Shown here one piece after another: positions 1-64,000 of a stretch of 64,000 nt of DNA (positions are counted from its first letter, which is position 1; the number at the start of each line of letters is the position of its first letter). The stretch lies in NCBI RefSeq assembly GCF_900112185.1, contig NZ_FOKP01000030.1, forward strand, positions 1-64,000, in the 5' to 3' direction. Under the pieces are notes generated by a model, which made no database searches, was not told the origin of the DNA, and saw only the letters and a program-made list of their open reading frames with translations. Source of the stretch: Allobosea sp. CRIB-10. GTDB taxonomy: Bacteria > Pseudomonadota > Alphaproteobacteria > Rhizobiales > Beijerinckiaceae. Position numbers and translations under genes: made by a program.

Positions 1-93
1 GGCCGACTGCGAGCCCTCCAAGCCAGCCGCTGAAGACCGCCCACCAAACCAGCACCCCAAACAATCGGCCTCAGCCGCGTTTCGCAGAGGAAT

Positions 94-205
94 CCCGAGG
101 GGAGAAGGTCCCGGCAGGGGGATGAGGGCGGCTCGACCGGGTGAGCCATCCTTCCCTCATCCGTCAGCGCTACGCGCTGCCACCTTCTCCCCCGAGGGGA
201 GAAGG
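94..205. repeat. palindromic intergenic repeat (GGGGAGAAGG type)
   Basis: The outer arms are a CCCGAGGGGAGAAGGT-like stretch at 94-109 and its near inverse at 182-199. Inside them GATGAGGG is mirrored by CCCTCATC. The arms can fold into a long hairpin. A related half-element lies at 17152-17210. Nothing else is recognisable in 1-213. Confidence 0.6.
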
Positions 206-213
206 AAGAGCCC

Positions 214-477
214 CTACTCCGCCGCCCTTGCCGCCGCCTGCTTCAGCCGCGCCAGCGCTTCCTCGGCGCCGGCCTTCACCGCCGGGTCCGTCACCTGCCC
301 CTCCTGCGCGACGCGCTCGGCCAGCGCCGCGACGCTGAGTTCGCCGCCGCTGGCGACGAGCTTCAGCACCGCGTTCGACAGCACGTTCGGCCAATAGGCC
401 GCGCCGCCCTTGGCCAGTCCCTTGGCCTTGCGGCCCTCGAATTCCTTGGTGAGCTGTTCGGGGGTCTTTTTGGCCAT
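214..477 (-). CDS. small conserved hypothetical protein
   Basis: An 87-residue soluble protein that I do not recognise as a named family. The N-terminus is lysine-rich (MAKKTPEQLTKEFEGRKAKG), and the C-terminal half is alanine/glutamate-rich and probably helical (AALAERVAQEG, EEALARLKQAAA). There is no signal peptide or membrane segment. No strong Shine-Dalgarno sequence precedes the ATG at 477. It is flanked on both sides by palindromic repeats, so it appears to be transcribed alone. It looks real because composition and start are protein-like while the opposite-strand frames are repetitive. Function unknown. Confidence 0.55.
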   Translation of the reverse strand: MAKKTPEQLTKEFEGRKAKGLAKGGAAYWPNVLSNAVLKLVASGGELSVAALAERVAQEGQVTDPAVKAGAEEALARLKQAAARAAE

Positions 478-540
478 GACGCGGGCTTTCGGTGAGTCGC
501 TGTTGGCGGGGAGTTTAGCGCAAGCCGCCCGGAAAAGGCG

Positions 541-690
541 CGGGGAACCCTCTCCTGGAAGGAGAGGGCAGGGTGAGGTGTGGGAGATCGGACCAGTTCC
601 GTGAGCGCTGACCGCGGCTACGTTGCAGCTAGCGATTCCACTCCGAACACCTCACCCCTGCCCCTCTCCTTCCAGGAGAGGGGTTCCCCG
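541..690. repeat. long palindromic repeat (CTCTCCTGGAAGGAGAGG type)
   Basis: The left arm at 541-580 reads CGGGGAACCCTCTCCTGGAA and continues through GGGCAGGGTGAGGTGT. It is mirrored at 647-690 by ACACCTCACCCCTGCCCCTC and onward to GGGGTTCCCCG. Each arm is itself a small hairpin. About 66 bases separate the arms. It fills the gap between two minus-strand genes. Confidence 0.8.
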
Positions 691-702
691 CGCTTCCCTC
701 GC

Positions 703-1047
703 CTACCTCCCGCCCCGCAGCGGAATCGCCTCGAGCTGCGTCTTGTGCCTGGCGATGCGCCGCTCGGCCTCGTACCAGGCCTCCCTGCCTTCGACGCCTT
801 CGAGGCGCAGGCGGATCGCCTCACGGAAGATCGCGCGCATCTCGTCGGAAAGGCCTTGCATGAACTTGCCCGAGCATTGCCCGCCATCCGGCCCGACACT
901 GGCCTTGGCCCGCCGGCAATCCTTGCGGCCGCAGAAGCGCCAGCACTGCATCAAGGTCGCAATCTTGCGCAGCATGATCGGCCGCTCGCGCTGGAAGCGC
1001 TCGAACTCTTCCTTCGTCGCGCCGCGATGGTCGGGATTGCGGGGCAT
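703..1047 (-). CDS. conserved hypothetical protein with Cys pair
   Basis: A 114-residue protein starting at the ATG at 1047, which has a strong Shine-Dalgarno (GGAGGA) just upstream. The open frame extends to 1248, but that part is translated palindromic repeat. The sequence starts MPRNPDHRGATKEEFERFQR and has CWRFCGRKDCRRAK around residues 34-47, a cluster of three cysteines that could bind metal or sit near DNA or RNA. The C-terminal half is a charged helix (EAWYEAERRIARHK). No transmembrane segment or signal peptide is visible. I recognise it only as a conserved alphaproteobacterial hypothetical. It is isolated between repeats. Confidence 0.65.
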   Translation of the reverse strand: MPRNPDHRGATKEEFERFQRERPIMLRKIATLMQCWRFCGRKDCRRAKASVGPDGGQCSGKFMQGLSDEMRAIFREAIRLRLEGVEGREAWYEAERRIARHKTQLEAIPLRGGR

Positions 1048-1102
1048 GGGGTGTCCTCCTTTCCAGTGGGCTCGGGTGAGGGTGAAAGACGCGACGCGAA
1101 CT

Positions 1103-1262
1103 CCCTTCCCCCTTGTGGGGAAGGGTTGGGGATGGGGGTGGTGCCGCCTGGTGATCGCCAGCAGAAAATGGGGTTTGGCAGCAGCGACGGCGCTGTCTGG
1201 TCCTGCCAATCGCTCCGGCTTTGCGACCCCACCCCTGCCCCTCCCCACAAGGGGGAGGGGTT
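1103..1262. repeat. paired palindromic repeats (CCTTGTGGGGAAGG type)
   Basis: CCCTTCCCCCTTGTGGGGAA at 1103-1122 is mirrored by CCCCTCCCCACAAGGGGGAG near 1239-1258. The flanking GGGGATGGGGGTGG is mirrored by CCCCACCCCTG. Together the arms form another long intergenic hairpin, related to but distinct from the one at 541-690. Confidence 0.75.
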
Positions 1263-1264
1263 TT

Positions 1265-1918
1265 CCGCCGCGCTTCCCGCGCCCAAGCTTTTCCCCGCCC
1301 GCAGGCTCATCCTGCGGGCGTTCTCACAATCGAGGGGCAGCGGAGCGCCGCGAGGCGCGTTTGGTGATCCGCTTCCATTGAGCCAGGAAGCGGCGCGGAT
1401 GGATTACATCCGCACGCCCCGTGGCGCTCCGCCAGCGGCGATTTGAAAGCTCCGGGCCGCGCTTCTGTCACGCCGGCTTGTGCAGCCGGCACGGTCTAGC
1501 GAGCTCCTCGCGCAGGGATCGTAGTGTCCCCAGGTCGGTTCCCGAAGCCTCCCGGGAGCGAGGCGCAACCCTCGCCCGCAGGCGCCGCACCCACCCCGCC
1601 AAACGACATGCCTCCGGTTGGCCGCCCCTCGGGGATGGGATGCGGGCGATTATACGGGAGGTTCGGAGGCCGGGGATAAGTTTGCGGTCAATGCCCGTTA
1701 GGCGCGGCGACCGCGAGAAAAGGCGAGGGGAACGGTCAACGCATACCCAATTGCTAGTGAATATCGGGCTTACACCACCTACAACCAATCGCCTTACCTA
1801 AGGACCTCAAACTCCTGTGAATAAGAAACCCAGCACCCTGCAATCAGAGATTGCGGAAAGTGCCCCTTTGTGACCGACTTAAATGCCTTGTCCGATTCGA
1901 TTCACGCGATGGTCCGAA
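1265..1918. other. gene-less structured intergenic region with a multi-hairpin repeat
   Basis: I find no convincing gene here. GCCCGCAGG/CCTGCGGGC (1297-1305 and 1311-1319) is a 9-bp hairpin. GCGGAGCGCC at 1340-1349 is mirrored by GGCGCTCCGC at 1423-1432 and encloses two more hairpins, CCGCTTCC/GGAAGCGG and GCGGATG/CATCCGC, so 1340-1432 is a compound palindromic repeat. A TATAAT hexamer lies on the minus strand at 1649-1654 without a good -35. G+C falls from about 1740 onward into the AT-rich gene that follows. Confidence 0.45.
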
Positions 1919-4348
1919 ATGCCAATCTCCTTGCAGAATTTGGTCGACACTCTGGACCCCGAGCGCACCGTTCTCTTCTTCGGAGCAGGGTCTTCAATAC
2001 CCTCAGGAGCTCCAAGCGCTGGCCAATTAGTTGCCGACATATCTAACACCTTTAAAATTACCCAGAACGGCTATCAGCTCAGTGAAATCGCCAGCCTCGC
2101 AGAGATGAAGAATTCTCGCCATGAATTAATAAAATTACTCAGAGATCTTTTCACTAGAATCAAGCCGACTGGTGGATTATTGAATATTCCATTGTATAAT
2201 TGGAAAGCGATATATACGACAAATTACGATAACATAATTGAACAAAGCTACAGACGCAAAGGGAAGGAGATTTCGGTTTGCGCATCGGATTACGATTTTA
2301 GCAATCCCGCGCCGCCGCACATCACACGACTTTTCAAGATACACGGAACCATTGAGAAAGACATCGTTGATGGACACAATGCAAGGATAGTCATCACAGA
2401 TAATGACTATGATCACCTTGCTGACTATCGAAAGATGATGTACGCGCGCCTGCGCGGAGACCTCATGGACGCGAAATTGATTATAATAGGCCATTCCTTA
2501 GGAGACAGGCATATCAAAGACTTAATAGAAAAAGTTATCGAAATAAAATCACAATCCGAGATAAATGGCGATGTTATTTTATTTCTTTTCCAGCAAGACA
2601 ATGATCGAGCAGCCCTAATTGAACGGAGAGGTATAAAGATTTGCTTCGGTGGAATTGATGAATTCTTCGCAGGTCTCGCTCAAAAAGCAGCGGGCAATGC
2701 ACCAAGCAAATTGCCCGGCGACACGCCAATCGATCGATACCCGCGCCTGAGCGCTGTTACCACTGACGTAGCCCACTCTTCGGAAAGCCGCCAATCCGAT
2801 GTAAAGGCGATGTTCGCGGGCTGGCCGGCTTCGCACGCCGACATCCTTGCGGGGCACACATTTGCGCGGACATCAGCCGACGAAATTGTCACCTTCCTCA
2901 AGAGAGAAGATTCGTTGGCAGCAATAGTGCTGGGCGCTAGCGGAGTTGGAAAATCAACCGCTTGTAGGCAAGCCCTACAACAAATCCGCAGCGAGGGCGT
3001 ATACTGCTGGGAACACAAATCAGACTTCACCCTACCTAGCCAAGATTGGTTTTCCGCAGCAAAAAACTTAAAAGACAAATCGCAATTTGGCATTCTCATG
3101 ATTGATGATGCGCATGCGCATTTGTTCGAGCTAAACTCACTAGCCGACCAGCTTAATTCGTCCGGAATATTCAACCTAAAGCTAATTGTTGTATCAACGA
3201 GACATCAGTGGAACCCGCGAATGAAATCTCCTGCTTTATATAAAGCGGGGCAGGAATTTTTGATTGCTCGCTTAAATCAAACTGAAATTGAAGCCTTACT
3301 TAACCTTATTGACGCAAATCGATCTGTCCGAGACCTAATTGAGCAAAATTTTAGCGGGTTCTCACGGCAGCAACGCCGCCGCCGTCTAATAGACCGATGC
3401 GAATCAGACATGTTTGTCTGCCTGAAAAATATATTTGCAAGCGAAAGCTTCGATGACATTATTCTACGAGAGTACGCGGATCTCGATCAAAATCTTCGCG
3501 ATGTGTATAGATATGTTGCCGCAATGGAAAATGCTGGCATTAGAGTTCATAGGCAGCTCTTGGTAAGAATTCTTGGAATTCCACTTAGAACAATTTCAGC
3601 TCTACTTGACAACTTGACAGATATTATTCATGAAACTGAGTTAAATCGTAAAGAAGGCATATACGCGTGGGATACGCGCCATGCAGCGATAGCGGCTATT
3701 GTGACAAAGTACAAATTCTCTGACGAAGACCAGATGATAAATCTTTTCGAGAATGTTATTGAAAATATTAATCCAACTTACGAAATCGAAATTCGAACCA
3801 TTCGTGAATTGTGCAATGCAACTTCTGGGATACCTCGAATCTCTGATAAGAATACCCAGAATAAACTACTCCGCCAACTTATGTCGTCAGCCCCAGCCGA
3901 ACGAGTGCCGAGGCATAGATTGGTAAGAAATCTTATTGAGCAGGGATCGTATGAGAAAGCAGAGATTGAGATCAGAATATTTGAGAAAGATTTCGGCATA
4001 GACGGACCAACATTTAGGTACAAAGTAGCCCTTCTAAATTCAAGAGCTTCTGAATCTCCTGGAATAATGACAGAAGATCGTATAAAAATACTGGAATCAG
4101 CTCGATCATTAGCTGTATCTGGATTGTCCAAATTCAGAAATAATAAAGGTATTTTACATGAATACGCAGAGTGCGGAATACTTTATTACAAGTTTACGAA
4201 AGACCCTAGTTTCTTCGATGACGCATTGAAGGCACTGAAGCGCGCAGAGGTCGAGTTAGGAGAGCCCGATATCAGCAGACTAATCGCTCGACTTGAGAAG
4301 AGGATGCAGGGCGCTCCTGTGGAAGGTCCTGATTTCGAGGTGGTCTGA
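1919..4348 (+). CDS. SIR2-STAND NTPase, putative Avs5-like anti-phage protein
   Basis: An 809-residue protein from the ATG at 1919. An upstream in-frame ATG at 1883 adds only 12 residues before the conserved part, and neither start has a strong ribosome site. Residues about 10-260 form a SIR2 fold: VLFFGAGSSIPSGAP (NAD loop), YTTNYDNIIE (the TQNID equivalent), LFKIHGTIE (catalytic His) and IIGHSLGDRHI. Residues about 330-480 hold a STAND/AAA-type NTPase with Walker A GASGVGKST and Walker B FGILMIDDAHAH. The rest is helical and may sense the trigger. Known SIR2-STAND proteins deplete NAD on phage recognition; assigning that role here is inference. It is markedly AT-rich against neighbours, has no partner gene, and ends just before the serC leader, which suggests horizontal acquisition. 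Confidence 0.85.
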   Translation: MPISLQNLVDTLDPERTVLFFGAGSSIPSGAPSAGQLVADISNTFKITQNGYQLSEIASLAEMKNSRHELIKLLRDLFTRIKPTGGLLNIPLYNWKAIYTTNYDNIIEQSYRRKGKEISVCASDYDFSNPAPPHITRLFKIHGTIEKDIVDGHNARIVITDNDYDHLADYRKMMYARLRGDLMDAKLIIIGHSLGDRHIKDLIEKVIEIKSQSEINGDVILFLFQQDNDRAALIERRGIKICFGGIDEFFAGLAQKAAGNAPSKLPGDTPIDRYPRLSAVTTDVAHSSESRQSDVKAMFAGWPASHADILAGHTFARTSADEIVTFLKREDSLAAIVLGASGVGKSTACRQALQQIRSEGVYCWEHKSDFTLPSQDWFSAAKNLKDKSQFGILMIDDAHAHLFELNSLADQLNSSGIFNLKLIVVSTRHQWNPRMKSPALYKAGQEFLIARLNQTEIEALLNLIDANRSVRDLIEQNFSGFSRQQRRRRLIDRCESDMFVCLKNIFASESFDDIILREYADLDQNLRDVYRYVAAMENAGIRVHRQLLVRILGIPLRTISALLDNLTDIIHETELNRKEGIYAWDTRHAAIAAIVTKYKFSDEDQMINLFENVIENINPTYEIEIRTIRELCNATSGIPRISDKNTQNKLLRQLMSSAPAERVPRHRLVRNLIEQGSYEKAEIEIRIFEKDFGIDGPTFRYKVALLNSRASESPGIMTEDRIKILESARSLAVSGLSKFRNNKGILHEYAECGILYYKFTKDPSFFDDALKALKRAEVELGEPDISRLIARLEKRMQGAPVEGPDFEVV

Positions 4349-4390
4349 AGTCAATCAGCCGTTTCGTGCAGTTTATCTTTCTGATTGACT
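4349..4390 (+). terminator. inverted repeat after the SIR2-STAND gene
   Basis: AGTCAATCAG (4349-4358) and CTGATTGACT (4381-4390) are a perfect 10-bp inverted repeat with a 22-base loop, starting directly after the stop codon. There is no U-tract, so it is at best an imperfect terminator. The right arm also contains TTGACT (4385-4390), a possible -35 for serC with TACGCC 18 bases downstream. Confidence 0.4.
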
Positions 4391-4427
4391 CCCCTCCCCC
4401 TCCCATCCTACGCCCATCGACGGGACA

Positions 4428-4472
4428 CGCCGCCCCAACGCGGCGCGCCCATCTGCAAGGATGGAGACATCG
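4428..4472 (+). ncRNA. serC leader RNA motif
   Basis: Two adjacent hairpins sit directly before serC. CGCCGC/GCGGCG spans 4428-4433 and 4440-4445 with loop CCCAAC. CCATC/GATGG spans 4449-4453 and 4460-4464 with loop TGCAAG. The second stem runs into the Shine-Dalgarno GGAG (4463-4466). This matches my recollection of the alphaproteobacterial serC element (Rfam RF00517): two short hairpins between promoter and serC start. The ligand, if any, is unknown; pairing near the ribosome site suggests translational control. Confidence 0.65.
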
Positions 4473-5651
4473 ATGGCGAATACGATTCCGGCAGCGCGCC
4501 CGCGCGTGCCGCATTTCTCGTCCGGCCCCTGCGCCAAGCGCCCCGGCTGGAGCCTCAAAGCCCTCAGTGACGCGGCGCTCGGCCGCTCGCACCGCGCCAA
4601 GATCGGCAAGGACAAGCTGAAACTCGCGATCGACCTGACCCGCGAGGTGCTGCAGGTTCCGGCCGATTATCGCATCGGCATCGTGCCGGCCTCCGACACC
4701 GGCGCCGTCGAGATGGCGATGTGGTCGCTCTTAGGCGCCCGCGGCGTCGACATGGTCGCCTGGGAGAGTTTTGGCGAGGGCTGGGTCACCGACGTCGCCA
4801 AGCAGCTCAAGCTGGCGGATGTGCGCACCTTCACCGCCCCCTATGGCGAACTGCCGAACCTGAAGAAGGTCGACACGAAGAACCGCGACGTCGTCTTCAC
4901 CTGGAACGGCACCACCTCGGGCGTGCGCGTCGCCGATGCCAGCTGGATCGCCGATGACCGCGAGGGGCTGACGATCTGCGACGCCACCTCGGCCGCCTTC
5001 GCCCAGCGTCTCGACTGGCCCAAGCTCGATGTCGTCACCTTCTCCTGGCAGAAGGTGCTCGGCGGCGAGGCTGCGCATGGCATGATCGTGCTCTCGCCCC
5101 GCGCGGTCGAGCGGCTCCTGACCTACAAGCCGGCCTGGCCGCTGCCGAAGATCTTCCGCATGACCTCGGGCGGCAAGCTCTCCGAGGGCATCTTCGCCGG
5201 CGAGACGATCAACACGCCGTCCATGCTCGCGGTCGAGGATTATCTCGATGCGCTGGCCTGGGCGAAGAAAGTCGGCGGGCTCGACGGGCTGGTGAAGCGC
5301 GCCGACGGCAATGCCCGCGTCATCGCCAAGTTCGTGCGCGAGAACGACTGGATCGACTTCCTCGCGGTCAAGCCGAAGACGCGCTCGAACACCTCGGTCT
5401 GCCTCAAGTTCACCGACCCCGCGGTGACGGCGCTGCCGGCCGATGCGCAGGCGGCGTTTGCCAAGCAGGTCGTCTCGATCATCGAGAAGGCCGGCGCCGG
5501 CTACGATCTCGGCCATTACCGCGACGCCCCTCCCGGCCTGCGCATCTGGTGCGGCGCGACCGTGCAGAGCCGCGATCTCAAGGCGCTGATGCCGTGGATC
5601 GCGTACGCCTTCAACGAGGCGAAGGCGGGCCTGGGCAAGAAGGCGGCCTGA
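4473..5651 (+). CDS. serC: phosphoserine aminotransferase
   Basis: Converts 3-phosphohydroxypyruvate and glutamate to phosphoserine and 2-oxoglutarate, the second step of serine synthesis, and may also act in pyridoxine synthesis. It is a 392-residue PLP enzyme of the alphaproteobacterial SerC type, starting [20 protein letters not shown]. The likely Schiff-base lysine is in [14 protein letters not shown] (about residue 195), preceded by [10 protein letters not shown]. The ATG at 4473 is preferred over 4461 because GGAG lies six bases upstream, whereas 4461 falls inside a leader hairpin. It is followed by serA after a 221-base gap holding a palindromic repeat, probably in one operon. Confidence 0.93.
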
Positions 5652-5662
5652 GGCGCTTTGCC

Positions 5663-5802
5663 CTGTCATTCCGGGGCGCGGGCTTTCGCCCGCGAACCCG
5701 GAACCCACGACCGGGCGAGCCCTCTCCACCGCTTGATCCAGAACCGCAGCATCGTACCCCGTCATGGGTTCCGGGCTCGGCTTCGCCGCCCCGGAATGAC
5801 AG
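5663..5802. repeat. palindromic repeat between serC and serA
   Basis: CTGTCATTCCGGGG (5663-5676) is mirrored by CCCCGGAATGACAG (5789-5802), and inside it GGAACCCA is mirrored by TGGGTTCC. A long imperfect hairpin fits the gap between the two serine genes and could affect transcript processing. Confidence 0.8.
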
Positions 5803-5872
5803 GCGGGGGCGCCCTCCCCCTTCTCAGCGCCGAACGCTCCTCGTGCAGCGCGGCGCAGCCGGAGCCATCCTC

Positions 5873-7462
5873 ATGACAAAACCTCGCGTCCTGATCTCCG
5901 ACGCCCTTTCCCCCGCCGCAGTCCAGATCTTCAAGGATCGCGGCATCGACGTGACCTTCGATCCCAATCTCGGCAAGGACAAGGACAAGCTCGCCGCGAT
6001 CATCGGCGATTATGACGGCCTCGCCATCCGCTCGGCGACCAAGGCCACCGCCAAGCTGCTCGAAGCCGCGACGAACCTCAAGGTGATCGGCCGCGCCGGC
6101 ATCGGCGTCGACAATGTCGAGATCCCGGCCGCGACCGCCCGCGGCGTGATCGTGATGAACACGCCCTTCGGCAATTCGATCACCACCGCCGAGCACGCCA
6201 TCGCGATGATGTTCGCGCTCGCCCGCCAGATCCCCTCGGCCGATGCCTCGACCCAGGCCGGGAAGTGGGAGAAGAACCGCTTCATGGGCGTCGAGATCAC
6301 GGCCAAGACGCTCGGCCTGATCGGCTGCGGCAATATCGGCTCGATCGTCGCCGAGCGCGCCATCGGCCTGCGCATGCGCGTCATCGCCTTCGACCCCTAT
6401 CTCTCGCCTGAGCGGGCGCTGCAGCTGGGCGTCGAGAAGGTCGAACTCGACGATCTCCTGAAGCGCGCCGACTTCATCACCCTGCACGTGCCGATGACCG
6501 AAAAGACCAGGAACATCCTCTCGGCCGAGAACCTCGCCAAGACCAAGAAGGGCGTGCGCATCGTCAACTGCGCCCGCGGCGGGCTGGTCGACGAGGCCGC
6601 CCTGGCGGAGCTGATCAAGTCCGGCCATGTCGCCGGCGCGGCCTTCGACGTGTTCTCGCAGGAGCCGGCCGAGCAGAACCCGCTGTTCGGTTTGGACAAT
6701 GTCGTCTGCACCCCGCATCTCGGCGCCTCGACCAATGAGGCGCAGGAGAATGTCGCCCTGCAGGTCGCCGAGCAGATGAGCGACTATTTGCTCAAGGGCG
6801 CGATCACCAATGCGGTGAACTTCCCGTCGATCTCGGCGGAAGAGGCCCCCCGGATCAAGCCCTTCGTCGATCTCGCCGAGAAGCTCGGCTCCTTCCTCGG
6901 CCAGCTCACGGAAGCACCGGTCAAGGGCATCCGCATTGAATACGAGGGCGCGGTCGCGAGCCTGAACCTGAAGGCGATCTCGGCCGCGGCGATCACCGGC
7001 GTGCTGCGCCCGTTCCTGCCCGAGATCAACATGGTCAACTCGGCTTTTGTGGCGAAGGAGAAGGGCATCGTTGTCGAGGAACTGACCCGCGAGGTCGCCG
7101 GCAATCTCGAAAGCGTCATCCGCATCGTCGTCGAGGCCGAGGACATGCCGCGCCATGCCTCGGGCACGGTCTTCCATGACGGCAAGCCGCGCATCATCGA
7201 GATCCGCGACATCCAGGTCGACGCCGAGTTCGCGCCGCACATGCTCTATGTCCGCAACGCCGACAAGCCGGGCTTCATCGGCCAGTTCGGTTCCTTGCTC
7301 GGAGCGGCCGGCGTCAATGTCGCGACCTTCAATCTCGGCCGCGACAAGCCGGGCGGCGACGCGATCTGCTATGTCGCCGTCGACGAGCCGGTCTCGGACG
7401 AGCTGCTCGCCAAGATCCACGAGATCCCGATGGTCAAGCGGGCGCGCCGGCTGAAGTTCTGA
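5873..7462 (+). CDS. serA: D-3-phosphoglycerate dehydrogenase
   Basis: Oxidises 3-phosphoglycerate to 3-phosphohydroxypyruvate with NAD, the first step of serine synthesis. At 529 residues it is the long SerA form. In order: substrate-binding domain with GRAGIGVDNVE; NAD fold with LGLIGCGNIGS; catalytic region HVPMTEKTRN, NCARGGLVDE and CTPHLGASTNEAQ (active-site His); an intervening ASB domain; and a C-terminal ACT domain (LYVRNADKPGFIGQFG) that in relatives binds serine for feedback control. The ATG at 5873 follows GGAG by eight bases. The open frame extends upstream only through the palindromic repeat. It belongs with serC. Confidence 0.95.
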   Translation: MTKPRVLISDALSPAAVQIFKDRGIDVTFDPNLGKDKDKLAAIIGDYDGLAIRSATKATAKLLEAATNLKVIGRAGIGVDNVEIPAATARGVIVMNTPFGNSITTAEHAIAMMFALARQIPSADASTQAGKWEKNRFMGVEITAKTLGLIGCGNIGSIVAERAIGLRMRVIAFDPYLSPERALQLGVEKVELDDLLKRADFITLHVPMTEKTRNILSAENLAKTKKGVRIVNCARGGLVDEAALAELIKSGHVAGAAFDVFSQEPAEQNPLFGLDNVVCTPHLGASTNEAQENVALQVAEQMSDYLLKGAITNAVNFPSISAEEAPRIKPFVDLAEKLGSFLGQLTEAPVKGIRIEYEGAVASLNLKAISAAAITGVLRPFLPEINMVNSAFVAKEKGIVVEELTREVAGNLESVIRIVVEAEDMPRHASGTVFHDGKPRIIEIRDIQVDAEFAPHMLYVRNADKPGFIGQFGSLLGAAGVNVATFNLGRDKPGGDAICYVAVDEPVSDELLAKIHEIPMVKRARRLKF

Positions 7463-7519
7463 CGGGCGCTGCGAAACGATGGTGCGCATGCTATATCTCT
7501 CCGGAACGGAGACTTTTGC

Positions 7520-7732
7520 ATGCGCATCGTCACCTTCGACGTCCGCCGCGATGACGATGCCGGCGTCTGGTACGCCAGCTCGACCAGCGACGCCGGCATC
7601 GTCACCGAGGCGGAGACGATCGAAGCCCTGCGCGAGCGGCTGAAGCTGCTCGTGCCGGATTTCCTGGAAACCGAGGAAGAGCTCCGGCTCGACCTCGACA
7701 TCAAGGTCTCGGACGTCGTCCAGGCAGCCTGA
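7520..7732 (+). CDS. DUF1902/HicB-like antitoxin
   Basis: A 70-residue small acidic protein (MRIVTFDVRRDDDAGVWYAS) of the DUF1902 type, related to the HicB partial RNase H-like fold. The V-W-Y-A-S-(T)-S-D pattern is the usual strand pair, and TIEALRERLKLLVPD is the following helix. Its stop overlaps the start of the HicA-like toxin (TGATG at 7730-7734), so the pair is translationally coupled with the antitoxin first. It has no C-terminal DNA-binding extension of the kind longer HicB proteins carry, so autoregulation would need another route. Confidence 0.8.
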   Translation: MRIVTFDVRRDDDAGVWYASSTSDAGIVTEAETIEALRERLKLLVPDFLETEEELRLDLDIKVSDVVQAA

Positions 7733-7926
7733 TGGTCGAGATCGGCCCACGGCTGAAGCGCATCCTGCGGAAGGCGGGCTACGAATACTATCGCCAAGCC
7801 AAGGGCGATCACGAGATCTGGCGCCATCCTGAGACCAAGAAGCAGGTCTCGCTCGATGCCGGCACGAAGTCGCGCCACACAGCCAATGAGATCCTGAAAC
7901 AGGCGGGTCTGCCGAAAGCCTTCTGA
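7732..7926 (+). CDS. hicA: HicA-like mRNA interferase toxin
   Basis: A 64-residue double-stranded-RNA-binding-like toxin. KRILRKAGYEYYRQAKGDHEIW contains the family pattern of a G-x-x-x-x-R-x-x-G-S/D-H core with the presumed catalytic histidine in GDHEIW (about residue 27). The tail TANEILKQAGL is the family's conserved end. HicA proteins cleave mRNA and are held by the upstream HicB-type partner. Start and stop coupling with the preceding gene supports a toxin-antitoxin pair. Activity here is inferred from family membership. Confidence 0.85.
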   Translation: MVEIGPRLKRILRKAGYEYYRQAKGDHEIWRHPETKKQVSLDAGTKSRHTANEILKQAGLPKAF

Positions 7927-7953
7927 ACGCCCAAACGGCGCCGCAATCTTTCT

Positions 7954-7978
7954 CCCCTGTGGCGGCCCGCCACAGGGG
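7954..7978 (+). promoter_or_regulatory. hairpin covering the beta-lactamase ribosome site
   Basis: CCCCTGTGGCG (7954-7964) pairs perfectly with CGCCACAGGGG (7968-7978) across a three-base loop. The 3' arm ends in AGGGG, the only plausible Shine-Dalgarno for the ATG at 7986. It may occlude translation in read-through transcripts, or mark the end of the hicBA transcript. It has no U-tract. Confidence 0.55.
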
Positions 7979-7985
7979 ATTGTCC

Positions 7986-8996
7986 ATGCCGACCCGCCGC
8001 GCCTTCGCTTACCTCTGCTCCACCGCTTTTGCCTTCCTCGCCGCCTCCCCTGCCTTCGCCGACTGGGACAAGGCCAAGCTCGATGCCGGCATCAAGACCA
8101 TCGAACAGAGCACGAAAGGCCGCCTCGGCGTCGGCCTGACCGACCTCAAGGATCGCAAGAGCTGGTCCTACCGCGGGGCCGAGCCCTTCCCGCTGCAGAG
8201 CGTCTTCAAGCTGCCGCTCGCGATCGGCGTGCTGCAGGCGATCGAGGCCGGCAAGCTCAAGCTCGACCAGCCGATCACCGTCACCCGCAACGATCTCTCG
8301 CTCTATCACAGCCCGCTCGCCAAGGCCTTCAAGGGCGAGCGCAACGACTATCCGCTGCGCGAGCTTCTGGCCCGCTCGACCGGCGAGAGCGACAACACCG
8401 CCGCCGATCTTCTGTTACGCCTGATCGGCGGCCCACAGGCGCTGACCGCGATCCTGAGGGATGGCGGCGTCACCGGCATCTCGGTCGATCGCTATGAGCG
8501 CGTCTTCCAGCCGGAGATTCTCGGCCTGCCGGGCTATGGCTGGAACGAGGCGATCGACACCGCCAAGTTCTACGCCGCGATCAAGGCGATCCCGGCTGCC
8601 GAGCGCAAGAAGCGCCTCGCGGCGACGCTGACCGACAAGCGCGACGCCGCCTCGCCCGAATCCTCAATCGCCTTCCTCGAAGGCCTCGCCAAGGGCACCT
8701 GGCTGCGCGACCCCGCAAATGCCGCGCTGCTCGACAAGATCATGCTGGAGGCGAAGACCGGCCCGAACCGGATCAAGGCCGGGCTGCCGGCCGGTGCGCG
8801 CTTCGCCCACAAGACGGGCCTCGGTCCGAGCGCGGACGGGCTCAACCACGCCACCAACGACATCGGCATCGTCACCTTGCCGGACGGCCGCCGCTTCGCC
8901 ATCGCCGTCTATCTCGCCGGCGCGCAGGTCGGCGAAAAGGAGCGCGAAGCAGCCCATGCCGCGGTGGCACGGCTGGCGGTCGAAAGCCTGCGCTAG
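7986..8996 (+). CDS. bla: class A beta-lactamase
   Basis: A 336-residue serine beta-lactamase, exported to the periplasm to hydrolyse beta-lactams. MPTRRAFAYLCSTAFAFLAA is a signal peptide with a twin-arginine, probably cleaved after SPAFA. The active-site motifs are in order: QSVFKLP (S-x-x-K, about residue 70), ESDNTAADL (SDN loop, about 137), an omega-loop candidate glutamate in RYERVFQPE, and HKTGLG (KTG, about 275). The spacing resembles the chromosomal subclass A2 group more than TEM/SHV. The start at 7986 was chosen over an upstream GTG because it begins the signal peptide. No AmpR-type regulator is adjacent; the spectrum cannot be read from sequence. Confidence 0.88.
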   Translation: MPTRRAFAYLCSTAFAFLAASPAFADWDKAKLDAGIKTIEQSTKGRLGVGLTDLKDRKSWSYRGAEPFPLQSVFKLPLAIGVLQAIEAGKLKLDQPITVTRNDLSLYHSPLAKAFKGERNDYPLRELLARSTGESDNTAADLLLRLIGGPQALTAILRDGGVTGISVDRYERVFQPEILGLPGYGWNEAIDTAKFYAAIKAIPAAERKKRLAATLTDKRDAASPESSIAFLEGLAKGTWLRDPANAALLDKIMLEAKTGPNRIKAGLPAGARFAHKTGLGPSADGLNHATNDIGIVTLPDGRRFAIAVYLAGAQVGEKEREAAHAAVARLAVESLR

Positions 8997-9053
8997 ACTG
9001 CCCCAGCGCGGCGGCTTTTGCCGCAGCCGCCAGCAGCGCACGGCAAAGTTGCG

Positions 9054-9180
9054 TTGACAAATGGGGGACAAGCCCCCATTTGTGTTAGCTCGATCTAGGC
9101 CGAACGAATTGGCCCGCGCCTTTGTGCGCTTTGCTGACGACATTCTCCTCATCGAAACACGCATGGCGGTCGCCATGCGT
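9054..9180 (+). promoter_or_regulatory. cold-shock gene promoter and structured leader
   Basis: A perfect TTGACA at 9054-9059 overlaps an 11-bp hairpin, ACAAATGGGGG/CCCCCATTTGT (9057-9067 and 9073-9083). A second, near-continuous palindrome, ACGCATGGCG/CGCCATGCGT (9159-9168 and 9171-9180), lies 30 bases before the start codon. Long structured 5' leaders are typical of csp genes, where they act as thermosensitive switches. The -10 box is not clear. Confidence 0.5.
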
Positions 9181-9210
9181 GAACGATCACTTGCGACAAA
9201 GGGGCATGGC

Positions 9211-9420
9211 ATGGCCAACGGCACCGTGAAATGGTTCAACGGCACCAAGGGTTTCGGCTTCATCCAGCCGGATGATGGCGGCCAGGACGTGTTCGTCCAC
9301 ATCAGCGCTGTCGAGCGCGCCGGCCTGCGCGATCTGCGCGACGGCCAGAAGATCTCGTACGAGCTCGTCCAGGACAAGCGTTCTGGCAAGATGTCGGCCG
9401 ACAATCTGCGCGCCGAGTGA
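9211..9420 (+). CDS. cspA: cold-shock domain protein (CspA family)
   Basis: A 69-residue single cold-shock domain that binds single-stranded nucleic acid and melts RNA structure. RNP1 is KGFGFIQPD and RNP2 is DVFVHISAV, both intact, and the start TVKWFNGTKG is canonical. The ATG at 9211 has AAGGGG six bases upstream. The longer frame from 9061 is the leader. A terminator follows at 9509-9537, then rpsU, a pairing common in Rhizobiales. Expression is probably controlled through the structured leader. Confidence 0.95.
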   Translation: MANGTVKWFNGTKGFGFIQPDDGGQDVFVHISAVERAGLRDLRDGQKISYELVQDKRSGKMSADNLRAE

Positions 9421-9508
9421 GCTGATACGCTGTCCAGCGTGAGAGATCAGGGACAGGCGACCGCGGATGTACCGGCGCCAGGCCCGCTCCAGGCAGGATA
9501 GCTGAGGA

Positions 9509-9537
9509 AGGGTCGGGATCAGCCCGGCCCTTTTTAT
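9509..9537 (+). terminator. Rho-independent terminator after cspA
   Basis: GGGTCGGG (9510-9517) pairs with CCCGGCCC (9523-9530) with one G-U pair and loop ATCAG, followed by TTTTTATTT (9531-9539). It is a good terminator for the cold-shock transcript and is placed before rpsU. Confidence 0.8.
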
Positions 9538-9571
9538 TTCTAAGAGCTGGTTAGACCAGAAGGAAGTCCGA

Positions 9572-9838
9572 ATGCAGGTTCTCGTCCGCGACAACAATGT
9601 CGAGCAAGCCATCCGCGTCCTGAAGAAGAAATTGCAGCGCGAAGGCGTGTTTCGCGAGATGAAGCGGCGTTCTGCTTATGAGAAGCCTTCGGAGAAGCGC
9701 GTCCGCGAGAAGGCCGACGCCATCCGCCGTGCCCGCAAGCTCGCCCGCAAGCAGGCGCAGCGCGAGGGCCTGATCGCCGCGCCCAAGCCGAAGCCGCGTC
9801 CGGCCCGGCCGCCGCGTCCGGCAGCCGTCGCGTCCTGA
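9572..9838 (+). CDS. rpsU: 30S ribosomal protein S21
   Basis: Small-subunit protein near the anti-Shine-Dalgarno end of 16S rRNA, needed for initiation. It has 88 residues, starting [20 protein letters not shown], with the S21 core [20 protein letters not shown] and a long basic/proline tail ([12 protein letters not shown]) typical of alphaproteobacterial S21, which is longer than the enteric form. AAGGA precedes the start. The gene has its own start region after the csp terminator, and the next small gene follows closely. Confidence 0.95.
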
Positions 9839-9861
9839 TCCTGATCAGAGGAGCCGCTGCC

Positions 9862-10128
9862 ATGGCAACAAAAGGACTGACCGCCGAGCAGGCCAAGCTG
9901 CGCGCGGAACGGAACTTCGCCAAGACCGAGCAGCGACGACAGGATGCCGAGAACGCCATGGAGGCGGTGCAGGCCGAGAGGCGTGCCGTCGCCGAGAAGA
10001 CTGCGAGGTTGCGCGCGTTACGGCTCGCCAAGGAGGCGGCGGATGCTGAAGCCGCCGCCCAAGCGGCGAAGAACGCACCGGTCAAGGTGCCCAAAGCTCG
10101 TCGCGCTAAAGTGGCGGCAGCCAAGTAG
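9862..10128 (+). CDS. small Lys/Ala-rich helical protein
   Basis: An 88-residue unrecognised protein. Residues about 8-70 look like one long amphipathic or coiled-coil helix (EQAKLRAERNFAKTEQRRQD, ARLRALRLAKEAADAEA), and the tail VPKARRAKVAAAK is basic. AGAGGAG gives a good ribosome site. It lies 23 bases after rpsU, so it is probably co-transcribed. Composition suggests nucleic-acid or ribosome association, but that is only inference from charge and context. Confidence 0.65.
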   Translation: MATKGLTAEQAKLRAERNFAKTEQRRQDAENAMEAVQAERRAVAEKTARLRALRLAKEAADAEAAAQAAKNAPVKVPKARRAKVAAAK

Positions 10129-10149
10129 CGGGTTCCCTGGGCGGGAACC

Positions 10150-11055
10150 TCAAATCTTCCGCTCGGCGATCCAGATGCCGCCCAGCACCAGAGCGAGCGC
10201 GAGGCCATGATAGAGCGCGATCTGCTCGCCTAGGATTGCGACGGCGAGCACCGGCGCGAACACCGGCACCAGATTGACGAAGACGCCGGCGCGGCCGGGG
10301 CCGATCAGCTCGATAGCCCGCATGAAAAAGAGTTGCGACAGGATCGAGGGGCCGATCACCACATAGATCAGGATCAGCCAGCCCTTCAGCGTCGGCCAGA
10401 AGGCCTTGCCGCTGGCGATCTCGACGCCAAGCAGCGGCAATGAGACCAGGCAGGCGACGATCGCCATCGCCGTGAAGAAGATCAGCCCGGGCATCGCCGG
10501 GCGCGTGCGGATGCCGACCGTGTACCCCGCATAGAAAATGCAGGCGATCATCATCCAGAGATCGCCCGGCACGAAGCTGAGCTGCGAGAGGACGTGCCAG
10601 TCGCCGCGGCTCGCCGTGACCAGCACGCCGACGATCGTCACGGCGACGCCGAGCGCCTGCAACCCGCCGATCGGCGTGCGGAAGGCGAAGAAGGCGCCGA
10701 GCAGCACGAAGACCGGGATCGAGCCCTGCAGAATGCCGATGTTGATCGCGGTGGTCGAATAGGCGGCGACGTACATCAGCGTGTTGAAGGCGGTGAAGCC
10801 GAAGGCGCCGAGCAGCGTCACTTTGAGCCAGTTCGCCTTCAGCGCCGGCCAGTGCTGGCGCAGGCCCTGGCGGAACAGATAGGGCATCACCGCGCAGACG
10901 AAGACCCAGCGCAGCGCGGTCAGCGTCATCGGCGCGATCTCGCCGACGGCGAGCCGGCTGGCCACGGCGTTGCCGGCCCACATCAGCGTGGTCAGCGTCA
11001 GCAGCAGATAGGCGTTTGCCCAGACTCGCTGCGGGAGGGAGGTCGCCGGCTGCAA
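10150..11055 (-). CDS. EamA/DMT-family inner-membrane transporter
   Basis: A 301-residue drug/metabolite transporter with ten predicted membrane helices in two EamA repeats. The repeat starts are visible as LTLTTLMWAGNAVASRLAVG and, in the second half, LILIYVVIGPSILSQLFFMR. These proteins export amino acids, nucleosides or other small metabolites; the substrate cannot be told. The start is TTG at 11055, with GAGGA nine bases upstream. A nearby ATG is out of frame. It is divergent from the glutamine amidotransferase gene. Confidence 0.85.
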   Translation of the reverse strand: MQPATSLPQRVWANAYLLLTLTTLMWAGNAVASRLAVGEIAPMTLTALRWVFVCAVMPYLFRQGLRQHWPALKANWLKVTLLGAFGFTAFNTLMYVAAYSTTAINIGILQGSIPVFVLLGAFFAFRTPIGGLQALGVAVTIVGVLVTASRGDWHVLSQLSFVPGDLWMMIACIFYAGYTVGIRTRPAMPGLIFFTAMAIVACLVSLPLLGVEIASGKAFWPTLKGWLILIYVVIGPSILSQLFFMRAIELIGPGRAGVFVNLVPVFAPVLAVAILGEQIALYHGLALALVLGGIWIAERKI

Positions 11056-11168
11056 GATGCATGGTCCTCATGTCTGCGGAGCGCTTGCATAGCCTTGCAC
11101 GCAGCGCTTGTCCTATGAGAGGACGCGCAACACAGCCCGTCGCCGGACGCAAACGTGCCGAGGAAGCC

Positions 11169-12050
11169 ATGAACGTGTTCAGCCCCAAGCCGCTCCGGGT
11201 CCTCGTCGTCGACGGCTACAAGCGCGAGCAGCGCGAGGAGTATGTCCGCGACTGGGGCGCGACCCCTTCCGAGGCCTATGCGGCGGAACTGCGCCGGATC
11301 GAGCCGTCCTCGGTGACCGACATCTGCCTGCCTGCGGACGAAGGCGCCAATCTGCCCGACGGCGCCGGCCTGTCCTCCTATGACGGCATCGCCCTGACCG
11401 GCTCCTCCCTGCACATCGACAGTCCCGAGCCGGCGGTGACCCGGCAGATCGACTTGATGCGGGCCATCTACAAGAGCGGCACGCCCTGCTTCGGCTCGTG
11501 CTGGGGCATCCAGATCGGCGCCGTCGCAGCCGGCGGCACGGTCACGCTCAACCCGAACGGCCTCGAGATCGGCTTCGCCCGCCGGATCAGCCTGACCGAA
11601 GCCGGCGCGAACCATCCGCTCCTCGCAGGCCGCCCCGCCGCCTTCGACGCCCCGGCGATCCATTTCGACAGCATCGTCGCCCCGCCGGACGATGCCACCA
11701 TCCTCGCTTCGAACGCGATGAGCCCGATCCAGGCGGCCGAGTTCCGCCAGGACGGCGGCAGCTTCTGGGGCGTGCAGTACCATCCGGAATTTTCGCTGCG
11801 CCTCGTCGCCACCATCCTGCGGCGGCACAGCCAGATCCTGATCGAGCGCGGCTTCCGCCGGGACGAGGCCGACACGAATGCCTGGCTCGCCGATCTCGAC
11901 GCGCTCGACGCCGATCCCGCCCGCCGCGACCTCGCCTGGGCGCATGGCCTGGACGACGAGGTGCTCGATCCGGTCAAGCGCGTGACCGAGCTGCGCAACT
12001 TCCTGGAGATGCGGGTGAAACCGCAGGCGAGCGTGCGCGGGCGGGCTTGA
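11169..12050 (+). CDS. class I glutamine amidotransferase-like protein
   Basis: A 293-residue GATase1 domain protein of the stand-alone, GMP-synthase-like group. The nucleophile cysteine is in CFGSCWGIQIG (about residue 107) and the catalytic histidine/glutamate are in VQYHPEFS (about 205). The C-terminal 70 residues after the domain are helical. Such proteins hydrolyse glutamine, or gamma-glutamyl compounds, for an unknown acceptor. The ATG at 11169 has GAGGA close upstream. No synthase partner is adjacent, so the substrate is open. Confidence 0.82.
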   Translation: MNVFSPKPLRVLVVDGYKREQREEYVRDWGATPSEAYAAELRRIEPSSVTDICLPADEGANLPDGAGLSSYDGIALTGSSLHIDSPEPAVTRQIDLMRAIYKSGTPCFGSCWGIQIGAVAAGGTVTLNPNGLEIGFARRISLTEAGANHPLLAGRPAAFDAPAIHFDSIVAPPDDATILASNAMSPIQAAEFRQDGGSFWGVQYHPEFSLRLVATILRRHSQILIERGFRRDEADTNAWLADLDALDADPARRDLAWAHGLDDEVLDPVKRVTELRNFLEMRVKPQASVRGRA

Positions 12051-12052
12051 TC

Positions 12053-12152
12053 CCGTCATGCTCGCCCTTGTGGCGAGCATCCACGCCTTGAACACAACGC
12101 TCGACTAGCGAAGCTAAGACGTGGATGGTCGGGACAAGCCCGACCATGACGG
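12053..12152. repeat. dispersed palindromic repeat, copy 1
   Basis: Starts CCGTCATGCTCGCCCTTGTG and ends GACAAGCCCGACCATGACGG, which are mirror images. ATCCACGCCTTGA is mirrored by ACGTGGAT. A near-identical element occurs at 17221-17314 in the same orientation, differing mainly in the central 20 bases. Confidence 0.88.
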
Positions 12153-12177
12153 ATACCACATCGTCTGGAGCGACGGG

Positions 12178-12783
12178 CTATGCGGCGTCAGCCACCTCGC
12201 TCACTGCCGCTCCGAACAGCTTTCCGCCAAGTTTGCGCGCCGTGTCGAGATGCTCCGACATCTCCGGCACCGGCACCAGGAACTCCGAGGTCACGACCGG
12301 CGCGCCGCAATAGCCGAAGATGCCGTGGTCGATCTGCGTCTTCATCGCGCCGTAATAGCCGTGGCGGGCGAAGGTGCGCATGTCCGCTCCGGCGAGCGCG
12401 ACGAGATGGACCGGCAAATGCCCGAGCTTCTTGACCGTCTTCATGTCCTCGAGCTCGTCATAGGCCCAGCCATTCGAGAAGACCCTGTCGATCCAGCCCT
12501 TCATCAGCGCCGGCATCGACCACCAGTAGATCGGATAGACCAGCACCAGCGCATCGGCCCGATCCACCCGCGCCTGCTCGAAGGCGATGTCGGCGGGCTG
12601 GGCGATCTCGCGGCGGTGGACGGAAAGATCGTTCAGCGAAAAGCGCGGATCGAAGCCTTCCCCGGCGAGGTCGGCGATCTCGACGCTGTGGCCGGCGCCG
12701 GAAACGCCATCGGCCAGCGCCTGCGCCACGGCATGGCTGAGGGAGGCGGGGTCGGGATGGGCGACGACGACGAGGGCGTGCAT
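12178..12783 (-). CDS. NAD(P)H-dependent quinone oxidoreductase, flavodoxin fold
   Basis: A 201-residue FMN protein of the NQO/KefF/MdaB group that reduces quinones by two electrons. It begins MHALVVVAHPDPASLSHAVA. The flavin/substrate loop is LVLVYPIYWWSMPALMKGW and the family motif is FSNGWAYD. The ATG at 12783 has AGGAG at good spacing; an ATG ten codons upstream lacks one. It is divergent from a TetR gene across 77 bases with repeated operator-like boxes, so it is probably the target of that repressor, induced by electrophiles or quinones. Confidence 0.88.
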   Translation of the reverse strand: MHALVVVAHPDPASLSHAVAQALADGVSGAGHSVEIADLAGEGFDPRFSLNDLSVHRREIAQPADIAFEQARVDRADALVLVYPIYWWSMPALMKGWIDRVFSNGWAYDELEDMKTVKKLGHLPVHLVALAGADMRTFARHGYYGAMKTQIDHGIFGYCGAPVVTSEFLVPVPEMSEHLDTARKLGGKLFGAAVSEVADAA

Positions 12784-12827
12784 GGGATGTCTCCTGCGGT
12801 GATTGCGGTCCATCGTGGATCGCTATA

Positions 12828-12852
12828 TACTTTTCGTAAGTTACTTTTGGTA
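12828..12852. promoter_or_regulatory. candidate TetR operator (direct repeats)
   Basis: TACTTTTCGTA (12828-12838) and TACTTTTGGTA (12842-12852) are 11-base direct repeats differing at one base and set 14 bases apart, in an AT-rich island between the divergent quinone reductase and TetR genes. The placement suits a shared control site. Confidence 0.55.
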
Positions 12853-12860
12853 CATAAGAT

Positions 12861-13469
12861 ATGTCAAGCCTCGATATCGACCGGCCGCGCCGTCAGCGCC
12901 TGACACGCGAGGATCGCCAGCGCCAGCTGATCGAGACCGCCTGGCGGATCGTCGGCGAGGAAGGCACCGATGCCCTGACGCTCGGCCGCCTCGCCGAGCG
13001 GGCCGGCGTCGCCAAGCCGGTGGTCTACAGCCATTTCACCACCCGCAATGGCCTGCTGATCGCGCTCTATCGCGACTTCGACACCAGGGAATACGCGATC
13101 ATGGAAGCGGCGCTCGACGCCAGCGAAGCCAGCCTCGCAGGCAAGGCGGGGGCGATCGCCTCGTCCTATGTCGACTGCGTCCTGACCCAGGGCCGCGAGA
13201 TTCCAGGCGTCGTCGCGGCCCTGGCCGGCTCGCCCGAGCTCGCCGCGGTCAAGCGCGACTGCGACCTGATCTTCCTCGAGCGCTGCCGGGCCCTGCTCGC
13301 CCCCTTCGCCGGCGGCCGGGCGATCCCGACCGCCGGCTTGCGCGCCATGCTGGGCGCCGCCGAAGGGTTGTCGCATGCCGCCGCGACGGACGAGATCGGC
13401 GCCGACGAGGCGAAGCGGGAGCTGTTCGAGACGATCACCGCCATGGTCGCGCGCAGCGCGAAGGGCTAG
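12861..13469 (+). CDS. TetR/AcrR-family transcriptional regulator
   Basis: 202 residues with an N-terminal TetR helix-turn-helix: RQRQLIETAWRIVGEEG, then LTLGRLAERAGVAKPVVYSH (about residues 40-60). The C-terminal ligand domain is alanine-rich. The start ATG at 12861 has almost no Shine-Dalgarno and lies nine bases after the last operator-like box, so the message may be near-leaderless. Divergence from the quinone oxidoreductase indicates local repression of that gene and itself. Confidence 0.9.
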   Translation: MSSLDIDRPRRQRLTREDRQRQLIETAWRIVGEEGTDALTLGRLAERAGVAKPVVYSHFTTRNGLLIALYRDFDTREYAIMEAALDASEASLAGKAGAIASSYVDCVLTQGREIPGVVAALAGSPELAAVKRDCDLIFLERCRALLAPFAGGRAIPTAGLRAMLGAAEGLSHAAATDEIGADEAKRELFETITAMVARSAKG

Positions 13470-13549
13470 CGAGCCGTCTGCGGGGTTCCCCACGCGCCGC
13501 CGGCCCTGTAAACGCGCCGCAACCCCAGTTCTCCAGCGTCCCGGACATC

Positions 13550-15172
13550 ATGATTCGCCTCGAAAGCATCGGCAAGCAGAACGGCCAGCAGATCATCTTC
13601 ATCGAGGCCTCGGCGGCGCTGCAGAAGGGCGAGAAGGTCGGCCTCGTCGGGCCCAACGGCGCCGGCAAGACCACCTTGTTCCGGCTGATCACCGGCGAGG
13701 ACCTGCCCGACGAAGGCCAGGTCAGCGTCGATCGCGGCACCACGATCGGCTATTTCAGCCAGGATGTCGGCGACATGAAGGGCCGCAGCGCCGTCTCCGA
13801 GGTGATGGATGGCGCAGGTCCGATCAGCGCTATCGCCGCCGAGCTGAAGGAGCTGGAGACGGCGCTGGGCGATCCCGACCGCGCCGACGAGATGGAGGAG
13901 CTGATCGCCCGCTATGGCGAGGTGCAGGGCCGCTTCGAGGAGCTCGACGGCTATGCGCTCGACGGTCGCGCCCGCGAGGTGCTCGCCGGCCTCGGCTTCA
14001 GCCAGGAGATGATGGAGGGCGATGTCGGCGCCCTCTCCGGCGGCTGGAAGATGCGCGTCGCGCTCGCCCGCATCCTGCTGATGCGCCCCGACGTGATGCT
14101 GCTCGACGAGCCGAGCAACCATCTCGACATCGAGAGCCTGATCTGGCTGGAGAGCTTCCTCAAGGGCTATGACGGCGCGCTTCTGATGACCTCGCACGAC
14201 CGCGAATTCATGAACCGCATCGTCGGCAAGATCGTCGAGATCGATGCCGGCACGCTGACCAGCTATTCCGGCGACTACGAGTTCTACCAGCAGCAGCGCG
14301 CGCTTGCCGAAAAACAGCAGCAGGCGCAGTTCGAGCGCCAGCAGGCGATGCTCGCCAAGGAGGTCGCCTTCATCGAGCGCTTCAAGGCCCGCGCCTCCCA
14401 TGCGGCGCAGGTGCAGAGCCGCGTCAAGAAGCTCGACAAGATCGAGCGCGTCGAGCCGCCCAAGCGCCGCCAGACCGTGCAGTTCGAGTTCCAGCCGGCG
14501 CCGCGCTCGGGCGACGACGTCGCGATGCTGAAGGGCGTGCATGTCCGCTATGGCGCCAGGACCATCTATGACGGGCTCGACTTCAACGTCCGGCGCAAGG
14601 AGCGCTGGTGCGTGATGGGCGTCAATGGCGCCGGCAAGTCGACGCTGCTCAAGCTGATCGCCGGCGCCTCGCAGCCGGACAGCGGCTCGGTCGCGATCGG
14701 GGCCAGCGTCAAGATGGGCTATTTCGCCCAGCACGCCATGGAACTGCTCGACGGCGACGCCACCATCTTCCAGTCGCTCGAAGGCTCGTTCCCGCAGGCG
14801 GGGCAAGGCTCGCTGCGCGCGCTCGCCGGCTGCTTCGGCTTCTCGGGCGACGATGTCGAGAAGCGCTGCCGCTTCCTCTCCGGTGGCGAGAAGGCCCGGC
14901 TTGTCATGGCGAAGATGCTCTACGACCCGCCGAATTTCCTGGTGCTCGACGAGCCGACCAACCATCTGGACATCGCCACCAAGGAGATGCTGATCACGGC
15001 GCTGGCGCAATACGAGGGCACCATGCTCTTCGTCAGCCACGATCGCCATTTCCTGGCGGCGCTCTCCAACCGGGTGCTGGAGCTGACGCCGGAAGGCGTC
15101 CACCTTTATGGCGGCGGCTACACCGAATACGTCGCCAGCACCGGCCAGGAGGCACCTGGCTTGAGGGGGTGA
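13550..15172 (+). CDS. ABC-F family ATPase (translation factor type)
   Basis: A soluble protein of 540 residues with two ABC domains and no membrane part. Domain 1: [35 protein letters not shown]. Domain 2: GVNGAGKST, LSGGEKARLVMAK, FLVLDEPTNHLDI. Between them lies the charged linker QQQRALAEKQQQAQFERQQA and onward, the P-site tRNA interaction motif of EttA/Uup/YheS-type proteins that act on ribosomes. A long C-terminal coiled coil as in Uup is absent. The ATG at 13550 (MIRLESIGKQNGQQ) is used; the open frame upstream overlaps the TetR gene out of phase and is not coding. The specific role, stalling relief or antibiotic protection, is undetermined. Confidence 0.9.
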   Translation: MIRLESIGKQNGQQIIFIEASAALQKGEKVGLVGPNGAGKTTLFRLITGEDLPDEGQVSVDRGTTIGYFSQDVGDMKGRSAVSEVMDGAGPISAIAAELKELETALGDPDRADEMEELIARYGEVQGRFEELDGYALDGRAREVLAGLGFSQEMMEGDVGALSGGWKMRVALARILLMRPDVMLLDEPSNHLDIESLIWLESFLKGYDGALLMTSHDREFMNRIVGKIVEIDAGTLTSYSGDYEFYQQQRALAEKQQQAQFERQQAMLAKEVAFIERFKARASHAAQVQSRVKKLDKIERVEPPKRRQTVQFEFQPAPRSGDDVAMLKGVHVRYGARTIYDGLDFNVRRKERWCVMGVNGAGKSTLLKLIAGASQPDSGSVAIGASVKMGYFAQHAMELLDGDATIFQSLEGSFPQAGQGSLRALAGCFGFSGDDVEKRCRFLSGGEKARLVMAKMLYDPPNFLVLDEPTNHLDIATKEMLITALAQYEGTMLFVSHDRHFLAALSNRVLELTPEGVHLYGGGYTEYVASTGQEAPGLRG

Positions 15173-15256
15173 AGGCGCCAGCCAAGCATTGACGCAGCGA
15201 AAACCGCGCTGGCGTCGGCAAGGGCGAGCCATCATCGCCGGGCGGTGATGGCGCCT

Positions 15257-15370
15257 AGAGCCCGTTCCGATCAGCTTGCACCGCAAGCTGATCGGCAAAA
15301 GCGGTCTCTAACCAAAAGTGAGAGACGGATTCGCCGATCAGGTTGGTTCAACCTGATCGGATCCGGCTCT
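15257..15370. repeat. compound hairpin repeat (CCGATCAG type)
   Basis: Two perfect hairpins occur in tandem. CCGATCAGCTTGC/GCAAGCTGATCGG spans 15267-15279 and 15283-15295. CCGATCAGGTT/AACCTGATCGG spans 15334-15344 and 15350-15360. AGAGCC (15257) and GGCTCT (15365) close the outside. Most of the 292-base gene-free gap is this element. Confidence 0.85.
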
Positions 15371-15464
15371 CGCGGCGCTGTCCCGCGTTCCGGCTCAATT
15401 CCGCCCTCGCCGCGCCGAAATCCACCGGACAAATCGCGGCCGCTTGATTTGTCGGGGGATCACC

Positions 15465-17150
15465 ATGATGAAGACCGGACTGGCCGCAGCCTTGATGTTC
15501 GTGCCGAGCTTCGCCGGCGCCGCCGAGATCGAACTCGCCTCGAAGATCGACCGCGTCACCGTCTACCCCGACGGCGCGGTGGTGACCCGGCTCGGCAAGG
15601 CCTCCCTCTTGGAAGGTGTCTCGCAGATCGTGCTGCGCGGCCTGCCCGCCAGCGTCGACCCTGCGTCGATCCGGGTCGAGGCGCAGGGCGACGGGGCCTT
15701 CTCGATCGGCGCGGTTGATGTCCGCCAGGTTCCGGGCGAGGCCCGTCCCGCCCTCGACCAGGTGCTCGAAGGCAAGATCCGGGCGCTGCAGGGCGAGAAG
15801 GCCAAGCTCACCGGCGAGGTCAGCGCGATCGAAACGAAGCGCGCCACCATCGAGAATTTCGGCAAGATCGGACCCGACAAGCTCGGTCCCGACGGCAAGG
15901 TCCTGCCCGTCAGCGACTGGCCGGCTGTGTTCGACGCGATCGGCACCGCTTTGGTCAAGGTCCAGGGCGAGTTGCTCGGCCTGCGCAACCGCATCTCCGA
16001 TCTCGACGCCGAGATCGCCGCGCTTGAGAAGGCGAGGCCCGTGGCGCCGCGCGCCAGTCAGCCCAAGCGCGACGTCACCATCGCCGTCGAGGCGAAGGCG
16101 CCGGTCGCGGCCGATATCGCCGTGAGCTACCGCGTCGCCGGCGCAAGCTGGCTGCCGGTCTATGAGGCACGCCTGACGACGGGCAACGCCAGTGGCGGCG
16201 CCGAGATCGCCTTCACCCGTCGCGCCGAATTGCGCCAGCGCTCCGGCGAGGATTGGAGCGAGGTCGCGGTCGAGCTCTCGACCACACGCTCGGCGCAAGG
16301 CACGCGGGCGCCGGAGCTCAACCCGCTGCGCATCGCCTTCTACGAGCCCCCGGTGGTCTATGAGGAGCGGGCGCGCCTGCAGAGACAGGACTCCGAGCGT
16401 GCGGCGCGGCCGCCTGCTCTTGCGATCGCACCGGCGCCCGCCGCGCCCGACCAGGCTATAGGCGCCGCCGCGCCGAAGCCGGCGGAGGTGCAGACCGCCA
16501 GCGTCAGCGCCGGCGCCTACCAGGCGAGCTTCAAGGTGCCGGGCCGGGTCACCGTCCCGCAAGACGGCTCCAGCAAGGCGGTGGTGCTGACGCAAGGCAA
16601 GATCAAGCCGGAGCTCTCGGCGCGCGCCACGCCAGAGCTGGAGGAGAAGGCTTATCTCGAGGCGAGCTTCACTCATGAGGACGAGGCGCCGCTGCTCGCC
16701 GGCGAGGTCCATCTCCACCGCGACGGCGCCTATATCGGCAAGGGCCGGCTCGGGCAGGTCGCGCCGGGCGACAAGGTCGAGCTCGGCTTCGGCGCCGATG
16801 ATCGCCTCAAGGTGACGCGCGTACCGGTGCGCCGGCGCGAGAACGATTCCGGCTGGCTCGGCCAGGCGCGCACCGACCAGCGCGAGTTCAAGACGGTGGT
16901 GAAGAGCCTGCACGCCCAGCCAGTCAAGCTGACCGTGACCGAGCGCGTGCCCTTCTCCGAGAACAGTGCGATCACCGTCGAACTGCTGTCGCAGAGCACG
17001 CCGCCGACCGAAAAGCAGGTCGGCGACAAGCGAGGCGTCTCGGCCTGGAGCTTCGAGCTGGCGCCGGGCGCGCAGAAGGAGATCCGCCTGGCCTACAGGA
17101 TCAAATATCCCGGCGACCGCGAGGTGATCTTCGATCAGCCGCGGCGGTAG
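15465..17150 (+). CDS. MuiA-like protein (DUF4140/DUF4139)
   Basis: A 561-residue predicted secreted protein with signal MMKTGLAAALMFVPSFAGAA. The N-terminal DUF4140 region starts at SKIDRVTVYPDGAVVTR. A coiled-coil stretch (about 110-200, LRNRISDLDAEIAALEK) precedes the DUF4139 beta-rich domain starting near VSYRVAGASWLPVYEAR and ending FELAPGAQKEIRLAYRIKYP. The family is named for a mucoidy inhibitor gene; the biochemical role is unknown, perhaps envelope scaffolding. The tandem ATG at 15465/15468 follows GGGGGA. An alanine/proline-rich low-complexity linker (about 310-350) splits the DUF4139 region. Confidence 0.82.
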   Translation: MMKTGLAAALMFVPSFAGAAEIELASKIDRVTVYPDGAVVTRLGKASLLEGVSQIVLRGLPASVDPASIRVEAQGDGAFSIGAVDVRQVPGEARPALDQVLEGKIRALQGEKAKLTGEVSAIETKRATIENFGKIGPDKLGPDGKVLPVSDWPAVFDAIGTALVKVQGELLGLRNRISDLDAEIAALEKARPVAPRASQPKRDVTIAVEAKAPVAADIAVSYRVAGASWLPVYEARLTTGNASGGAEIAFTRRAELRQRSGEDWSEVAVELSTTRSAQGTRAPELNPLRIAFYEPPVVYEERARLQRQDSERAARPPALAIAPAPAAPDQAIGAAAPKPAEVQTASVSAGAYQASFKVPGRVTVPQDGSSKAVVLTQGKIKPELSARATPELEEKAYLEASFTHEDEAPLLAGEVHLHRDGAYIGKGRLGQVAPGDKVELGFGADDRLKVTRVPVRRRENDSGWLGQARTDQREFKTVVKSLHAQPVKLTVTERVPFSENSAITVELLSQSTPPTEKQVGDKRGVSAWSFELAPGAQKEIRLAYRIKYPGDREVIFDQPRR

Positions 17151-17151
17151 A

Positions 17152-17314
17152 TATTCCCTTCTCCCCTTGCGGAAGAAGGTGGCCGCGTAGCGGCCGGATG
17201 AGGGGTCGCGCTGCGCTTTCCGTCATGCTCGCCCTTGTGGCGAGCATCCACGTCTTGAACACTGGGCTCGGTGAAGGAAGACGTGGATGGTCGGGACAAG
17301 CCCGACCATGACGG
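17152..17314. repeat. half-element plus dispersed palindromic repeat, copy 2
   Basis: 17152-17210 carries CCCTTCTCCCC and GCCGCGTAGCGGC, related to the element at 94-205. 17221-17314 (CGTCATGCTCGCCCTTGTGG to CCCGACCATGACGG) is the second copy of the repeat at 12053-12152. They fill the gap between the convergent MuiA-like and M20 genes. Confidence 0.85.
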
Positions 17315-17316
17315 TG

Positions 17317-18528
17317 TCATTCCGCCGCGATCGCCTGCCAGCCCTGACCGAGCTCCTGCTCGACCAGCCCGACCCAGTAGCGCACGCCGGCGGGAATGAT
17401 CTCGTCGTTGAAATCGTAGAGCGGGGTGTGCAGGCCGGCGAAGGAGCCGTCGGCCGCGACGCCATTGCCGATGCGCATGAAAGCGCCGGAGCAGACCAGC
17501 ATCATCTCGGCGAAATCCTCACCGCCGGTGCCGCGCAGCATCTGGCCGTTGACATGCTCGGGCCCGACCGCGGTCGAGGCTGCTGCGACCGCGACCCTGA
17601 CCTGCTCGGCCGCGTTCACCAGCGGGCTGGTGCCACGATGGTAGTGGGCCTGCGCCTCGCAACCCCAGGCCTGTGCCGTCGCGGCGGCGAGCTCGGCGAT
17701 GCGGCGCTCGACCAGATCGCGCACCTCCTTCGAATAGGTCCGTGCCGTGCCGCCGATGACGAGTTCGGACGGGATGACGTTCGAGGCGTTCGCGTCGCCG
17801 CCATGGATGAAGCCGACGCTGATCACGGCCGTGTCGAGCGGCGCGACATTGCGGCCGACGATGCCCTGCAGGCCGAGCACGAAATGCGCCTGTGCATAGG
17901 TGATGTCGGTCGAGCGGTGCGGCTGCGAGCCGCCATGGCCGCCGACACCGCGGAAGGTCACCCGCCAGGAATCGGCCGCCGCCAGGAACGGGCCGTCCGC
18001 CGTGCCGAAATGCGAGGCGGGCAGGCCGGGCGTATTGTGCAGGCCGTAGATCGCATCGCAGGGGAAGCGCGCGAACAGCCCGTCGGCGAGCATGGCGTTG
18101 GCGCCGCCGCGACCTTCCTCGGCCGGCTGGAAGATCAGGTTGACCGTGCCGCCGAAATCCCGGTTCTCGGCGAGGTAGCGGGCGGCGGCGAGCAGCATGG
18201 TGGTGTGGCCGTCATGGCCGCAGGCATGCATCCGGCCGGGAAATTTCGAGGCGTGCGGCAGCCCGGTCAGCTCGTCCAGCGCCAGGCAATCCATATCCGC
18301 GCGCAGGCCGATGGCGCGCTGGCCCGGCTGGTTGCCGCGGATGACGCCGACGACGCCGGTCTGGCCGACGCCTTCCGTGACCTCGACGCCCCATTCGCGC
18401 AGCTTGTCGGCGACGAGCTTGGCCGTGCGATACTCCTCGAGACCAAGCTCGGGATGCGCGTGGATGTCACGGCGGATCGCCGTGAACTCGGCGTGGTGCG
18501 CGCCGAGCCAGTCGTCGAGCTTCGTCAT
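17317..18528 (-). CDS. M20 family amidohydrolase (hippurate hydrolase-like)
   Basis: A 403-residue zinc-dependent aminoacylase/amidohydrolase of the HipO/IAA-amino-acid hydrolase group. It begins TKLDDWLGAHHAEFTAIRRD. Metal-binding and catalytic motifs are HACGHDGHTTMLL, FQPAEEGRGG (Glu general base), and the late-histidine region GGEDFAEM. The dimerisation insert runs about residues 185-295. It cleaves N-acyl amino acids or similar amides in the cytoplasm; the exact substrate cannot be read from sequence. It is monocistronic, with the 3' end against a palindromic repeat. Confidence 0.88.
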   Translation of the reverse strand: MTKLDDWLGAHHAEFTAIRRDIHAHPELGLEEYRTAKLVADKLREWGVEVTEGVGQTGVVGVIRGNQPGQRAIGLRADMDCLALDELTGLPHASKFPGRMHACGHDGHTTMLLAAARYLAENRDFGGTVNLIFQPAEEGRGGANAMLADGLFARFPCDAIYGLHNTPGLPASHFGTADGPFLAAADSWRVTFRGVGGHGGSQPHRSTDITYAQAHFVLGLQGIVGRNVAPLDTAVISVGFIHGGDANASNVIPSELVIGGTARTYSKEVRDLVERRIAELAAATAQAWGCEAQAHYHRGTSPLVNAAEQVRVAVAAASTAVGPEHVNGQMLRGTGGEDFAEMMLVCSGAFMRIGNGVAADGSFAGLHTPLYDFNDEIIPAGVRYWVGLVEQELGQGWQAIAAE

Positions 18529-18711
18529 GAATGTCGTTCCCCAGCCTGCGGCGTTCTTGTGCAGGCATGGCTCATGCCATCGCCTGTCGCCGCCCTCTCT
18601 GTCTCATACGCCCGATCGGCGCCAAGTCATTCTGCGAGCACGGCAAAACAGCCATGCTTCCGGGGAGTGACGGCGGTCGGAGTGGTTGGAGCCCGAGTAG
18701 ACGTTTCCCGA

Positions 18712-18828
18712 AGCCTTCATCCCGAGGAGGCCGCGTCAGCGGCCGTCTCGAAGGATGCTCCAGGAGGCTCCGGAGACAACTGGAGCACCCTTCGAGACGC
18801 GCCCTGCGGGCGAATCAGGATGAGGGCT
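18712..18828. repeat. palindromic repeat (TTCATCC type)
   Basis: AGCCTTCATCC (18712-18722) is mirrored by GGATGAGGGCT (18818-18828). CGTCTCGAAGGATGCTCCAG is mirrored by TGGAGCACCCTTCGAGACG. It occupies most of the 333-base gap between the M20 gene and the phosphatase gene. The rest (18529-18711) shows nothing recognisable beyond the M20 upstream region. Confidence 0.85.
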
Positions 18829-18861
18829 GAGGTTCCAAACGGGCTACCTGGGAAAAGGCGC

Positions 18862-19440
18862 TCAGCCCGCCATCGCGACTTCGGCGCCGCGGCCGAGATC
18901 GGCCATCCATTGGCGATAGCGCGGCTGCATCTCGAGCTGATGAGCATAGTGCCGGCGCAGCGCGTCCGTGAGCCGGCCGCCGCGCTTCAATTGCGCGTCG
19001 GCGAAGCCGATCATCACCGAGTTCGGCCAGGCCTGCGGCCGGATCGTCCGCAGGCGCGCGAACAGGGCATCCTCGCCTTCCTCAGCTTCCACCAGGGCCA
19101 TCAGCGACAGCATCGCCGCGGTCGAGCGCGAAATGCCCATATGGCAATGGACCAGCAGATGGCCCTCCTGCCGCTGAATGGCCGACTCGCGCAGCTTCGC
19201 GCCGAAATCGAGGATCTCGGCGACGTGGGCGTCGGTCGGATGCACTCGGCCTTCCTGCGGCGTGATGATGTCGTGGAAGCGCAGCGTCGTCCGCTCATGC
19301 GCCTCATAGGCCACGAAGGATTGCAGCTCCGGCAGGTCGGGATCGAGCAGCGACAGCACATGGCTGACCTTGCGCGTGCTCTGCGCCGGCAATTCCTCGA
19401 TCCCGCAGATGGTGAGCGTCGAAATGGCGATGGGCAGCAT
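18862..19440 (-). CDS. dual-specificity/tyrosine phosphatase-like protein
   Basis: A 192-residue cysteine phosphatase. The P-loop is VHCHMGISRSTAAML (H-C-x-x-G-x-x-R-S), with a plausible general-acid aspartate in FHDIITP about 40 residues earlier. It starts MLPIAISTLTICGIEELPAQ. The fold resembles small bacterial protein-tyrosine phosphatases with adjacent NSVMIGFAD helices. Substrate unknown. It lies 87 bases downstream of the DHFR-like gene on the same strand and may be co-transcribed. Confidence 0.85.
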   Translation of the reverse strand: MLPIAISTLTICGIEELPAQSTRKVSHVLSLLDPDLPELQSFVAYEAHERTTLRFHDIITPQEGRVHPTDAHVAEILDFGAKLRESAIQRQEGHLLVHCHMGISRSTAAMLSLMALVEAEEGEDALFARLRTIRPQAWPNSVMIGFADAQLKRGGRLTDALRRHYAHQLEMQPRYRQWMADLGRGAEVAMAG

Positions 19441-19527
19441 CGGCGTTTGTTCCCGGTCTCGAAGACGCCGGGTTAATCCGCCCTGGCGGCAGCCGCAACC
19501 GCGATCGCCGCAGGGCTGCCCTGCCCG

Positions 19528-20094
19528 TCAATGCTTGACCTCGTAGCGTAGCCACTGGATGCCGTCGCCCAGCGTCTGCGCCTCGGTGAGCGAAAGAGTG
19601 CTGCGCGCGCCGTCGGCGAAGAGCCGCCCGCCGGCGCCGAGCGCAACCGGATAGACCATGAGGTTGTAGGCGTCGACCAGCCCGGCGTGCTGCAGGCCAT
19701 GGACGAGCTTCAGGCTGCCATAGACCAGGATGTCGCCGCCGGTGCCATCCTTCAGCGCCGCGATGGCGGCGAGCGCATCGCCCGCCAGGATCGAGGTACC
19801 CTGCCACTCGGCGCTCGTCAGCGTCGTCGAGGCGACATGCTTCGGCAAGGCGTTGATCTGGTCGGCGAACGCGCTGTCGGTCACATGCGGCCAGACAGCC
19901 GCGAAGGCGTCATAGGTCCGGCGGCCGAGCAGCAGTGAACTCGCCGCATCGAGTTCCTCCTGCTTCAGCCGTTCGCCTTCCGGCCCGCGCGTGAACGGGC
20001 CGGTCCAGTCGCCGAGGCCGGAATTCTCCATGCCGACCGGATCCTCGATGACGCCGTCGAGCGAGATGTACTGGGTGACGACGAGCTTGCGCAT
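19528..20094 (-). CDS. dihydrofolate reductase family (RibD C-terminal-like) protein
   Basis: A 188-residue protein of the YyaP/YwjB-type reductases that share the DHFR/RibD fold. It starts MRKLVVTQYISLDGVIEDP. LLLGRRTYDAFAAVWPH and GGDILVYGSLKLVHGLQ are the NADPH-fold motifs. The true reaction is unknown; it is usually distinct from folate reduction. The ATG at 20094 has GGAG at good spacing. Divergent from purA. Confidence 0.85.
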   Translation of the reverse strand: MRKLVVTQYISLDGVIEDPVGMENSGLGDWTGPFTRGPEGERLKQEELDAASSLLLGRRTYDAFAAVWPHVTDSAFADQINALPKHVASTTLTSAEWQGTSILAGDALAAIAALKDGTGGDILVYGSLKLVHGLQHAGLVDAYNLMVYPVALGAGGRLFADGARSTLSLTEAQTLGDGIQWLRYEVKH

Positions 20095-20266
20095 GCTGCT
20101 TCTCCTGCGATCCGCCGGGCAGCGTTGCGCTGCCCCTTCTGCCCTGACGTCGAAGCAGGAACCGTGAAATCGACAGGGCCCGTGAAATTCTTTCCCCGGC
20201 TTTGCGCCCGTCAGCCTTGACCTTGCCATTCTCTTGGCCGAAGAGGGCTTGCAAGGACCTCACCCG

Positions 20267-20294
20267 AAACCCCGGCCTTGCGCCGGGGTTTTTG
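20267..20294 (+). terminator. Rho-independent terminator-like hairpin in the purA leader
   Basis: AAACCCCGGC (20267-20276) pairs with GCCGGGGTTT (20282-20291), loop CTTGC, followed by a T-run to 20294. It sits 45 bases before the purA start, and the gene upstream points the other way. A transcript reaching purA from further upstream must pass it, so it may be an attenuator or the end of a small RNA. Confidence 0.75.
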
Positions 20295-20338
20295 TTCGTG
20301 CGGGCGCTTGCGCCAACAGCAAAGAGGGAATCTCCTCC

Positions 20339-21631
<1,293 letters not shown>

Positions 21632-21662
21632 CGGGCCGGGCCAACGCGGACATGTGAGGCCA

Positions 21663-22880
21663 ATGGCCGATTTCCACCCCATTCTGGCGCGTGCGATCGC
21701 CGGACTGACCGACAAGTCGCCGGAAGCGCGCCGCGCCGTCTATGACCGGGCGCGCACGGCGCTGCTCGCGCAATTGCGCAGCCTCGACCCGCCGCTCTCG
21801 GAAGCCGACATCACCCGCGAGCGGCTCTCGCTCGACGAGGCCGTGTCGCGCATCGAGGCCGAGATCGCGCTCGCCGAGGCGATCGAGCCGAGCCTGCCGC
21901 CTCTCCCCCTGGACGAGCCGGCGCCGGCTCCTGCCGCTCCGCCGGAACCGAAGCCGCGTCCGGCAATGTCGCAGGAGACGCCGCGTTTCGAAGAGCGGAC
22001 CGCTTCGCATGAGGATGCGCAGCCGATCCGTCCACGCGTCGCCCCGCGGCGCGAGCGCAGCGTCAATCCCGGCCATGTCCGCACCGCCATCGTCGGCGGC
22101 GGCGTCGCGCTTGCCGTGGCGGTGATCGCCGGCGCCGCCTACTACGTCAACAAGATCGCCCCGCAGGACCAGCAGGTCCGGCCGCCGCGCGTCGAGACGC
22201 AGGCGCCGCAGGCGCAACAGGAACAGGCCGGCAAGATCAGCGAACGCGCCGGCGGCGAACAGGCCCCAGCGCCGAGCCAATCCTCCGGCCAGCGCCCGAA
22301 CCAGCAGGCGGGCAGCCCGGCAGGCAACGACATCACGGTCGCCCAGCGCGCCATCCTCTACATCGAGGTCCCAGACGCGCCGCAGCAGCCGCGTACCGTC
22401 CAGGGTCGCGTTCTCTGGCGGCTCGACAGCGACAGCGCCGGTGCCGGCCGGCCGGTCGAGACGATCGTGCGCGCCACCATCGAGATCGCCGATGCCGGGC
22501 TCTCGCTCGACTTCACCATCCGGCGCAACACCGATACCGCCTTCCCGGCCTCGCACATCATCGGCATGCGCTTCACCACCACAGGCGAGGCCGCGAGTGA
22601 CACGATCCGCGAGGTCGGCGTGCCGCAGTTCAAGCTCGAGGAGGGCGAGCGCGGTGCCCCGCTCTCGGCGATCGCCTCGGCCTTGGGCGAAAACCTGTTC
22701 GTCGCCGCCCTGTCGAACGTGCCGGTCGAGGCCGAGCGCAATCTCGACCTCCTGCGCAATCGCAACTGGCTCGACGTGCCGGTGCGCTTCGCCTCCGGGC
22801 GCCGCGGCATCATCACCTTCGAGAAGGGCAGCGCCGGCAACCAGACGATCGGCGACGCGCTGAACCGCTGGCAGGGTTGA
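21663..22880 (+). CDS. single-pass membrane protein, function unknown
   Basis: 405 residues. The N-terminal 75 are helical and start MADFHPILARAIAGLTDKSP. A proline-rich stretch (PAPAAPPEPKPRP) follows. One membrane helix lies around residues 140-160 (TAIVGGGVALAVAVIAGAAY). A Gln/Pro-rich linker follows, then a conserved C-terminal beta-rich domain from about 225 (AILYIEVPDAPQQPRTVQGR), probably periplasmic. GAGG precedes the ATG at 21663. It sits 31 bases after purA. I recognise it only as a conserved Rhizobiales hypothetical. Confidence 0.8.
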   Translation: MADFHPILARAIAGLTDKSPEARRAVYDRARTALLAQLRSLDPPLSEADITRERLSLDEAVSRIEAEIALAEAIEPSLPPLPLDEPAPAPAAPPEPKPRPAMSQETPRFEERTASHEDAQPIRPRVAPRRERSVNPGHVRTAIVGGGVALAVAVIAGAAYYVNKIAPQDQQVRPPRVETQAPQAQQEQAGKISERAGGEQAPAPSQSSGQRPNQQAGSPAGNDITVAQRAILYIEVPDAPQQPRTVQGRVLWRLDSDSAGAGRPVETIVRATIEIADAGLSLDFTIRRNTDTAFPASHIIGMRFTTTGEAASDTIREVGVPQFKLEEGERGAPLSAIASALGENLFVAALSNVPVEAERNLDLLRNRNWLDVPVRFASGRRGIITFEKGSAGNQTIGDALNRWQG

Positions 22881-22895
22881 GGCGAGACGAGCGCC

Positions 22896-24338
22896 TCAAC
22901 GCCGCGGGTTCGATGCCCGCTGCCGGGTGACCTCGAGCATCACAGGGTCCTTGCCCGCAGCGTAGTCGGCGAAACGCGGCGCGATCGTCACGTTCGGCCG
23001 GAGATCGCCGGCTGGCACGCCGTAAACGTAGTTCAGCAGGAAGCAGGTCTTTATCTGCGACAGGCTGCAGCCGTGTTCCCAATCGTGGAAGGCGGTGGTG
23101 TAGCGCACCGCAAGCTTCGAATTGGGCAGCAAGGTGGCTCCGCCCTCGCCCCAGAACCGCGAACGGTCGCCCATAGCCTCTCCGAAGATGACGGCGCGTG
23201 CTCCGGCATAATATTTCAGCCGCGCCGCCGTGCTGATCGCCGCCGAGAACGTGTTCGCGCTGGTCAGGATGAAGAGCCTGCCGTCCGGCGGCAGAAGCTC
23301 CGGCAGCCGGCGCGTGAAATCGGCGGTCAGGGTGTAGTCGCCGCCGGAATTGAAACGCAGATCGACGATGGCATCGCGAACGGGCTTCTTCGCCGCGGCA
23401 TCGAGAATGTTGGCCAGATGGGCGGATAGACCGACCGGGGGCTGATCGCCCACCCGGTTGATTTGGACGTAGAGAAGATCATCAGCCGGATAGGCGTGCC
23501 AGTAATTTGCGTCGAGGCGCGTGAGATAGGTCGGCAACGCGACGCCATCCAGCACATGCCGCCATCCGTTCGCCAGGCCTAGAGGACTCAAATTGCCCTT
23601 CGGCCATAAAAAGCGATTGTGAGGTGCCTGCGTAGCCGCATTGGCCGCGATATCCACCGAGCCAGCGCTTCCGCCAGCCATGCGGATCTCGAAGGTGCTG
23701 CCATCGGCCGTCACTGCCAAGCCGGCAGCATGCAAGAGCTCTGGCGAGATCAGGAAATTCGGCACGAACTCCCTCGCCAGATTGGCGGGGCCGCCGACAT
23801 GAGGGCGCAACGCCTCGACCAGGGCGGCAATCGAGCGCCCGTTCACGCCAAGCACCTCGCCGCCGAGGAGCTGACGTCGCTCATAATCCGTGGCGATCAC
23901 GAACAGCCCGTCGGCGAACCAGCTCAGTCGGATCGGCACGGCGTTGAAGCCGCGATCGCCGGCAAGCCCGAGCACATTGGTATGGCCGTTGTCGGCCAGA
24001 GCCACCGCCTTCGCTGCCGCCATCGCCAGACCGGCCCGGTCGAGCTCGCCGGCGCGCAGCTCGAGCGCTGCGACAGCCTGGTCGAACGCCACGCGGCTTT
24101 GCGCGGTGAAACTGCGCTCGACCTCCGGCAGGCGGCGCAGATGGGTGAGGTCCTGGAGGTTCCTGTCGCGCTGGGAGGCGGCCGCGGAACCGCTCGCCGC
24201 CGGATAGGGCTTCAGCATCGGATAGAGGATGACGCCGAGAGGGACTGCAACGAGGGCAAGCAAAGCTGCCACGCCAGCCAGCAGCCTGAGCCCGCTCCGA
24301 CGCCACGAGCGCCTGGGAACCTCACCATCTCGTCGCAT
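22896..24338 (-). CDS. membrane-anchored S41-like peptidase family protein
   Basis: About 480 residues. An N-terminal anchor helix (LRLLAGVAALLALVAVPLGV) is followed by a periplasmic domain that resembles C-terminal-processing-peptidase folds: LYVQINRVGDQ, DAIVDLRFNSGGDYTLT and FILTSANTFSAAIS, where the serine of the last motif would be the nucleophile. No PDZ domain is obvious. The ATG at 24338 is taken; a GTG six codons upstream is possible. The function is not established and it could be catalytically inactive. Convergent with the purA-linked gene. Confidence 0.65.
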   Translation of the reverse strand: MRRDGEVPRRSWRRSGLRLLAGVAALLALVAVPLGVILYPMLKPYPAASGSAAASQRDRNLQDLTHLRRLPEVERSFTAQSRVAFDQAVAALELRAGELDRAGLAMAAAKAVALADNGHTNVLGLAGDRGFNAVPIRLSWFADGLFVIATDYERRQLLGGEVLGVNGRSIAALVEALRPHVGGPANLAREFVPNFLISPELLHAAGLAVTADGSTFEIRMAGGSAGSVDIAANAATQAPHNRFLWPKGNLSPLGLANGWRHVLDGVALPTYLTRLDANYWHAYPADDLLYVQINRVGDQPPVGLSAHLANILDAAAKKPVRDAIVDLRFNSGGDYTLTADFTRRLPELLPPDGRLFILTSANTFSAAISTAARLKYYAGARAVIFGEAMGDRSRFWGEGGATLLPNSKLAVRYTTAFHDWEHGCSLSQIKTCFLLNYVYGVPAGDLRPNVTIAPRFADYAAGKDPVMLEVTRQRASNPRR

Positions 24339-24427
24339 GGCCTGGCCGGTCTCCACCGAATGGCGCCACGCTTATCATCGATCGGGACAGATGGCGGCAG
24401 TACGGAACGGCGCGGCCGCAGCTGGGC

Positions 24428-26050
24428 TCAGCCCCCCGACACCTTCTGGTAGTCCTTCACATCGGAGAAGCTGATCTCCGGCGCACGCTCGGCGTCGTAT
24501 TTCAGCGTGAACTGCGACGAGGCCATGAAGACCGGGTCGCCGTCGAGATCGTCCGCCATCGAGGACGGCTTGGCCGCCGTGAACTTCTGCAGCGCCGCCT
24601 TGTCGTCGCTGGAGACCCAGCGCGCGATGGCGAACTGGCAGGGCTCGAAATCGACGGGCAGCGAATACTCCGCCTCCATGCGCTCCTTCAGCACGTCGAG
24701 CTGCAGCGCACCGACGACGCCGACGATGGCCGGAGCGCCGTCATGCGGCAGGAAGAGCTGGACGACGCCCTCCTCCGCCATTTGCTGCAGCGCCTCGCGC
24801 AGCTTCTTGGCCTTCATCGCGTCCTTGAGCTTGACGCGGCGCAGGATTTCCGGGGCGAAGCTCGGCACGCCGCGGAAGACGATGTCCTCGCCCTCGGTCA
24901 GCGTGTCGCCGATGCGCAAAGTGCCATGGTTCGGCAGGCCGACGATATCGCCGGCAAAAGCCTCCTCGGCGATCGAGCGATCGCGGGCGAAGAAGAATTG
25001 CGGCGCGTTGATCGGCATCGGCTTGCCGGTCCGCACCAGCTTGGCCTTCATGCCGCGCGAGAGCTTGCCCGAGCAGATCCGCATGAAGGCGATGCGGTCG
25101 CGATGGTTCGGGTCCATGTTCGCCTGGATCTTGAAGACGAAGCCGGTCATCTTCGGCTCGCCGGCCTCGATCGCCCGCTTGTCGGCCTGCTGAGCGCGCG
25201 GGCTCGGCGCGAGGCGCCCGAGCGCGTCGATCAGGTCGCGTACGCCGTAGTCGCGCAGCGCCGCGCCGAAATAGACCGGCGTCAGATGGCCCTCGCGGAA
25301 GGCTTCGAGATCGAAGGGCTTGCAGCCCTCGCGCGCCAGGAAAACCTCCTCGCGGAAGGTGTCGGCGGCGCCATGGGGCAGGAGCTCGTCAAAGAGCTTG
25401 TCGTCCTCGCCGTCGACCTTCTGGCCGGCATCGCTCTCGTCGCCCTTCTGGTTGCGGCGCAGCGTGTTGCTGGCGAGGTCGAGCGTGCCGACGAACTCGC
25501 GCCCGCGCCCGACCGGCCAGGTCATCGGCGCGACGTCGAGTGCCAGCGTCGTCTCGATCTCGTTGAGCAGGTCGAAGGGGTCTCGCGTCTCGCGGTCGAC
25601 CTTGTTGATGAAGGTGACGATCGGGATGTCCCTGAGACGGCAGACCTCGAACAGCTTCTTGGTGCGCGCCTCGATGCCCTTGGCCGCGTCGATCACCATC
25701 ACGGCCGAGTCGACCGCCGTCAGGGTCCGATAGGTGTCTTCCGAGAAGTCCTCGTGGCCGGGCGTGTCGAGCAGGTTGAAGACATGCCCGTCATATTCGA
25801 AGGTCATCACCGAGGTGACGACCGAGATGCCGCGCTGGCGCTCGATCTTCATCCAGTCGGACGAGGTCTGGCGCCGGCCGGCCTTGGCCCGCACTTCGCC
25901 GGCGAGCTGGATCGCGCCGCCGAAATAGAGCAGCTTCTCGGTCAGCGTGGTCTTGCCCGCGTCCGGGTGCGAGATGATGGCGAAGGTCCGCCGGCGCGCA
26001 TGGGGCGCCGCCGCGGTCGTCGCGCTGTCGATGGTCGAAAGATCGGTCAT
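24428..26050 (-). CDS. prfC: peptide chain release factor 3
   Basis: A 540-residue translational GTPase that recycles RF1/RF2 after termination. G-domain motifs: G1 ISHPDAGKTTLTEKLL, G3 LLDTPGHEDFSEDT, G4 FINKVDRE. The switch region is KIERQRGISVVTSVM, the RF3-specific form. C-terminal RF3 domains start near PQFFFARDRSIAEEAFAGDI. The ATG at 26050 begins TDLSTIDSATTAAAPHARR; twelve extra in-frame codons upstream are not conserved-looking. Monocistronic, divergent from the chemoreceptor. Confidence 0.96.
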   Translation of the reverse strand: MTDLSTIDSATTAAAPHARRRTFAIISHPDAGKTTLTEKLLYFGGAIQLAGEVRAKAGRRQTSSDWMKIERQRGISVVTSVMTFEYDGHVFNLLDTPGHEDFSEDTYRTLTAVDSAVMVIDAAKGIEARTKKLFEVCRLRDIPIVTFINKVDRETRDPFDLLNEIETTLALDVAPMTWPVGRGREFVGTLDLASNTLRRNQKGDESDAGQKVDGEDDKLFDELLPHGAADTFREEVFLAREGCKPFDLEAFREGHLTPVYFGAALRDYGVRDLIDALGRLAPSPRAQQADKRAIEAGEPKMTGFVFKIQANMDPNHRDRIAFMRICSGKLSRGMKAKLVRTGKPMPINAPQFFFARDRSIAEEAFAGDIVGLPNHGTLRIGDTLTEGEDIVFRGVPSFAPEILRRVKLKDAMKAKKLREALQQMAEEGVVQLFLPHDGAPAIVGVVGALQLDVLKERMEAEYSLPVDFEPCQFAIARWVSSDDKAALQKFTAAKPSSMADDLDGDPVFMASSQFTLKYDAERAPEISFSDVKDYQKVSGG

Positions 26051-26231
26051 GGCGTGGTCAAGACAGGATGCGGCCGCGCGAGTCAATCGCGCGAAGCGTC
26101 ATCGCGATGCGACAATCCCTGCGTTCATGACATGCGTTCCAACGCAAATTTAACCAAACCCTGCCATCGTGGCTGCCGGGTTTCCCGCTGCGCACCGAGA
26201 CGAAGCCGCAGCCTGCCGCTTCGCGACACAG

Positions 26232-27914
26232 ATGGCCACGCTGCGCACCATCTCGAGCCAAATCCTCGCCGCGATATCGCTTCTCGTCATTGCCGCTGCT
26301 CTCGCCATCGGCCTCGGCGTCCACAGCCTTGGCCAATACGCCAGGGTGACCGATGAGATGCAGGCGGCCTCGCGCCGCTCCAGCATCGCAGAGCGCATCA
26401 ATGGTCTGGTCAACGGCGTGGTGATGGAATCACGCGGCATCTATATGAGCGCCGACAGTGCCGAGGCAGAGCGCTTCGCGCCGCTCTTGCTGCAAGGGCT
26501 CGCCGAGATCACGCTCCTGATGGAGGAATGGCGGCCGTTGGTCGACGATCAGGACCGTGCCGCCTTCGCCAGCGTCGACACCGGCATGCAGGACTTCATC
26601 CGCTTCCGGCGCGAGATCGTCCGCCTGGGCCGGGCCGGCTCGATCGCCGCCGCGCGTGAACTCGGAAACAACGAGGCCAATCGCGACAATCGCAAGATGC
26701 TGAACGACGGGCTCAGGCGCATCGCGGGCAGCTATGACGGTCGCAGCGCCGCGCTCGACACCAGCCTCGAAGCGATGCAGCGCGACAGCGTCGACCTGCA
26801 GATCGGCGTCGGCTCGCTCGCCGTCCTGATCGGCCTCAGCCTCGCCTTGCTGGTGGTGAACCGGCGGGTCGCGCGTCCCTTGCAGAGATTGGCGACGGCG
26901 ATGCGCGATCTGGCCAGTGGCGGCTGTGTCACCTCGGTGCCATTGGTCCAGCGACGGGACGAGATCGGCGACATGGCGCGCGCCGTCGAGATCTTCCGCG
27001 ATCACGCCCAGGCCCGCGAGACGCTCGAAGCTGCCGCCACGCAGGCCGAAGCCGGCCGCGCCGCACGTCAGCAGCGGATCGGCGAGGTCGTCGCCGCCTT
27101 CGATGCACGGCTCGCCGATGCGCTGGAGACCGTCGAGACCGGCGCCCACACCCTGGAGGGCGCGGCGCGAGCGGTGAGCGAGATCGCCAGCGCCCGCACC
27201 GTGCAGATCGACGGAGCGCAGAACGCCTCCCAGGATGCCTCCGACAAGGTTCAGCATGTCGCGGTCGCGGCCGAGGAGCTGTCGAGTTCGATCGCCGAGA
27301 TCGCCGACCGCGTGACGCGGGCGAGCGCCATGGTCAGCGGCGCGGCCCAGGAAGCACGCGATGTGAGCCGCCGCGTCGACGGCCTGGCACATGCCTCCGA
27401 GCGCATCGTCAGTGTCATCGACCTGATCCGCGACATCGCCGAGCAGACCAATCTGCTCGCACTCAATGCAACGATCGAAGCGGCGCGGGCCGGCGAGTCC
27501 GGGCGTGGCTTCGCCGTCGTCGCCGCCGAGGTGAAAACTCTGGCGAGCCGCACGGCCGAGGCGACGAACGGCATCGCCAGCCAGGTCGAGGCTTTCCGAA
27601 GCGAAGCCAGGGATGCCGTCGCCGCGATCGGCGCGATCGCCACAACGATTACCGAGGTTTCGCAGCACACCGGGGCCATTGCCGCCGCGACCGAGCAGCA
27701 GAAGAGCACCACTTCGGAGATCGCCCGCAGCGCCCAGGCGACCGCCGACGGCGCCGCGACCGCGGCCCTGGCGCTGGGCAGCCTCGCCGCCGCCTCGGGC
27801 GAGGCGACCAGCGCCGCCTCCGACACGTTGCGCACCGCCGAGAACCTGGCGCGCGAGGCGGAGGCGCTGCGCGGCGCCGTCGCGACCTTCTTCAGTCAGA
27901 TCAAGGCGGCCTGA
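26232..27914 (+). CDS. methyl-accepting chemotaxis protein
   Basis: A 560-residue transmembrane chemoreceptor. TM1 is about residues 8-30 ([16 protein letters not shown]). The periplasmic four-helix sensor runs to about 195. TM2 is [20 protein letters not shown], then HAMP ([19 protein letters not shown]). The cytoplasmic signalling hairpin has its conserved tip at [20 protein letters not shown]. There is no C-terminal CheR-docking pentapeptide. ATG at 26232 is chosen over a GTG at 26169, as it directly precedes TM1. No che genes are nearby. Ligand unknown. Confidence 0.93.
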
Positions 27915-27930
27915 AGCGGCCGCCCGATCG

Positions 27931-28694
27931 TCAGTTCTTCAGCCGGTAGCCGGTCTTGAAGATCCAGGCGATCACAGCGATGCAGGCCCCGAGAAAGACC
28001 AGCGTCATCGCCAGGCTGACCTCGATGCCGACATCGGCCGTGCCGTTGAAGCTCCAGCGGAAGCCGCTGATCAGGTAGACGACCGGATTGACCAGCGTCA
28101 CCGCCCGCCAGAACGGCGGCAGCATGTCGATCGAGTAGAAGGAGCCGCCGAGGAAGGTCAGCGGCGTGATCACCAGCAGCGGAATCGCCTGCAGCTTCTC
28201 GAAGCCGTCGGCCCAGACGCCGATGATGAAGCCGAACAGGCTGAAGGTCGCCGCCGTCAGGATCAGGAAGAGCAGCATCCAGACCGGGTGCGCGATCTTC
28301 AGCGGCACGAACAGGAAGGCGGTGGCGAGGATGAGCAGGCCGAGCAGCACCGACTTCGTCGCCGCCGCTGCGACATAGGCGAAGACCGCCTCCCACCACG
28401 CGACCGGCGCAGAGAGCAATTCGAAGATCGTGCCGACGAATTTCGGGAAATAGATCGCGAAAGAGGCGTTGGCGATGCTCTGCGTCAGCAGCGAGAGCAT
28501 GATCAGGCCCGGCACGATGAAGGCGCCATAGGGCACGCCGTCGATCGCCTGCATATGCGAGCCGATCGCCGCGCCGAAGACGACGAAATAAAGCGAGGTC
28601 GAGATCACCGGCGAGAGCACGCTCTGCAGCGGCGTGCGCCAGGTGCGGGCCATCTCGAAGCGATAGATCGCCTTGATCGCGTGGAGATTGACGC

Positions 28695-28698
<4 letters not shown>
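27931..28698 (-). CDS. ABC-2 type exporter permease
   Basis: 255 residues with six membrane helices. The ABC-2 family pattern is clear from [20 protein letters not shown] through the C-terminal [20 protein letters not shown] and [16 protein letters not shown], which resembles NodJ/DrrB-type exporters. The start overlaps the stop of the ATPase gene (ATGA at 28695-28698), so the two form a translationally coupled export pair. Substrate unknown; drug, polysaccharide or lipid are possible. Confidence 0.9.
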
Positions 28699-29621
<923 letters not shown>

Positions 29622-29700
29622 GGGCGAACGCTATACTCGCAGCACGGCAAATGGGTGAAGGCGGGATGGTGCCGTTTCGCCCTGCCGGCACGACATCCCG

Positions 29701-29732
29701 CTAAACAAGAATGGCCGGGCAAGCCCGGCCAT
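29701..29732 (-). terminator. terminator after the 24-residue peptide gene
   Basis: On the minus strand ATGGCCGGGC/GCCCGGCCAT (29711-29720 and 29723-29732) forms a 10-bp stem with a two-base loop, followed by TCTTGTTTAG. It lies about 25 bases beyond the stop of the small gene. Confidence 0.7.
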
Positions 29733-29756
29733 AGCAAGTCCTTCTACCAGATCCTG

Positions 29757-29831
29757 TCAGCGCATGAAGAACCAGAGCAGGATGATGATCGGAATCGGAA
29801 CGCCCACCAGCCACAGAATGATCGAACGCAT
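29757..29831 (-). CDS. 24-residue single-helix membrane peptide
   Basis: ATG at 29831 to TGA at 29757 encodes 24 residues: MRSIILWLVGVP, then a run of I, P, L, W, F and a final MR. It is almost entirely hydrophobic with one Arg at each end, so it should span the inner membrane once. AGGGGG lies eight bases before the ATG, a strong ribosome site, and a terminator follows the stop. Small Rhizobiales peptides of the VGVPIPIIILL type are familiar to me but have no assigned function. It stands alone between the ABC exporter and a periplasmic protein. Confidence 0.72.
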   Translation of the reverse strand: MRSIILWLVGVPIPIIILLWFFMR

Positions 29832-29917
29832 CGACGCTACCCCCTTGATTGCCATCGGATGAAGATGACGGGACAACGTCGATACGCCGCCGGCGGTTCC
29901 GCCGCCGGGAGTCGATC

Positions 29918-30418
29918 TCACTTATAGGCGATGCTGTCGACGAGCGCCTTCATCGCCGCGTCATGCTCCTTGTCGCCCTCGGGCGAGGCCCAATAGGTCA
30001 TCATGATGATCTTGCCGCTCGCCACGTTCGGATTGATCGCGATGTAGCGGATGATCGAATCGCCGTCCTTGCTCTTGGCCTTGAGCTCGGTGAAGGACCA
30101 GGCCTTGCCCTTGACCTCCTGCTTCATGGTCTCGGAGGCGCCGGTGATCGTCACCCCCTGCTTGTCGAAATAGCCGTTGTGCTCCTTTTGCACCGCATCG
30201 AGTTCGTCGGGCGCGATCAGCTCGAACCAGATATAGATCTCCTCGTCGGGCGTCTTGATCTCGACGCCGCGCTTGACCTTCGCGGTCGTCCAGGCGTCCG
30301 GCACCGTGACGACCGCGACCGGATCGGCTTCGGTGATCTGGAGCGCTCCGGCCATGGCCGGCAGCCCGGCAAAGCCGGCGAACGCAAGCGCCAGCGCGAA
30401 GACGGTCTTCCTCAACAT
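29918..30418 (-). CDS. periplasmic protein of unknown function
   Basis: 166 residues with a Sec signal peptide (MLRKTVFALALAFAGFAGLP, cleaved near AMAGA). The mature part is a small alpha/beta domain with EDPVAVVTVPDAW-like opening, EEIYIWFELIAPDEL and a C-terminal ASPEGDKEHDAAMKALVDS. I recognise it as a conserved alphaproteobacterial secreted protein without a name. A hairpin CCGGCGG/CCGCCGG (29890-29908) lies just past the stop and may terminate it. Confidence 0.75.
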   Translation of the reverse strand: MLRKTVFALALAFAGFAGLPAMAGALQITEADPVAVVTVPDAWTTAKVKRGVEIKTPDEEIYIWFELIAPDELDAVQKEHNGYFDKQGVTITGASETMKQEVKGKAWSFTELKAKSKDGDSIIRYIAINPNVASGKIIMMTYWASPEGDKEHDAAMKALVDSIAYK

Positions 30419-30530
30419 GAGTGTTCTCCCCCGGGATCGACCAGGCCGCGCGCCCCTGCGCGCGCCGCGATCCGCCGAGCCCGAGGGTGTGTCACAGCCC
30501 GCCGCGATAACAAGGCAGGCAAGCCGCGTT

Positions 30531-31157
30531 TCAGGCCGGTTCGGCTGCGGTCGGGTGCCAGAGAGGTTGATAGCCGTTCACAAGCGCGGCCAGGGACGAC
30601 GGCGGCGTGACAACGGCGACCGGACCGGCAGGCCGCGGCCTGCTCGCGACATAACCCGACGGCGACCAGAGCAGGGCCTGCCCGTCACGCAAGGCGTGGA
30701 ACTCGCCCTCGGGCGTGACGAACATCGCCCCATCCGGCAAACTCTCCGCTGGCAGCCGGTGCAGGCGCTTCCCGCGGCCCGTCCGGCGCTCGCTATCGAG
30801 CCGCTCGTCGATCGCGGGGAAGAGCGGCACTTCGGGAAGCCCGAGCCCTGCGACCAGCGCTGCCCGGTAGGCATGCGCATCACCGCGTCGGCATTCGACG
30901 CAAGGACGGTGTCCTGCGGCCAATGCAGTCACCTCGTCGCAGAAGAACAGCTCGGTGTAGTAGCGGCCCCAGACATCGCGCTGGCGGCCCTTGAACGAGA
31001 GCACGCAGCAGATCCATTGCCTGGTCGCGAACAGCCGCATCGGCAGTGCCTTCGTCGCCGGATCATGGAACTTGCCACCGCGATTGCCGAACAGCAGCCC
31101 GCGTGCCGGATCGGCGAAGAGCGAGCCATCGGGGCGGACGCGGTTGGGCAGGGGCAT
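30531..31157 (-). CDS. conserved hypothetical protein with CxxC element
   Basis: 208 residues, soluble. It begins MPLPNRVRPDGSLFADPARG and continues LLFGNRGGKFHDP, the conserved start of this family. QWICCVLSFKGRQRDVWGR is followed by a motif GHRPCVECRRGDAHAYR (about residue 80-100), which resembles a small metal or DNA-binding knuckle. The second half is less conserved. I know it only as a frequent stand-alone hypothetical of soil alphaproteobacteria; no reaction is established. Confidence 0.75.
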   Translation of the reverse strand: MPLPNRVRPDGSLFADPARGLLFGNRGGKFHDPATKALPMRLFATRQWICCVLSFKGRQRDVWGRYYTELFFCDEVTALAAGHRPCVECRRGDAHAYRAALVAGLGLPEVPLFPAIDERLDSERRTGRGKRLHRLPAESLPDGAMFVTPEGEFHALRDGQALLWSPSGYVASRPRPAGPVAVVTPPSSLAALVNGYQPLWHPTAAEPA

Positions 31158-31195
31158 GGAGCGAGCCTAACCGCGTCCCGCGCCCGATTTCGTCA

Positions 31196-31675
31196 TCAGC
31201 CTTTGCTCGGCTCTCCCGGCAGCCAGTCGAAATCGCGCAATTGCGCGAGCAGATAGCCGCAGCTCTCCGGGAATGTCGCGAGCGGCAGAAGCGTCTCCTC
31301 CGCAGCCTCGGAGCGTGCCTTGGCATAGGCGCGCGACACGATCTCGCCCGCCTTGGCCGCCAAGGACGGGCTTTCATCCTCCAACGTGTCGATCTCGGTC
31401 CGCTGAGCCCGAATCGTGACCTGCCACGAAACGCTTCGCTTCTCCGGCTGATATTGCCATTTGAGCAGATGCCGGATCAGCACGCGATAGGCTGAGGAGA
31501 GAGCGCGTTTGTCGCTGCGGCCCAAGCTCTCGATCTCCTCGATGATGTTCGGCAGGTCGAGCTCGGAGAACCGCCGCTGACGCAGCAGCTCCGCCTGTTC
31601 GTAGCTCCAGAGATAAAAATCAGCCTCGTAATCCGAAGCCGGTTCGTAAAGCGGCTTCTGCTTGGCGTAGCCCAT
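31196..31675 (-). CDS. DUF29 family protein
   Basis: 159 residues, all-helical. LYEPASDYEADFYLWSYEQA, LDLPNIIEEIESLGRSDKRA and LIRHLLKWQYQPEKR are the DUF29 signatures, with the conserved W-x-x-Q-A-x-L-L-R pattern at the start. The ATG at 31675 is seven bases from GGGAG; one codon earlier (31678) is also possible. DUF29 proteins are widespread in cyanobacteria and alphaproteobacteria, often duplicated, and have no known function. Confidence 0.88.
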   Translation of the reverse strand: MGYAKQKPLYEPASDYEADFYLWSYEQAELLRQRRFSELDLPNIIEEIESLGRSDKRALSSAYRVLIRHLLKWQYQPEKRSVSWQVTIRAQRTEIDTLEDESPSLAAKAGEIVSRAYAKARSEAAEETLLPLATFPESCGYLLAQLRDFDWLPGEPSKG

Positions 31676-31872
31676 CATCGCGCTCCCGCTGACGTCGACG
31701 AGAATAGCGCGGACATGCCCCGGTACAAAGCGAACCGGGGCATGGCCCCTCCATTTTCCTTGCGACACCTTTCCTTGCGACACCGTGCCGGGCTCGCGGG
31801 CTGCGGCGCTTTCCGGCAAGCTGCTTGCGTGCGGACAAAGCCGAGAGCAGGCGCACGAAGGGGCAAAGCTGC

Positions 31873-33168
31873 ATGGACGGGACCACCGAAAACGGCGCGC
31901 CGCCGCTGCTCGCGCATCCCTCGCGCGGCGCCATCCTCGGCGAGATCCACGCCCGCCCCTTCGCGCCGCTTTCGACCCCGCAGCGACTGCTGCATTTCGC
32001 CTTCATGACCGACCAGGCCCAGGCCGCCGCCGACCGAGACGCGCTCTCACGCTTCTGCATCGAGCGGGGCGTGCCCGGCCCGGCAGAGGGCGCCAAGCAT
32101 CATCGCACCAGGCTCGGCGAAACCAGCCTGCGTTGGGAGCAGCACAGCGAGTTCACCACCTATACCTGGGAGTTGTCCTCGCCAGGCTCGATGCCCTTCC
32201 TGCCGGCGACCGCCGTCCTGCCGCACGGCATGCATGCCCTGCCGCAGCCGGGGCCGCATCTAGTGGCGGTCGACCTGCATCTGCTGCCGGAAAGGGCGGC
32301 GCCCGAACTCGATGCCGTGTTCGATGCGGCCAGCCTGGCCGCATCGCTGGTCGATGGCGAGGCGGCGATCGCCGCGACCGATTTCCGCGCTGGGGCCGAC
32401 GGCTTCGTCCGCATCCTCGTGCTCGATCGCCAGCTCACCCCGGCCAAGGCCGGCGCGTTGGCGCAACGGCTGCTGGAGGTCGAGACCTATCGCGTTCTTG
32501 CTCTGCTCGGTCTGCCGGACGCACACCGCCTCGCTCCTTCCGTGCGCCATACCGAGGAGGTGCTGGTGCGCATCGCCGGGACGATGATGCAGACCGACGG
32601 GCTAGCCGCCGACAATGCCCTGCTCGACGAGATGACCGCCCTCGCCGCGACGCTGGAATCCGAGGTCGCTGCGTCCAATTTCCGCTTCGGCGCCAGCCGG
32701 GCCTACAACGAGATCGTGCAGCAGCGGCTCGTGGCGATCGGCGAAGCGCCCTATGGCGGCTGGCCGACCATCGCCGCCTTCCTGTCGCGGCGCATGGCGC
32801 CGGCGATGCGCACCTGCCAGATGCTGCAGCAGCGCCAGCTCGACCTGTCGCGCCGGCTCGCCCGCGCCGCAAACCTGCTGCGCACCCGCGTCGACGTCGC
32901 GCTCGAACAGCAGAACCGCGACCTGCTCGCGGCGATGAACGACCGCACCCGGCTGCAATTGCGCCTGCAGCAGACCGTCGAGGGGCTCTCGGTCGCGGCG
33001 ATCGGCTATTACGTCGTCAGCCTGTTCGGCTATCTCGCCAAGGGCGCCAAGGACGCCGGCTTCCTGCCAGTCGATGTCGGCATCGCGACCGCGCTGTTCG
33101 TGCCGGTCGCGATCCTCGCCGTCTGGCTGATGGTCCGCCGCATCAGGCGCGGCCATAGCGATGGCTAA
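31873..33168 (+). CDS. DUF3422 family membrane protein
   Basis: 431 residues. The conserved N-terminal part is LAHPSRGAILGEIHARPFAP, and WEQHSEFTTYTWE is the family hallmark. A coiled region (QLDLSRRLARAANLLRTRVD) precedes two C-terminal membrane helices (about 370-425, YYVVSLFGYLAKGA and ATALFVPVAILAVWLMV), so the bulk should be cytoplasmic. The ATG at 31873 is used; the frame opens at 31825. A tandem 15-base duplication (TTTCCTTGCGACACC, 31755-31784) lies upstream. Function unknown. The stop overlaps the convergent L,D-transpeptidase gene by four bases. Confidence 0.85.
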   Translation: MDGTTENGAPPLLAHPSRGAILGEIHARPFAPLSTPQRLLHFAFMTDQAQAAADRDALSRFCIERGVPGPAEGAKHHRTRLGETSLRWEQHSEFTTYTWELSSPGSMPFLPATAVLPHGMHALPQPGPHLVAVDLHLLPERAAPELDAVFDAASLAASLVDGEAAIAATDFRAGADGFVRILVLDRQLTPAKAGALAQRLLEVETYRVLALLGLPDAHRLAPSVRHTEEVLVRIAGTMMQTDGLAADNALLDEMTALAATLESEVAASNFRFGASRAYNEIVQQRLVAIGEAPYGGWPTIAAFLSRRMAPAMRTCQMLQQRQLDLSRRLARAANLLRTRVDVALEQQNRDLLAAMNDRTRLQLRLQQTVEGLSVAAIGYYVVSLFGYLAKGAKDAGFLPVDVGIATALFVPVAILAVWLMVRRIRRGHSDG

Positions 33169-33722
33169 CGCTGCACGATCACCTTGGTCCCCGGCCTGAC
33201 GCGATCGTAGAGATCCGTCACGTCGCGATTGGTCATCCGGATGCAGCCCGACGAGACCGCGGCCCCGATCGTGTCGGGCTCGTTCGAGCCATGGATGCGG
33301 TAGAGGCTCGAGCCCAGATAGATCGCCCGCGCGCCGAGAGGATTCTCCATCCCGCCTTCCATGTAGCGCGGCAGGTCGGGTCGGCGCTTCAGCATCGCCG
33401 CCGGCGGGCGCCAGTCCGGCCATTCGCGCTTGCGCGAGACGATCTTGGTGCCGGACCAGCTGAAACCCTGCCGGCCGACACCGACGCCATAGCGGATGGC
33501 CTGCCCCCGTCCGAGCACATAGTAAAGCCGCCTCTGGCTGGTCGAGACCACGATCGTGCCGGGCGCCTGCTTGCCGCTCCATGGCACGATTTGGCGCGGC
33601 ACCGGCTGTTCGCTGAAGATGTTGAGGAAGTCCGCGAGGCCGCGGCTGATCGGGTTGGAATAGGCCGACGCAGGCGTAGCGAAAGCGAGAGTGGCGGCAG
33701 TCAAGACAATGGCGCGCAGCAT
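33165..33722 (-). CDS. L,D-transpeptidase (YkuD domain)
   Basis: 185 residues, exported (signal MLRAIVLTAATLAFATPASA). The YkuD catalytic motif is intact: YRIHGSNEPDTIGAAVSSGC through IRM, with the nucleophile cysteine in SSGCIRM (about residue 160). GTIVVSTSQRRLYYVLG opens the domain. These enzymes make 3-3 cross-links in peptidoglycan or attach outer-membrane proteins to it, an important route in Rhizobiales. Monocistronic, tail-to-tail with the DUF3422 gene. Confidence 0.93.
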   Translation of the reverse strand: MLRAIVLTAATLAFATPASAYSNPISRGLADFLNIFSEQPVPRQIVPWSGKQAPGTIVVSTSQRRLYYVLGRGQAIRYGVGVGRQGFSWSGTKIVSRKREWPDWRPPAAMLKRRPDLPRYMEGGMENPLGARAIYLGSSLYRIHGSNEPDTIGAAVSSGCIRMTNRDVTDLYDRVRPGTKVIVQR

Positions 33723-33787
33723 GATGATCCCTGCAACGCCCCCCGCCGGGATTTAACCGGAAGAGGCAAAGCAGGGTCAACCCCGGC

Positions 33788-35023
33788 TCAACCGCGCAGG
33801 CCGGCAGTAATCGAGCGGCGATAGGACAGCGCCGCCGGAATGAGCGCCGCCAGCGAACCGAGCAGCAGGATGAGCCCGACCTGGGCGAGCTCCGCCGACC
33901 CCAGCGCGAAGGAGAGCCTGAGGCCCGTCTGCGCCTCGAACAGGCCGGAGACCGCGAGCGTCGCCGCGGCACCGAGGCCGAGCCCGGCGAGGCAGCCGGC
34001 CGCGACCAGCCCGACCATGCCGAGCCAGACCACCAGCAGGACGTAGGCTCGCGGCGCACCGAGCGCGCGCAGTACGGCATAGCGCCGCCGTCTCAGCCCG
34101 GTCACCGCGACGAGCAGCAGGAAGATCGCCGCCAGGATCAGCACGGCGTTGAGCACGGAGGCGACGCTCAGCACCTGCCCGACATCGCCGAGCGTCCGAT
34201 AGAGCCCGACCAGCACCTCGGCCGGGAAGAAGGCCATGGTGCCGCCCTGCCGGTAGCGCGCCCGCAGCGCATAGGCGTCGGCGACCGCCTTCGGTTTCAC
34301 CACCAGCGCCGGCACGCCGGGAATGCGCTGGCCGTCGAAGGGCGGGCCGAGCGCGGCGCCCTCCCCGGCATGGCCGTTGCCGAGCCCGTGCACCTCCCAC
34401 ACGCTTTCTACCGGCACCAGGATCGCCCGATCGAAGGGCGAGCCCAGCCGCGGCAGGCGGCCGACCGCGACATAGGCATGGCCCTCATGGCGATGGCTCG
34501 CCTCTTCGGCATCGGCGACGCCGCGCTTCGGCCAATGCCCGGCGATCGCATGCGAGGGCTCGATCTTGTCGCCGAGTCGGTAGGTGACGTCGGCACCGAG
34601 CACCGCCTCACCCGCGCGCACGAACAGCCGGCCCTCGCTCGGCTGCAGGCGCCCCCAGCGGCTGGCGAAGGCGACCGTCGTGCCGATCACCGGATGGCCG
34701 CGGGCGATGTCGCCGAAGGCGAGCGGCGCGACGGCGGCGACGCGCGGATCGCGGGCGAGCTCGTTGAGCAGGCGCCCGCCGATCAGCGGCAGCGCCTCCG
34801 GCTGCAGGTAGATCGCCGACATCAGCAATTGCATCTGGCTTCCGGGCGCGCCAATCAGCAGGTCGAAATCGTCCGCCGCCCGGGCCGAGGCCTGGCGCAG
34901 CGCCCGCTCCTGAGCGCTGATGGACACGCCGATCGCCACCGCCAGCGCGACCAGCGTCACGATCGCGGCAGCCGTCCAGCGCAGCGCCCTGAGGTCGGCG
35001 ATGACCATCGGCAAAGGATTCAC
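33788..35023 (-). CDS. MacB/FtsX-like ABC permease
   Basis: 411 residues. TM1 is about residues 15-37 (WTAAAIVTLVALAVAIGVSI), a large periplasmic domain follows, and three further helices lie at the C-terminus (AVLILAAIFLLLVAVTGLRR, the FtsX-type LRALGAPRAYVLL segment, and the final LGSLAALIPAALSYRRS). It starts with GTG at 35023, overlapping the ATPase stop (GTGA). Such four-helix permeases perform mechanotransmission or lipoprotein/peptide efflux rather than import. Last gene of the alkaline-phosphatase operon; in zrg-like loci of Vibrio a similar pair accompanies zinc proteins (from memory, analogy only). Confidence 0.85.
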   Translation of the reverse strand: MNPLPMVIADLRALRWTAAAIVTLVALAVAIGVSISAQERALRQASARAADDFDLLIGAPGSQMQLLMSAIYLQPEALPLIGGRLLNELARDPRVAAVAPLAFGDIARGHPVIGTTVAFASRWGRLQPSEGRLFVRAGEAVLGADVTYRLGDKIEPSHAIAGHWPKRGVADAEEASHRHEGHAYVAVGRLPRLGSPFDRAILVPVESVWEVHGLGNGHAGEGAALGPPFDGQRIPGVPALVVKPKAVADAYALRARYRQGGTMAFFPAEVLVGLYRTLGDVGQVLSVASVLNAVLILAAIFLLLVAVTGLRRRRYAVLRALGAPRAYVLLVVWLGMVGLVAAGCLAGLGLGAAATLAVSGLFEAQTGLRLSFALGSAELAQVGLILLLGSLAALIPAALSYRRSITAGLRG

Positions 35024-35745
35024 GCCGCCACCTTCAGAATCAACGGCCCGTCGCCGATCGCCGCGACATGCTGCATCCGCGCCAGCAGCGCCGGATCATG
35101 CGCGGCGCAGAGCAGCGTCGCGCCGCTCTCTTTGGCGACCTCGACCAGCAGCGAGCCGACCTCGGCCGCATGGACGGGATCGAGGCTCGCCGTCGGCTCG
35201 TCGGCGAGGATCAGCGCCGGTGCGTTGAACAAAGCCCGTGCGATCGCGACGCGCTGCTGCTCGCCGCGCGAGAGCACGGCGGCGCGCCGGCGCAGATCGG
35301 TCAGCCTCATGCGCTCAGCGAGGAAAGTGGCGCGCGCGACCTGATCGCTCGTCTGCCGCCAGCCCGAAAAGCTTGCGGGCAGGGTGATGTTGGCGAGCAC
35401 GTCGAGCTCGGGCACGAGATGGAAATCCTGGAAGACGAAGCCGACCGTCTCGCGCCGCCAGCGATCGCGCGCCGCCCCCGGCAATGCGGAGACCACGACA
35501 TCGCCCCAGCCGATGCTGCCGGCATCGGGCAGGAAGAACCCGGCAGCGAGATGCAGCAGCGAAGTCTTGCCTGAGCCGGAGGGGCCGCGCAGGCCGATCA
35601 GCGCACCGGGCGGCACCCTGAAATCGGGAATGTCGAGCACCCGGAAGGGCCGCCCGTCACCGTCGCGATGATCGACCTGGATGCCGGAGAAATTCAGCGG
35701 CTGCGCCGCGCTGACTAGCCGTTCAGACACTGTGGAAGCCGGCAT
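35020..35745 (-). CDS. ABC ATPase, LolD/MacB type
   Basis: 241 residues. Walker A GPSGSGKTSLLHL, Q-loop FVFQDFHLVPEL, Walker B ALILADEPTASLD, and a variant signature, LSRGEQQRVAIAR, where arginine replaces the first glycine of LSGGQ. The ATG at 35745 lies inside the preceding gene's end by 23 bases; the frame is open to 35784, so a longer start is possible. It is translationally coupled to the permease by a GTGA overlap. It energises that permease. Confidence 0.88.
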   Translation of the reverse strand: MPASTVSERLVSAAQPLNFSGIQVDHRDGDGRPFRVLDIPDFRVPPGALIGLRGPSGSGKTSLLHLAAGFFLPDAGSIGWGDVVVSALPGAARDRWRRETVGFVFQDFHLVPELDVLANITLPASFSGWRQTSDQVARATFLAERMRLTDLRRRAAVLSRGEQQRVAIARALFNAPALILADEPTASLDPVHAAEVGSLLVEVAKESGATLLCAAHDPALLARMQHVAAIGDGPLILKVAA

Positions 35746-36205
35746 CGACGAGCCTGACCTGGCTGACGAAGCCGGTCTCGGCATCGGTCGAGGAGCCGAT
35801 CTCGAGCCGGCCGCTGACCGCGACCTTCTGGCCAGCGCTGACCATTGGCGTCGCCGCGCGCATGAAGACCACGACGATATCGACCGGCCAATCGGCGTCC
35901 GACTGGCAGAACGGGCAGATCGCCAGCGGCTCGCGCGTCAGCACGAAGAAATGGCTCTCCGGCTTCAGCGGCGGCGCCATGTAGCCGAGCATCCTGACCG
36001 GCTTGCCGCGCAGCGAGGTCGCCCGGTCGGAAAACTGGAAGCCGAGCACGCCGAAGGATTTGTAGAGACCGTCGAAGGTCAGAATCTCTGCCTCGGCCGC
36101 GACTACGCGCAGCGAAACGGGCAACGCCGCGAGCCCGGTGAGGAGCCCGCGGCGGGAGAGTGCACGGCGCCCTGACGGGCGCCGGTCTGATGCGTCGCTT
36201 ATCAC
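35723..36205 (-). CDS. Tat-exported DUF3299-like protein
   Basis: 160 residues. LSRRGLLTGLAALPVS is a twin-arginine signal. The mature part carries GKPVRMLGYMAPPLKPESHF, and LAICPFCQSDADWPVDIVVV with a CxxC-like pair (CPFC), followed by an OB-fold-like QKVAVSGRLEIGSSTDAETG. It resembles the DUF3299 group found beside MacB-like ABC pairs. It starts with GTG at 36205, overlapping the phosphatase stop by four bases. Possible metal or thiol chemistry in the periplasm is inference from the Cys pair and the operon. Confidence 0.7.
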   Translation of the reverse strand: MISDASDRRPSGRRALSRRGLLTGLAALPVSLRVVAAEAEILTFDGLYKSFGVLGFQFSDRATSLRGKPVRMLGYMAPPLKPESHFFVLTREPLAICPFCQSDADWPVDIVVVFMRAATPMVSAGQKVAVSGRLEIGSSTDAETGFVSQVRLVDAGFHSV

Positions 36206-37941
36206 TTGCCGCCGAGGGCCAGCGCCTCCGCCATGACGCGGAAGACGAAGACGTTCGGCTTGTGGCCGCGGAAGCGCTCGGCGCCCGGGCCCATGGCGGT
36301 GAGCAGCACGTCGTCGGCCGCATGGACGCCGGAATTGGCGTCGAAGGGCAGGTTGCCCTGCTTGCGGGTGGCGAGCGGCAAGGTGCAGTCCTTCTCGTTG
36401 GCGACATTGGTCTTGCCGTCGGGGCCCTTCACGGCCGGGACACGCTCGCCATCGAGATAAGGCCGGCCGGTATCGCAGGTGTCCGGATAGCTGCCGAAGG
36501 CGATGGCAAGGCGGCGCGAGGTGTCGACCTTGGTCGGGTAGCCATCGGCATCGCGCGGGCCGTAGTTCGGCGGCAGCGAGTCGTGGTAGGTGCCGAGCTT
36601 GTCGCGCAGGAGCTGGCCCGGGCGATCGTCGTCATAGGTGCCGATGATCGATATCGGATGGGCGTGGTCGGGCACGACGATGATCAGCGTGTCGTTGCGA
36701 TCGCCGGCGAACTCCTTGGCGACCTTGACGGCGTTGTCGAGCATGATCGTGTCGAACACCGCGCGCTCCCAGTCGAGCGAGTGGCTGTACTTGTCGATGC
36801 GAGCCGATTCCACCATCAGGAAGAAGCCGTCCTGTGCCCCTTTGAGCATCTCGATCGCGGCCTTGGTCTGCTCGACCACGTCGGGCTGATCCGGGAACTT
36901 CGAGATCGAGCCCTTCTTGGCGAGGCGCAGGTCGAAGGCGCCGTCGATGTTCGAGGTGTTGTAGAGGCCGAGCAGCTTCTTGGAACCGCCCGCGACGGCC
37001 GCGTTCATCTCGGTCTTGGTCGTGGCGAGGGTGTAGCCCGCCTCCTTGAACTTGGCGATGAAGTCGAGATCGTCGGTGCGCTTGGTGCCCGGGGTCGACT
37101 TCGGCAGGAAGTTCGGCGAGCCGCCGCCCATGATCACGTCCGGCTTCACGTCGAAGAACATCTTGACGATGTCGTTGTAGTCCGAGCGGCGGCGGGTATG
37201 GGCGACCATCGCGGCCGGGGTCGCATCCTCGATCTCGGCATTGGTGACGACGCCGATCGCCATGCCCGAGCGCTTGCGCTTGATCACCTCGGAGATCGTC
37301 TCGACCTTGGGATGGTCGAGCGTCAGCGCGTTCTTGGCGCAGTAGATGCCGAGCGCGTTGACGCAGGACTTGTGGCCGGTGGTGTAGGCGCTCGCCGAGT
37401 TGGCGCTGTCGGTGACGACCGAGTCGGTGCCCGAGGTCGAGATCAGCGCCATGTGCGGCATGTCGTCGATGGCGAGCTCGCCGCCATAGAGGCCCTGCTC
37501 CCAGCCCTTCGACAGAATGCGCGCCGCGGTGCGATGCGCAACGGAGAGGCCATCGCCGACGAAGAGGATGACGTTCTTGGCCTTGCGCTCAGCCGTCGCG
37601 TAGACGGTCCAGTTGACGGTGGCCTTCTCGCTGCCTTGCGTCGCCTCGATGACGTACTGGCCGGCCGGCAGCTGCGCGCCGCGCAGCCACAGCGCCGAAT
37701 GCTTCTGGCCTTCCTCGTTCTGGATGAACTGGACCTCGCGGCCGAAGGCCTCGGCGATCGGCTTGCCGTTGATCGTGACCTTGACGTCGGCCGAGGCCGG
37801 GGCGTTCGGGAACTCGACCTTGAAGTCGAAGCGCGAGCCCTCGAGAATCTCGGCCCGGGTCAGCGGATAGATGGTTTGCGCCGTCGCCGGCGCCACGCTG
37901 GCGAGCATCGCCGCCGCCATCAGCCAGGTTCGCTTCTGCAT
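36202..37941 (-). CDS. phoA: alkaline phosphatase, PhoA superfamily
   Basis: A 579-residue exported zinc enzyme that releases phosphate from monoesters in the periplasm. Signal peptide MQKRTWLMAAAMLASVAPAT. An extra N-terminal beta domain (about 25-120) precedes the catalytic domain. Key motifs: LFVGDGLS (metal Asp), TDSANSASAYTTGHKS (nucleophile Ser after TD), ESARIDKYSHSLD, and VVPDHAHPISI (metal ligands). It is first in an operon with a DUF3299-like protein and an ABC pair, each start overlapping the previous stop or coding end. A Pho-box-like sequence 54 bases upstream suggests PhoB control in phosphate limitation. Confidence 0.92.
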   Translation of the reverse strand: MQKRTWLMAAAMLASVAPATAQTIYPLTRAEILEGSRFDFKVEFPNAPASADVKVTINGKPIAEAFGREVQFIQNEEGQKHSALWLRGAQLPAGQYVIEATQGSEKATVNWTVYATAERKAKNVILFVGDGLSVAHRTAARILSKGWEQGLYGGELAIDDMPHMALISTSGTDSVVTDSANSASAYTTGHKSCVNALGIYCAKNALTLDHPKVETISEVIKRKRSGMAIGVVTNAEIEDATPAAMVAHTRRRSDYNDIVKMFFDVKPDVIMGGGSPNFLPKSTPGTKRTDDLDFIAKFKEAGYTLATTKTEMNAAVAGGSKKLLGLYNTSNIDGAFDLRLAKKGSISKFPDQPDVVEQTKAAIEMLKGAQDGFFLMVESARIDKYSHSLDWERAVFDTIMLDNAVKVAKEFAGDRNDTLIIVVPDHAHPISIIGTYDDDRPGQLLRDKLGTYHDSLPPNYGPRDADGYPTKVDTSRRLAIAFGSYPDTCDTGRPYLDGERVPAVKGPDGKTNVANEKDCTLPLATRKQGNLPFDANSGVHAADDVLLTAMGPGAERFRGHKPNVFVFRVMAEALALGGK

Positions 37942-37994
37942 GATCGTCTCCGCCCCATGGGAAAGCCAGGTCGGCAGAGCGTTAGGAGCGTCAG

Positions 37995-38012
37995 ATGACA
38001 GGGTGATTACTG
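37995..38012 (-). promoter_or_regulatory. candidate Pho box upstream of alkaline phosphatase
   Basis: On the minus strand CAGTAAT-CACC-CTGTCAT spans 38012 to 37995. The second heptamer is a perfect CTGTCAT and the first matches five of seven, with the correct 4-base spacer of the PhoB consensus. It lies 54 bases before the phosphatase start. Confidence 0.6.
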
Positions 38013-38154
38013 AGATCTCGGTTATATTTGTTATGTTATAACACTTCAATATTGCCGAGATCGTCGAAGCCGAACTTGGTTTCTTCCTGCATCCGGCAAG
38101 CAACGAACTGTAGCAGGACCTGTGCTAAGCCCGCATCGCGATGGGAGACAATGC

Positions 38155-38790
38155 ATGAGCACCGCAAGCGACGCCCGCTTCTGGGACCGGTCTTCGAAGA
38201 GCTATGCCAGGTCGCGGATCTCGGATCAGGCTGGATATGAGCGCACACTGGAACGGACGAGCGGCTTGTTGAAGCCGGACGACAGCGTGCTCGAACTCGG
38301 CTGCGGCACCGGGACGACGGCGCTGCGCCTCGCAGACGGGGTCGAGAGCTATCTGGCAGCGGATCTCTCCGCCGGCATGATCGCCATTGCGCAGGAGAAG
38401 CTCGCCGCAAGCCCGATCGCAGGTCTCGCCTTCCGCGCCGCGACGGCCGAGGCGCTTGCTTCAGAAGCCGCTCGCTTCGATACGGTTCTCGGCTTCAATT
38501 ATCTCCACATGGTCCGCGACCTCACCGGCACGCTGCGCAGCATCCATGCCCTGCTCGCGCCCGGAGGCCTGTTCATCTCCAAGACACCCTGCCTCGGCGA
38601 CATGAACCCGCTGATCAAGCTCGCTTTGCCCCTTATGCAGATGATCGGGAAGGCTCCCTATGCCGGCGTCTTCAGCGCGCAGGAGCTGAACGACCTCATC
38701 GCCGCGGCAGGCTTCGAGGTCGCCAGCACGGAACGCCATGCGAGCAAGGGCAAGGACACTCGCCCCTTCATCGTCGCGCGCAGGACATAG
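38155..38790 (+). CDS. class I SAM-dependent methyltransferase
   Basis: 211 residues with the Rossmann methyltransferase core. Motif I is VLELGCGTGTTALRLAD, followed by YLAADLSAGMIAIAQEK (SAM adenosine loop), FDTVLGFNYLHMVRDL (motif IV region) and LLAPGGLFISKTPCLGD. The ATG at 38155 follows GGGAGA. It resembles ubiquinone/arsenite-type small-molecule methyltransferases; the substrate is not evident. The upstream gap is shared with the divergent phosphatase operon. Confidence 0.88.
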   Translation: MSTASDARFWDRSSKSYARSRISDQAGYERTLERTSGLLKPDDSVLELGCGTGTTALRLADGVESYLAADLSAGMIAIAQEKLAASPIAGLAFRAATAEALASEAARFDTVLGFNYLHMVRDLTGTLRSIHALLAPGGLFISKTPCLGDMNPLIKLALPLMQMIGKAPYAGVFSAQELNDLIAAAGFEVASTERHASKGKDTRPFIVARRT

Positions 38791-38942
38791 CGTGAGAAGG
38801 CGGGACCGGACGGAGCTATTCGCACACGCTCGCGTTTCGATCAGGGAGCATCGGGCAAGCCAGGACTCTCCTGACAACTCCTGACATATCGCCGCCCTAT
38901 CAGCCTCGTCATCGCACGAGGAAACGCCGAAAGGGACATCGC

Positions 38943-39560
38943 ATGCTGACCTTCTATCACGCGCCGCAGTCGCGCTCCTTCTCGATCCTCTGGCTGCTCG
39001 AGGAGCTTGGCCAGCCCTATGAGATGGAGATCGTCGACATCCGCGCGCAGAGCGGTCCGCCGGAGAGCTATCGCGCCATCCAGCCGCACAAGAAGGTGCC
39101 CGCGATCGTCCATGACGGCGTCACCGTCACCGAACGCGCCGCGATCTGCCTCTATCTCACCGAGCAGTTCCCGGACGCCGGGCTGGCGCCGGCCATCGGC
39201 GATGCCGACCGCCCGGCCTTCCTCACCTCGCTGGTCTATACCGACGCCGTGCTCGACCCGATCATCGCGACCTCGGTCCACAAGTTCCAGTACGAGGCGC
39301 GCGGCTTCTCCTTCGGCTCGCATGCCGACACGGTCGCCAATCTCGCGAAGAAGCTCGGCGAACATCCTTATGCCGCCGGCGAGCGCTTCACCGCCGCCGA
39401 CACCCAGCTCGGCGCCGGCATCCATTTCGGCATGAACATCGTCGGCGTGCTGCCGCGCCTGCCGGTGTTCGAGGCCTATATGGGCCGGATGATGGAGCGG
39501 CCCGGGCTGCAACGGACCCTGCAGAAGGACGGCACGCTGGAGCCCGGCCAGATGCCCTGA
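38943..39560 (+). CDS. glutathione S-transferase
   Basis: 205 residues. N-terminal thioredoxin-like domain: LTFYHAPQSRSFSILWLLEE with the Ser/Tyr-type active site, HKKVPAIVHDGVTVTERAAI (cis-Pro and the glutathione-binding T/S-E). C-terminal helical domain with HPYAAGERFTAADTQLG (N-capping box). Conjugates or reduces electrophiles with glutathione in the cytoplasm. AAAGGGA precedes the start. Unlinked to obvious pathway genes. Confidence 0.92.
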   Translation: MLTFYHAPQSRSFSILWLLEELGQPYEMEIVDIRAQSGPPESYRAIQPHKKVPAIVHDGVTVTERAAICLYLTEQFPDAGLAPAIGDADRPAFLTSLVYTDAVLDPIIATSVHKFQYEARGFSFGSHADTVANLAKKLGEHPYAAGERFTAADTQLGAGIHFGMNIVGVLPRLPVFEAYMGRMMERPGLQRTLQKDGTLEPGQMP

Positions 39561-39566
39561 GGAGGC

Positions 39567-40055
39567 CTATTCCTCCTTGAAGCCATAGTCGGGAATGCCC
39601 TGCTCGTTGCCGTAATATTTATACGGCAGGAACTTGCCGGACATGGTGATCCTGACCCGGTCGCCTTTGGGGTTCGGCTCGCGTTCGAAGGCGATGTTGA
39701 AGTCGATCGCCGACATGATGCCGTCGCCGAACTCCTCCTCGATCAGCGCCTTCCAGGCGGGGCCGTTGACCATCACCATCTCGTAGAAGCGATAGATCAG
39801 CGGGTCGGTCGGCGGCATCGGCGTACCGGTGCCGCGATAGGGCACCTCGTTCAGCATGCGCTTCTCGGACTCGGAGAGGCCGAACAGCGCCGCCGCCTTC
39901 TCGGCAAGCGGCTTCACCAGCTTCATCTGGCCGAGCAACGCGCCGATCACCAGCACCTCGGACATGCCGCCGATCTCGTCGGTGATGTGCTTCCAGCTCC
40001 AGCCCTTCTCGCGCTTGATGTCGAGAATCTTCTCGGTGAGCTCTTCGCGCTTCAT
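39567..40055 (-). CDS. cynS: cyanate hydratase (cyanase)
   Basis: Decomposes cyanate with bicarbonate to ammonia and CO2. It has 162 residues, slightly longer than the 156 of the enteric enzyme. Catalytic Arg and Glu are in PLIYRFYEMVMVNGPAWK, and the Ser is in FGDGIMSAIDFNIAFE. The C-terminal strand KGDRVRITMSGKFLPYKYY is conserved. No cynR, carbonic anhydrase or cyanate transporter lies beside it, so regulation is unknown. Convergent with the GST gene, six bases apart. Confidence 0.96.
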   Translation of the reverse strand: MKREELTEKILDIKREKGWSWKHITDEIGGMSEVLVIGALLGQMKLVKPLAEKAAALFGLSESEKRMLNEVPYRGTGTPMPPTDPLIYRFYEMVMVNGPAWKALIEEEFGDGIMSAIDFNIAFEREPNPKGDRVRITMSGKFLPYKYYGNEQGIPDYGFKEE

Positions 40056-40151
40056 CTCGTCCTCGCCGGTCGCAGCCGCGGGTGACGGCCGTCGGCGGGA
40101 CGACTAGCAAGGCACGGGCCAGAACGGCCGGGAGATGAAGAGACTACGCGC

Positions 40152-41093
40152 TCAGCGCCGGCCGAGCCGGAACTGCTCCAGCGCCGCGATCTGCTGCGCT
40201 ACGGGCGAAACCTGCGCCGCCAGCGAGATGCCCTCGAAATGCCGGCGGCCGCGGAAGCGGGCGCGCTCGAAATTCGAGCGGCCGTCGAAGGCGGCGTTGC
40301 TGAACCAGGCGCCACGCTCGAAACGGGCGGCGGCAAAATTCGCCATCTGCCCGAAACGGGCTTCTTCGAAGCCGGCATTGCCGGCGAACTCGGCCTCGCC
40401 GAAATCGGCCGCGCCCGCGAAGCGGCAATCGCCGAAGCCCGCCTCGCCGGCATGGCGCACGCCGCGGAACTGCGTCACGCCGTCGAAGCGCGAGCCGCGG
40501 AACCAGGCATCGCCACCAAACTCCGCCTCGACGAAGCAGGCTACGCCCTCGCAGCGCATGTCACGGAATTCGGCGGTGCCGTGCAGGGTCGCCGCGCCGA
40601 AATCGGCATCACCGGCGAAATGCGCCTTGTCGAAGAAGGCATCGGCACGGAAGCTGGCATCGCGGAAGCTGGCCGGCCCATGGAAATGCGCTTCGGTGAA
40701 CCAAGCGTCGCCGCAGAAGGCGCTGCCGGAAAAGCGGGCAGCGGCCGGAAAGATGATGCCGGCGACATTGAAATCGCCCTCGAAGATCTCGTCGATCAGC
40801 TCGACATCGGCAAAGAGGCGCCAGAGCGCCTCTAGCGCGCCGTCGGCACCGATCCGGCCGCGCAAGCGCAGCATCTCGCCCGCCCAGCCATTCCAGGCTG
40901 CTGCGCCTTCGCCAAGCCGCGTCAGAGCCGCCTCGCGCCGCGCCGCCATGAAGGCGGAGGCTTCCGGCCCGGCCGCGCCATAGCGCGCCGCGCGTTGCGC
41001 TGCGGCAAAGCCGGCCTGATGCGGCCGAGCCCAGGAATTCAGCTGCAGGAGTTCGGCGCGTGCATCGGGCACGAGCCGGAACAGGCTGGCCAT
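40152..41093 (-). CDS. pentapeptide-repeat protein
   Basis: 313 residues. A helical N-terminal domain of about 100 residues (AELLQLNSWARPHQAGFAAA) precedes about 25 consecutive five-residue coils in a right-handed beta helix: ARFSGSAFCGDAWFTEAHF, FRDASFRADAFFDKAHF and so on, with F or its equivalent at the centre (A-x-F pattern). A degenerate helical end follows (QQIAALEQFRLGRR). Some such proteins mimic DNA, and others are scaffolds; the role here is unknown. Not secreted. Confidence 0.85.
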   Translation of the reverse strand: MASLFRLVPDARAELLQLNSWARPHQAGFAAAQRAARYGAAGPEASAFMAARREAALTRLGEGAAAWNGWAGEMLRLRGRIGADGALEALWRLFADVELIDEIFEGDFNVAGIIFPAAARFSGSAFCGDAWFTEAHFHGPASFRDASFRADAFFDKAHFAGDADFGAATLHGTAEFRDMRCEGVACFVEAEFGGDAWFRGSRFDGVTQFRGVRHAGEAGFGDCRFAGAADFGEAEFAGNAGFEEARFGQMANFAAARFERGAWFSNAAFDGRSNFERARFRGRRHFEGISLAAQVSPVAQQIAALEQFRLGRR

Positions 41094-41323
41094 ATTCGGA
41101 TGACGCCCCGGTTAACGATTCATTAGCCATAAGCGAGCCGCCGACGCGGTTCAATCGCTGCTTTGCTCGCAAAAGCGTCCGACCGCGCTCGTCGCTGCGC
41201 CGTCGCTGGCGAGTTTCGCTGCCCGGTGCAGCACATCGTTAAGGCTATAGGTCGATAAGCCTCTGTAGCGTAAGGCATTTGAAGTATTTTCAGCGGGATC
41301 CTGAGCCTTATCAGCCACGCGGA

Positions 41324-41482
41324 ATGCCAGCGCCGATGACCACGCTTCCATCGTCGAATCTGTTCACGGTTCCCACCGATGCAGTGGCGCCGTCGACATC
41401 GAAGCACCATATTGCTGGGAACGATGCAGTGAAGATCGATGGTGGCGAGCTGATTCTCGCGATCTCCGCTGCTCAGAACTGA
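41324..41482 (+). CDS. small hypothetical protein (doubtful)
   Basis: Frame from MPAPMTTLPSSNLFTVPTDA to ILAISAAQN, 52 residues. It has an extended, threonine/serine/proline-rich start and a small hydrophobic end. CGCGGA lies near the ATG, a weak ribosome site. The gap 41094-41323 before it has no other convincing feature; an opposite-strand frame at 41151-41351 overlaps it and is a competing possibility. I cannot name it. Confidence 0.3.
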   Translation: MPAPMTTLPSSNLFTVPTDAVAPSTSKHHIAGNDAVKIDGGELILAISAAQN

Positions 41483-41490
41483 GGGACGCC

Positions 41491-41601
41491 ATGAACCTGC
41501 TCACCCGCTTCATTCTCCGCCTCGGCGCCCTCCTCGCCCCCGCGCAGCCGCAGCTGAAGCCGATCCCGGTTCCGGTGCGCCGGCCTCAGGCACGCCGCTG
41601 A
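41491..41601 (+). CDS. 36-residue peptide gene
   Basis: ATG at 41491 to TGA at 41601. The translation begins MNLLTRFILRLGALLAPAQP and ends in a basic, proline-rich tail (VPVRRPQARR). It is amphipathic or membrane-associating, then positively charged. GAGGGA lies five bases before the ATG, a good site. It is eight bases after the previous small frame, so the two may be one short operon. No known family. Confidence 0.45.
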   Translation: MNLLTRFILRLGALLAPAQPQLKPIPVPVRRPQARR

Positions 41602-41966
41602 GCTGGCGGTAAAGGCCTCTCTCATCGCTATCGAGCGAGTTGTCGAAAGCTCGCTCGCCTGTGATCTCTCTTCACTTCGTCATCGGTCGGCGGCAAGCCT
41701 TCCCGGCCTTGACAGCAACGCGTCCGCGCCCAACTCTATGGGTATGACGACGAAGCATCGCCTCGTGTTCCGGGTCGCCCCGATCGCGGAATCCTAGCCC
41801 CGGACTCGGCCAGAGCGCGCCCCGAGTCCAGGGGTGCCGTCGATGCTGTCCGCCGTCATGGCAGCACGATTGTCCAAGGCGTCTCCCCCCAAAAAAGAAC
41901 CTTCCAGACCTTGCCGGTCGCGCCCTGGCGCCGCCGTCGCGCGCGTCATCGCAGGACACCAGACCC
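41602..41966 (+). promoter_or_regulatory. gene-less stretch: promoter and structured leader of rnk
   Basis: CGAGCGAG/CTCGCTCG (41632-41639 and 41650-41657) is a hairpin after the small peptide gene. TTGACA at 41709-41714 is a perfect -35 but its -10 is poor. CCCCGGACTCGG (41798-41809) pairs with CCGAGTCC and GGGG (41822-41834) with a single bulge, a strong leader stem. CCCCCCAAAAAAG follows near 41885. I see no gene. Confidence 0.5.
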
Positions 41967-42386
41967 ATGACCCAGCCGAACCAGAAGACCCATCGCAAGC
42001 CGAAGATCATCGTCGGCGAGATCGACCATGAGCGCCTGACCGGCCTCGCCACCACCGCACTCGAGCGCATTCCGGAGGTCGCCGAGGAATTGCTCGCCGA
42101 GATGGATCGCGCCAAGGTCGTCGCGCCGGCCAAGCTGCCGGCGGACGTCGTGCGCATGGGCTCCTTCGTCACCTTCGATTCCGACAGCGCCCAGCATCGC
42201 CGCGTCCAGCTCGTCTATCCCGGCGAGGCCGATATCGAGCAGGGCCGCATCTCGGTGCTGACCCCGATCGGCGCGGCGCTGATCGGCCTTGCCGCCGGCC
42301 AGTCGATCGCCTGGACCGCCCGCGACGGCAAGAAGCATGTGCTCACGGTGACCGCGGTCGAGCAGCAGGCCATGGCGGCGGCCTGA
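41967..42386 (+). CDS. rnk: Rnk/GreA-like nucleoside diphosphate kinase regulator
   Basis: 139 residues. Rnk-like N-terminal coiled coil and GreA/GreB C-terminal FKBP-like domain: MGSFVTFDSDSAQHRRVQLV, and RISVLTPIGAALIGLAAGQS, the GreA-type pattern. Such proteins bind RNA polymerase and influence nucleoside diphosphate kinase levels. The short, not fully basic helical start (HERLTGLATTALERIPEVAE) is typical of Rnk. An unusually long leader with a stable hairpin lies upstream. Confidence 0.85.
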   Translation: MTQPNQKTHRKPKIIVGEIDHERLTGLATTALERIPEVAEELLAEMDRAKVVAPAKLPADVVRMGSFVTFDSDSAQHRRVQLVYPGEADIEQGRISVLTPIGAALIGLAAGQSIAWTARDGKKHVLTVTAVEQQAMAAA

Positions 42387-42436
42387 GAGGATGAGTGTCT
42401 CCTCCCCTCGCCCGCGCGGGGAGGACGATGCCGCGA

Positions 42437-43543
42437 TCAGCCGGCCGCCATCACCTTCATGATCCCGCCTTGCGGCTCGGCCCAGCGCAGTTCGCCGAGC
42501 CTCAGCATCGCGTTCACATGCGCGAAGACCTCGCTGAAGGCGAAGGAGAGCTGGTGCGGATCGAGCGGCCGCGTGAACATCACCGGCACCAGCTCGGCGA
42601 CCGAATGCGGCCCCTTGGCGACAGCTCCCGCGATCAGCCGGCAGCGTTCGGCATGGTGGGCGGCGAGCGCCGCGCAGCGCTCCTGCAATCCATAGAACGG
42701 CAGCTGGTGCCCGGGCAGGACCAGCGTCCCCGGCGGGATCGCCTGCGGCAGCGCTCGCAGCGAACGCAGATAAAGGCCAAGCGGATCGCCTTCCGCATCG
42801 ACGGCCCAGACGCTGATGTTCGGCGTGATCTTGGCGAGGATCTGGTCGGCAGCGAGGAAGACGTTCGCCTCCGGGCAATGGAACATCAACTGCTCCGGCG
42901 CATGGCCATCGCCAGCCAGCACGAAGAAATCGCGGCCGCCGATCCGCAGCACATCGCCGGCGACCACGCGGGTGAAGGTCGGCGGCAGCGGCGTGACCTG
43001 CCGGAGATAGCCATGGCCCAGCGTCGAGACGACCTGCGTCACCTCGGCCGACAGGCCGTGGCGCTGATAGAACTGCTTGTAGACCGGCGCCTCGGACGCA
43101 CCCGGGCTGAGCGAGATGTTGAGGCAGCCGAGATAGCCGGTCTGGCTGGTCAGGAGCGGCGTGCCGAAGCGCTCCCAGAGCCAGCCGGCGAGCCCGATAT
43201 GGTCAGGGTGGAAATGCGTGACGAAGAGCCGGGTCAACCGCTTGCCGGCGAGCGGCCCGGCCATCAGCGCGAGCCAGGCCTGCTTGGTCGCCTCGTCTCC
43301 GATGCCTGTGTCGATTACGGCGAAGCCGTCGCCGTCCTCGATCAGGTAGATGTTGACGTGGTCGAGCCGGAACGGCAGCGCGATCCTGGCCCAGAAGATG
43401 CCGGGCGCAACCTCGATCAGCTGGCCCGGGGCCGGCGGTTCGAGAAAGGGGAAGGTCAGGCCGTGCGGATCGGGAGCGTGCAATTTGGTCAGCCCTGAAC
43501 AATGTCTGCAGGGTTCATAGCAGGCGATGATCGCGCCGGACAA
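42437..43543 (-). CDS. MBL-fold metallo-hydrolase
   Basis: Up to 368 residues. The di-zinc motif FVTHFHPDHIGLAGWL (H-x-H-x-D-H) lies around residue 110. Further metal ligands lie in DGHAPEQLMFHC and VFLAADQIL, with LPGHQLPF the last. A C-terminal winged-helix-like tail (VAELVPVMF region) suits the acyl-CoA thioesterase-like or LACTB2-like group. No ATG fits: TTG at 43543 gives the longest frame, and TTG at 43483 (LHAPDPHG) has AGGG at better spacing and may be the true start. Divergent from xerC. Substrate unknown. Confidence 0.82.
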   Translation of the reverse strand: MSGAIIACYEPCRHCSGLTKLHAPDPHGLTFPFLEPPAPGQLIEVAPGIFWARIALPFRLDHVNIYLIEDGDGFAVIDTGIGDEATKQAWLALMAGPLAGKRLTRLFVTHFHPDHIGLAGWLWERFGTPLLTSQTGYLGCLNISLSPGASEAPVYKQFYQRHGLSAEVTQVVSTLGHGYLRQVTPLPPTFTRVVAGDVLRIGGRDFFVLAGDGHAPEQLMFHCPEANVFLAADQILAKITPNISVWAVDAEGDPLGLYLRSLRALPQAIPPGTLVLPGHQLPFYGLQERCAALAAHHAERCRLIAGAVAKGPHSVAELVPVMFTRPLDPHQLSFAFSEVFAHVNAMLRLGELRWAEPQGGIMKVMAAG

Positions 43544-43577
43544 CGCTTGTTAAGCCTCGCGCGGCAAGATCGACGGC

Positions 43578-44504
43578 ATGAGCGATTTCGACACCCTGCG
43601 GCGCGACTGGCTCGCCCATCTCGGCCATGAGCGCCGGCTCTCGCTGAAGACGCTCGAGGCCTATGGCCGCGACATCGAGCAATTCGCCACTTTCCTCAGC
43701 CACCATCTCGATGCCCCGCCGACACTCAAGGCGGTCGCCGCACTGAAACCGGCCGACCTGCGCGCCTTTCTCGGCTATCGCCGCCGTGACGGCGTCGGTA
43801 ACCGCACGCTGATGCGCCAGCTCGCGGCGCTGCGCTCGCTCGCCCGCTTCGGTGAGCGCAGCGGACGACTGACTGCCGCCGCCTTCGCCGCGACCCGCGG
43901 GCCACGGCTCGGCAAGGGCCTGCCGCGCCCGCTCGACGCCAAGGCCGCCACCGCGGTAACCAGACCCGACAGCCGCGCCGGCGAGGAACGCCCCGACTGG
44001 GTGCTGGCCCGCGATGCCGCCGTGCTCTCGCTGCTCTATGGCAGCGGCCTGCGCATCTCCGAGGCGCTCGGCCTGAAGCGTTCGCAGGCGCCGGTCAGCA
44101 CCGCCGATGCGCTGACCGTGCTCGGCAAGGGCGGCAAGACCCGGATGGTGCCGGTGCTGCCGGTCGTGGTCGAGTCGATCGCCGGTTATCTCGCGCAATG
44201 CCCCTGGCGGCTCGCGCCCGACGGCCCGCTCTTCGTCGGCGTCAAAGGCGGCGCGCTCTCGCCGCGCATCATCCAGCTCGCGGTCGAGGGCCTGCGCGGC
44301 TCGCTCGGGCTACCGGGCAGCGCGACGCCGCATGCGCTGCGCCATTCCTTCGCCACCCATCTGCTCGGTCGCGGCGGGGACCTGCGCGCCATCCAGGAGT
44401 TGCTCGGCCATGCCTCGCTCTCGACGACACAGATCTATACCCGCATCGATTCCGCCCGCCTACTCGCGGCCTATGATTCCGCCCATCCACGAGCCCGCGG
44501 ATAA
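43578..44504 (+). CDS. xerC: tyrosine recombinase XerC
   Basis: 308 residues. N-terminal SAM-like core-binding domain (about 1-95) then the catalytic domain: [10 protein letters not shown] (Arg), [11 protein letters not shown] (Lys), [12 protein letters not shown] (His-x-x-Arg), [16 protein letters not shown] (His and nucleophile Tyr). Length and position suit the chromosome-dimer-resolving XerC, which acts with XerD and FtsK at dif, rather than a phage integrase. No dif-like site is evident in the window. Good context: a stand-alone gene with a downstream DUF4337 gene. Confidence 0.92.
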
Positions 44505-44584
44505 CTCCCTTACCTTCGGTAAAATCGTCTTGATTCCGTCTCACGGACCAGCCATCAGGCCCGGCCTTTCCGAGGGAATCACCG

Positions 44585-45166
44585 ATGGCCTCAGCCGCAA
44601 CAGACGTCACCGAAGACAATCAGCCGACCAGCAAGACCAACAAGCGCATCGCCCTGCTGATCGGCGTGCTCGCGCTCCTGCTCGCCTTCTCCGAGATCGG
44701 CGGCAAGAACGCCGAGCAGGACGCGCTCGCCAGGAACATCGAGGCGTCCAATCTCTGGGCCTTCTTCCAGGCCAAGACGATCCGCGGCACGACGCTGCGC
44801 ACAGCCACCGACGCGATGGAGGTCGAGCTCGCCGGCGCGACCGACCCGGCCATACGCGAGCGCCTGCAGAAGCGCATCGACGGCTGGAAAGCGACGATCG
44901 CCCGCTACGACTCCGAGCCCGAGACCAATGAGGGCCGCAAGGAGCTGATCGTCCGCGCCAAGGCGGCCGAGGCCAGGCGCGACATCTCAAGTGCCCGCGA
45001 CGACAAATACGACATCGTCTCGGGCCTGCTGCAGATCGCGATCGTCGTCGCCTCGGCCGCGATCATCACCGGCGTCGCCCTGCTCGCCTGGACCGGCGTC
45101 GGCCTCGGCGCGCTCGGGCTCGCGCTGATGGTGGTCGCCGAGGTCGCACCGACTGCGCTGTTCTGA
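44585..45166 (+). CDS. DUF4337 family membrane protein
   Basis: 193 residues. One N-terminal membrane helix (KRIALLIGVLALLLAFSEIG), a conserved GKNAEQDALARNIEASNLWA segment and WAFFQAKTIRGTTLRTATDA typical of DUF4337, a coiled-coil part, and two C-terminal helices (LLQIAIVVASAAIITGVALL and beyond). Unknown function. GAGGGA precedes the start. It lies 80 bases downstream of xerC, with a TTACCTTCGGTAA hairpin in between. Confidence 0.88.
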   Translation: MASAATDVTEDNQPTSKTNKRIALLIGVLALLLAFSEIGGKNAEQDALARNIEASNLWAFFQAKTIRGTTLRTATDAMEVELAGATDPAIRERLQKRIDGWKATIARYDSEPETNEGRKELIVRAKAAEARRDISSARDDKYDIVSGLLQIAIVVASAAIITGVALLAWTGVGLGALGLALMVVAEVAPTALF

Positions 45167-45181
45167 TCGAGCGCGATCCGC

Positions 45182-45982
45182 TCAGTAGTGGATCGCGCCC
45201 TTCGAGCCGCCGCCGCAGGCGATGGCGTCGCCATTGATCGCGACGCTGCGCGGCGAGGCGAGGAAGGCGACGATGTCGGCGACCTCGGCCATGTCGACCA
45301 GCCGGCCGATCGTGACATTGGCGGCCATGCGGCGCTCGACCTCTTCAGCCGCCAGCCCTGATGCCGCCGCTCGTGCCGCGACCACGCCCGGCGTCTTCTC
45401 CGTGCGCGTCGTGCCGGGATGCACCACGGTGACATTGATGCCCTGCGGGCCGAGCTCGTCGGCGAGGTTCTTGGTCAGCGCCGCGACCGCGACATTGCGG
45501 ATCGAACCGATGGTCGAGCCGGTCAGGCGCGCCGCCAGCCCGCTGATATTGATGATCCGGCCCCAGCCGCCCGCCGCCATCACCGGCGCGGCCTCGCGGG
45601 CCATCCTGAGATAGCCCATCACCTTGACGTTGACGTCGTCGAAGAACAGCGCGTCGGTGATCTCGGCGAGCTTGGGCGGCGGCGCCTGTCCGCCCGGCTT
45701 CGCCGCGGCATTGACGAGGATGTCGAGCCCGCCCAGCGCCGCGACGGCGCCGGCCACGACCGCCTTGACCGATGCATCGTCCTGCGTGTCGACGGTCAGG
45801 CCGACGACCTTGCGGCCGGTCTCCTGCGCGAGCTCCGTTGCGGCGGCGTCGAGCTCCGCCTGATTGCGTGCGGCGATGACGACATCGACACCCTCCAGTG
45901 CCAGCTGGCGCGCAATGGCGCGGCCGATCCCCTTGCTGCCGCCCGTGACCAGGGCGCGCTTGCCGTTCAGCATCAGATCCAT
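45182..45982 (-). CDS. SDR-family oxidoreductase lacking YxxxK
   Basis: 266 residues, short-chain dehydrogenase fold. The cofactor motif is TGGSKGIGRAIAR, and the NNAG equivalent is ILVNAAAKPGG. The serine of the active site is in IINISGLAARL. Where Tyr-x-x-x-Lys should follow, the sequence reads SIRNVAVAALTKNLADE, with no tyrosine and no lysine at the normal place. Some SDRs of this RN-x-A-x-x-x-L type occur; the reaction or activity is uncertain. GAGGA precedes the ATG at 45982. Divergent from the ArsR operon. Confidence 0.83.
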   Translation of the reverse strand: MDLMLNGKRALVTGGSKGIGRAIARQLALEGVDVVIAARNQAELDAAATELAQETGRKVVGLTVDTQDDASVKAVVAGAVAALGGLDILVNAAAKPGGQAPPPKLAEITDALFFDDVNVKVMGYLRMAREAAPVMAAGGWGRIINISGLAARLTGSTIGSIRNVAVAALTKNLADELGPQGINVTVVHPGTTRTEKTPGVVAARAAASGLAAEEVERRMAANVTIGRLVDMAEVADIVAFLASPRSVAINGDAIACGGGSKGAIHY

Positions 45983-46120
45983 GGTGAGGTCCTCGAAGGC
46001 GGGATGGCGGGGCGCGTGGACTGCGACGGTCCCCGCAGTTTCGAGGGCATCCTGCGTGAGCCGCACGACCTGGTCCAGCGCGCCTCTCACAGCCCCGTTC
46101 TGCTTTGCTCGCGAGGGCGC

Positions 46121-46153
46121 TTGACTAACTCATATCTCATTGGTTATGAATTA
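46121..46153 (+). promoter_or_regulatory. promoter and operator of the ArsR-AHSA1 operon
   Basis: TTGACT (46121-46126), 17-base spacer, TTATGA (46144-46149). An inverted repeat TAACTCATA (46126-46134) and TTATGAATTA (46144-46153) overlaps both boxes, and a further ACTCATAGC lies downstream. The arrangement suits an ArsR dimer repressing its own promoter. Confidence 0.65.
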
Positions 46154-46181
46154 ACTCATAGCCAACGGGTTATTGATTGAG

Positions 46182-46505
46182 ATGGCAGACGCCCACGACA
46201 TGTTGTTCAGGACGCTCGCCGACCCGACGCGGCGCGCCATCTTCGAGCGCCTGTGCCGCGACGGCGAGCTGACCGTCGGCGCGCTGACCGCGCAGGCCGG
46301 CGTCTCGCAGCCGGCGGTCTCGAAGCATCTCGGCGTGCTGAAGCAGGCCGGGCTGGTGCGTGACCGGCAGGCCGGCAGGCAGACCCATTACAGCGCCCAG
46401 CTCGGCGCGCTCAGCCCCCTGATCGACTGGACCAGCCAGATGGCCGGGTTCTGGGAGGCGCGGTTCGACGACCTCGAAAATTTGCTCGCAAGGATGGATC
46501 AATGA
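46182..46505 (+). CDS. ArsR/SmtB-family regulator
   Basis: 107 residues, winged helix: DMLFRTLADPTRRAIFERLC, LTVGALTAQAGVSQPAVSKH (recognition helix) and LGVLKQAGLVRDRQAGRQTH (wing). No metal-binding cysteines, so it belongs to the group paired with AHSA1/SRPBCC genes rather than metal sensing. ATG at 46182 was preferred over TTG at 46173. The stop overlaps the next gene (ATGA at 46502-46505). Confidence 0.88.
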   Translation: MADAHDMLFRTLADPTRRAIFERLCRDGELTVGALTAQAGVSQPAVSKHLGVLKQAGLVRDRQAGRQTHYSAQLGALSPLIDWTSQMAGFWEARFDDLENLLARMDQ

Positions 46506-46930
46506 CCACCGCCACGCAGACCCGCTCCGTCATCGTCGAGCGCGAGATCGCCCATCCGCCGGAAAGGCTCTGGCGCGCCCTGACCCAGCCGCATCTGATC
46601 GCGGAATGGCTGATGAAGAACGATTTCGCGCCGGTCGTCGGCCATCGCTTCAACCTGCGCGGCGAGTGGGGCGGCGTGCTCGATTGCGAGGTCCTCGACA
46701 TCGAGCCGAACCGGATGCTGTCCTACAGCTAGGACTTCGCCCATGACGATCCGGCCTTCAACCTGAAGAGCGTGGTGACCTTCACCCTGACCCCGACGCC
46801 CAGGGGCACGCTGCTGCGCATGGAGCAGGCAGGCTTCCGGCCCGAACAGAAGCAGGCCTTCGGCGGCGCCAAAGCCGGCTGGCAGGAATTCCTCGGCAAG
46901 CTCGAGCAGGTGCTCGAGCGGGCAGAATGA
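46502..46930 (+). pseudogene. AHSA1/SRPBCC gene with in-frame amber stop
   Basis: The frame starts MTTATQTRSVIVEREIAHPP and continues LIAEWLMKNDFAPVVGHRFN. At 46730-46732 it hits TAG in ...RMLSYS-stop-DFAHDDPAFNLK. It then stays open in the same frame to a TGA at 46928-46930 (TPRGTLLRMEQAGFRPEQKQ, GGAKAGWQEFLGKLEQVLER), giving a normal 142-residue AHSA1 domain. In this family the position is usually Trp (SYSW), one base change (TGG to TAG). Probably inactivated, or a sequencing error or rare suppression. Coupled to the ArsR regulator. Confidence 0.8.
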
Positions 46931-46964
46931 CCATGCCGACTGCCATGTTTGTAAGGGCGCACTC

Positions 46965-47186
46965 ATGACCTTGAACAACGTCATCCGGCAGGGCCATCGC
47001 TGGCTCGCCATCATCTTCACGGCGACCGTCATCGCCAATTTCGTCGCCATGGCGCTGGGACAGCCGCCGGCCTGGATCGTCTACTCCCCGCTGCCGCCGC
47101 TGTTCCTGCTGATGTTTTCGGGCCTCTACATGTTCGCCCTGCCCTATGCCGCCGGCTGGCGACAAGGGCGACGGGCGGAAGGCTAG
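46965..47186 (+). CDS. small two-helix membrane protein
   Basis: 73 residues with two membrane helices (WLAIIFTATVIANFVAMALG and SPLPPLFLLMFSGLYMFALP) joined by QPPAWIVY, and a basic tail GWRQGRRAEG. AAGGG is upstream of the ATG. It is a familiar companion of AHSA1/ArsR operons in alphaproteobacteria; its function is unknown. Confidence 0.75.
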   Translation: MTLNNVIRQGHRWLAIIFTATVIANFVAMALGQPPAWIVYSPLPPLFLLMFSGLYMFALPYAAGWRQGRRAEG

Positions 47187-47196
47187 GAGGAGCGCG

Positions 47197-47652
47197 ATGG
47201 CTGGCAAGACCTCGAAAGCGGCAGCGAAACCGAAAGTCGAAGGCGGGCAGCCCGTGCTGCTCTCGGGCGGCAATCCGCAGATCGCCAAGGGCTATGGCGA
47301 GGCGCCGGTGCAGGCCTATATCGCCGCGATGCCGGGCTGGAAGAGCGCTCTCGGCGCCCGCCTCGATGCGCTGATCAGCGCTGCCGTCCCCGGCGTCAGG
47401 AAGGCGGTGAAGTGGAACTCGCCCTTCTATGGTGTTGCGGACGAGAGCCAAGGCTGGTTCGTCAGCTTTCATTGCTTCAACAGATACGTGAAGGTGACCT
47501 TCTTTCGCGGCGCTGCGCTCGAGCCCGCGCCGCTGGGCAGGTCGAAATATGAGGATGTCCGCTATCTCGACATCCATGAAGGCGAGCTCGACGAGGCGCA
47601 GTTCACCGCCTGGGTGAAGCAGGCCGCCGCCTTGCCCGGCGAGAAGATGTGA
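47197..47652 (+). CDS. DUF1801 (YdhG-like) protein, copy 1
   Basis: 151 residues. A lysine/alanine-rich start, then the DUF1801 fold: IAAMPGWKSALGARLDALIS, VRKAVKWNSPFYGVADESQG, GWFVSFHCFNRYVKVTFFRG, YLDIHEGELDEAQFTAWVKQ. Pattern W-x-x-P-x-Y-G is characteristic. AGGAGG at good spacing before the ATG at 47197. It follows the membrane protein by ten bases and is presumably the same operon. Confidence 0.9.
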   Translation: MAGKTSKAAAKPKVEGGQPVLLSGGNPQIAKGYGEAPVQAYIAAMPGWKSALGARLDALISAAVPGVRKAVKWNSPFYGVADESQGWFVSFHCFNRYVKVTFFRGAALEPAPLGRSKYEDVRYLDIHEGELDEAQFTAWVKQAAALPGEKM

Positions 47653-47674
47653 CGACTATGAGGATATCGGCCCG

Positions 47675-48088
47675 ATGACGAAGGCGAACGACAAGGCCGG
47701 GGATGCAATCTCGGCCTCCGGACAGATCGACGCCCGGATCGCGGAACTGACCGACTGGCGTGGAGCTGCGCTCGCCAAGGTCCGCGCCATCATCCGGCAG
47801 GCCGATCCCGAGGTCGAGGAAACCTGGAAATGGCGCGGCGTCCCGGTCTGGGAGCATGCCGGCATCATCTGCACCGGCGAGACCTACAAAGGCGCGGTGA
47901 AGCTGACCTTCGCCAGGGGCGCTTCGCTGCCCGACCCTGCCGGCCTGTTCAATTCCAGCCTCGACGGCAACACCAGGCGCGCCATCGACATCCATGAGGG
48001 CGCTGCGATCGACGAGGCGGCCCTGGCGGCGCTGATCCAAGCGGCAGTAGCGCTGAATACCGCCGGGACGAAACCAAAGAAGGCCTGA
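47675..48088 (+). CDS. DUF1801 protein, copy 2
   Basis: 137 residues, a paralogue of the preceding gene: DWRGAALAKVRAIIRQADPE, EETWKWRGVPVWEHAGIICT, YKGAVKLTFARGASLPDP, RAIDIHEGAAIDEAALAAL. It starts 22 bases after the first copy, with GAGGA upstream. Divergence between the two is clear, so the duplication is old. Unknown function; related proteins in other bacteria are annotated only as DUF1801 or iron-chaperone-like. Confidence 0.9.
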   Translation: MTKANDKAGDAISASGQIDARIAELTDWRGAALAKVRAIIRQADPEVEETWKWRGVPVWEHAGIICTGETYKGAVKLTFARGASLPDPAGLFNSSLDGNTRRAIDIHEGAAIDEAALAALIQAAVALNTAGTKPKKA

Positions 48089-49486
48089 TCAACCCGCGTG
48101 CCGGGGAGCGCGCGGCCACTCCGGCCCCTGCCCGCGCAGCCTTTCCCAAGCCCGCGCCATCTGCAGCACGCCGAGATCGTCGAAGCGCTTGCCGGTGATC
48201 TGCAGGCCGATCGGCAGGCCGGATGCGGTCATGCCGGCATGGACCGAGATCGCCGGCTGGTCCGACATGTTCGCCGCGACCGTGAAGACGATGTGCTCGA
48301 AGGGCCGCTCGGGATCATGGATCGGCGAGGCCAGCTCGGCGGCAAAGCTCGGTACCGGCGAGACCGGCGAGAGCACATAATCGAAGGGCTGGGCCGCCTT
48401 CAGCGCCGCATGGCGGATCGCCAGCATCTGGCTCATGCCGCGATGCACCTGTCCCCCGGTAAGCGAGCGGCCCCGCTCGGCCCAGGCGTAGATATAGGGC
48501 AGCACCTTGTCCTGCCGCTCCCTCGGCAGCGAACCGATCTCCGCCCAAGCGCGCTGGCGCCAGAAATCGTCGAGCCCGTCGAGCATGTCCTGCGTCAGGA
48601 AGGGCGGCGCCAGTTCGACGATCGCCCCTACCCGCCGAAAGGCATCGGCTGCCCTGGCGATCGCCGCCCGCACCTCCGGCTCGACCGGCAGGCCGATGCC
48701 CGCTTCCAATTGAAGGCCGATCCTGAGCCCGCGCGGTTCGCGTTCCAGATCGGTCCAGGCGATCTCCTGCGGCGGCAGGCACATCGGGTCGCGCTCGTCC
48801 GGCCTGGAGAGTTCGCCCATCATCAGCGCCGCGTCGGCGACGGTGCGCGTCATCGGCCCGGCGACGCGGCCGTAATATGTCGGGTCGATCGGCACGCGGC
48901 CGAAGCTGGGCTTCAGCCCGACAAGCCCGCACCAGCCGGCCGGCAGGCGGATCGAGCCGCCGATATCGGTGCCGACATGGAAAGGACCGTAGCCGGCCGC
49001 ACCGGCCGCCGCCGCGCCGGCCGAGGAGCCGCCCGGGTTCTTCGAGAGATCGAACGGGTTGCGGGCGAGCGCGTGGAAGCTCGACAGGCCGGAGGAGAGC
49101 ATGCCGTAATCTGGCATGGTCGTCTTGGCGAGGATGACGCAGCCGGCCTCGCGCAGGCGCTGCGCCGGCGGCGCGTCCGCAGCAGCGGGGGCGAGCTCCA
49201 TCGCCGCCGTGCCGAGCGGCACAGCCACGCCCTTCGTCGCGATGTTCTCCTTGATCGTGCAGGGCACGCCATCGAGCGGCAGCGCCTCGCCCCGGCGCCA
49301 GCGGCCCTCGCTTTCCCTGGCGGCGGCGCGGGCGCCATCCGGGTCATAGGCGTAGAGCGCCTTCAGCGACGGCTCCCAGAGCGCGATGCGCTGGATCACG
49401 GCTTCAGTGACCTCGACCGGCGAGAGTTCGCGCGAACGGAAGGCCCGGAGCATGTCGACGGCGCTGAGATCGGCGAACTCGATCAT
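48089..49486 (-). CDS. amidase (amidase signature family)
   Basis: A 465-residue Ser-cisSer-Lys hydrolase. Catalytic lysine in LDGVPCTIKENIATKG (about 80), signature SKNPGGSSAGAAAAGAAGYG with the cis-Ser, and nucleophile Ser in VGTDIGGSIRLPAGWCGLVG. ATG at 49486 has GGAG upstream. Hydrolyses carboxamides; it may act on a substrate imported by the adjacent peptide-type ABC system, since all these genes are on one strand and amidase comes last. It is not GatA, lacking gatC and gatB neighbours. Confidence 0.88.
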   Translation of the reverse strand: MIEFADLSAVDMLRAFRSRELSPVEVTEAVIQRIALWEPSLKALYAYDPDGARAAARESEGRWRRGEALPLDGVPCTIKENIATKGVAVPLGTAAMELAPAAADAPPAQRLREAGCVILAKTTMPDYGMLSSGLSSFHALARNPFDLSKNPGGSSAGAAAAGAAGYGPFHVGTDIGGSIRLPAGWCGLVGLKPSFGRVPIDPTYYGRVAGPMTRTVADAALMMGELSRPDERDPMCLPPQEIAWTDLEREPRGLRIGLQLEAGIGLPVEPEVRAAIARAADAFRRVGAIVELAPPFLTQDMLDGLDDFWRQRAWAEIGSLPRERQDKVLPYIYAWAERGRSLTGGQVHRGMSQMLAIRHAALKAAQPFDYVLSPVSPVPSFAAELASPIHDPERPFEHIVFTVAANMSDQPAISVHAGMTASGLPIGLQITGKRFDDLGVLQMARAWERLRGQGPEWPRAPRHAG

Positions 49487-49514
49487 GGGTGAAACTCCGC
49501 AAGCATATCCGTAA

Positions 49515-50372
49515 TCAATCGCGAGAACGGCGCATGCGCGGATCGACCGCGTCGCGCAGGCCATCGCCCAGCAAATTGAAGGCCAGCACCGAGAGCGCGA
49601 TCGCAGCGCCCGGGAAGATTGCGAGCCAGGGCTGCGCCGCCATGAAGGTCTGCGCTTCGTTGAGCATCCGCCCCCAGCTCGGCGCAGGCGGCTGCGTGCC
49701 GAGGCCGAGATAGGACAGGCCGGCTTCGGCGAGGATGGCGAGCGCGAACTGGATCGTCGCCTGCACCACCAGCACGCCGGCGATGTTGGGCAGGACATGC
49801 TGGCGCGTGATCGCCATCTCGGTCAATCCAGCGGCACGCGCCGCCAGCACATAGTCCAGCGCCCAGCATTGCAGCGCCGCCCCGCGCGCCAATCGTGCGA
49901 AGTAAGGCAGGCTGAAGATCGCGATCGCGATCACCGCGTTCATCATGCCCGGGCCCCAGACCGCGCTGATCATGATCGCCGAGAGCACCGCCGGGAAGGC
50001 GTGACTGAAATCGGCCATGCGCATGATCAGATTGTCGAGCAGGCCGTCGCGCCGGATCGCGGCGATCAGCCCGAGCGCGCTGCCGACGGTCAGTCCGAGC
50101 CCGACCGCGCCCAGGCCCACCGCCAGCGAATTGCGCGCGCCGACCATGATCATCGAGAACACGTCCCGCCCGAACTGGTCGGTGCCGAACCAGTGCTCGG
50201 CCGAGGGCGGCCGCAGGCGCTTCAGGATCGCCATCTGCGTCGGCTCATAGGGCGTCCAGAGATAGGAGACCAGCGCCATCGCGATGACGAGCCCGCCGAG
50301 CAGCGATCCGGCAAGGAAGGACGGCGAGGCCCACCAGCGCCGTGGGCGGGAGCGAGGCGCGACCGCGCTCAT
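49515..50372 (-). CDS. peptide/nickel-type ABC permease (DppC-like)
   Basis: 285 residues. Start region WASPSFLAGSLLGGLVIAMA, then HWFGTDQFGRDVFSMIMVGA, the conserved DppC/OppC N-terminal motif, and the EAA loop DYVLAARAAGLTEMAITRQH and VLPNIAGVLVVQ. It overlaps the DppB-like gene stop/start by four bases (50369-50372). Works with it as the membrane heterodimer. No ATPase gene is nearby. Confidence 0.92.
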   Translation of the reverse strand: MSAVAPRSRPRRWWASPSFLAGSLLGGLVIAMALVSYLWTPYEPTQMAILKRLRPPSAEHWFGTDQFGRDVFSMIMVGARNSLAVGLGAVGLGLTVGSALGLIAAIRRDGLLDNLIMRMADFSHAFPAVLSAIMISAVWGPGMMNAVIAIAIFSLPYFARLARGAALQCWALDYVLAARAAGLTEMAITRQHVLPNIAGVLVVQATIQFALAILAEAGLSYLGLGTQPPAPSWGRMLNEAQTFMAAQPWLAIFPGAAIALSVLAFNLLGDGLRDAVDPRMRRSRD

Positions 50373-51316
50373 GACGCCTGCCGCAGGCGCGGATCGATCA
50401 GCCCGTAGAGCAGCTCGATCGCGAAATTGATGAAGACGACCAGCGCGGAGAACAGCATGACGAGGTCCTTGACCACGATCAGGTCGTGCTGGGCGATCGA
50501 CTGGAAGACCAGCCGGCCGAGCCCCGGCAAGGCGAAGACGTTCTCGATGATGATCGCGCCGGCCAGCAGCACCGAGAATTGCAGGCCCAGTACGGTGACG
50601 ACCGGGATCAGCGCATTGCGCAGCACATGGCGCAGCATGGTGCGCCGCCGGCTGACGCCCTTGGCGCGGGCGGTGCGGACATAATCCTCCTGCATCGTCT
50701 CCAGCATGGCCGAGCGGGTGACGCGGGCGAGGATCGCCGCCTGCGGCAGAGCGAGCGCCACCGCCGGCAGCAGCAGCGATTTCAGCGCCGGCCAGAAGCC
50801 GGCCTGCCAGCCCGGAAAGCCACCGGCCGGGAGCCAGCCGGCGCCGACGGCGAAAACCAGAACCAGCAGGAGGCCGAACCAGAAATTCGGGATGGCGAGC
50901 CCGGCCTGGGCGAAGACCATCACCGCCGCGTCGCCGGCGCGGTTGTGGTTGGCCGCGGCGAGCGCCCCGAGCGGGATGCCGATGGCGGACGCCAGCAGGA
51001 TCGCCATCGAGGCGAGCGGCAAGGTCACCACCATGCGCTCGCCGATCAGTTGCGTCACCGGCACGCGATAGGTGTAGCTGAGGCCGAGATCGCCGGTGAC
51101 GAGCCCGCCGATCCAGGAGAAGAACCGCAGCAAGGCCGGCTGGTCCAAGCCCATCTCGGCCCGCAATGCCGCAAGCGCCTCCGGCGCCGCATTAAGCCCG
51201 AGCGTCACCGCCGCCGGATCGCCCGGCAGGATCTCCAGCACGAGGAAGATGACGATCGCCGCGCCGAGCAGCGTCAGGGCGAACGCCACCAGCCGGCGCA
51301 GGAGGTAACCCATCAT
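50369..51316 (-). CDS. peptide/nickel-type ABC permease (DppB-like)
   Basis: 315 residues. N-terminal DppB motif GYLLRRLVAFALTLLGAAIV, LEILPGDPAAVTLGLNAAPE, and the EAA loop DYVRTARAKGVSRRRTMLRH. Five or six membrane helices. It sits between the solute-binding protein and the DppC-like gene, forming one transcript with the amidase at the end. Confidence 0.92.
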   Translation of the reverse strand: MMGYLLRRLVAFALTLLGAAIVIFLVLEILPGDPAAVTLGLNAAPEALAALRAEMGLDQPALLRFFSWIGGLVTGDLGLSYTYRVPVTQLIGERMVVTLPLASMAILLASAIGIPLGALAAANHNRAGDAAVMVFAQAGLAIPNFWFGLLLVLVFAVGAGWLPAGGFPGWQAGFWPALKSLLLPAVALALPQAAILARVTRSAMLETMQEDYVRTARAKGVSRRRTMLRHVLRNALIPVVTVLGLQFSVLLAGAIIIENVFALPGLGRLVFQSIAQHDLIVVKDLVMLFSALVVFINFAIELLYGLIDPRLRQAS

Positions 51317-51326
51317 CGCGGAGGCC

Positions 51327-52817
51327 TCAGCGCCAGCGCACCTCCGCCAGCGGCGTCAGCGGCAGGGGCCAGTCGGTCCACATGCCCTCCAGATCGGCCC
51401 TGGTCACCGTGATCTTCGGCAGGATGAAGAGGAAGCCGTTGACCGCATCGCGCGCCAGCATGCGCTGGGCGTCGCCATAGAGCTTGTTGCGCTGCGCCTC
51501 GTCGACGGTCCGGTCGATCGTCTCGATCAGCGCCTTGAACTCGGGATTCCGGTACTGGAAGTAATAGTCGTCGCGGGCGTAGTTGGCGATGTCGAGCGGC
51601 TCGGTATGCGAGATGATCGTCAGGTCGAAATCCCTGTTCTTGAACACCCGCTCCAGCCATTGCGGGAACTCCAGCGGCTCGATCTTGGCGGTGATCCCGA
51701 TCTGGGCGAGCAGCGCCGCGACGATCTCGCCGCCGCGCCGAGCATAGGCCGGCGGCGGCAAACGCAGCGTGCATTCGAAGCCCCTCGGGAAGCCGGCTGC
51801 CGCGAGCAGGGCCTTCGCCTTGGCGAGATCGACCGGATAGGTCCCGGTCAGGTCGACATAGGCCGGGTGCAGCGGCGAGAAATGGCTGCCGATATAGTCG
51901 AGATCGAAGCCGTAGATGCCGAGCGCGATCGTCTTGCGGTCGAGCACATGCGAGATCGCCTGGCGCACCCGGATATCGCTGAACGGCGCCTTGGCATTGT
52001 TGATGGCGAGGATGGTCTCGCCCTCGGTCTTGCCCAGCGTGACCTTGAGCTTCGGATCGGCCTTGAGCTGCGGGATCGCCTCCGGCGCCGAGAGATTGGT
52101 GAAGACGTCGATGTCGCCGGCCCTGAGCGCCGCGACCTGCGCCTGCGGATCGGAGATGAAGCGGAAGGTCGCCTTCACCAGAGAAGGCTTGGCGCCCCAG
52201 TACTCGTCATTGCGCGTCAGTTCGAGCCGGTCGCCGCGGTTCCAGCGCGCGAACTTGAACGGGCCGGTGCCGACCGGATCGGTCTTGTTGTTGGCGGCGG
52301 TTGCCGGCGAGACGATGACCGCATCGCCCCAGGAGAGCCCGTAGACGAAATTCGCCGTCGGCTGCTTCAGCGTGATGATCAGCCTGACCGGATCGGGAGC
52401 CTCGATGCTCGCGATCGGCGTGAAGATCCAGCGCTGGGCATTGGTCGAATCGGGCGCGACCGCGCGCTCGAAGGAGAACTTCACGTCGCGCGAGGAGAAC
52501 GGCGTGCCGTCATGGAAGCGGGCATTCGGCCGGAGCTTGAAGGTGTAGGTGAGGTTGTCGGGCGCGAGCGTCCAGCTCTCGGCCAGCGCCGGTACGAGCT
52601 TGCCGGTGCGGTCCATCGCCACCAGCCCCTCGAAGATGTTCTGCAGCACGACCTCACGGATCGCCTGTGCCGCCCCCGACGTCGGATCGAGCGTCGGCGG
52701 CTCGAGCGTCATGCCGATGGTGACGCTGTCCCTGGCCTGCGCGAGCGCTGCGAGCGGAAGCTGGGTTGCGAGCGCGGCAAGGCCCGCTCCCGCCAGAAGA
52801 TCGCGTCGCGTCGTCAT
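51327..52817 (-). CDS. family 5 ABC substrate-binding protein
   Basis: 496 residues. Twin-arginine-like signal TTRRDLLAGAGLAALATQLP, cleaved near ALAQA. SBP_bac_5 fold: MTLEPPTLDPTSGAAQAIRE, FEGLVAMDRTGKLVPALAES, FTPIASIEAPDPVRLIITLK and VRQAISHVLDRKTIALGIYG. ATG at 52817 has GGAGG upstream. Likely binds oligopeptides or a di-/tripeptide-like amide delivered to the DppBC-like permeases. The ligand is not readable from sequence. Confidence 0.9.
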   Translation of the reverse strand: MTTRRDLLAGAGLAALATQLPLAALAQARDSVTIGMTLEPPTLDPTSGAAQAIREVVLQNIFEGLVAMDRTGKLVPALAESWTLAPDNLTYTFKLRPNARFHDGTPFSSRDVKFSFERAVAPDSTNAQRWIFTPIASIEAPDPVRLIITLKQPTANFVYGLSWGDAVIVSPATAANNKTDPVGTGPFKFARWNRGDRLELTRNDEYWGAKPSLVKATFRFISDPQAQVAALRAGDIDVFTNLSAPEAIPQLKADPKLKVTLGKTEGETILAINNAKAPFSDIRVRQAISHVLDRKTIALGIYGFDLDYIGSHFSPLHPAYVDLTGTYPVDLAKAKALLAAAGFPRGFECTLRLPPPAYARRGGEIVAALLAQIGITAKIEPLEFPQWLERVFKNRDFDLTIISHTEPLDIANYARDDYYFQYRNPEFKALIETIDRTVDEAQRNKLYGDAQRMLARDAVNGFLFILPKITVTRADLEGMWTDWPLPLTPLAEVRWR

Positions 52818-52896
52818 CGTCCCGCCTCCATAGTCGTTGCGGCGCAAGATGGCGCGGGAACGAAGCGGGAGGCAAGAGCGCCGGCGCGCAACCCGG

Positions 52897-53634
52897 TCAG
52901 ACGAAATAATCCGGATAGCTCGCCTTGAGATGCACCAGATCGGGCAGCAGCGTGCCGAGATGCTGGCGCATCGCGACGACCGCAGCGGAGGCATCGTGCC
53001 GCCTGATCTCGTCGACGATGGCGAGGTGCTCGCGGATCACCATCGCCATCCGCCCCGGCACCGGCAATGTCATCCGCCGGCAGCGGTCGATCTGGCTCTT
53101 GGCCGCCTGGGCGAGTTTCCAGACGCCGGGATAGCCGGCGATGTCGGCGAGCACCTCGTGGAACTCCTCGTCGGCGAGGTGGAAACGCTCCTGGTCGTTC
53201 GCCTCATGCGACTCGTGCAGCACGGCGATCGTCGCATCGAGCCGGGCGATGTCGTCAGCGGTGGCCGTCCGCGCCAGCACCTCGACCGTGGCGCATTCCA
53301 GCGCCTGGCGGATGAACACCGCCTCGGGGATCGCGCCGGTCGGGATACGGGCGACGAAGGTGCCGGCCTGCGGGAAGATCTCGACGAGCCCCTCTTCCTT
53401 CAGCCGAATCAGCGCCTCGCGCACCGGCGTACGGCTCATACCGAAACGGGCGGTGAGATCCTTCTCGGAGAGCGGCACGCCCGGCCGCAGCACCATGTCG
53501 AGAATCTCGCGGCGCAGGTCGTCCTGCACGACGGATGCGGCCGTGGCGCGGCCTGCCGACGCTCCGGCGAGGCGCTGCGGCTTGCGCTCGCGACGCGAGC
53601 CCCCGGTCTCGCCTATCCCTAGCGCCTCCGACAT
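52897..53634 (-). CDS. GntR/FCD-family regulator of uronate genes
   Basis: 245 residues. N-terminal winged helix: VVQDDLRREILDMVLRPGVP, LSEKDLTARFGMSRTPVREA, LIRLKEEGLVEIFPQAGTFV. C-terminal FCD effector domain with the metal/ligand histidines in DEEFHEVLADIAGYPGVWKL and VIREHLAIVDEIRRHD. It is divergent from uxaC-kduI-kduD-kdgF, with an inverted repeat between them, so it probably represses or activates these genes with a uronate-derived ligand. Confidence 0.9.
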   Translation of the reverse strand: MSEALGIGETGGSRRERKPQRLAGASAGRATAASVVQDDLRREILDMVLRPGVPLSEKDLTARFGMSRTPVREALIRLKEEGLVEIFPQAGTFVARIPTGAIPEAVFIRQALECATVEVLARTATADDIARLDATIAVLHESHEANDQERFHLADEEFHEVLADIAGYPGVWKLAQAAKSQIDRCRRMTLPVPGRMAMVIREHLAIVDEIRRHDASAAVVAMRQHLGTLLPDLVHLKASYPDYFV

Positions 53635-53720
53635 CGTCCTATCCCGGCCATGATCGCCTCCTTATTGGACCACGATGCGCGCTCCGCGGCCAATCAGGGC
53701 GTACCACGGCCAAGCTGCGC

Positions 53721-53767
53721 ATACTAGTATATTAGTATATTGACATCACCAGCGCCGGGCCTATGGT
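53721..53767 (+). promoter_or_regulatory. uronate operator and uxaC promoter
   Basis: ATACTA-GTATAT-TAGTAT (53721-53738) is an inverted repeat with perfect 6-bp arms. Two bases later TTGACA (53740-53745), a 16-base spacer and TATGGT (53762-53767) form the uxaC promoter. The repeat also overlaps TATACT, a -10-like box for the divergent GntR gene. Confidence 0.7.
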
Positions 53768-53793
53768 CCGGCCCGATAGAGGAAACGCCAGCG

Positions 53794-55197
53794 ATGCTGC
53801 TGCACGACGATCGTCTTTTGCCTGCCGAACCGGTGACGCGCGGCATTGCGCGCCGCCTCTATGCCGGCGTCCGCGACCTGCCGATCATCTCGCCGCACGG
53901 CCACACCGATCCGCGCTGGTTCGCCGAGGACAAGCCGTTTCCCGATCCGGCGACGCTGTTCGTCAAGCCTGACCACTACATCTTCCGCATGCTCTATTCG
54001 CAGGGGATCAGGCTCGAGCAGCTCGGCATCGCCCGCAAGGATGGTGGCGAGGTCGAGGCCGATCCGCGCCAGATCTGGCGGCTTTTCGCCAGCAACTGGC
54101 ACCTGTTCCGCGGCACGCCGACGCGGCTCTGGTTCGAGCACGCCGCCTTCTCGATCTTCGGCATCACCGAGCGCCTCTCGGCCGAGAGCGCCGACCGCAT
54201 CTATGACCGCATCGCCGAGCAGCTGGAGCAGGACGCGATGCGCCCGCGCGCGCTGTTCGAACGCTTCAGGATCGAGGCGATCGCCACCACCGAGGGCGCG
54301 CTCGACCCGCTGAAGTGGCATGACATGATCAGGGAGTCCGGCTGGGGCGGCAAGGTCGTCACGGCCTATCGTCCCGACAGCGTCGTCGATCCCGAGTTCG
54401 AGGGCTTCAGGGACAATCTCGATCAATTCGGCGAGCTCACCGGCGAGGATGTCGGGAGCTGGAACGGCTACCTCGAAGCTCATCGCAAGCGCCGCGGCTA
54501 TTTCATCGAGCGCGGCGCGACCTCCTCCGATCACGGCCATGCCACGGCCCGCACCGCCAACCTGACCCCGGCCGAATGCGAAAAGCTCTTCGCCAAGATC
54601 CTGAAGGGCAAGTTCTCCGCAGAGGATGCCGATCTCTTCCGCGGCCAGATGCTGACCGAGATGGCGAAGATGAGCCTCGATGACGGGCTCGTCCTGCAAA
54701 TCCACCCCGGCTCCTACCGCAACCACAACCCATATCTGTTCGAGCAGTTCGGCCGCGACATGGGCTCCGACATCCCGCGCGGCATGGACTATGTCTCGGC
54801 GCTGAAGCCGCTGCTCGACGCGGTCGGCAACGAGCCCGGCCTTACGGTCATTGCCTTCACCCTCGACGAGACCAGCTATTCGCGCGAGCTCGCCCCGCTC
54901 GCCGGCCATTACCCGGCGCTGAAGCTCGGGCCGGGTTGGTGGTTCCTCGATGCGCCCGAGGCGATGCTGCGCTTCCGCGAACTCACCACCGAGACCGCCG
55001 GCTTCTACAATACCGTCGGCTTCAACGACGACACGCGCGCCTATCTCTCGATCCCGGCGCGCCACGACGTCGCCCGCCGGATGGACTGTCACTACCTCGC
55101 CAAACTCGTCGCCGAGCACCGTCTCGACGAGGACGAGGCCGCCGAAGTCGCCCACGATCTCGCCTATCGCCTGGCCAAGGAGGCCTACCGGCTGTGA
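53794..55197 (+). CDS. uxaC: glucuronate/galacturonate isomerase
   Basis: 467 residues. Isomerises D-glucuronate to D-fructuronate (and galacturonate to tagaturonate). Metal-binding SPHGHTDPRWFAED lies near the start, followed by HLFRGTPTRLWFEHA, GLVLQIHPGSYRNHNP and GFNDDTRAYLSIPARHDVAR. ATG at 53794 has AGAGGA upstream. It heads a tightly coupled run: uxaC-kduI overlap by GTGA, kduI-kduD by TGATG, kduD-kdgF by ATGA. Confidence 0.96.
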   Translation: MLLHDDRLLPAEPVTRGIARRLYAGVRDLPIISPHGHTDPRWFAEDKPFPDPATLFVKPDHYIFRMLYSQGIRLEQLGIARKDGGEVEADPRQIWRLFASNWHLFRGTPTRLWFEHAAFSIFGITERLSAESADRIYDRIAEQLEQDAMRPRALFERFRIEAIATTEGALDPLKWHDMIRESGWGGKVVTAYRPDSVVDPEFEGFRDNLDQFGELTGEDVGSWNGYLEAHRKRRGYFIERGATSSDHGHATARTANLTPAECEKLFAKILKGKFSAEDADLFRGQMLTEMAKMSLDDGLVLQIHPGSYRNHNPYLFEQFGRDMGSDIPRGMDYVSALKPLLDAVGNEPGLTVIAFTLDETSYSRELAPLAGHYPALKLGPGWWFLDAPEAMLRFRELTTETAGFYNTVGFNDDTRAYLSIPARHDVARRMDCHYLAKLVAEHRLDEDEAAEVAHDLAYRLAKEAYRL

Positions 55198-56042
55198 CCA
55201 GCGCCAAGACCATCGACGAACGCCAGGCCGCCCACCCGCGCGATGTGCGCAGCTATGACACCGAGACGCTGCGCCAGGACTTCCTGATCGAGCGCATCTT
55301 CGTGCCCGGCGAGGTCGCGCTGACCTACAGCCATTACGACCGCATGATCGTCGGCGGCGCGATGCCGGCGGCCAAGCCGCTCACGCTCGATCCGTTCCCG
55401 CCGACCGGCACGCCCTTCTTTCTGGCGCGGCGCGAGCTCGGCGTGATCAATCTCGGCGGCGCCGGCTCGGTCACCATCGACGGCGAGCGCTTCGAGCTGC
55501 CCTCGCTCGACGCGCTCTATGTCGGGCTTGGCGCGAAAGAGGTTTCCTTCGCCAGCGCCGATCCGGCCGACCCGGCCAAGTTCTATTTGACCAGCGCCCC
55601 GGCGCATCGCGAAGCCAAGCACCAGCTCATCCGCAAGGACGACGCCAACACCATCCATCTCGGCTCGGCCGAGACCTCCAACAAGCGCACCATCCGGCAA
55701 TACATCATGCCGAACAGCACCGGTACCAACCAGCTCGTCATGGGCATGACGGCGCTGGAGCCGGGCTCGGTCTGGAACTCCATGCCCTGCCACACCCACA
55801 CCCGGCGGATGGAGGCCTATCTCTACTTCAACCTCGACCCGGCCCACCGCGTCTTCCATTTCATGGGCGAGCCGCAGCAGACCCGGCATCTGCTTGTCGC
55901 CAACGAGCAGGCCGTGATCTCGCCGAACTGGTCGATCCATTGCGGCTGCGGCACCTCGAACTATTCCTTCGTCTGGGCCATGGCCGGCGACAATGTCGAG
56001 TTCACCGACATGGATGCCGCCCCGGTGGAGACGCTGCGCTGA
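55194..56042 (+). CDS. kduI: 5-keto-4-deoxyuronate isomerase
   Basis: 282 residues, metal-dependent bicupin. Converts 4-deoxy-L-threo-5-hexosulose uronate to 3-deoxy-D-glycero-2,5-hexodiulosonate. VRSYDTETLRQDFLIERIFV opens it. Zinc ligands are in SMPCHTHTRRMEAYLYFNL and the C-terminal SIHCGCGTSNYSFVWAMAGD. It starts with GTG at 55194, overlapping the uxaC stop, with AAGGAGG upstream. Product of KdgF is its substrate. Confidence 0.96.
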   Translation: MTSAKTIDERQAAHPRDVRSYDTETLRQDFLIERIFVPGEVALTYSHYDRMIVGGAMPAAKPLTLDPFPPTGTPFFLARRELGVINLGGAGSVTIDGERFELPSLDALYVGLGAKEVSFASADPADPAKFYLTSAPAHREAKHQLIRKDDANTIHLGSAETSNKRTIRQYIMPNSTGTNQLVMGMTALEPGSVWNSMPCHTHTRRMEAYLYFNLDPAHRVFHFMGEPQQTRHLLVANEQAVISPNWSIHCGCGTSNYSFVWAMAGDNVEFTDMDAAPVETLR

Positions 56043-56806
56043 TGGCGACGGCTTCGCCCTTCTCGCTGGACGGCCGCACGGCGCTGGTGACTGGCGCCAA
56101 TACCGGCATCGGCCAGGGCATTGCGGTGGCGCTCGCCGAGGCCGGCGCCAGGGTCGTCGCAGCCGGGCGCTCGAGCATGGCTGACACCGAGAAGCTGATC
56201 ACTGAAGCGGGCGGCACCTGCTTTCCGCTCCACGCCGATCTCCAGCAGAACGGGATCGCCACGCGGGTGATCGAGCAGGCCGCGGAACTGGCCGGCCCGC
56301 TCGACATCCTCGTCAACAATGCCGGCATCATCCGCCGGGCCGATGCCCTGGAGTTCGGAGAAGAGGATTGGGACGAGGTGATGAACCTCAACCTCAAGGC
56401 CAATTTCTTCCTGGCCCAGGCCTTCGCCAAGGCCGCGCTCTCCGCCGGACGCACCGGGCGGATCGTCAACATCGCCTCGCTGCTGTCCTTCCAGGGCGGC
56501 ATCCGCGTCGCCTCCTATACGGCGAGCAAGAGCGGGCTCGCCGGGCTGACCCGGCTGCTCGCCTGCGAATGGGCGGCCCAGGGCATCAACGTCAACGCGA
56601 TCGCCCCCGGCTATGTCGAGAGCAACAACACGGAGGCCCTGCGCGCCGATCCCGACCGCAACGCCGCGATCCTCGCCCGCATCCCGGCCGGGCGCTGGGG
56701 CAGACCGTCCGATATCGGCGGCGCGGCGGTGTTCCTGGCGAGCGATGCCGCCGCCTACATCCATGGCGCGATCCTTCCCGTCGACGGAGGCTGGCTGGCG
56801 CGATGA
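56042..56806 (+). CDS. kduD: 2-deoxy-D-gluconate 3-dehydrogenase
   Basis: 254 residues, classical SDR with an intact tetrad: cofactor TGANTGIGQGIAVALAEAG, NNAG in VNNAGIIRRADALEFGEED, Ser in IVNIASLLSFQGGIR, and Tyr-x-x-x-Lys in SYTASKSGLAGL. Reduces the KduI product to 2-keto-3-deoxygluconate. Start overlaps the kduI stop (TGATG). Confidence 0.95.
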   Translation: MATASPFSLDGRTALVTGANTGIGQGIAVALAEAGARVVAAGRSSMADTEKLITEAGGTCFPLHADLQQNGIATRVIEQAAELAGPLDILVNNAGIIRRADALEFGEEDWDEVMNLNLKANFFLAQAFAKAALSAGRTGRIVNIASLLSFQGGIRVASYTASKSGLAGLTRLLACEWAAQGINVNAIAPGYVESNNTEALRADPDRNAAILARIPAGRWGRPSDIGGAAVFLASDAAAYIHGAILPVDGGWLAR

Positions 56807-57144
56807 CGAACCGTCTCAATTCCTTCTTCCAGCACGACGCTGACATCGCCTGGGAGCCGACTGAGCCCGGCGTGAAGCGCAAGATCATGGCCTACGGGCC
56901 GGATCTGATGGTGGTGCGCGTCGCCTTCGAGCAGGGGGCGATCGGCAAGGCGCATCAGCATCCGCACCGCCAGGCATCCTATGTCGAGAGCGGCGTCTTC
57001 GACGTCACCATCGACGGCCAGACCAGCCGGCTTGTCGCCGGCGACACCTTCTTCGTGCCCGAGAACCTCGTCCACGGCGTCGTCAACATCGAGGCCGGGC
57101 AATTGATCGATTCCTTCACACCGATGCGGACGGAATTTTTGTGA
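56803..57144 (+). CDS. kdgF: cupin protein, probable KdgF
   Basis: 113 residues, one cupin barrel. Metal ligands GKAHQHPHRQASYVESGVFD and the second-half histidine in PENLVHGVVNIEAGQL. The size and place in a uronate operon match KdgF, which converts unsaturated uronates (from pectin or alginate) to linear ketouronates feeding KduI. Start overlaps the kduD stop (ATGA). A general cupin role is the alternative, but the operon argues for KdgF. Confidence 0.87.
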   Translation: MTNRLNSFFQHDADIAWEPTEPGVKRKIMAYGPDLMVVRVAFEQGAIGKAHQHPHRQASYVESGVFDVTIDGQTSRLVAGDTFFVPENLVHGVVNIEAGQLIDSFTPMRTEFL

Positions 57145-57240
57145 AAGACCGCTGCGCCCGGCCGTGCCGGCGCCGCTCCCGCCTGGGGACAAGAACGACC
57201 GGAATAAGCCGGCGATCATTTTTGGGGAGAGGACAACACC

Positions 57241-58224
57241 ATGTTCAATCGACGCAGTTTCTCCGCGCTCGCCGGCGTCGCCTTCGCCGCGCTGCTCGCG
57301 ACCTCGGCTCAGGCGCAGAACGTCACCCTGCGCTCGACCGACATCCACCCGACCGACTATCCGACGGTCGAGGCCGTGCGCCACATGGGCAAGCTGCTCG
57401 AGGAGCGCTCCAAGGGGCGGATCAAGATCAACGTCTTCCACTCGGCCCAGCTCGGCCAGGAGAAGGACACGATCGACCAGACGCGCTTCGGCGTCATCGA
57501 CATGAACCGCATCAACATGGCGCCGTTCAACAACCTGATCCCGGCGACGAACGTGCCCTCGCTGCCCTTCATCTTCCGCTCGGTCGACCATATGCGGAAG
57601 GTCATGGACGGGCCGATCGGCGACAACCTGCTCAAGGATTTCGAGAAGCACGACCTGATCGGCCTCGCCTTCTACGATTCCGGCTCGCGCTCGTTCTACA
57701 ATTCCAAGCGCGCCATCAACACGCCCGCCGACATGAAGGGCATGAAGATCCGCGTGCAGCAATCCGACATGTTCGTCGCGCTGGTCTCGGCGCTCGGTGC
57801 CAACGCCACGCCGATGCCGTTTGGCGAGGTCTATTCGGCTCTGCAGACCGGCGTCATCGACGGCGCCGAGAACAACTGGCCATCCTATGAATCGACCCGG
57901 CATTTCGAGGTCTCGAAATTCTATTCGCAGACCGAGCACTCGCTCTCGCCGGAGGTGCTGGTGATGTCGAAGAAGAGCTTCGAGAAGTTCAACGCTGCCG
58001 ACCAGGCGCTGATCAAGGCCGCCGCGAAGGAATCGGTCGCCAAGATGCGCGAGCTCTGGGACGCCCGCGAGAAGGCCTCGGAAGCCAAGGTCAAGGCTGG
58101 CGGCGCCCAGATCAACGCGGTGGAAAAGCAGCCCTTCATCGACGCGATGAAGCCGGTCTACGACAAGTTCGTCACCGATCCCCAGCTGAAGGAAATGGTC
58201 GCCGCCATCCAGGCGGTGAAGTGA
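57241..58224 (+). CDS. dctP: TRAP transporter substrate-binding protein
   Basis: 327 residues, DctP-type. Signal FNRRSFSALAGVAFAALLAT ends near SAQA. The domain includes the conserved VRHMGKLLEERSKGRIKINV, FHSAQLGQEKDTIDQTRFGV and DMKGMKIRVQQSDMFVALVS, with a conserved Arg (KIRVQ) that binds the carboxylate of the ligand. GGGGAGAGGA is upstream. Presumed ligand: a uronate or oligouronate, from the surrounding operon. It is separated from dctQ by a hairpin and a palindromic repeat. Confidence 0.92.
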   Translation: MFNRRSFSALAGVAFAALLATSAQAQNVTLRSTDIHPTDYPTVEAVRHMGKLLEERSKGRIKINVFHSAQLGQEKDTIDQTRFGVIDMNRINMAPFNNLIPATNVPSLPFIFRSVDHMRKVMDGPIGDNLLKDFEKHDLIGLAFYDSGSRSFYNSKRAINTPADMKGMKIRVQQSDMFVALVSALGANATPMPFGEVYSALQTGVIDGAENNWPSYESTRHFEVSKFYSQTEHSLSPEVLVMSKKSFEKFNAADQALIKAAAKESVAKMRELWDAREKASEAKVKAGGAQINAVEKQPFIDAMKPVYDKFVTDPQLKEMVAAIQAVK

Positions 58225-58230
58225 TTTCCT

Positions 58231-58351
58231 GCGCCGGCCCCTCGGCCGGCGCAGCTCTTGCGCGTCATTGCGAGGAGCATAGCGACGAAGCGATCCAGGG
58301 GCGGCAGTGCTCTACGCTCCCCTGGATTGCTTCGCTTCGCTCGCAATGACG
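58231..58351. repeat. hairpin plus palindromic repeat inside the TRAP operon
   Basis: GCGCCGGCC/GGCCGGCGC (58231-58239 and 58244-58252) is a perfect 9-bp hairpin seven bases after dctP. CGTCATTGCGAG (58263-58274) is mirrored at 58340-58351, and CGAAGCGATCCAGGGG is mirrored by CCCCTGGATTGCTTCG. It could cut or stabilise the transcript between the abundant binding protein and the membrane subunits. Confidence 0.85.
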
Positions 58352-58389
58352 AAAGGCCGGCCTTCGCCCTCGTCATCCCTGGACATCCC

Positions 58390-58923
58390 ATGCACGCCTT
58401 CACCGCGCTTCTGACGCGCCTCGGCGCCAAGCTCAGCCTCTACGCCCTGTTCACCGCCGGCGCCGGCCTCGTGCTGATGACGGTGATGGTCGCCTGGGGG
58501 GTGTTCGGCCGCTATGTCCTCAACGACACGCCGACTTGGGTCGAGGCCGGCTCGCTCTTCCTGATGTCCTGGTTCATCCTGCTCGGCGCCGCCGTCGGCG
58601 TGCGCGAGAGCGACCATCTCGGCTTCGAGGTCGGCCTCGCCATGTCGCCGCCGCCGGTGCGTGCCGCGCTGATCCTGATCGGAGAAGGCCTGGTCTGCGC
58701 CTTCGGCCTCGCCATGCTGGTCTATGGCAGCCAGCTCGCCGCCGGGACCTGGAGCGACCGCATGCCGATCATCGGCATCTCGCGCGGCTGGGACTATGTC
58801 CCGATCGCCGCAGGCGGTGCGCTGATCGCCCTGTTCGCGCTCGAGAAGATGCTGCTCTTCGTCACCGGCGAGAAGCAGGCCCCGCTCGGCTTCGGCCATT
58901 TCGGCTCCGAGCAGGAGGTCTGA
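58390..58923 (+). CDS. dctQ: TRAP transporter small membrane subunit
   Basis: 177 residues, four membrane helices. DctQ pattern LNDTPTWVEAGSLFLMSWFI and LLGAAVGVRESDHLGFEVGL. The ATG at 58390 has a weak Shine-Dalgarno; frame extension upstream is palindromic repeat. It forms the membrane complex with DctM, which starts at the stop plus two bases. Confidence 0.88.
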   Translation: MHAFTALLTRLGAKLSLYALFTAGAGLVLMTVMVAWGVFGRYVLNDTPTWVEAGSLFLMSWFILLGAAVGVRESDHLGFEVGLAMSPPPVRAALILIGEGLVCAFGLAMLVYGSQLAAGTWSDRMPIIGISRGWDYVPIAAGGALIALFALEKMLLFVTGEKQAPLGFGHFGSEQEV

Positions 58924-58925
58924 TC

Positions 58926-60206
58926 GTGGAACTCTGGGTTCTCTTCGGCACCTTCTCGCTGCTTCTGCTGATCGGCGTGCCCGTCGCCTTCTGCCTCGGC
59001 ATCGCCTCGGTCGCGACCGTGATCTATATGGGCCTTCCGCCGGTCGTCGTCTTCCAGCAGATGAACTCCGGCATGAACGCCTTCGCCATGATGGCGATCC
59101 CGTTCTTCATCTATGCCGGCGATTTGATGATCCGCGGCGGCATCGCCGAGCGCCTGATCCAGATGGCGGCGAGCCTGGTCGGCCATCTGCGCGGCGGGCT
59201 CGGCCAGGTCAACGTCGTCACCTGCACGCTCTTCGGCGGCATCTCCGGCTCGGCCGTGGCGGATGCGTCCGCGGTCGGCGGGCTGATGATCCCGCAGATG
59301 AAGAAGCGCGGCTACGACGCCGACTACGCCGTCAACGTCACCGCCAACGCAGCGATCATCGCGCTGCTGATCCCGCCCTCGCACAACATGATCATCTATT
59401 CGCTCTCGGCGGGCGGCAATCTCTCAATCGCCGATCTCTTCACCGCCGGCGTCGTGCCGGGCCTGCTGCTCTGCGCCGCGCTGATGGTCGCCGCCTGGGC
59501 GGTCGCGGTGAAGCGCGGCTATCCGCGCGAGGCCTTTCCGGGCTTCGCCGCTGTCGGCCGCTATGTCGTGCTGGCGCTGCCCGGCATCCTCTTGATCGGC
59601 ATCATCTTCGGCGGCGTCCGCTCCGGCGTCTTCACCGCGACGGAATCCTCCTGCGTCGCCGTGGTCTACGCCATCCTCGTCACCATCCTGGTCTATCGCC
59701 AGCTGACCTGGACGGCCTTCGTCGAGGCGACGCTCGGCGCGGTCCGCACCACCGCGATGGTGCTGCTGGTGATCGGCGCCGCCGGCTCCTTCGGCTGGCT
59801 GATGGCCTTCCTGCAGGTGCCGCAGGCGACGATCGCGGCGATGAAGGCGGTGTCCGACAATCCGCTCGTCATCCTGCTGATGATCAACGTCATCCTGCTG
59901 GTCCTCGGCACCTTCATGGACATGGCGCCGATGATCATCATCTGCACGCCGATCTTCCTGCCGGTGGTCAAGGCCTTCGGCGTCGACCCGATCCATTTCG
60001 GCGTGATCCTGATCCTCAATGCCGGCATCGGCCTCAACACCCCGCCGGTCGGCTCGGTCCAGTTCGTCGCCTGCGCGATCGGGCGCATCTCGATCGGCGA
60101 ATCCATGCGCACGATCTGGCCGTTCTACGGTGCCTCGGTTGCCGTGCTCCTGCTCGTGACCTATGTCCCCGGCATCTCCCTCTGGCTGCCGAGGCTGTTC
60201 CATTGA
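58926..60206 (+). CDS. dctM: TRAP transporter large permease
   Basis: 426 residues, about 12 membrane helices. GVPVAFCLGIASVATVIYMG, NVVTCTLFGGISGSAVADAS and NAGIGLNTPPVGSVQFVACA are family hallmarks. It carries the sodium-coupled transport. It starts with GTG at 58926, with GGAGG upstream. Its stop overlaps the TTG start of uxuB (60203-60206), so the gene is coupled with the reductase. Confidence 0.93.
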   Translation: MELWVLFGTFSLLLLIGVPVAFCLGIASVATVIYMGLPPVVVFQQMNSGMNAFAMMAIPFFIYAGDLMIRGGIAERLIQMAASLVGHLRGGLGQVNVVTCTLFGGISGSAVADASAVGGLMIPQMKKRGYDADYAVNVTANAAIIALLIPPSHNMIIYSLSAGGNLSIADLFTAGVVPGLLLCAALMVAAWAVAVKRGYPREAFPGFAAVGRYVVLALPGILLIGIIFGGVRSGVFTATESSCVAVVYAILVTILVYRQLTWTAFVEATLGAVRTTAMVLLVIGAAGSFGWLMAFLQVPQATIAAMKAVSDNPLVILLMINVILLVLGTFMDMAPMIIICTPIFLPVVKAFGVDPIHFGVILILNAGIGLNTPPVGSVQFVACAIGRISIGESMRTIWPFYGASVAVLLLVTYVPGISLWLPRLFH

Positions 60207-61672
60207 CCCGTCTGTCCTCTGCCACCCTTGCCTCGCTTCCGGCCGCCGTCAGGCGGCCGGGCTACGACCGCAGCAAGCTCCAGCCCGGCATTGTCCATCT
60301 CGGCCTCGGCGCCTTCACTCGCGCCCATCTCTGCGAGTTCACCGACGATGCGCTGGAGCAGGAATTCGGCGACTGGGGCATCACCGGCGCCAGCCTGCAG
60401 CGGCCCGACCAGCGCGACCGGCTGAAGCCGCAAGACGGGCTCTACACCTTCCTGAAGCGTGCGCCCGCCGGCCCGGAGCTGCGCGTCATCGGTTCGGTGC
60501 TCGATGTCCTCGTCGCGCCCGAGAGCCCGCAGGCACTGGTCGCCAGGCTCGCCGCGCCAGAAACGAAGATCGTCTCACTCACCGTCACCGAGAAGGGCTA
60601 TTGCCACGATCCGGCGACCGGCAAGCTCCGGGGCGACCACCCCGACATCGTCCACGACCTCGCCAATCCCGCTGCGCCGCGCTCGGCCATCGGACTGATC
60701 GTCGCCGGCCTCGCCGCCCGCAAGGTCGCGGGCCTTGGCCCCTTCACCGCGCTCTGCTGCGACAACCTCCCCTCGAACGGCCATGTCCTGGCCGGCCTCG
60801 TCCGCGATTTCGCCGCGCTGCGCGACGACACCCTCGCCTCCTGGATCGAGGCAAACGGCGCCTTCCCCTCGACCATGGTCGACCGGATCGTGCCGGCGAC
60901 GACCGAGGCCGATATCGCCGAGGTGGCGCGCCTGCTCGGCCTCGACGATGCCGCCCCGGTGATCGGCGAGCCCTTCCGGCAATGGGCGGTCGAGGATGTC
61001 TTCGCCGCCGGCCGGCCGCGCTGGGATGTCGTCGGCGCGCAGATGGTCTCCGAGGTCGCGCCCTTCGAGTTCATGAAGCTGCGCATGCTCAACGGCGCGC
61101 ATTCGAGCCTCGCCTATCTCGGCTATCTTGCCGGCCATGAGACGGTCGCGGCTGCGAGCGGCGATCCGGTCTTCGCCCGCTTCCTGCAGGGTCTCTGGGA
61201 CGAGATCATCCCGACCGTGCCGGCGCCGCAGGGCGTCGACCTCAACACCTATGCCGGCGACCTGCTTGCCCGCTTCCAGAACCCGGCTATCAGGCACCGC
61301 ACCTGGCAGATCGCCATGGACGGCTCGCAGAAGCTGCCGCAGCGCCTGCTCGGCACCATTCGCGAGCGACTCAAGGCCGGCGCACCGATCGATCATCTTG
61401 CGCTCGGTGTCGCCGCCTGGATGTCCTATGTCACCGGCACCGACGAGAAGGGCGCCGAGATCGACGTGCGCGATCCGCTCGCCGGTGAATTCGCGTTGCG
61501 CGCCAAGGCGCTAGGCCGCGACGCGGTGGCGCTGAGCACTGCGCTGTTCGGCATCGGCGCGATCTTCGGCGACGATCTGCCGCGCGAGCAGCGCTTCAGG
61601 CAGGCTGTGGCGGAGCATCTCGACGGCCTGTTCCAGAAAGGCGCGAAAGCGACGGCGGCGGCGCTGGGGTAA
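60203..61672 (+). CDS. uxuB: mannitol dehydrogenase family, probable fructuronate reductase
   Basis: 489 residues. Begins TRLSSATLASLPAAVRRPGY. Rossmann part GIVHLGLGAFTRAHLCEFTD; catalytic K-x5-N-x2-H motif in FMKLRMLNGAHSSLAYLGYL. In this operon it should reduce the UxaC product fructuronate to mannonate (or tagaturonate to altronate). Start is TTG at 60203 inside the dctM stop, with GAGG upstream. Mannitol or arabinitol dehydrogenase activity remains possible from sequence alone. Confidence 0.88.
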   Translation: MTRLSSATLASLPAAVRRPGYDRSKLQPGIVHLGLGAFTRAHLCEFTDDALEQEFGDWGITGASLQRPDQRDRLKPQDGLYTFLKRAPAGPELRVIGSVLDVLVAPESPQALVARLAAPETKIVSLTVTEKGYCHDPATGKLRGDHPDIVHDLANPAAPRSAIGLIVAGLAARKVAGLGPFTALCCDNLPSNGHVLAGLVRDFAALRDDTLASWIEANGAFPSTMVDRIVPATTEADIAEVARLLGLDDAAPVIGEPFRQWAVEDVFAAGRPRWDVVGAQMVSEVAPFEFMKLRMLNGAHSSLAYLGYLAGHETVAAASGDPVFARFLQGLWDEIIPTVPAPQGVDLNTYAGDLLARFQNPAIRHRTWQIAMDGSQKLPQRLLGTIRERLKAGAPIDHLALGVAAWMSYVTGTDEKGAEIDVRDPLAGEFALRAKALGRDAVALSTALFGIGAIFGDDLPREQRFRQAVAEHLDGLFQKGAKATAAALG

Positions 61673-61695
61673 TAACCGCCTCCTCCTCCTGCGAA

Positions 61696-61805
61696 GTCGT
61701 CCCGGACAAGCGGCAAAGCCGCGCTGATCCGGGACCTATGCCTGAGCCTATCCGATTGAGGTTCAGGCATGGGTCCCGGGTCTCCCTTCGGTCGCCCGGG
61801 ACGAC
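61696..61805. repeat. palindromic repeat after uxuB
   Basis: GTCGTCCCGG (61696-61705) is mirrored by CCGGGACGAC (61796-61805). CCTGAGCC and GGTTCAGG, and ATCCGGGACC and GGGTCCCGGG, add inner pairing. It ends the uronate operon. Confidence 0.8.
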
Positions 61806-61862
61806 CCGCGTTTGGGGCTTACCCCCTTGATCCCTACCCCACCCTGACGCCAGATACAGGCG

Positions 61863-62723
61863 ATGTTCGCCCGCTTCGCCAACGCCCTGGCCACGAGCGC
61901 CTTCGCCGCGCTGCTTCTCCTGCCCTCAGGCGCTGCGAAGGCCCAGGCGCAGCCGGCCTCACCTTACGTCGTGCCGAACTACTGGGATCCGAACGTCCGG
62001 GTCGAGCGGCCCGATCTCGGCCCGCCGCGGGTGATCCGCTTCCTGACCGACGATGATTTCCCGCCAATGCATTTCGCCACGCCGGAAGGCGGCGTCACCG
62101 GCTTTTCGGTCGAGCTCGCCCGCGCGATCTGCGAGAAGCTCGCTCTGAGCTGCACCATCCAGGCGCGGCGCTTCGACACCTTGCTGGATTCCCTCGCCGA
62201 GGGCCGCGGCGACGTGCTCGCCGCCGCCATCCCGGTCACGAGCGAGCTGCGCTCACGCTTCACCGCCAGCCAGATCTACCATCGCTCGCCAGCCCGGCTG
62301 CTGACGACACGCGGCAATGCCCGCTCCGATCTCGAACTGGTCGGCCTGCGCGGCACGCGCGTCGCCGTGATCGCGGGCACGGCGCACGAGGCCTTCCTCG
62401 AACGCCTCGCGCCGTTCATCCAGCGCCGGGCCGCGCCAGACCTGCAGGCGGCGCTGGCTCTGCTGCGCAGCGGCGACGCCGAATATGTCTTTGGCGACGG
62501 GGTCGCGCTGGCGCTGAGCATCGCCGGGCGCGGCGGCAGCGAATTCGCCTTCGCCGGCGGCCCCTATCTCGAAGCGCGCTATTTCGGCGAGGGCGTCGGC
62601 TTCCTATTGCGCAAGGACGATCTCGCCTTGAAGCGGGCGATCGACTACGCGCTGCAGGGCCTCTGGGACGATGGCACCTATGCCAGGCTGTTCATCCGGT
62701 TCTTCCCGGTCAGCCCGTTCTGA
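61863..62723 (+). CDS. amino-acid-type (family 3) solute-binding protein
   Basis: 286 residues. Signal MFARFANALATSAFAALLLL, cleaved near GAAKAQA. SBP_bac_3 fold: FLTDDDFPPMHFATPEGGVT, VELARAICEKLALSCTIQAR, LLDSLAEGRGDVLAAAIPVT and ALQGLWDDGTYARLFIRFFP. No transporter or histidine-kinase gene is attached, so it may serve a remote system or a signalling partner. The 3' end overlaps the convergent DUF983 gene by 46 bases. Confidence 0.87.
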   Translation: MFARFANALATSAFAALLLLPSGAAKAQAQPASPYVVPNYWDPNVRVERPDLGPPRVIRFLTDDDFPPMHFATPEGGVTGFSVELARAICEKLALSCTIQARRFDTLLDSLAEGRGDVLAAAIPVTSELRSRFTASQIYHRSPARLLTTRGNARSDLELVGLRGTRVAVIAGTAHEAFLERLAPFIQRRAAPDLQAALALLRSGDAEYVFGDGVALALSIAGRGGSEFAFAGGPYLEARYFGEGVGFLLRKDDLALKRAIDYALQGLWDDGTYARLFIRFFPVSPF

Positions 62724-63121
62724 CTGTCGTCCTTGACTGGCTGGCTCGGCTTGGCCAGCCGCCCCTCCTCGGCCTTGTAGAAGAACTGCGAGGCGACGAG
62801 CCAGCCCTTCAGCGGCCGCAAGGGCGGGATGCAGGTCAGCAGGATCAGCGGCAGGGTCGTGACCAGATGCACCCAGGTCGGCGGGCTGTAGCTCAGCTCC
62901 AGCCAAAGTGGGAAGGCGACCGCCGGGACGCAGACGAACATCATCACGAAGAAGGCCGGTCCGTCCGCCGGGTCGGCGAAGGAATAGTCGAGCCCGCAGG
63001 CCTCGCAGCGCGGCTTCAATGTCAGGAAACCGTCGAAGAGCTGGCCTTCGCCACAACGCGGGCAGCGGCCGCGCAGGCCGGTCTTGAGCGGAGACAGCGC
63101 CGGCCAATGTTGATGTGCCAT
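62678..63121 (-). CDS. DUF983 family protein
   Basis: 147 residues. N-terminal zinc ribbon: GRCPRCGEGQLFDGFLTLKP then CEACGLDYSFADPADGPAFF. Two membrane helices follow (MMFVCVPAVAFPLWLEL and TTLPLILLTCIPPLRPLKGW). ATG at 63121 follows GGAGG; upstream codons in frame belong to the leader. Often near cytochrome-oxidase genes in alphaproteobacteria, where it is of unknown function; no such genes are visible here. Confidence 0.88.
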   Translation of the reverse strand: MAHQHWPALSPLKTGLRGRCPRCGEGQLFDGFLTLKPRCEACGLDYSFADPADGPAFFVMMFVCVPAVAFPLWLELSYSPPTWVHLVTTLPLILLTCIPPLRPLKGWLVASQFFYKAEEGRLAKPSQPVKDDSQNGLTGKNRMNSLA

Positions 63122-63191
63122 GTCGTCCTCCTGCGGTGACGCGCCATGATTGACTGCATTCACCGGAGATTGATGGCTACATAATGCGACA

Positions 63192-63207
63192 ATTGATTGC
63201 AATCAAT
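63192..63207. promoter_or_regulatory. 16-bp perfect palindrome upstream of the DUF983 gene
   Basis: ATTGATTGCAATCAAT is perfectly self-complementary and AT-rich in a GC-rich setting. It lies 71 bases before the DUF983 start and 66 bases after the stop of the MocR-type gene. A regulator-binding site is plausible; the regulator is unknown. Confidence 0.5.
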
Positions 63208-63272
63208 ATTGGCAGAGCTGCAACACTGTCGCAGGCAAGGCGTCGGGCACAGATCCGTTGCAGGCGAACCAG

Positions 63273-64000
63273 TTACAGCGCGCGAACACTCGCTTCCGGA
63301 GCCTGCTTCAGCGCGTGTGCCATGAAGGCGAGCACGTCGCCGAGGGCCTTGCGGCCGATCGGCCCGCCCAGGCAGATGCGAGCGGCCTCCGGCGCCGGTC
63401 CTTTCGCCGCGAAGGCATCGCTGGCGACGATGCCGATCCCGATCGCCTGCATCTGGCCGACGAAGGCGGCACGGGTCCAGGGCGGCGGCAGCTCCAGCCA
63501 GAGATTGAAGCTGAGCGGATCGGTGCGGCACAGGCCCGCCGGCAGGATCTCGGCCGCGAGACGCTGCCGCGCCGCCGTCTCCGACCTGATGAAGGCGAGC
63601 AGCGCATCAGCACTGCCATCCTCGATCCAGTGCGTCGCGAGCGCTGCAGTCAGCGGCGAGGCCATGATGCTACTGGCGCGCAGGGCGGCCGCGAAGGGCC
63701 AGCCGGAACGGAGATCCGGCACCACGACATAGGCGAGCCGCAAGCCGGCCCCAAAGCATTTCGACAGGCCGGCAATGTGCCAGCTCAGCTCCGGCGCGAG
63801 CGCTGCGAAGGGAGTGGGCGAATCAGGCGGCACGAAGCCATAGGCATCGTCCTCGATGATCGCGACGCCATGGCGGCGGGCGATGCCCACGATCTCTTCG
63901 CGCCGCCGCTCCGGCATGGTGATCGTCGTCGGGTTCTGCAGGACCGGATTGAGATAGAGCGCCTTCGGCTTCAGGCGGCCGCAAGCCTCGGCAAAGGCGT
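63273..64000 (-). CDS. MocR-type PLP-dependent regulator or aminotransferase (partial)
   Basis: At least 241 residues of the C-terminal part; the 5' part runs off the window. Aminotransferase class I fold: YLNPVLQNPTTITMPERRRE, VAIIEDDAYGFVPPDSPTPF (the aspartate that contacts the PLP nitrogen), and the Schiff-base lysine in HIAGLSKCFGAGLRLAYVVV. In this subgroup an N-terminal GntR winged helix normally precedes, but it lies beyond 64000, so it cannot be confirmed. Plain aminotransferase is the alternative. Confidence 0.85.
   Translation of the reverse strand, partial: AFAEACGRLKPKALYLNPVLQNPTTITMPERRREEIVGIARRHGVAIIEDDAYGFVPPDSPTPFAALAPELSWHIAGLSKCFGAGLRLAYVVVPDLRSGWPFAAALRASSIMASPLTAALATHWIEDGSADALLAFIRSETAARQRLAAEILPAGLCRTDPLSFNLWLELPPPWTRAAFVGQMQAIGIGIVASDAFAAKGPAPEAARICLGGPIGRKALGDVLAFMAHALKQAPEASVRAL

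Follow-up and report, generated by a model that had tools for sequence, protein, structure and literature searches.

How defence genes gather at particular positions of the chromosome in the absence of integrases is not settled, and the question is addressed here through the region upstream of serC in Allobosea sp. CRIB-10. In the window, that is, the whole stretch of 64,000 nucleotides analysed (contig NZ_FOKP01000030.1, positions 1 to 64,000), a lone AT-rich gene precedes serC. What does this gene encode, and by which route could it have come to lie there? An earlier note, drawn from the letters alone, described it as an Avs5-like SIR2-STAND antiphage gene inserted at this position. The features concerned are collected in Table 1.

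Table 1. Coordinates of the features at the serC locus, in window positions
Feature	Position	Strand	Basis or remark
Repeat R, structured element in dispersed copies, its 3' end towards the cargo	1330..1684	+	Alignment, covariation
Segment of the serC hotspot with variable cargo, here AT-rich	1685..4384	.	Congener comparison
SIR2-STAND gene, 809 aa	1919..4348	+	Probable single-protein NAD-depleting antiphage sensor
SIR2 effector domain, residues 1-257	1919..2689	+	Pfam, family alignment, structure comparison
nSTAND_NTPase5 domain, residues 303-434	2825..3220	+	Pfam, alignment
Walker A	2933-2959	+	
Walker B aspartates	3104-3109	+	
C-terminal part, helical for the most part and proposed as sensor, residues 440-797	3236..4309	+	Predicted model
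TTGAC, start of the DNA in common with congeners and right border of the hotspot	4385..4389	+	Likely serC -35 box, putative promoter role
serC leader RNA, RF00517	4418..4469	+	Rfam
serC, conserved right-hand neighbour, phosphoserine aminotransferase	4461..5651	+	Nearest solved chain 2.5e-13

A foreign gene in the sole AT-rich stretch of the window

The gene lies in a single open frame (1883-4348), is intact and reads 809 codons plus a stop from the ATG at 1919. Since its family relatives align from this same ATG, the start proposed earlier is the correct one. Its GC content is 0.444 and its GC3 0.44, compared with 0.681 ± 0.022 and 0.87 ± 0.04 for 35 genes of the window, and its mean log codon frequency is -1.93, compared with -0.83 for those of the 35 longer than 600 bp (sd 0.115, minimum -1.08). 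Just two of the 64 one-kb blocks of the window, 2001-3000 and 3001-4000, have a GC content below 0.58; the gene occupies the only AT-rich stretch of the 64 kb. At 1e-60 it is carried by a single one of 67 genus genomes, that of CRIB-10 itself. This restricted presence and the very atypical codon use agree with a foreign, lone SIR2-STAND gene and speak against vertical conservation with normal codon use.

No recombinase is visible next to the gene, the left flank being just 1.9 kb long because the contig begins at window base 1. Two minus-strand frames on that side (217-477 and 706-1248) had no Pfam match at 0.001. Elsewhere in the window, ARAGORN reports a tRNA with an undefined two-base anticodon at 22840-22929, which overlaps predicted frames and is probably spurious.

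Domain organization and predicted fold

Both modules of the protein pass the curated Pfam cut-offs: SIR2_2 (PF13289) at residues 97-241 (2.6e-24, 86.3 bits against 24.5) and nSTAND_NTPase5 (PF25199) over the residues given in Table 1 (3.1e-11, 43.7 bits against 34). The SIR2 motifs GAGSS, TTNYD, IHG and GHSLGD noticed earlier and a Walker A sequence, GASGVGKST, are present in the translation, and the Walker B aspartates could be located. The putative catalytic residues N102 (2222-2224) and H142 (2342-2344), assigned by alignment to 9v0g and to 9v12, in which the two residues are alanine, are invariant in all 12 aligned family members, together with G22, G24, G143, G339, G342, G344, K345 and D396. 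This 12-member alignment omits L230 and L232, which have early stops, and L233-L241, which are partial or distant.

The AlphaFold model of the protein (mean pLDDT 74, pTM 0.57, residues 508-599 poorly modelled) predicts the long helical C-terminus that had been anticipated. Among solved structures, those closest to the SIR2 part include KomC, ThsA and DSR2 (Z 20-21), which are antiphage NADases. With its curated SIR2_2 score passed and the Asn/His pair conserved, this part can be assigned to the SIR2_2 antiphage NADase fold, though the domain could process a nucleotide other than NAD+. The gene is a probable one-gene antiviral suicide switch.

A clade separate from Avs5

The Avs5-like layout, with a SIR2 effector, a STAND module and a sensor, is borne out by the domains, the model and Foldseek, which against the PDB places EfAvs5 first (7.8e-20) and the AVAST5 filament second (2.8e-15) for the predicted model. 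A superposition of the model on these two structures as a single rigid body fails (rmsd 29 over 636 aligned residues). The full-length Avs5-type match expected in the earlier note was not obtained: NF041814 scores 28.2 bits against a cut-off of 1000, over residues 72-195 only, and the phmmer similarity to the solved EfAvs5 (9jap_A) covers residues 67-212 only, so that homology does not pass beyond SIR2. In a search with the profile of the gene's clade, 9jap_A is not among the matches listed at 0.001; NF041814 matches four of the 12 clade members at this threshold, the best being L220 with 35.9 bits over SIR2.

As a positive control, the congener cargo protein L127 matches EfAvs5 over residues 15-698 (7.3e-40). 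With NF041814 it reaches 21.4 bits, likewise far under 1000, and since L127 is a clear EfAvs5 relative, the NF041814 cut-off alone is too strict a test. Its nSTAND_NTPase5 match is weak (24.3 bits, below the cut-off). Both SIR2_2 and nSTAND_NTPase5 are matched by 12/12 aligned members of the family (E up to 0.001). By sequence, therefore, the gene belongs to a SIR2_2 + nSTAND_NTPase5 clade separate from Avs5, which none of Pfam, NCBIfam and PADLOC names as a whole. L127 itself (L127:4489-6864, congener G685) is a SIR2-STAND protein lying on the 3' side of a copy of repeat R.

Rare and scattered relatives

Within the family, 14 of 298 genomes give a match at 1e-10, full-length only in CRIB-10 and in G062 (51%, genus g22); in the class, two of 385 do so at 1e-18, CRIB-10 and a genome with a 24% relative. 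A first scan of genome contigs with a single-protein query found no relative. A search of named genomes with a pair alignment returned 22 loci, from which 11 full-length frames, 43-51% identical to the window protein, were aligned; they come from Nitrospira, Mesorhizobium, Fimbriimonadaceae, Accumulibacter, Halomonas, Sphingomonas, Qipengyuania and others, and in 10/11 the gene is GC-poorer than its own flanks. On two conjugative Pseudomonas plasmids the gene lies next to a tyrosine recombinase and is annotated as three separate frames, and a 52% copy occurs on one contig of a viral collection; tblastn of the window protein against the phage collection gave no match. Full-length homologues are thus rare and scattered across phyla, and appear to have spread horizontally.

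The region upstream of serC is an exchange hotspot

Of the 67 genus genomes, 66 gave a match to the serC region, a few of them through short matches only; against the PDB the serC product itself has no match at 1e-15. The serC leader begins 70 bp past the stop of the SIR2-STAND gene, and congener homology resumes at 4385. Over the congener loci it starts between 4379 and 4385, at TTGACTCCCC before the serC leader, in 28/28 testable loci (28 of 29, L028 being left out because its contig starts at the boundary). An empty site in close relatives and a single insertion upstream of serC had been proposed earlier; neither survived the comparison, as all 20 congeners examined carry other DNA there and the site is an exchange hotspot.

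The cargo of the window occurs at serC in none of the 20 congeners with longer flanks, and in 20/20 the local cargo joins at the same serC -35-like box. These stretches have a GC content below 0.57 in 15/20 cases and are 1.0-3.9 kb long, the left limit being set by hand in L057, L059 and L066, which lack R. Related cargo is shared in two pairs only (L051/L058 and L061/L068, 73-78%) and is otherwise different. The encoded frames include GmrSD plus HEPN, DUF3800, a D12 methyltransferase and a reverse transcriptase. The latter, a 514-aa protein from the serC cargo of G714 (L067:1756-3300), is possibly a defence RT; its best NCBIfam matches, group II intron RT and Drt3a, are all below cut-off. One frame of L066 reads like a transposase.

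Several short repeats were observed around the site. A perfect 9-bp inverted repeat, GTCAATCAG/CTGATTGAC, follows directly after the stop of the gene (4350-4389), its right arm including the TTGAC of the serC boundary. Further upstream, short GC-rich repeats at 154-207, 650-703 and 1227-1282 recur in both orientations upstream of the congeners' serC.

At least four such hotspots in one genome

The serC site is one of at least four hotspots of this kind in the CRIB-10 genome. The others marked by R lie 3' of uvrB, 3' of uvrA (between uvrA and trmFO) and 3' of malate synthase, and the four neighbour genes were confirmed by matches to solved structures. At the uvrB 3' end (L080:8434-9702) a 422-aa protein with a RelA/SpoT domain is encoded, which could be a toxin of the CapRel/toxSAS synthetase type. 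Between uvrA and trmFO (L081) lie a CHAT protein and a HARE-HTH protein. After malate synthase (L082:5172-7643), a protein joins an Mrr-type nuclease domain to nSTAND3, so that this genome has two STAND proteins at sites marked by R.

The uvrB flank was found in 62/67 genus genomes, and the 300 bp adjacent to its boundary have a GC content below 0.58 in 24 of 29 usable loci (best 30 of 62, L165 being omitted because its contig starts at the boundary). In many of these loci the edge falls at the stop codon of uvrB, and the junction provides a TAG, TGA or TAA. Among the best 30 of 115 matching genomes, the uvrA 3' end is AT-rich in 4/5 loci of the genus and 2/2 loci of genus g22, versus 1/23 loci of other genera. 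In G062, a g22 genome, the 51% homologue of the window gene lies between uvrA and trmFO, so one gene family occupies different hotspots in the two genera. No R was found beside this homologue, so a hotspot can be occupied in the absence of R. In G022, another genome of g22, the occupant beside uvrA is a DUF6119 protein (L215:2078-3946, 6e-125).

A fixed right-end motif of the cargo was sought and rejected: only a weak C precedes TTGAC at serC, and stop codons stand at the uvrB edge. A common cut site was rejected on these grounds. IS91-type elements target CTTG; such targeting was weighed as an explanation at serC but set aside, since uvrB lacks the pattern.

Repeat R is structured, one-sided and more alike within than between genomes

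R measures 355-430 bp, with sharp ends in the alignment of the window copy and 62 others. It flanks one side of 4/4 hotspots of the CRIB-10 genome and of 17/20 congener serC sites, and is present in 50/67 genus genomes; over the family it was found in 16 of 248 sampled genomes, belonging to three of 43 sampled genera. Covariation supports a folded element: 104 cells changed on both sides versus 31.5 in shuffles, and the score is 0.107 compared with 0.046 for shuffled and 0.015-0.030 for slid alignments, the structure being derived from the same alignment. When the whole window was compared with Rfam, the serC leader alone passed and R matched no described family; a sub-threshold speF match (18 versus 37 bits, minus strand) overlaps part of R. 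No R was found in the plasmid and phage collections, and the literature searched, within one library, held no paper on the hotspot or the repeat.

The surroundings of R are polar. Each of the four R copies of the CRIB-10 genome has AT-rich cargo on its 3' side, as has one of the two copies of G041. Over 43 copies at loci other than serC, mean GC is 0.68 on the 5' side and 0.58 on the 3' side, and a 1.2-kb flank with GC below 0.58 is found 3' in 18/43 copies and 5' in 0/43; these copies, 40 chosen by hand plus three from CRIB-10, come mostly from few-contig genomes and are not random, and many of their sites are orthologous, so they do not represent 43 independent events. Five of the 20 serC loci carry two R copies, which enclose an AT-rich gene in L055, GC-rich DNA (0.68-0.69) in three and 40 bp in one. 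Tandem arrays of R and cassettes had been considered at these loci; since the interval is AT-rich in one pair only, this argument was withdrawn and the odds of a capture system were lowered. The idea that R drives transcription of the cargo was likewise rejected, because cargo genes occur in both orientations. The copies with GC-rich flanks and the occupied site that lacks R make it less likely that R forms the terminus of the cargo itself.

In the 10 genomes for which both serC and uvrB copies of R were fetched, the two copies of one genome have a mean identity of 0.897, at least 0.90 in eight pairs, with 0.80 and 0.77 in the other two. Between genomes, same-locus identity is 0.812 and 0.805 and cross-locus identity 0.806, the same-locus value being higher in 29/45 pairs. 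Copies within a genome are thus alike while the locus matters little between genomes, which suggests exchange between R copies.

Hotspot cargo is diverse and rich in defence-type families

Clustering of the 104 AT-rich frames gave 87 groups, of which 71 have a single member. Of the 16 multi-member clusters, 11 represent one site fetched twice and five are real, each within one locus; cargo shared between loci, which could define a mobile unit, was not seen among the 16. With PADLOC at 1e-8, 78 cargo proteins, the window's included, match 277 families, and 43 ordinary window genes match 6; these are counts of families, not of proteins, from overlapping models, and the set was reduced from 89 proteins by leaving out 11 by hand (near-duplicates, short ones and some others). 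The PADLOC matches include PD-Lambda-5, NsnA, PD-T4-2, Drt9 and methyltransferases; the Pfam families found are GmrSD, HEPN, RVT_1, DarT, Mrr, SIR2, AIPR, FRG and RES. Some occupants have no defence annotation, for instance L162 and L056, without a Pfam match at 0.001. No integrase family appears among the Pfam matches listed (25 of 48 families); the frame of L066 mentioned above reads like a transposase. The sites have conserved flanks with defence-type cargo that differs per genome, as core defence hotspots do. They also yield a set of candidate defence genes, part of which match no Pfam family, and within a single genus replicate hotspots (four in the CRIB-10 genome) can be compared over 67 species, with R as a landmark.

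Weighing the explanations

Our preferred reading, to which we give a probability of about 0.8, is that the gene encodes a self-contained antiphage sensor-executioner of the Avs5/Dsr2 type, from a separate clade, in one of at least four hotspots exchanged by recombination. That the gene is a true Avs5 seems improbable: the effector-NTPase-sensor order is shared and EfAvs5 is the best Foldseek match, but the NF041814 score is far below its cut-off, the similarity to EfAvs5 stops at SIR2 whereas that of L127 extends over 684 residues, and nSTAND_NTPase5 is matched throughout the aligned clade. A SIR2 enzyme with no role in defence, such as a housekeeping deacylase or a metabolic regulator, appears more improbable still. 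We know of no phage assay for this SIR2-nSTAND5 clade and met none in the literature searched, which, within one library, held no paper on the protein; the STAND fusion, the AT-rich gene found in one of 67 congeners, and the closeness of the SIR2 part to antiphage KomC, ThsA and DSR2 all argue against such an enzyme.

The part played by R is less clear-cut. It may be an ordinary intergenic repeat or structured RNA, residing in insertion-tolerant intergenic regions and taking no part in cargo exchange; we regard this as quite conceivable, if somewhat less than even. Indeed, R persists beside GC-rich DNA and is missing from three of the 20 serC loci and from the G062 site, but the one-sidedness of AT-rich DNA and the AT-rich cargo beside all four CRIB-10 copies and one of the two in G041 speak against it. 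Alternatively, R could be the functional core of a gene-capture system, serving either as a structured site for landing or as the end of an element, with a trans-acting recombinase placing small cassettes on its 3' side. The same polarity, the sharp ends and covarying helices, the uniformity of copies within a genome (0.897 versus 0.81 between genomes), the presence of R in three of 43 sampled genera, the double-R loci with the enclosed gene of L055, and the AT-rich uvrA site in 6/7 loci of the genus and g22 versus 1/23 of other genera (best 30 of 115) are in its favour. On the other hand, the four other double-R loci enclose GC-rich DNA or 40 bp, 25/43 copies have no AT-rich DNA within 1.2 kb on the 3' side, the G062 site is occupied without R, and R was not found in the plasmid and phage collections. 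The right edge, moreover, varies by locus and fits the neighbour's need, a -35 box or a stop codon, as expected of selection and not of a fixed cut site. Capture therefore seems unlikely to us. Its most specific version is rather unlikely: a new site folded as single-strand DNA or RNA, in at least three genera of one family, which would send small defence-gene units 3' at several housekeeping loci and be kept uniform within a genome by exchange between copies, amounting to an integrase-less cassette system.

Recombination in the flanks is the simplest account of defence-gene exchange at these sites. At serC 5', uvrB 3', uvrA 3' and malate synthase 3', stretches that contain one to a few genes, are mostly AT-rich and in many cases look defence-related would be replaced between species, probably by recombination in the conserved flanks and in R, the cargo bringing no integrase of its own. 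The needs of serC and uvrB would set the cargo edges, and R, as an added homology anchor in several copies, could yield both one-sided cargo and uniform R copies. In the infected cell, the helical C-terminus would recognize a phage component, the nSTAND_NTPase5 module would switch and oligomerize, and the N-terminal SIR2 domain would then destroy NAD+, so that phage growth is halted. Repeat-bordered sites may help to explain how immune genes are swapped without an obvious mobile element.

Comparison with known systems

Dsr2, ThsA and KomC have the SIR2 fold and the catalytic Asn and His in common with the window protein, the similarity being found in the SIR2 part only; we know of no nSTAND5 module in them. 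The SIR2-nSTAND5-TPR-(cold-shock) proteins L003, L004 and L016 likewise carry SIR2_2 followed by nSTAND_NTPase5, at 19-20% identity, but they are longer (911-1056 aa), with TPR in 3/3 and a cold-shock C-terminus in 2/3, whereas the window protein stops after its helical part. Avs5 (NF041814; EfAvs5 9jap, PaAvs5) shares the SIR2 effector, the central STAND NTPase and the C-terminal sensor; unlike in Avs5, the NTPase of the window protein passes the nSTAND_NTPase5 cut-off, and similarity was found in SIR2 only. The window protein also keeps the HG motif (H142), where PaAvs5-1 has NG according to PMC12931631. In Avs5 as described there, the SIR2 domain hydrolyses NAD+ once a phage protein has triggered it, and it is from this mechanism that the proposed NAD+ hydrolysis is borrowed by analogy.

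At the level of the locus, the core defence hotspots of Pseudomonas aeruginosa, as presented in PMC10250203, are alike in their conserved flanks, variable defence content and lack of a single mobilizing element, and exchange by recombination in the conserved flanks is suggested for them. The present sites differ from these in being at least four in one genome, in the cargo of 1.0-3.9 kb at serC and in a common, structured, one-sided repeat. A probable exchange without integrases also links the sites to the MGE-less hotspots, for which PMC5635113 argues recombination in the conserved flanking core genes; here, it is accompanied by repeat R and by sharp edges at a promoter or a stop codon.
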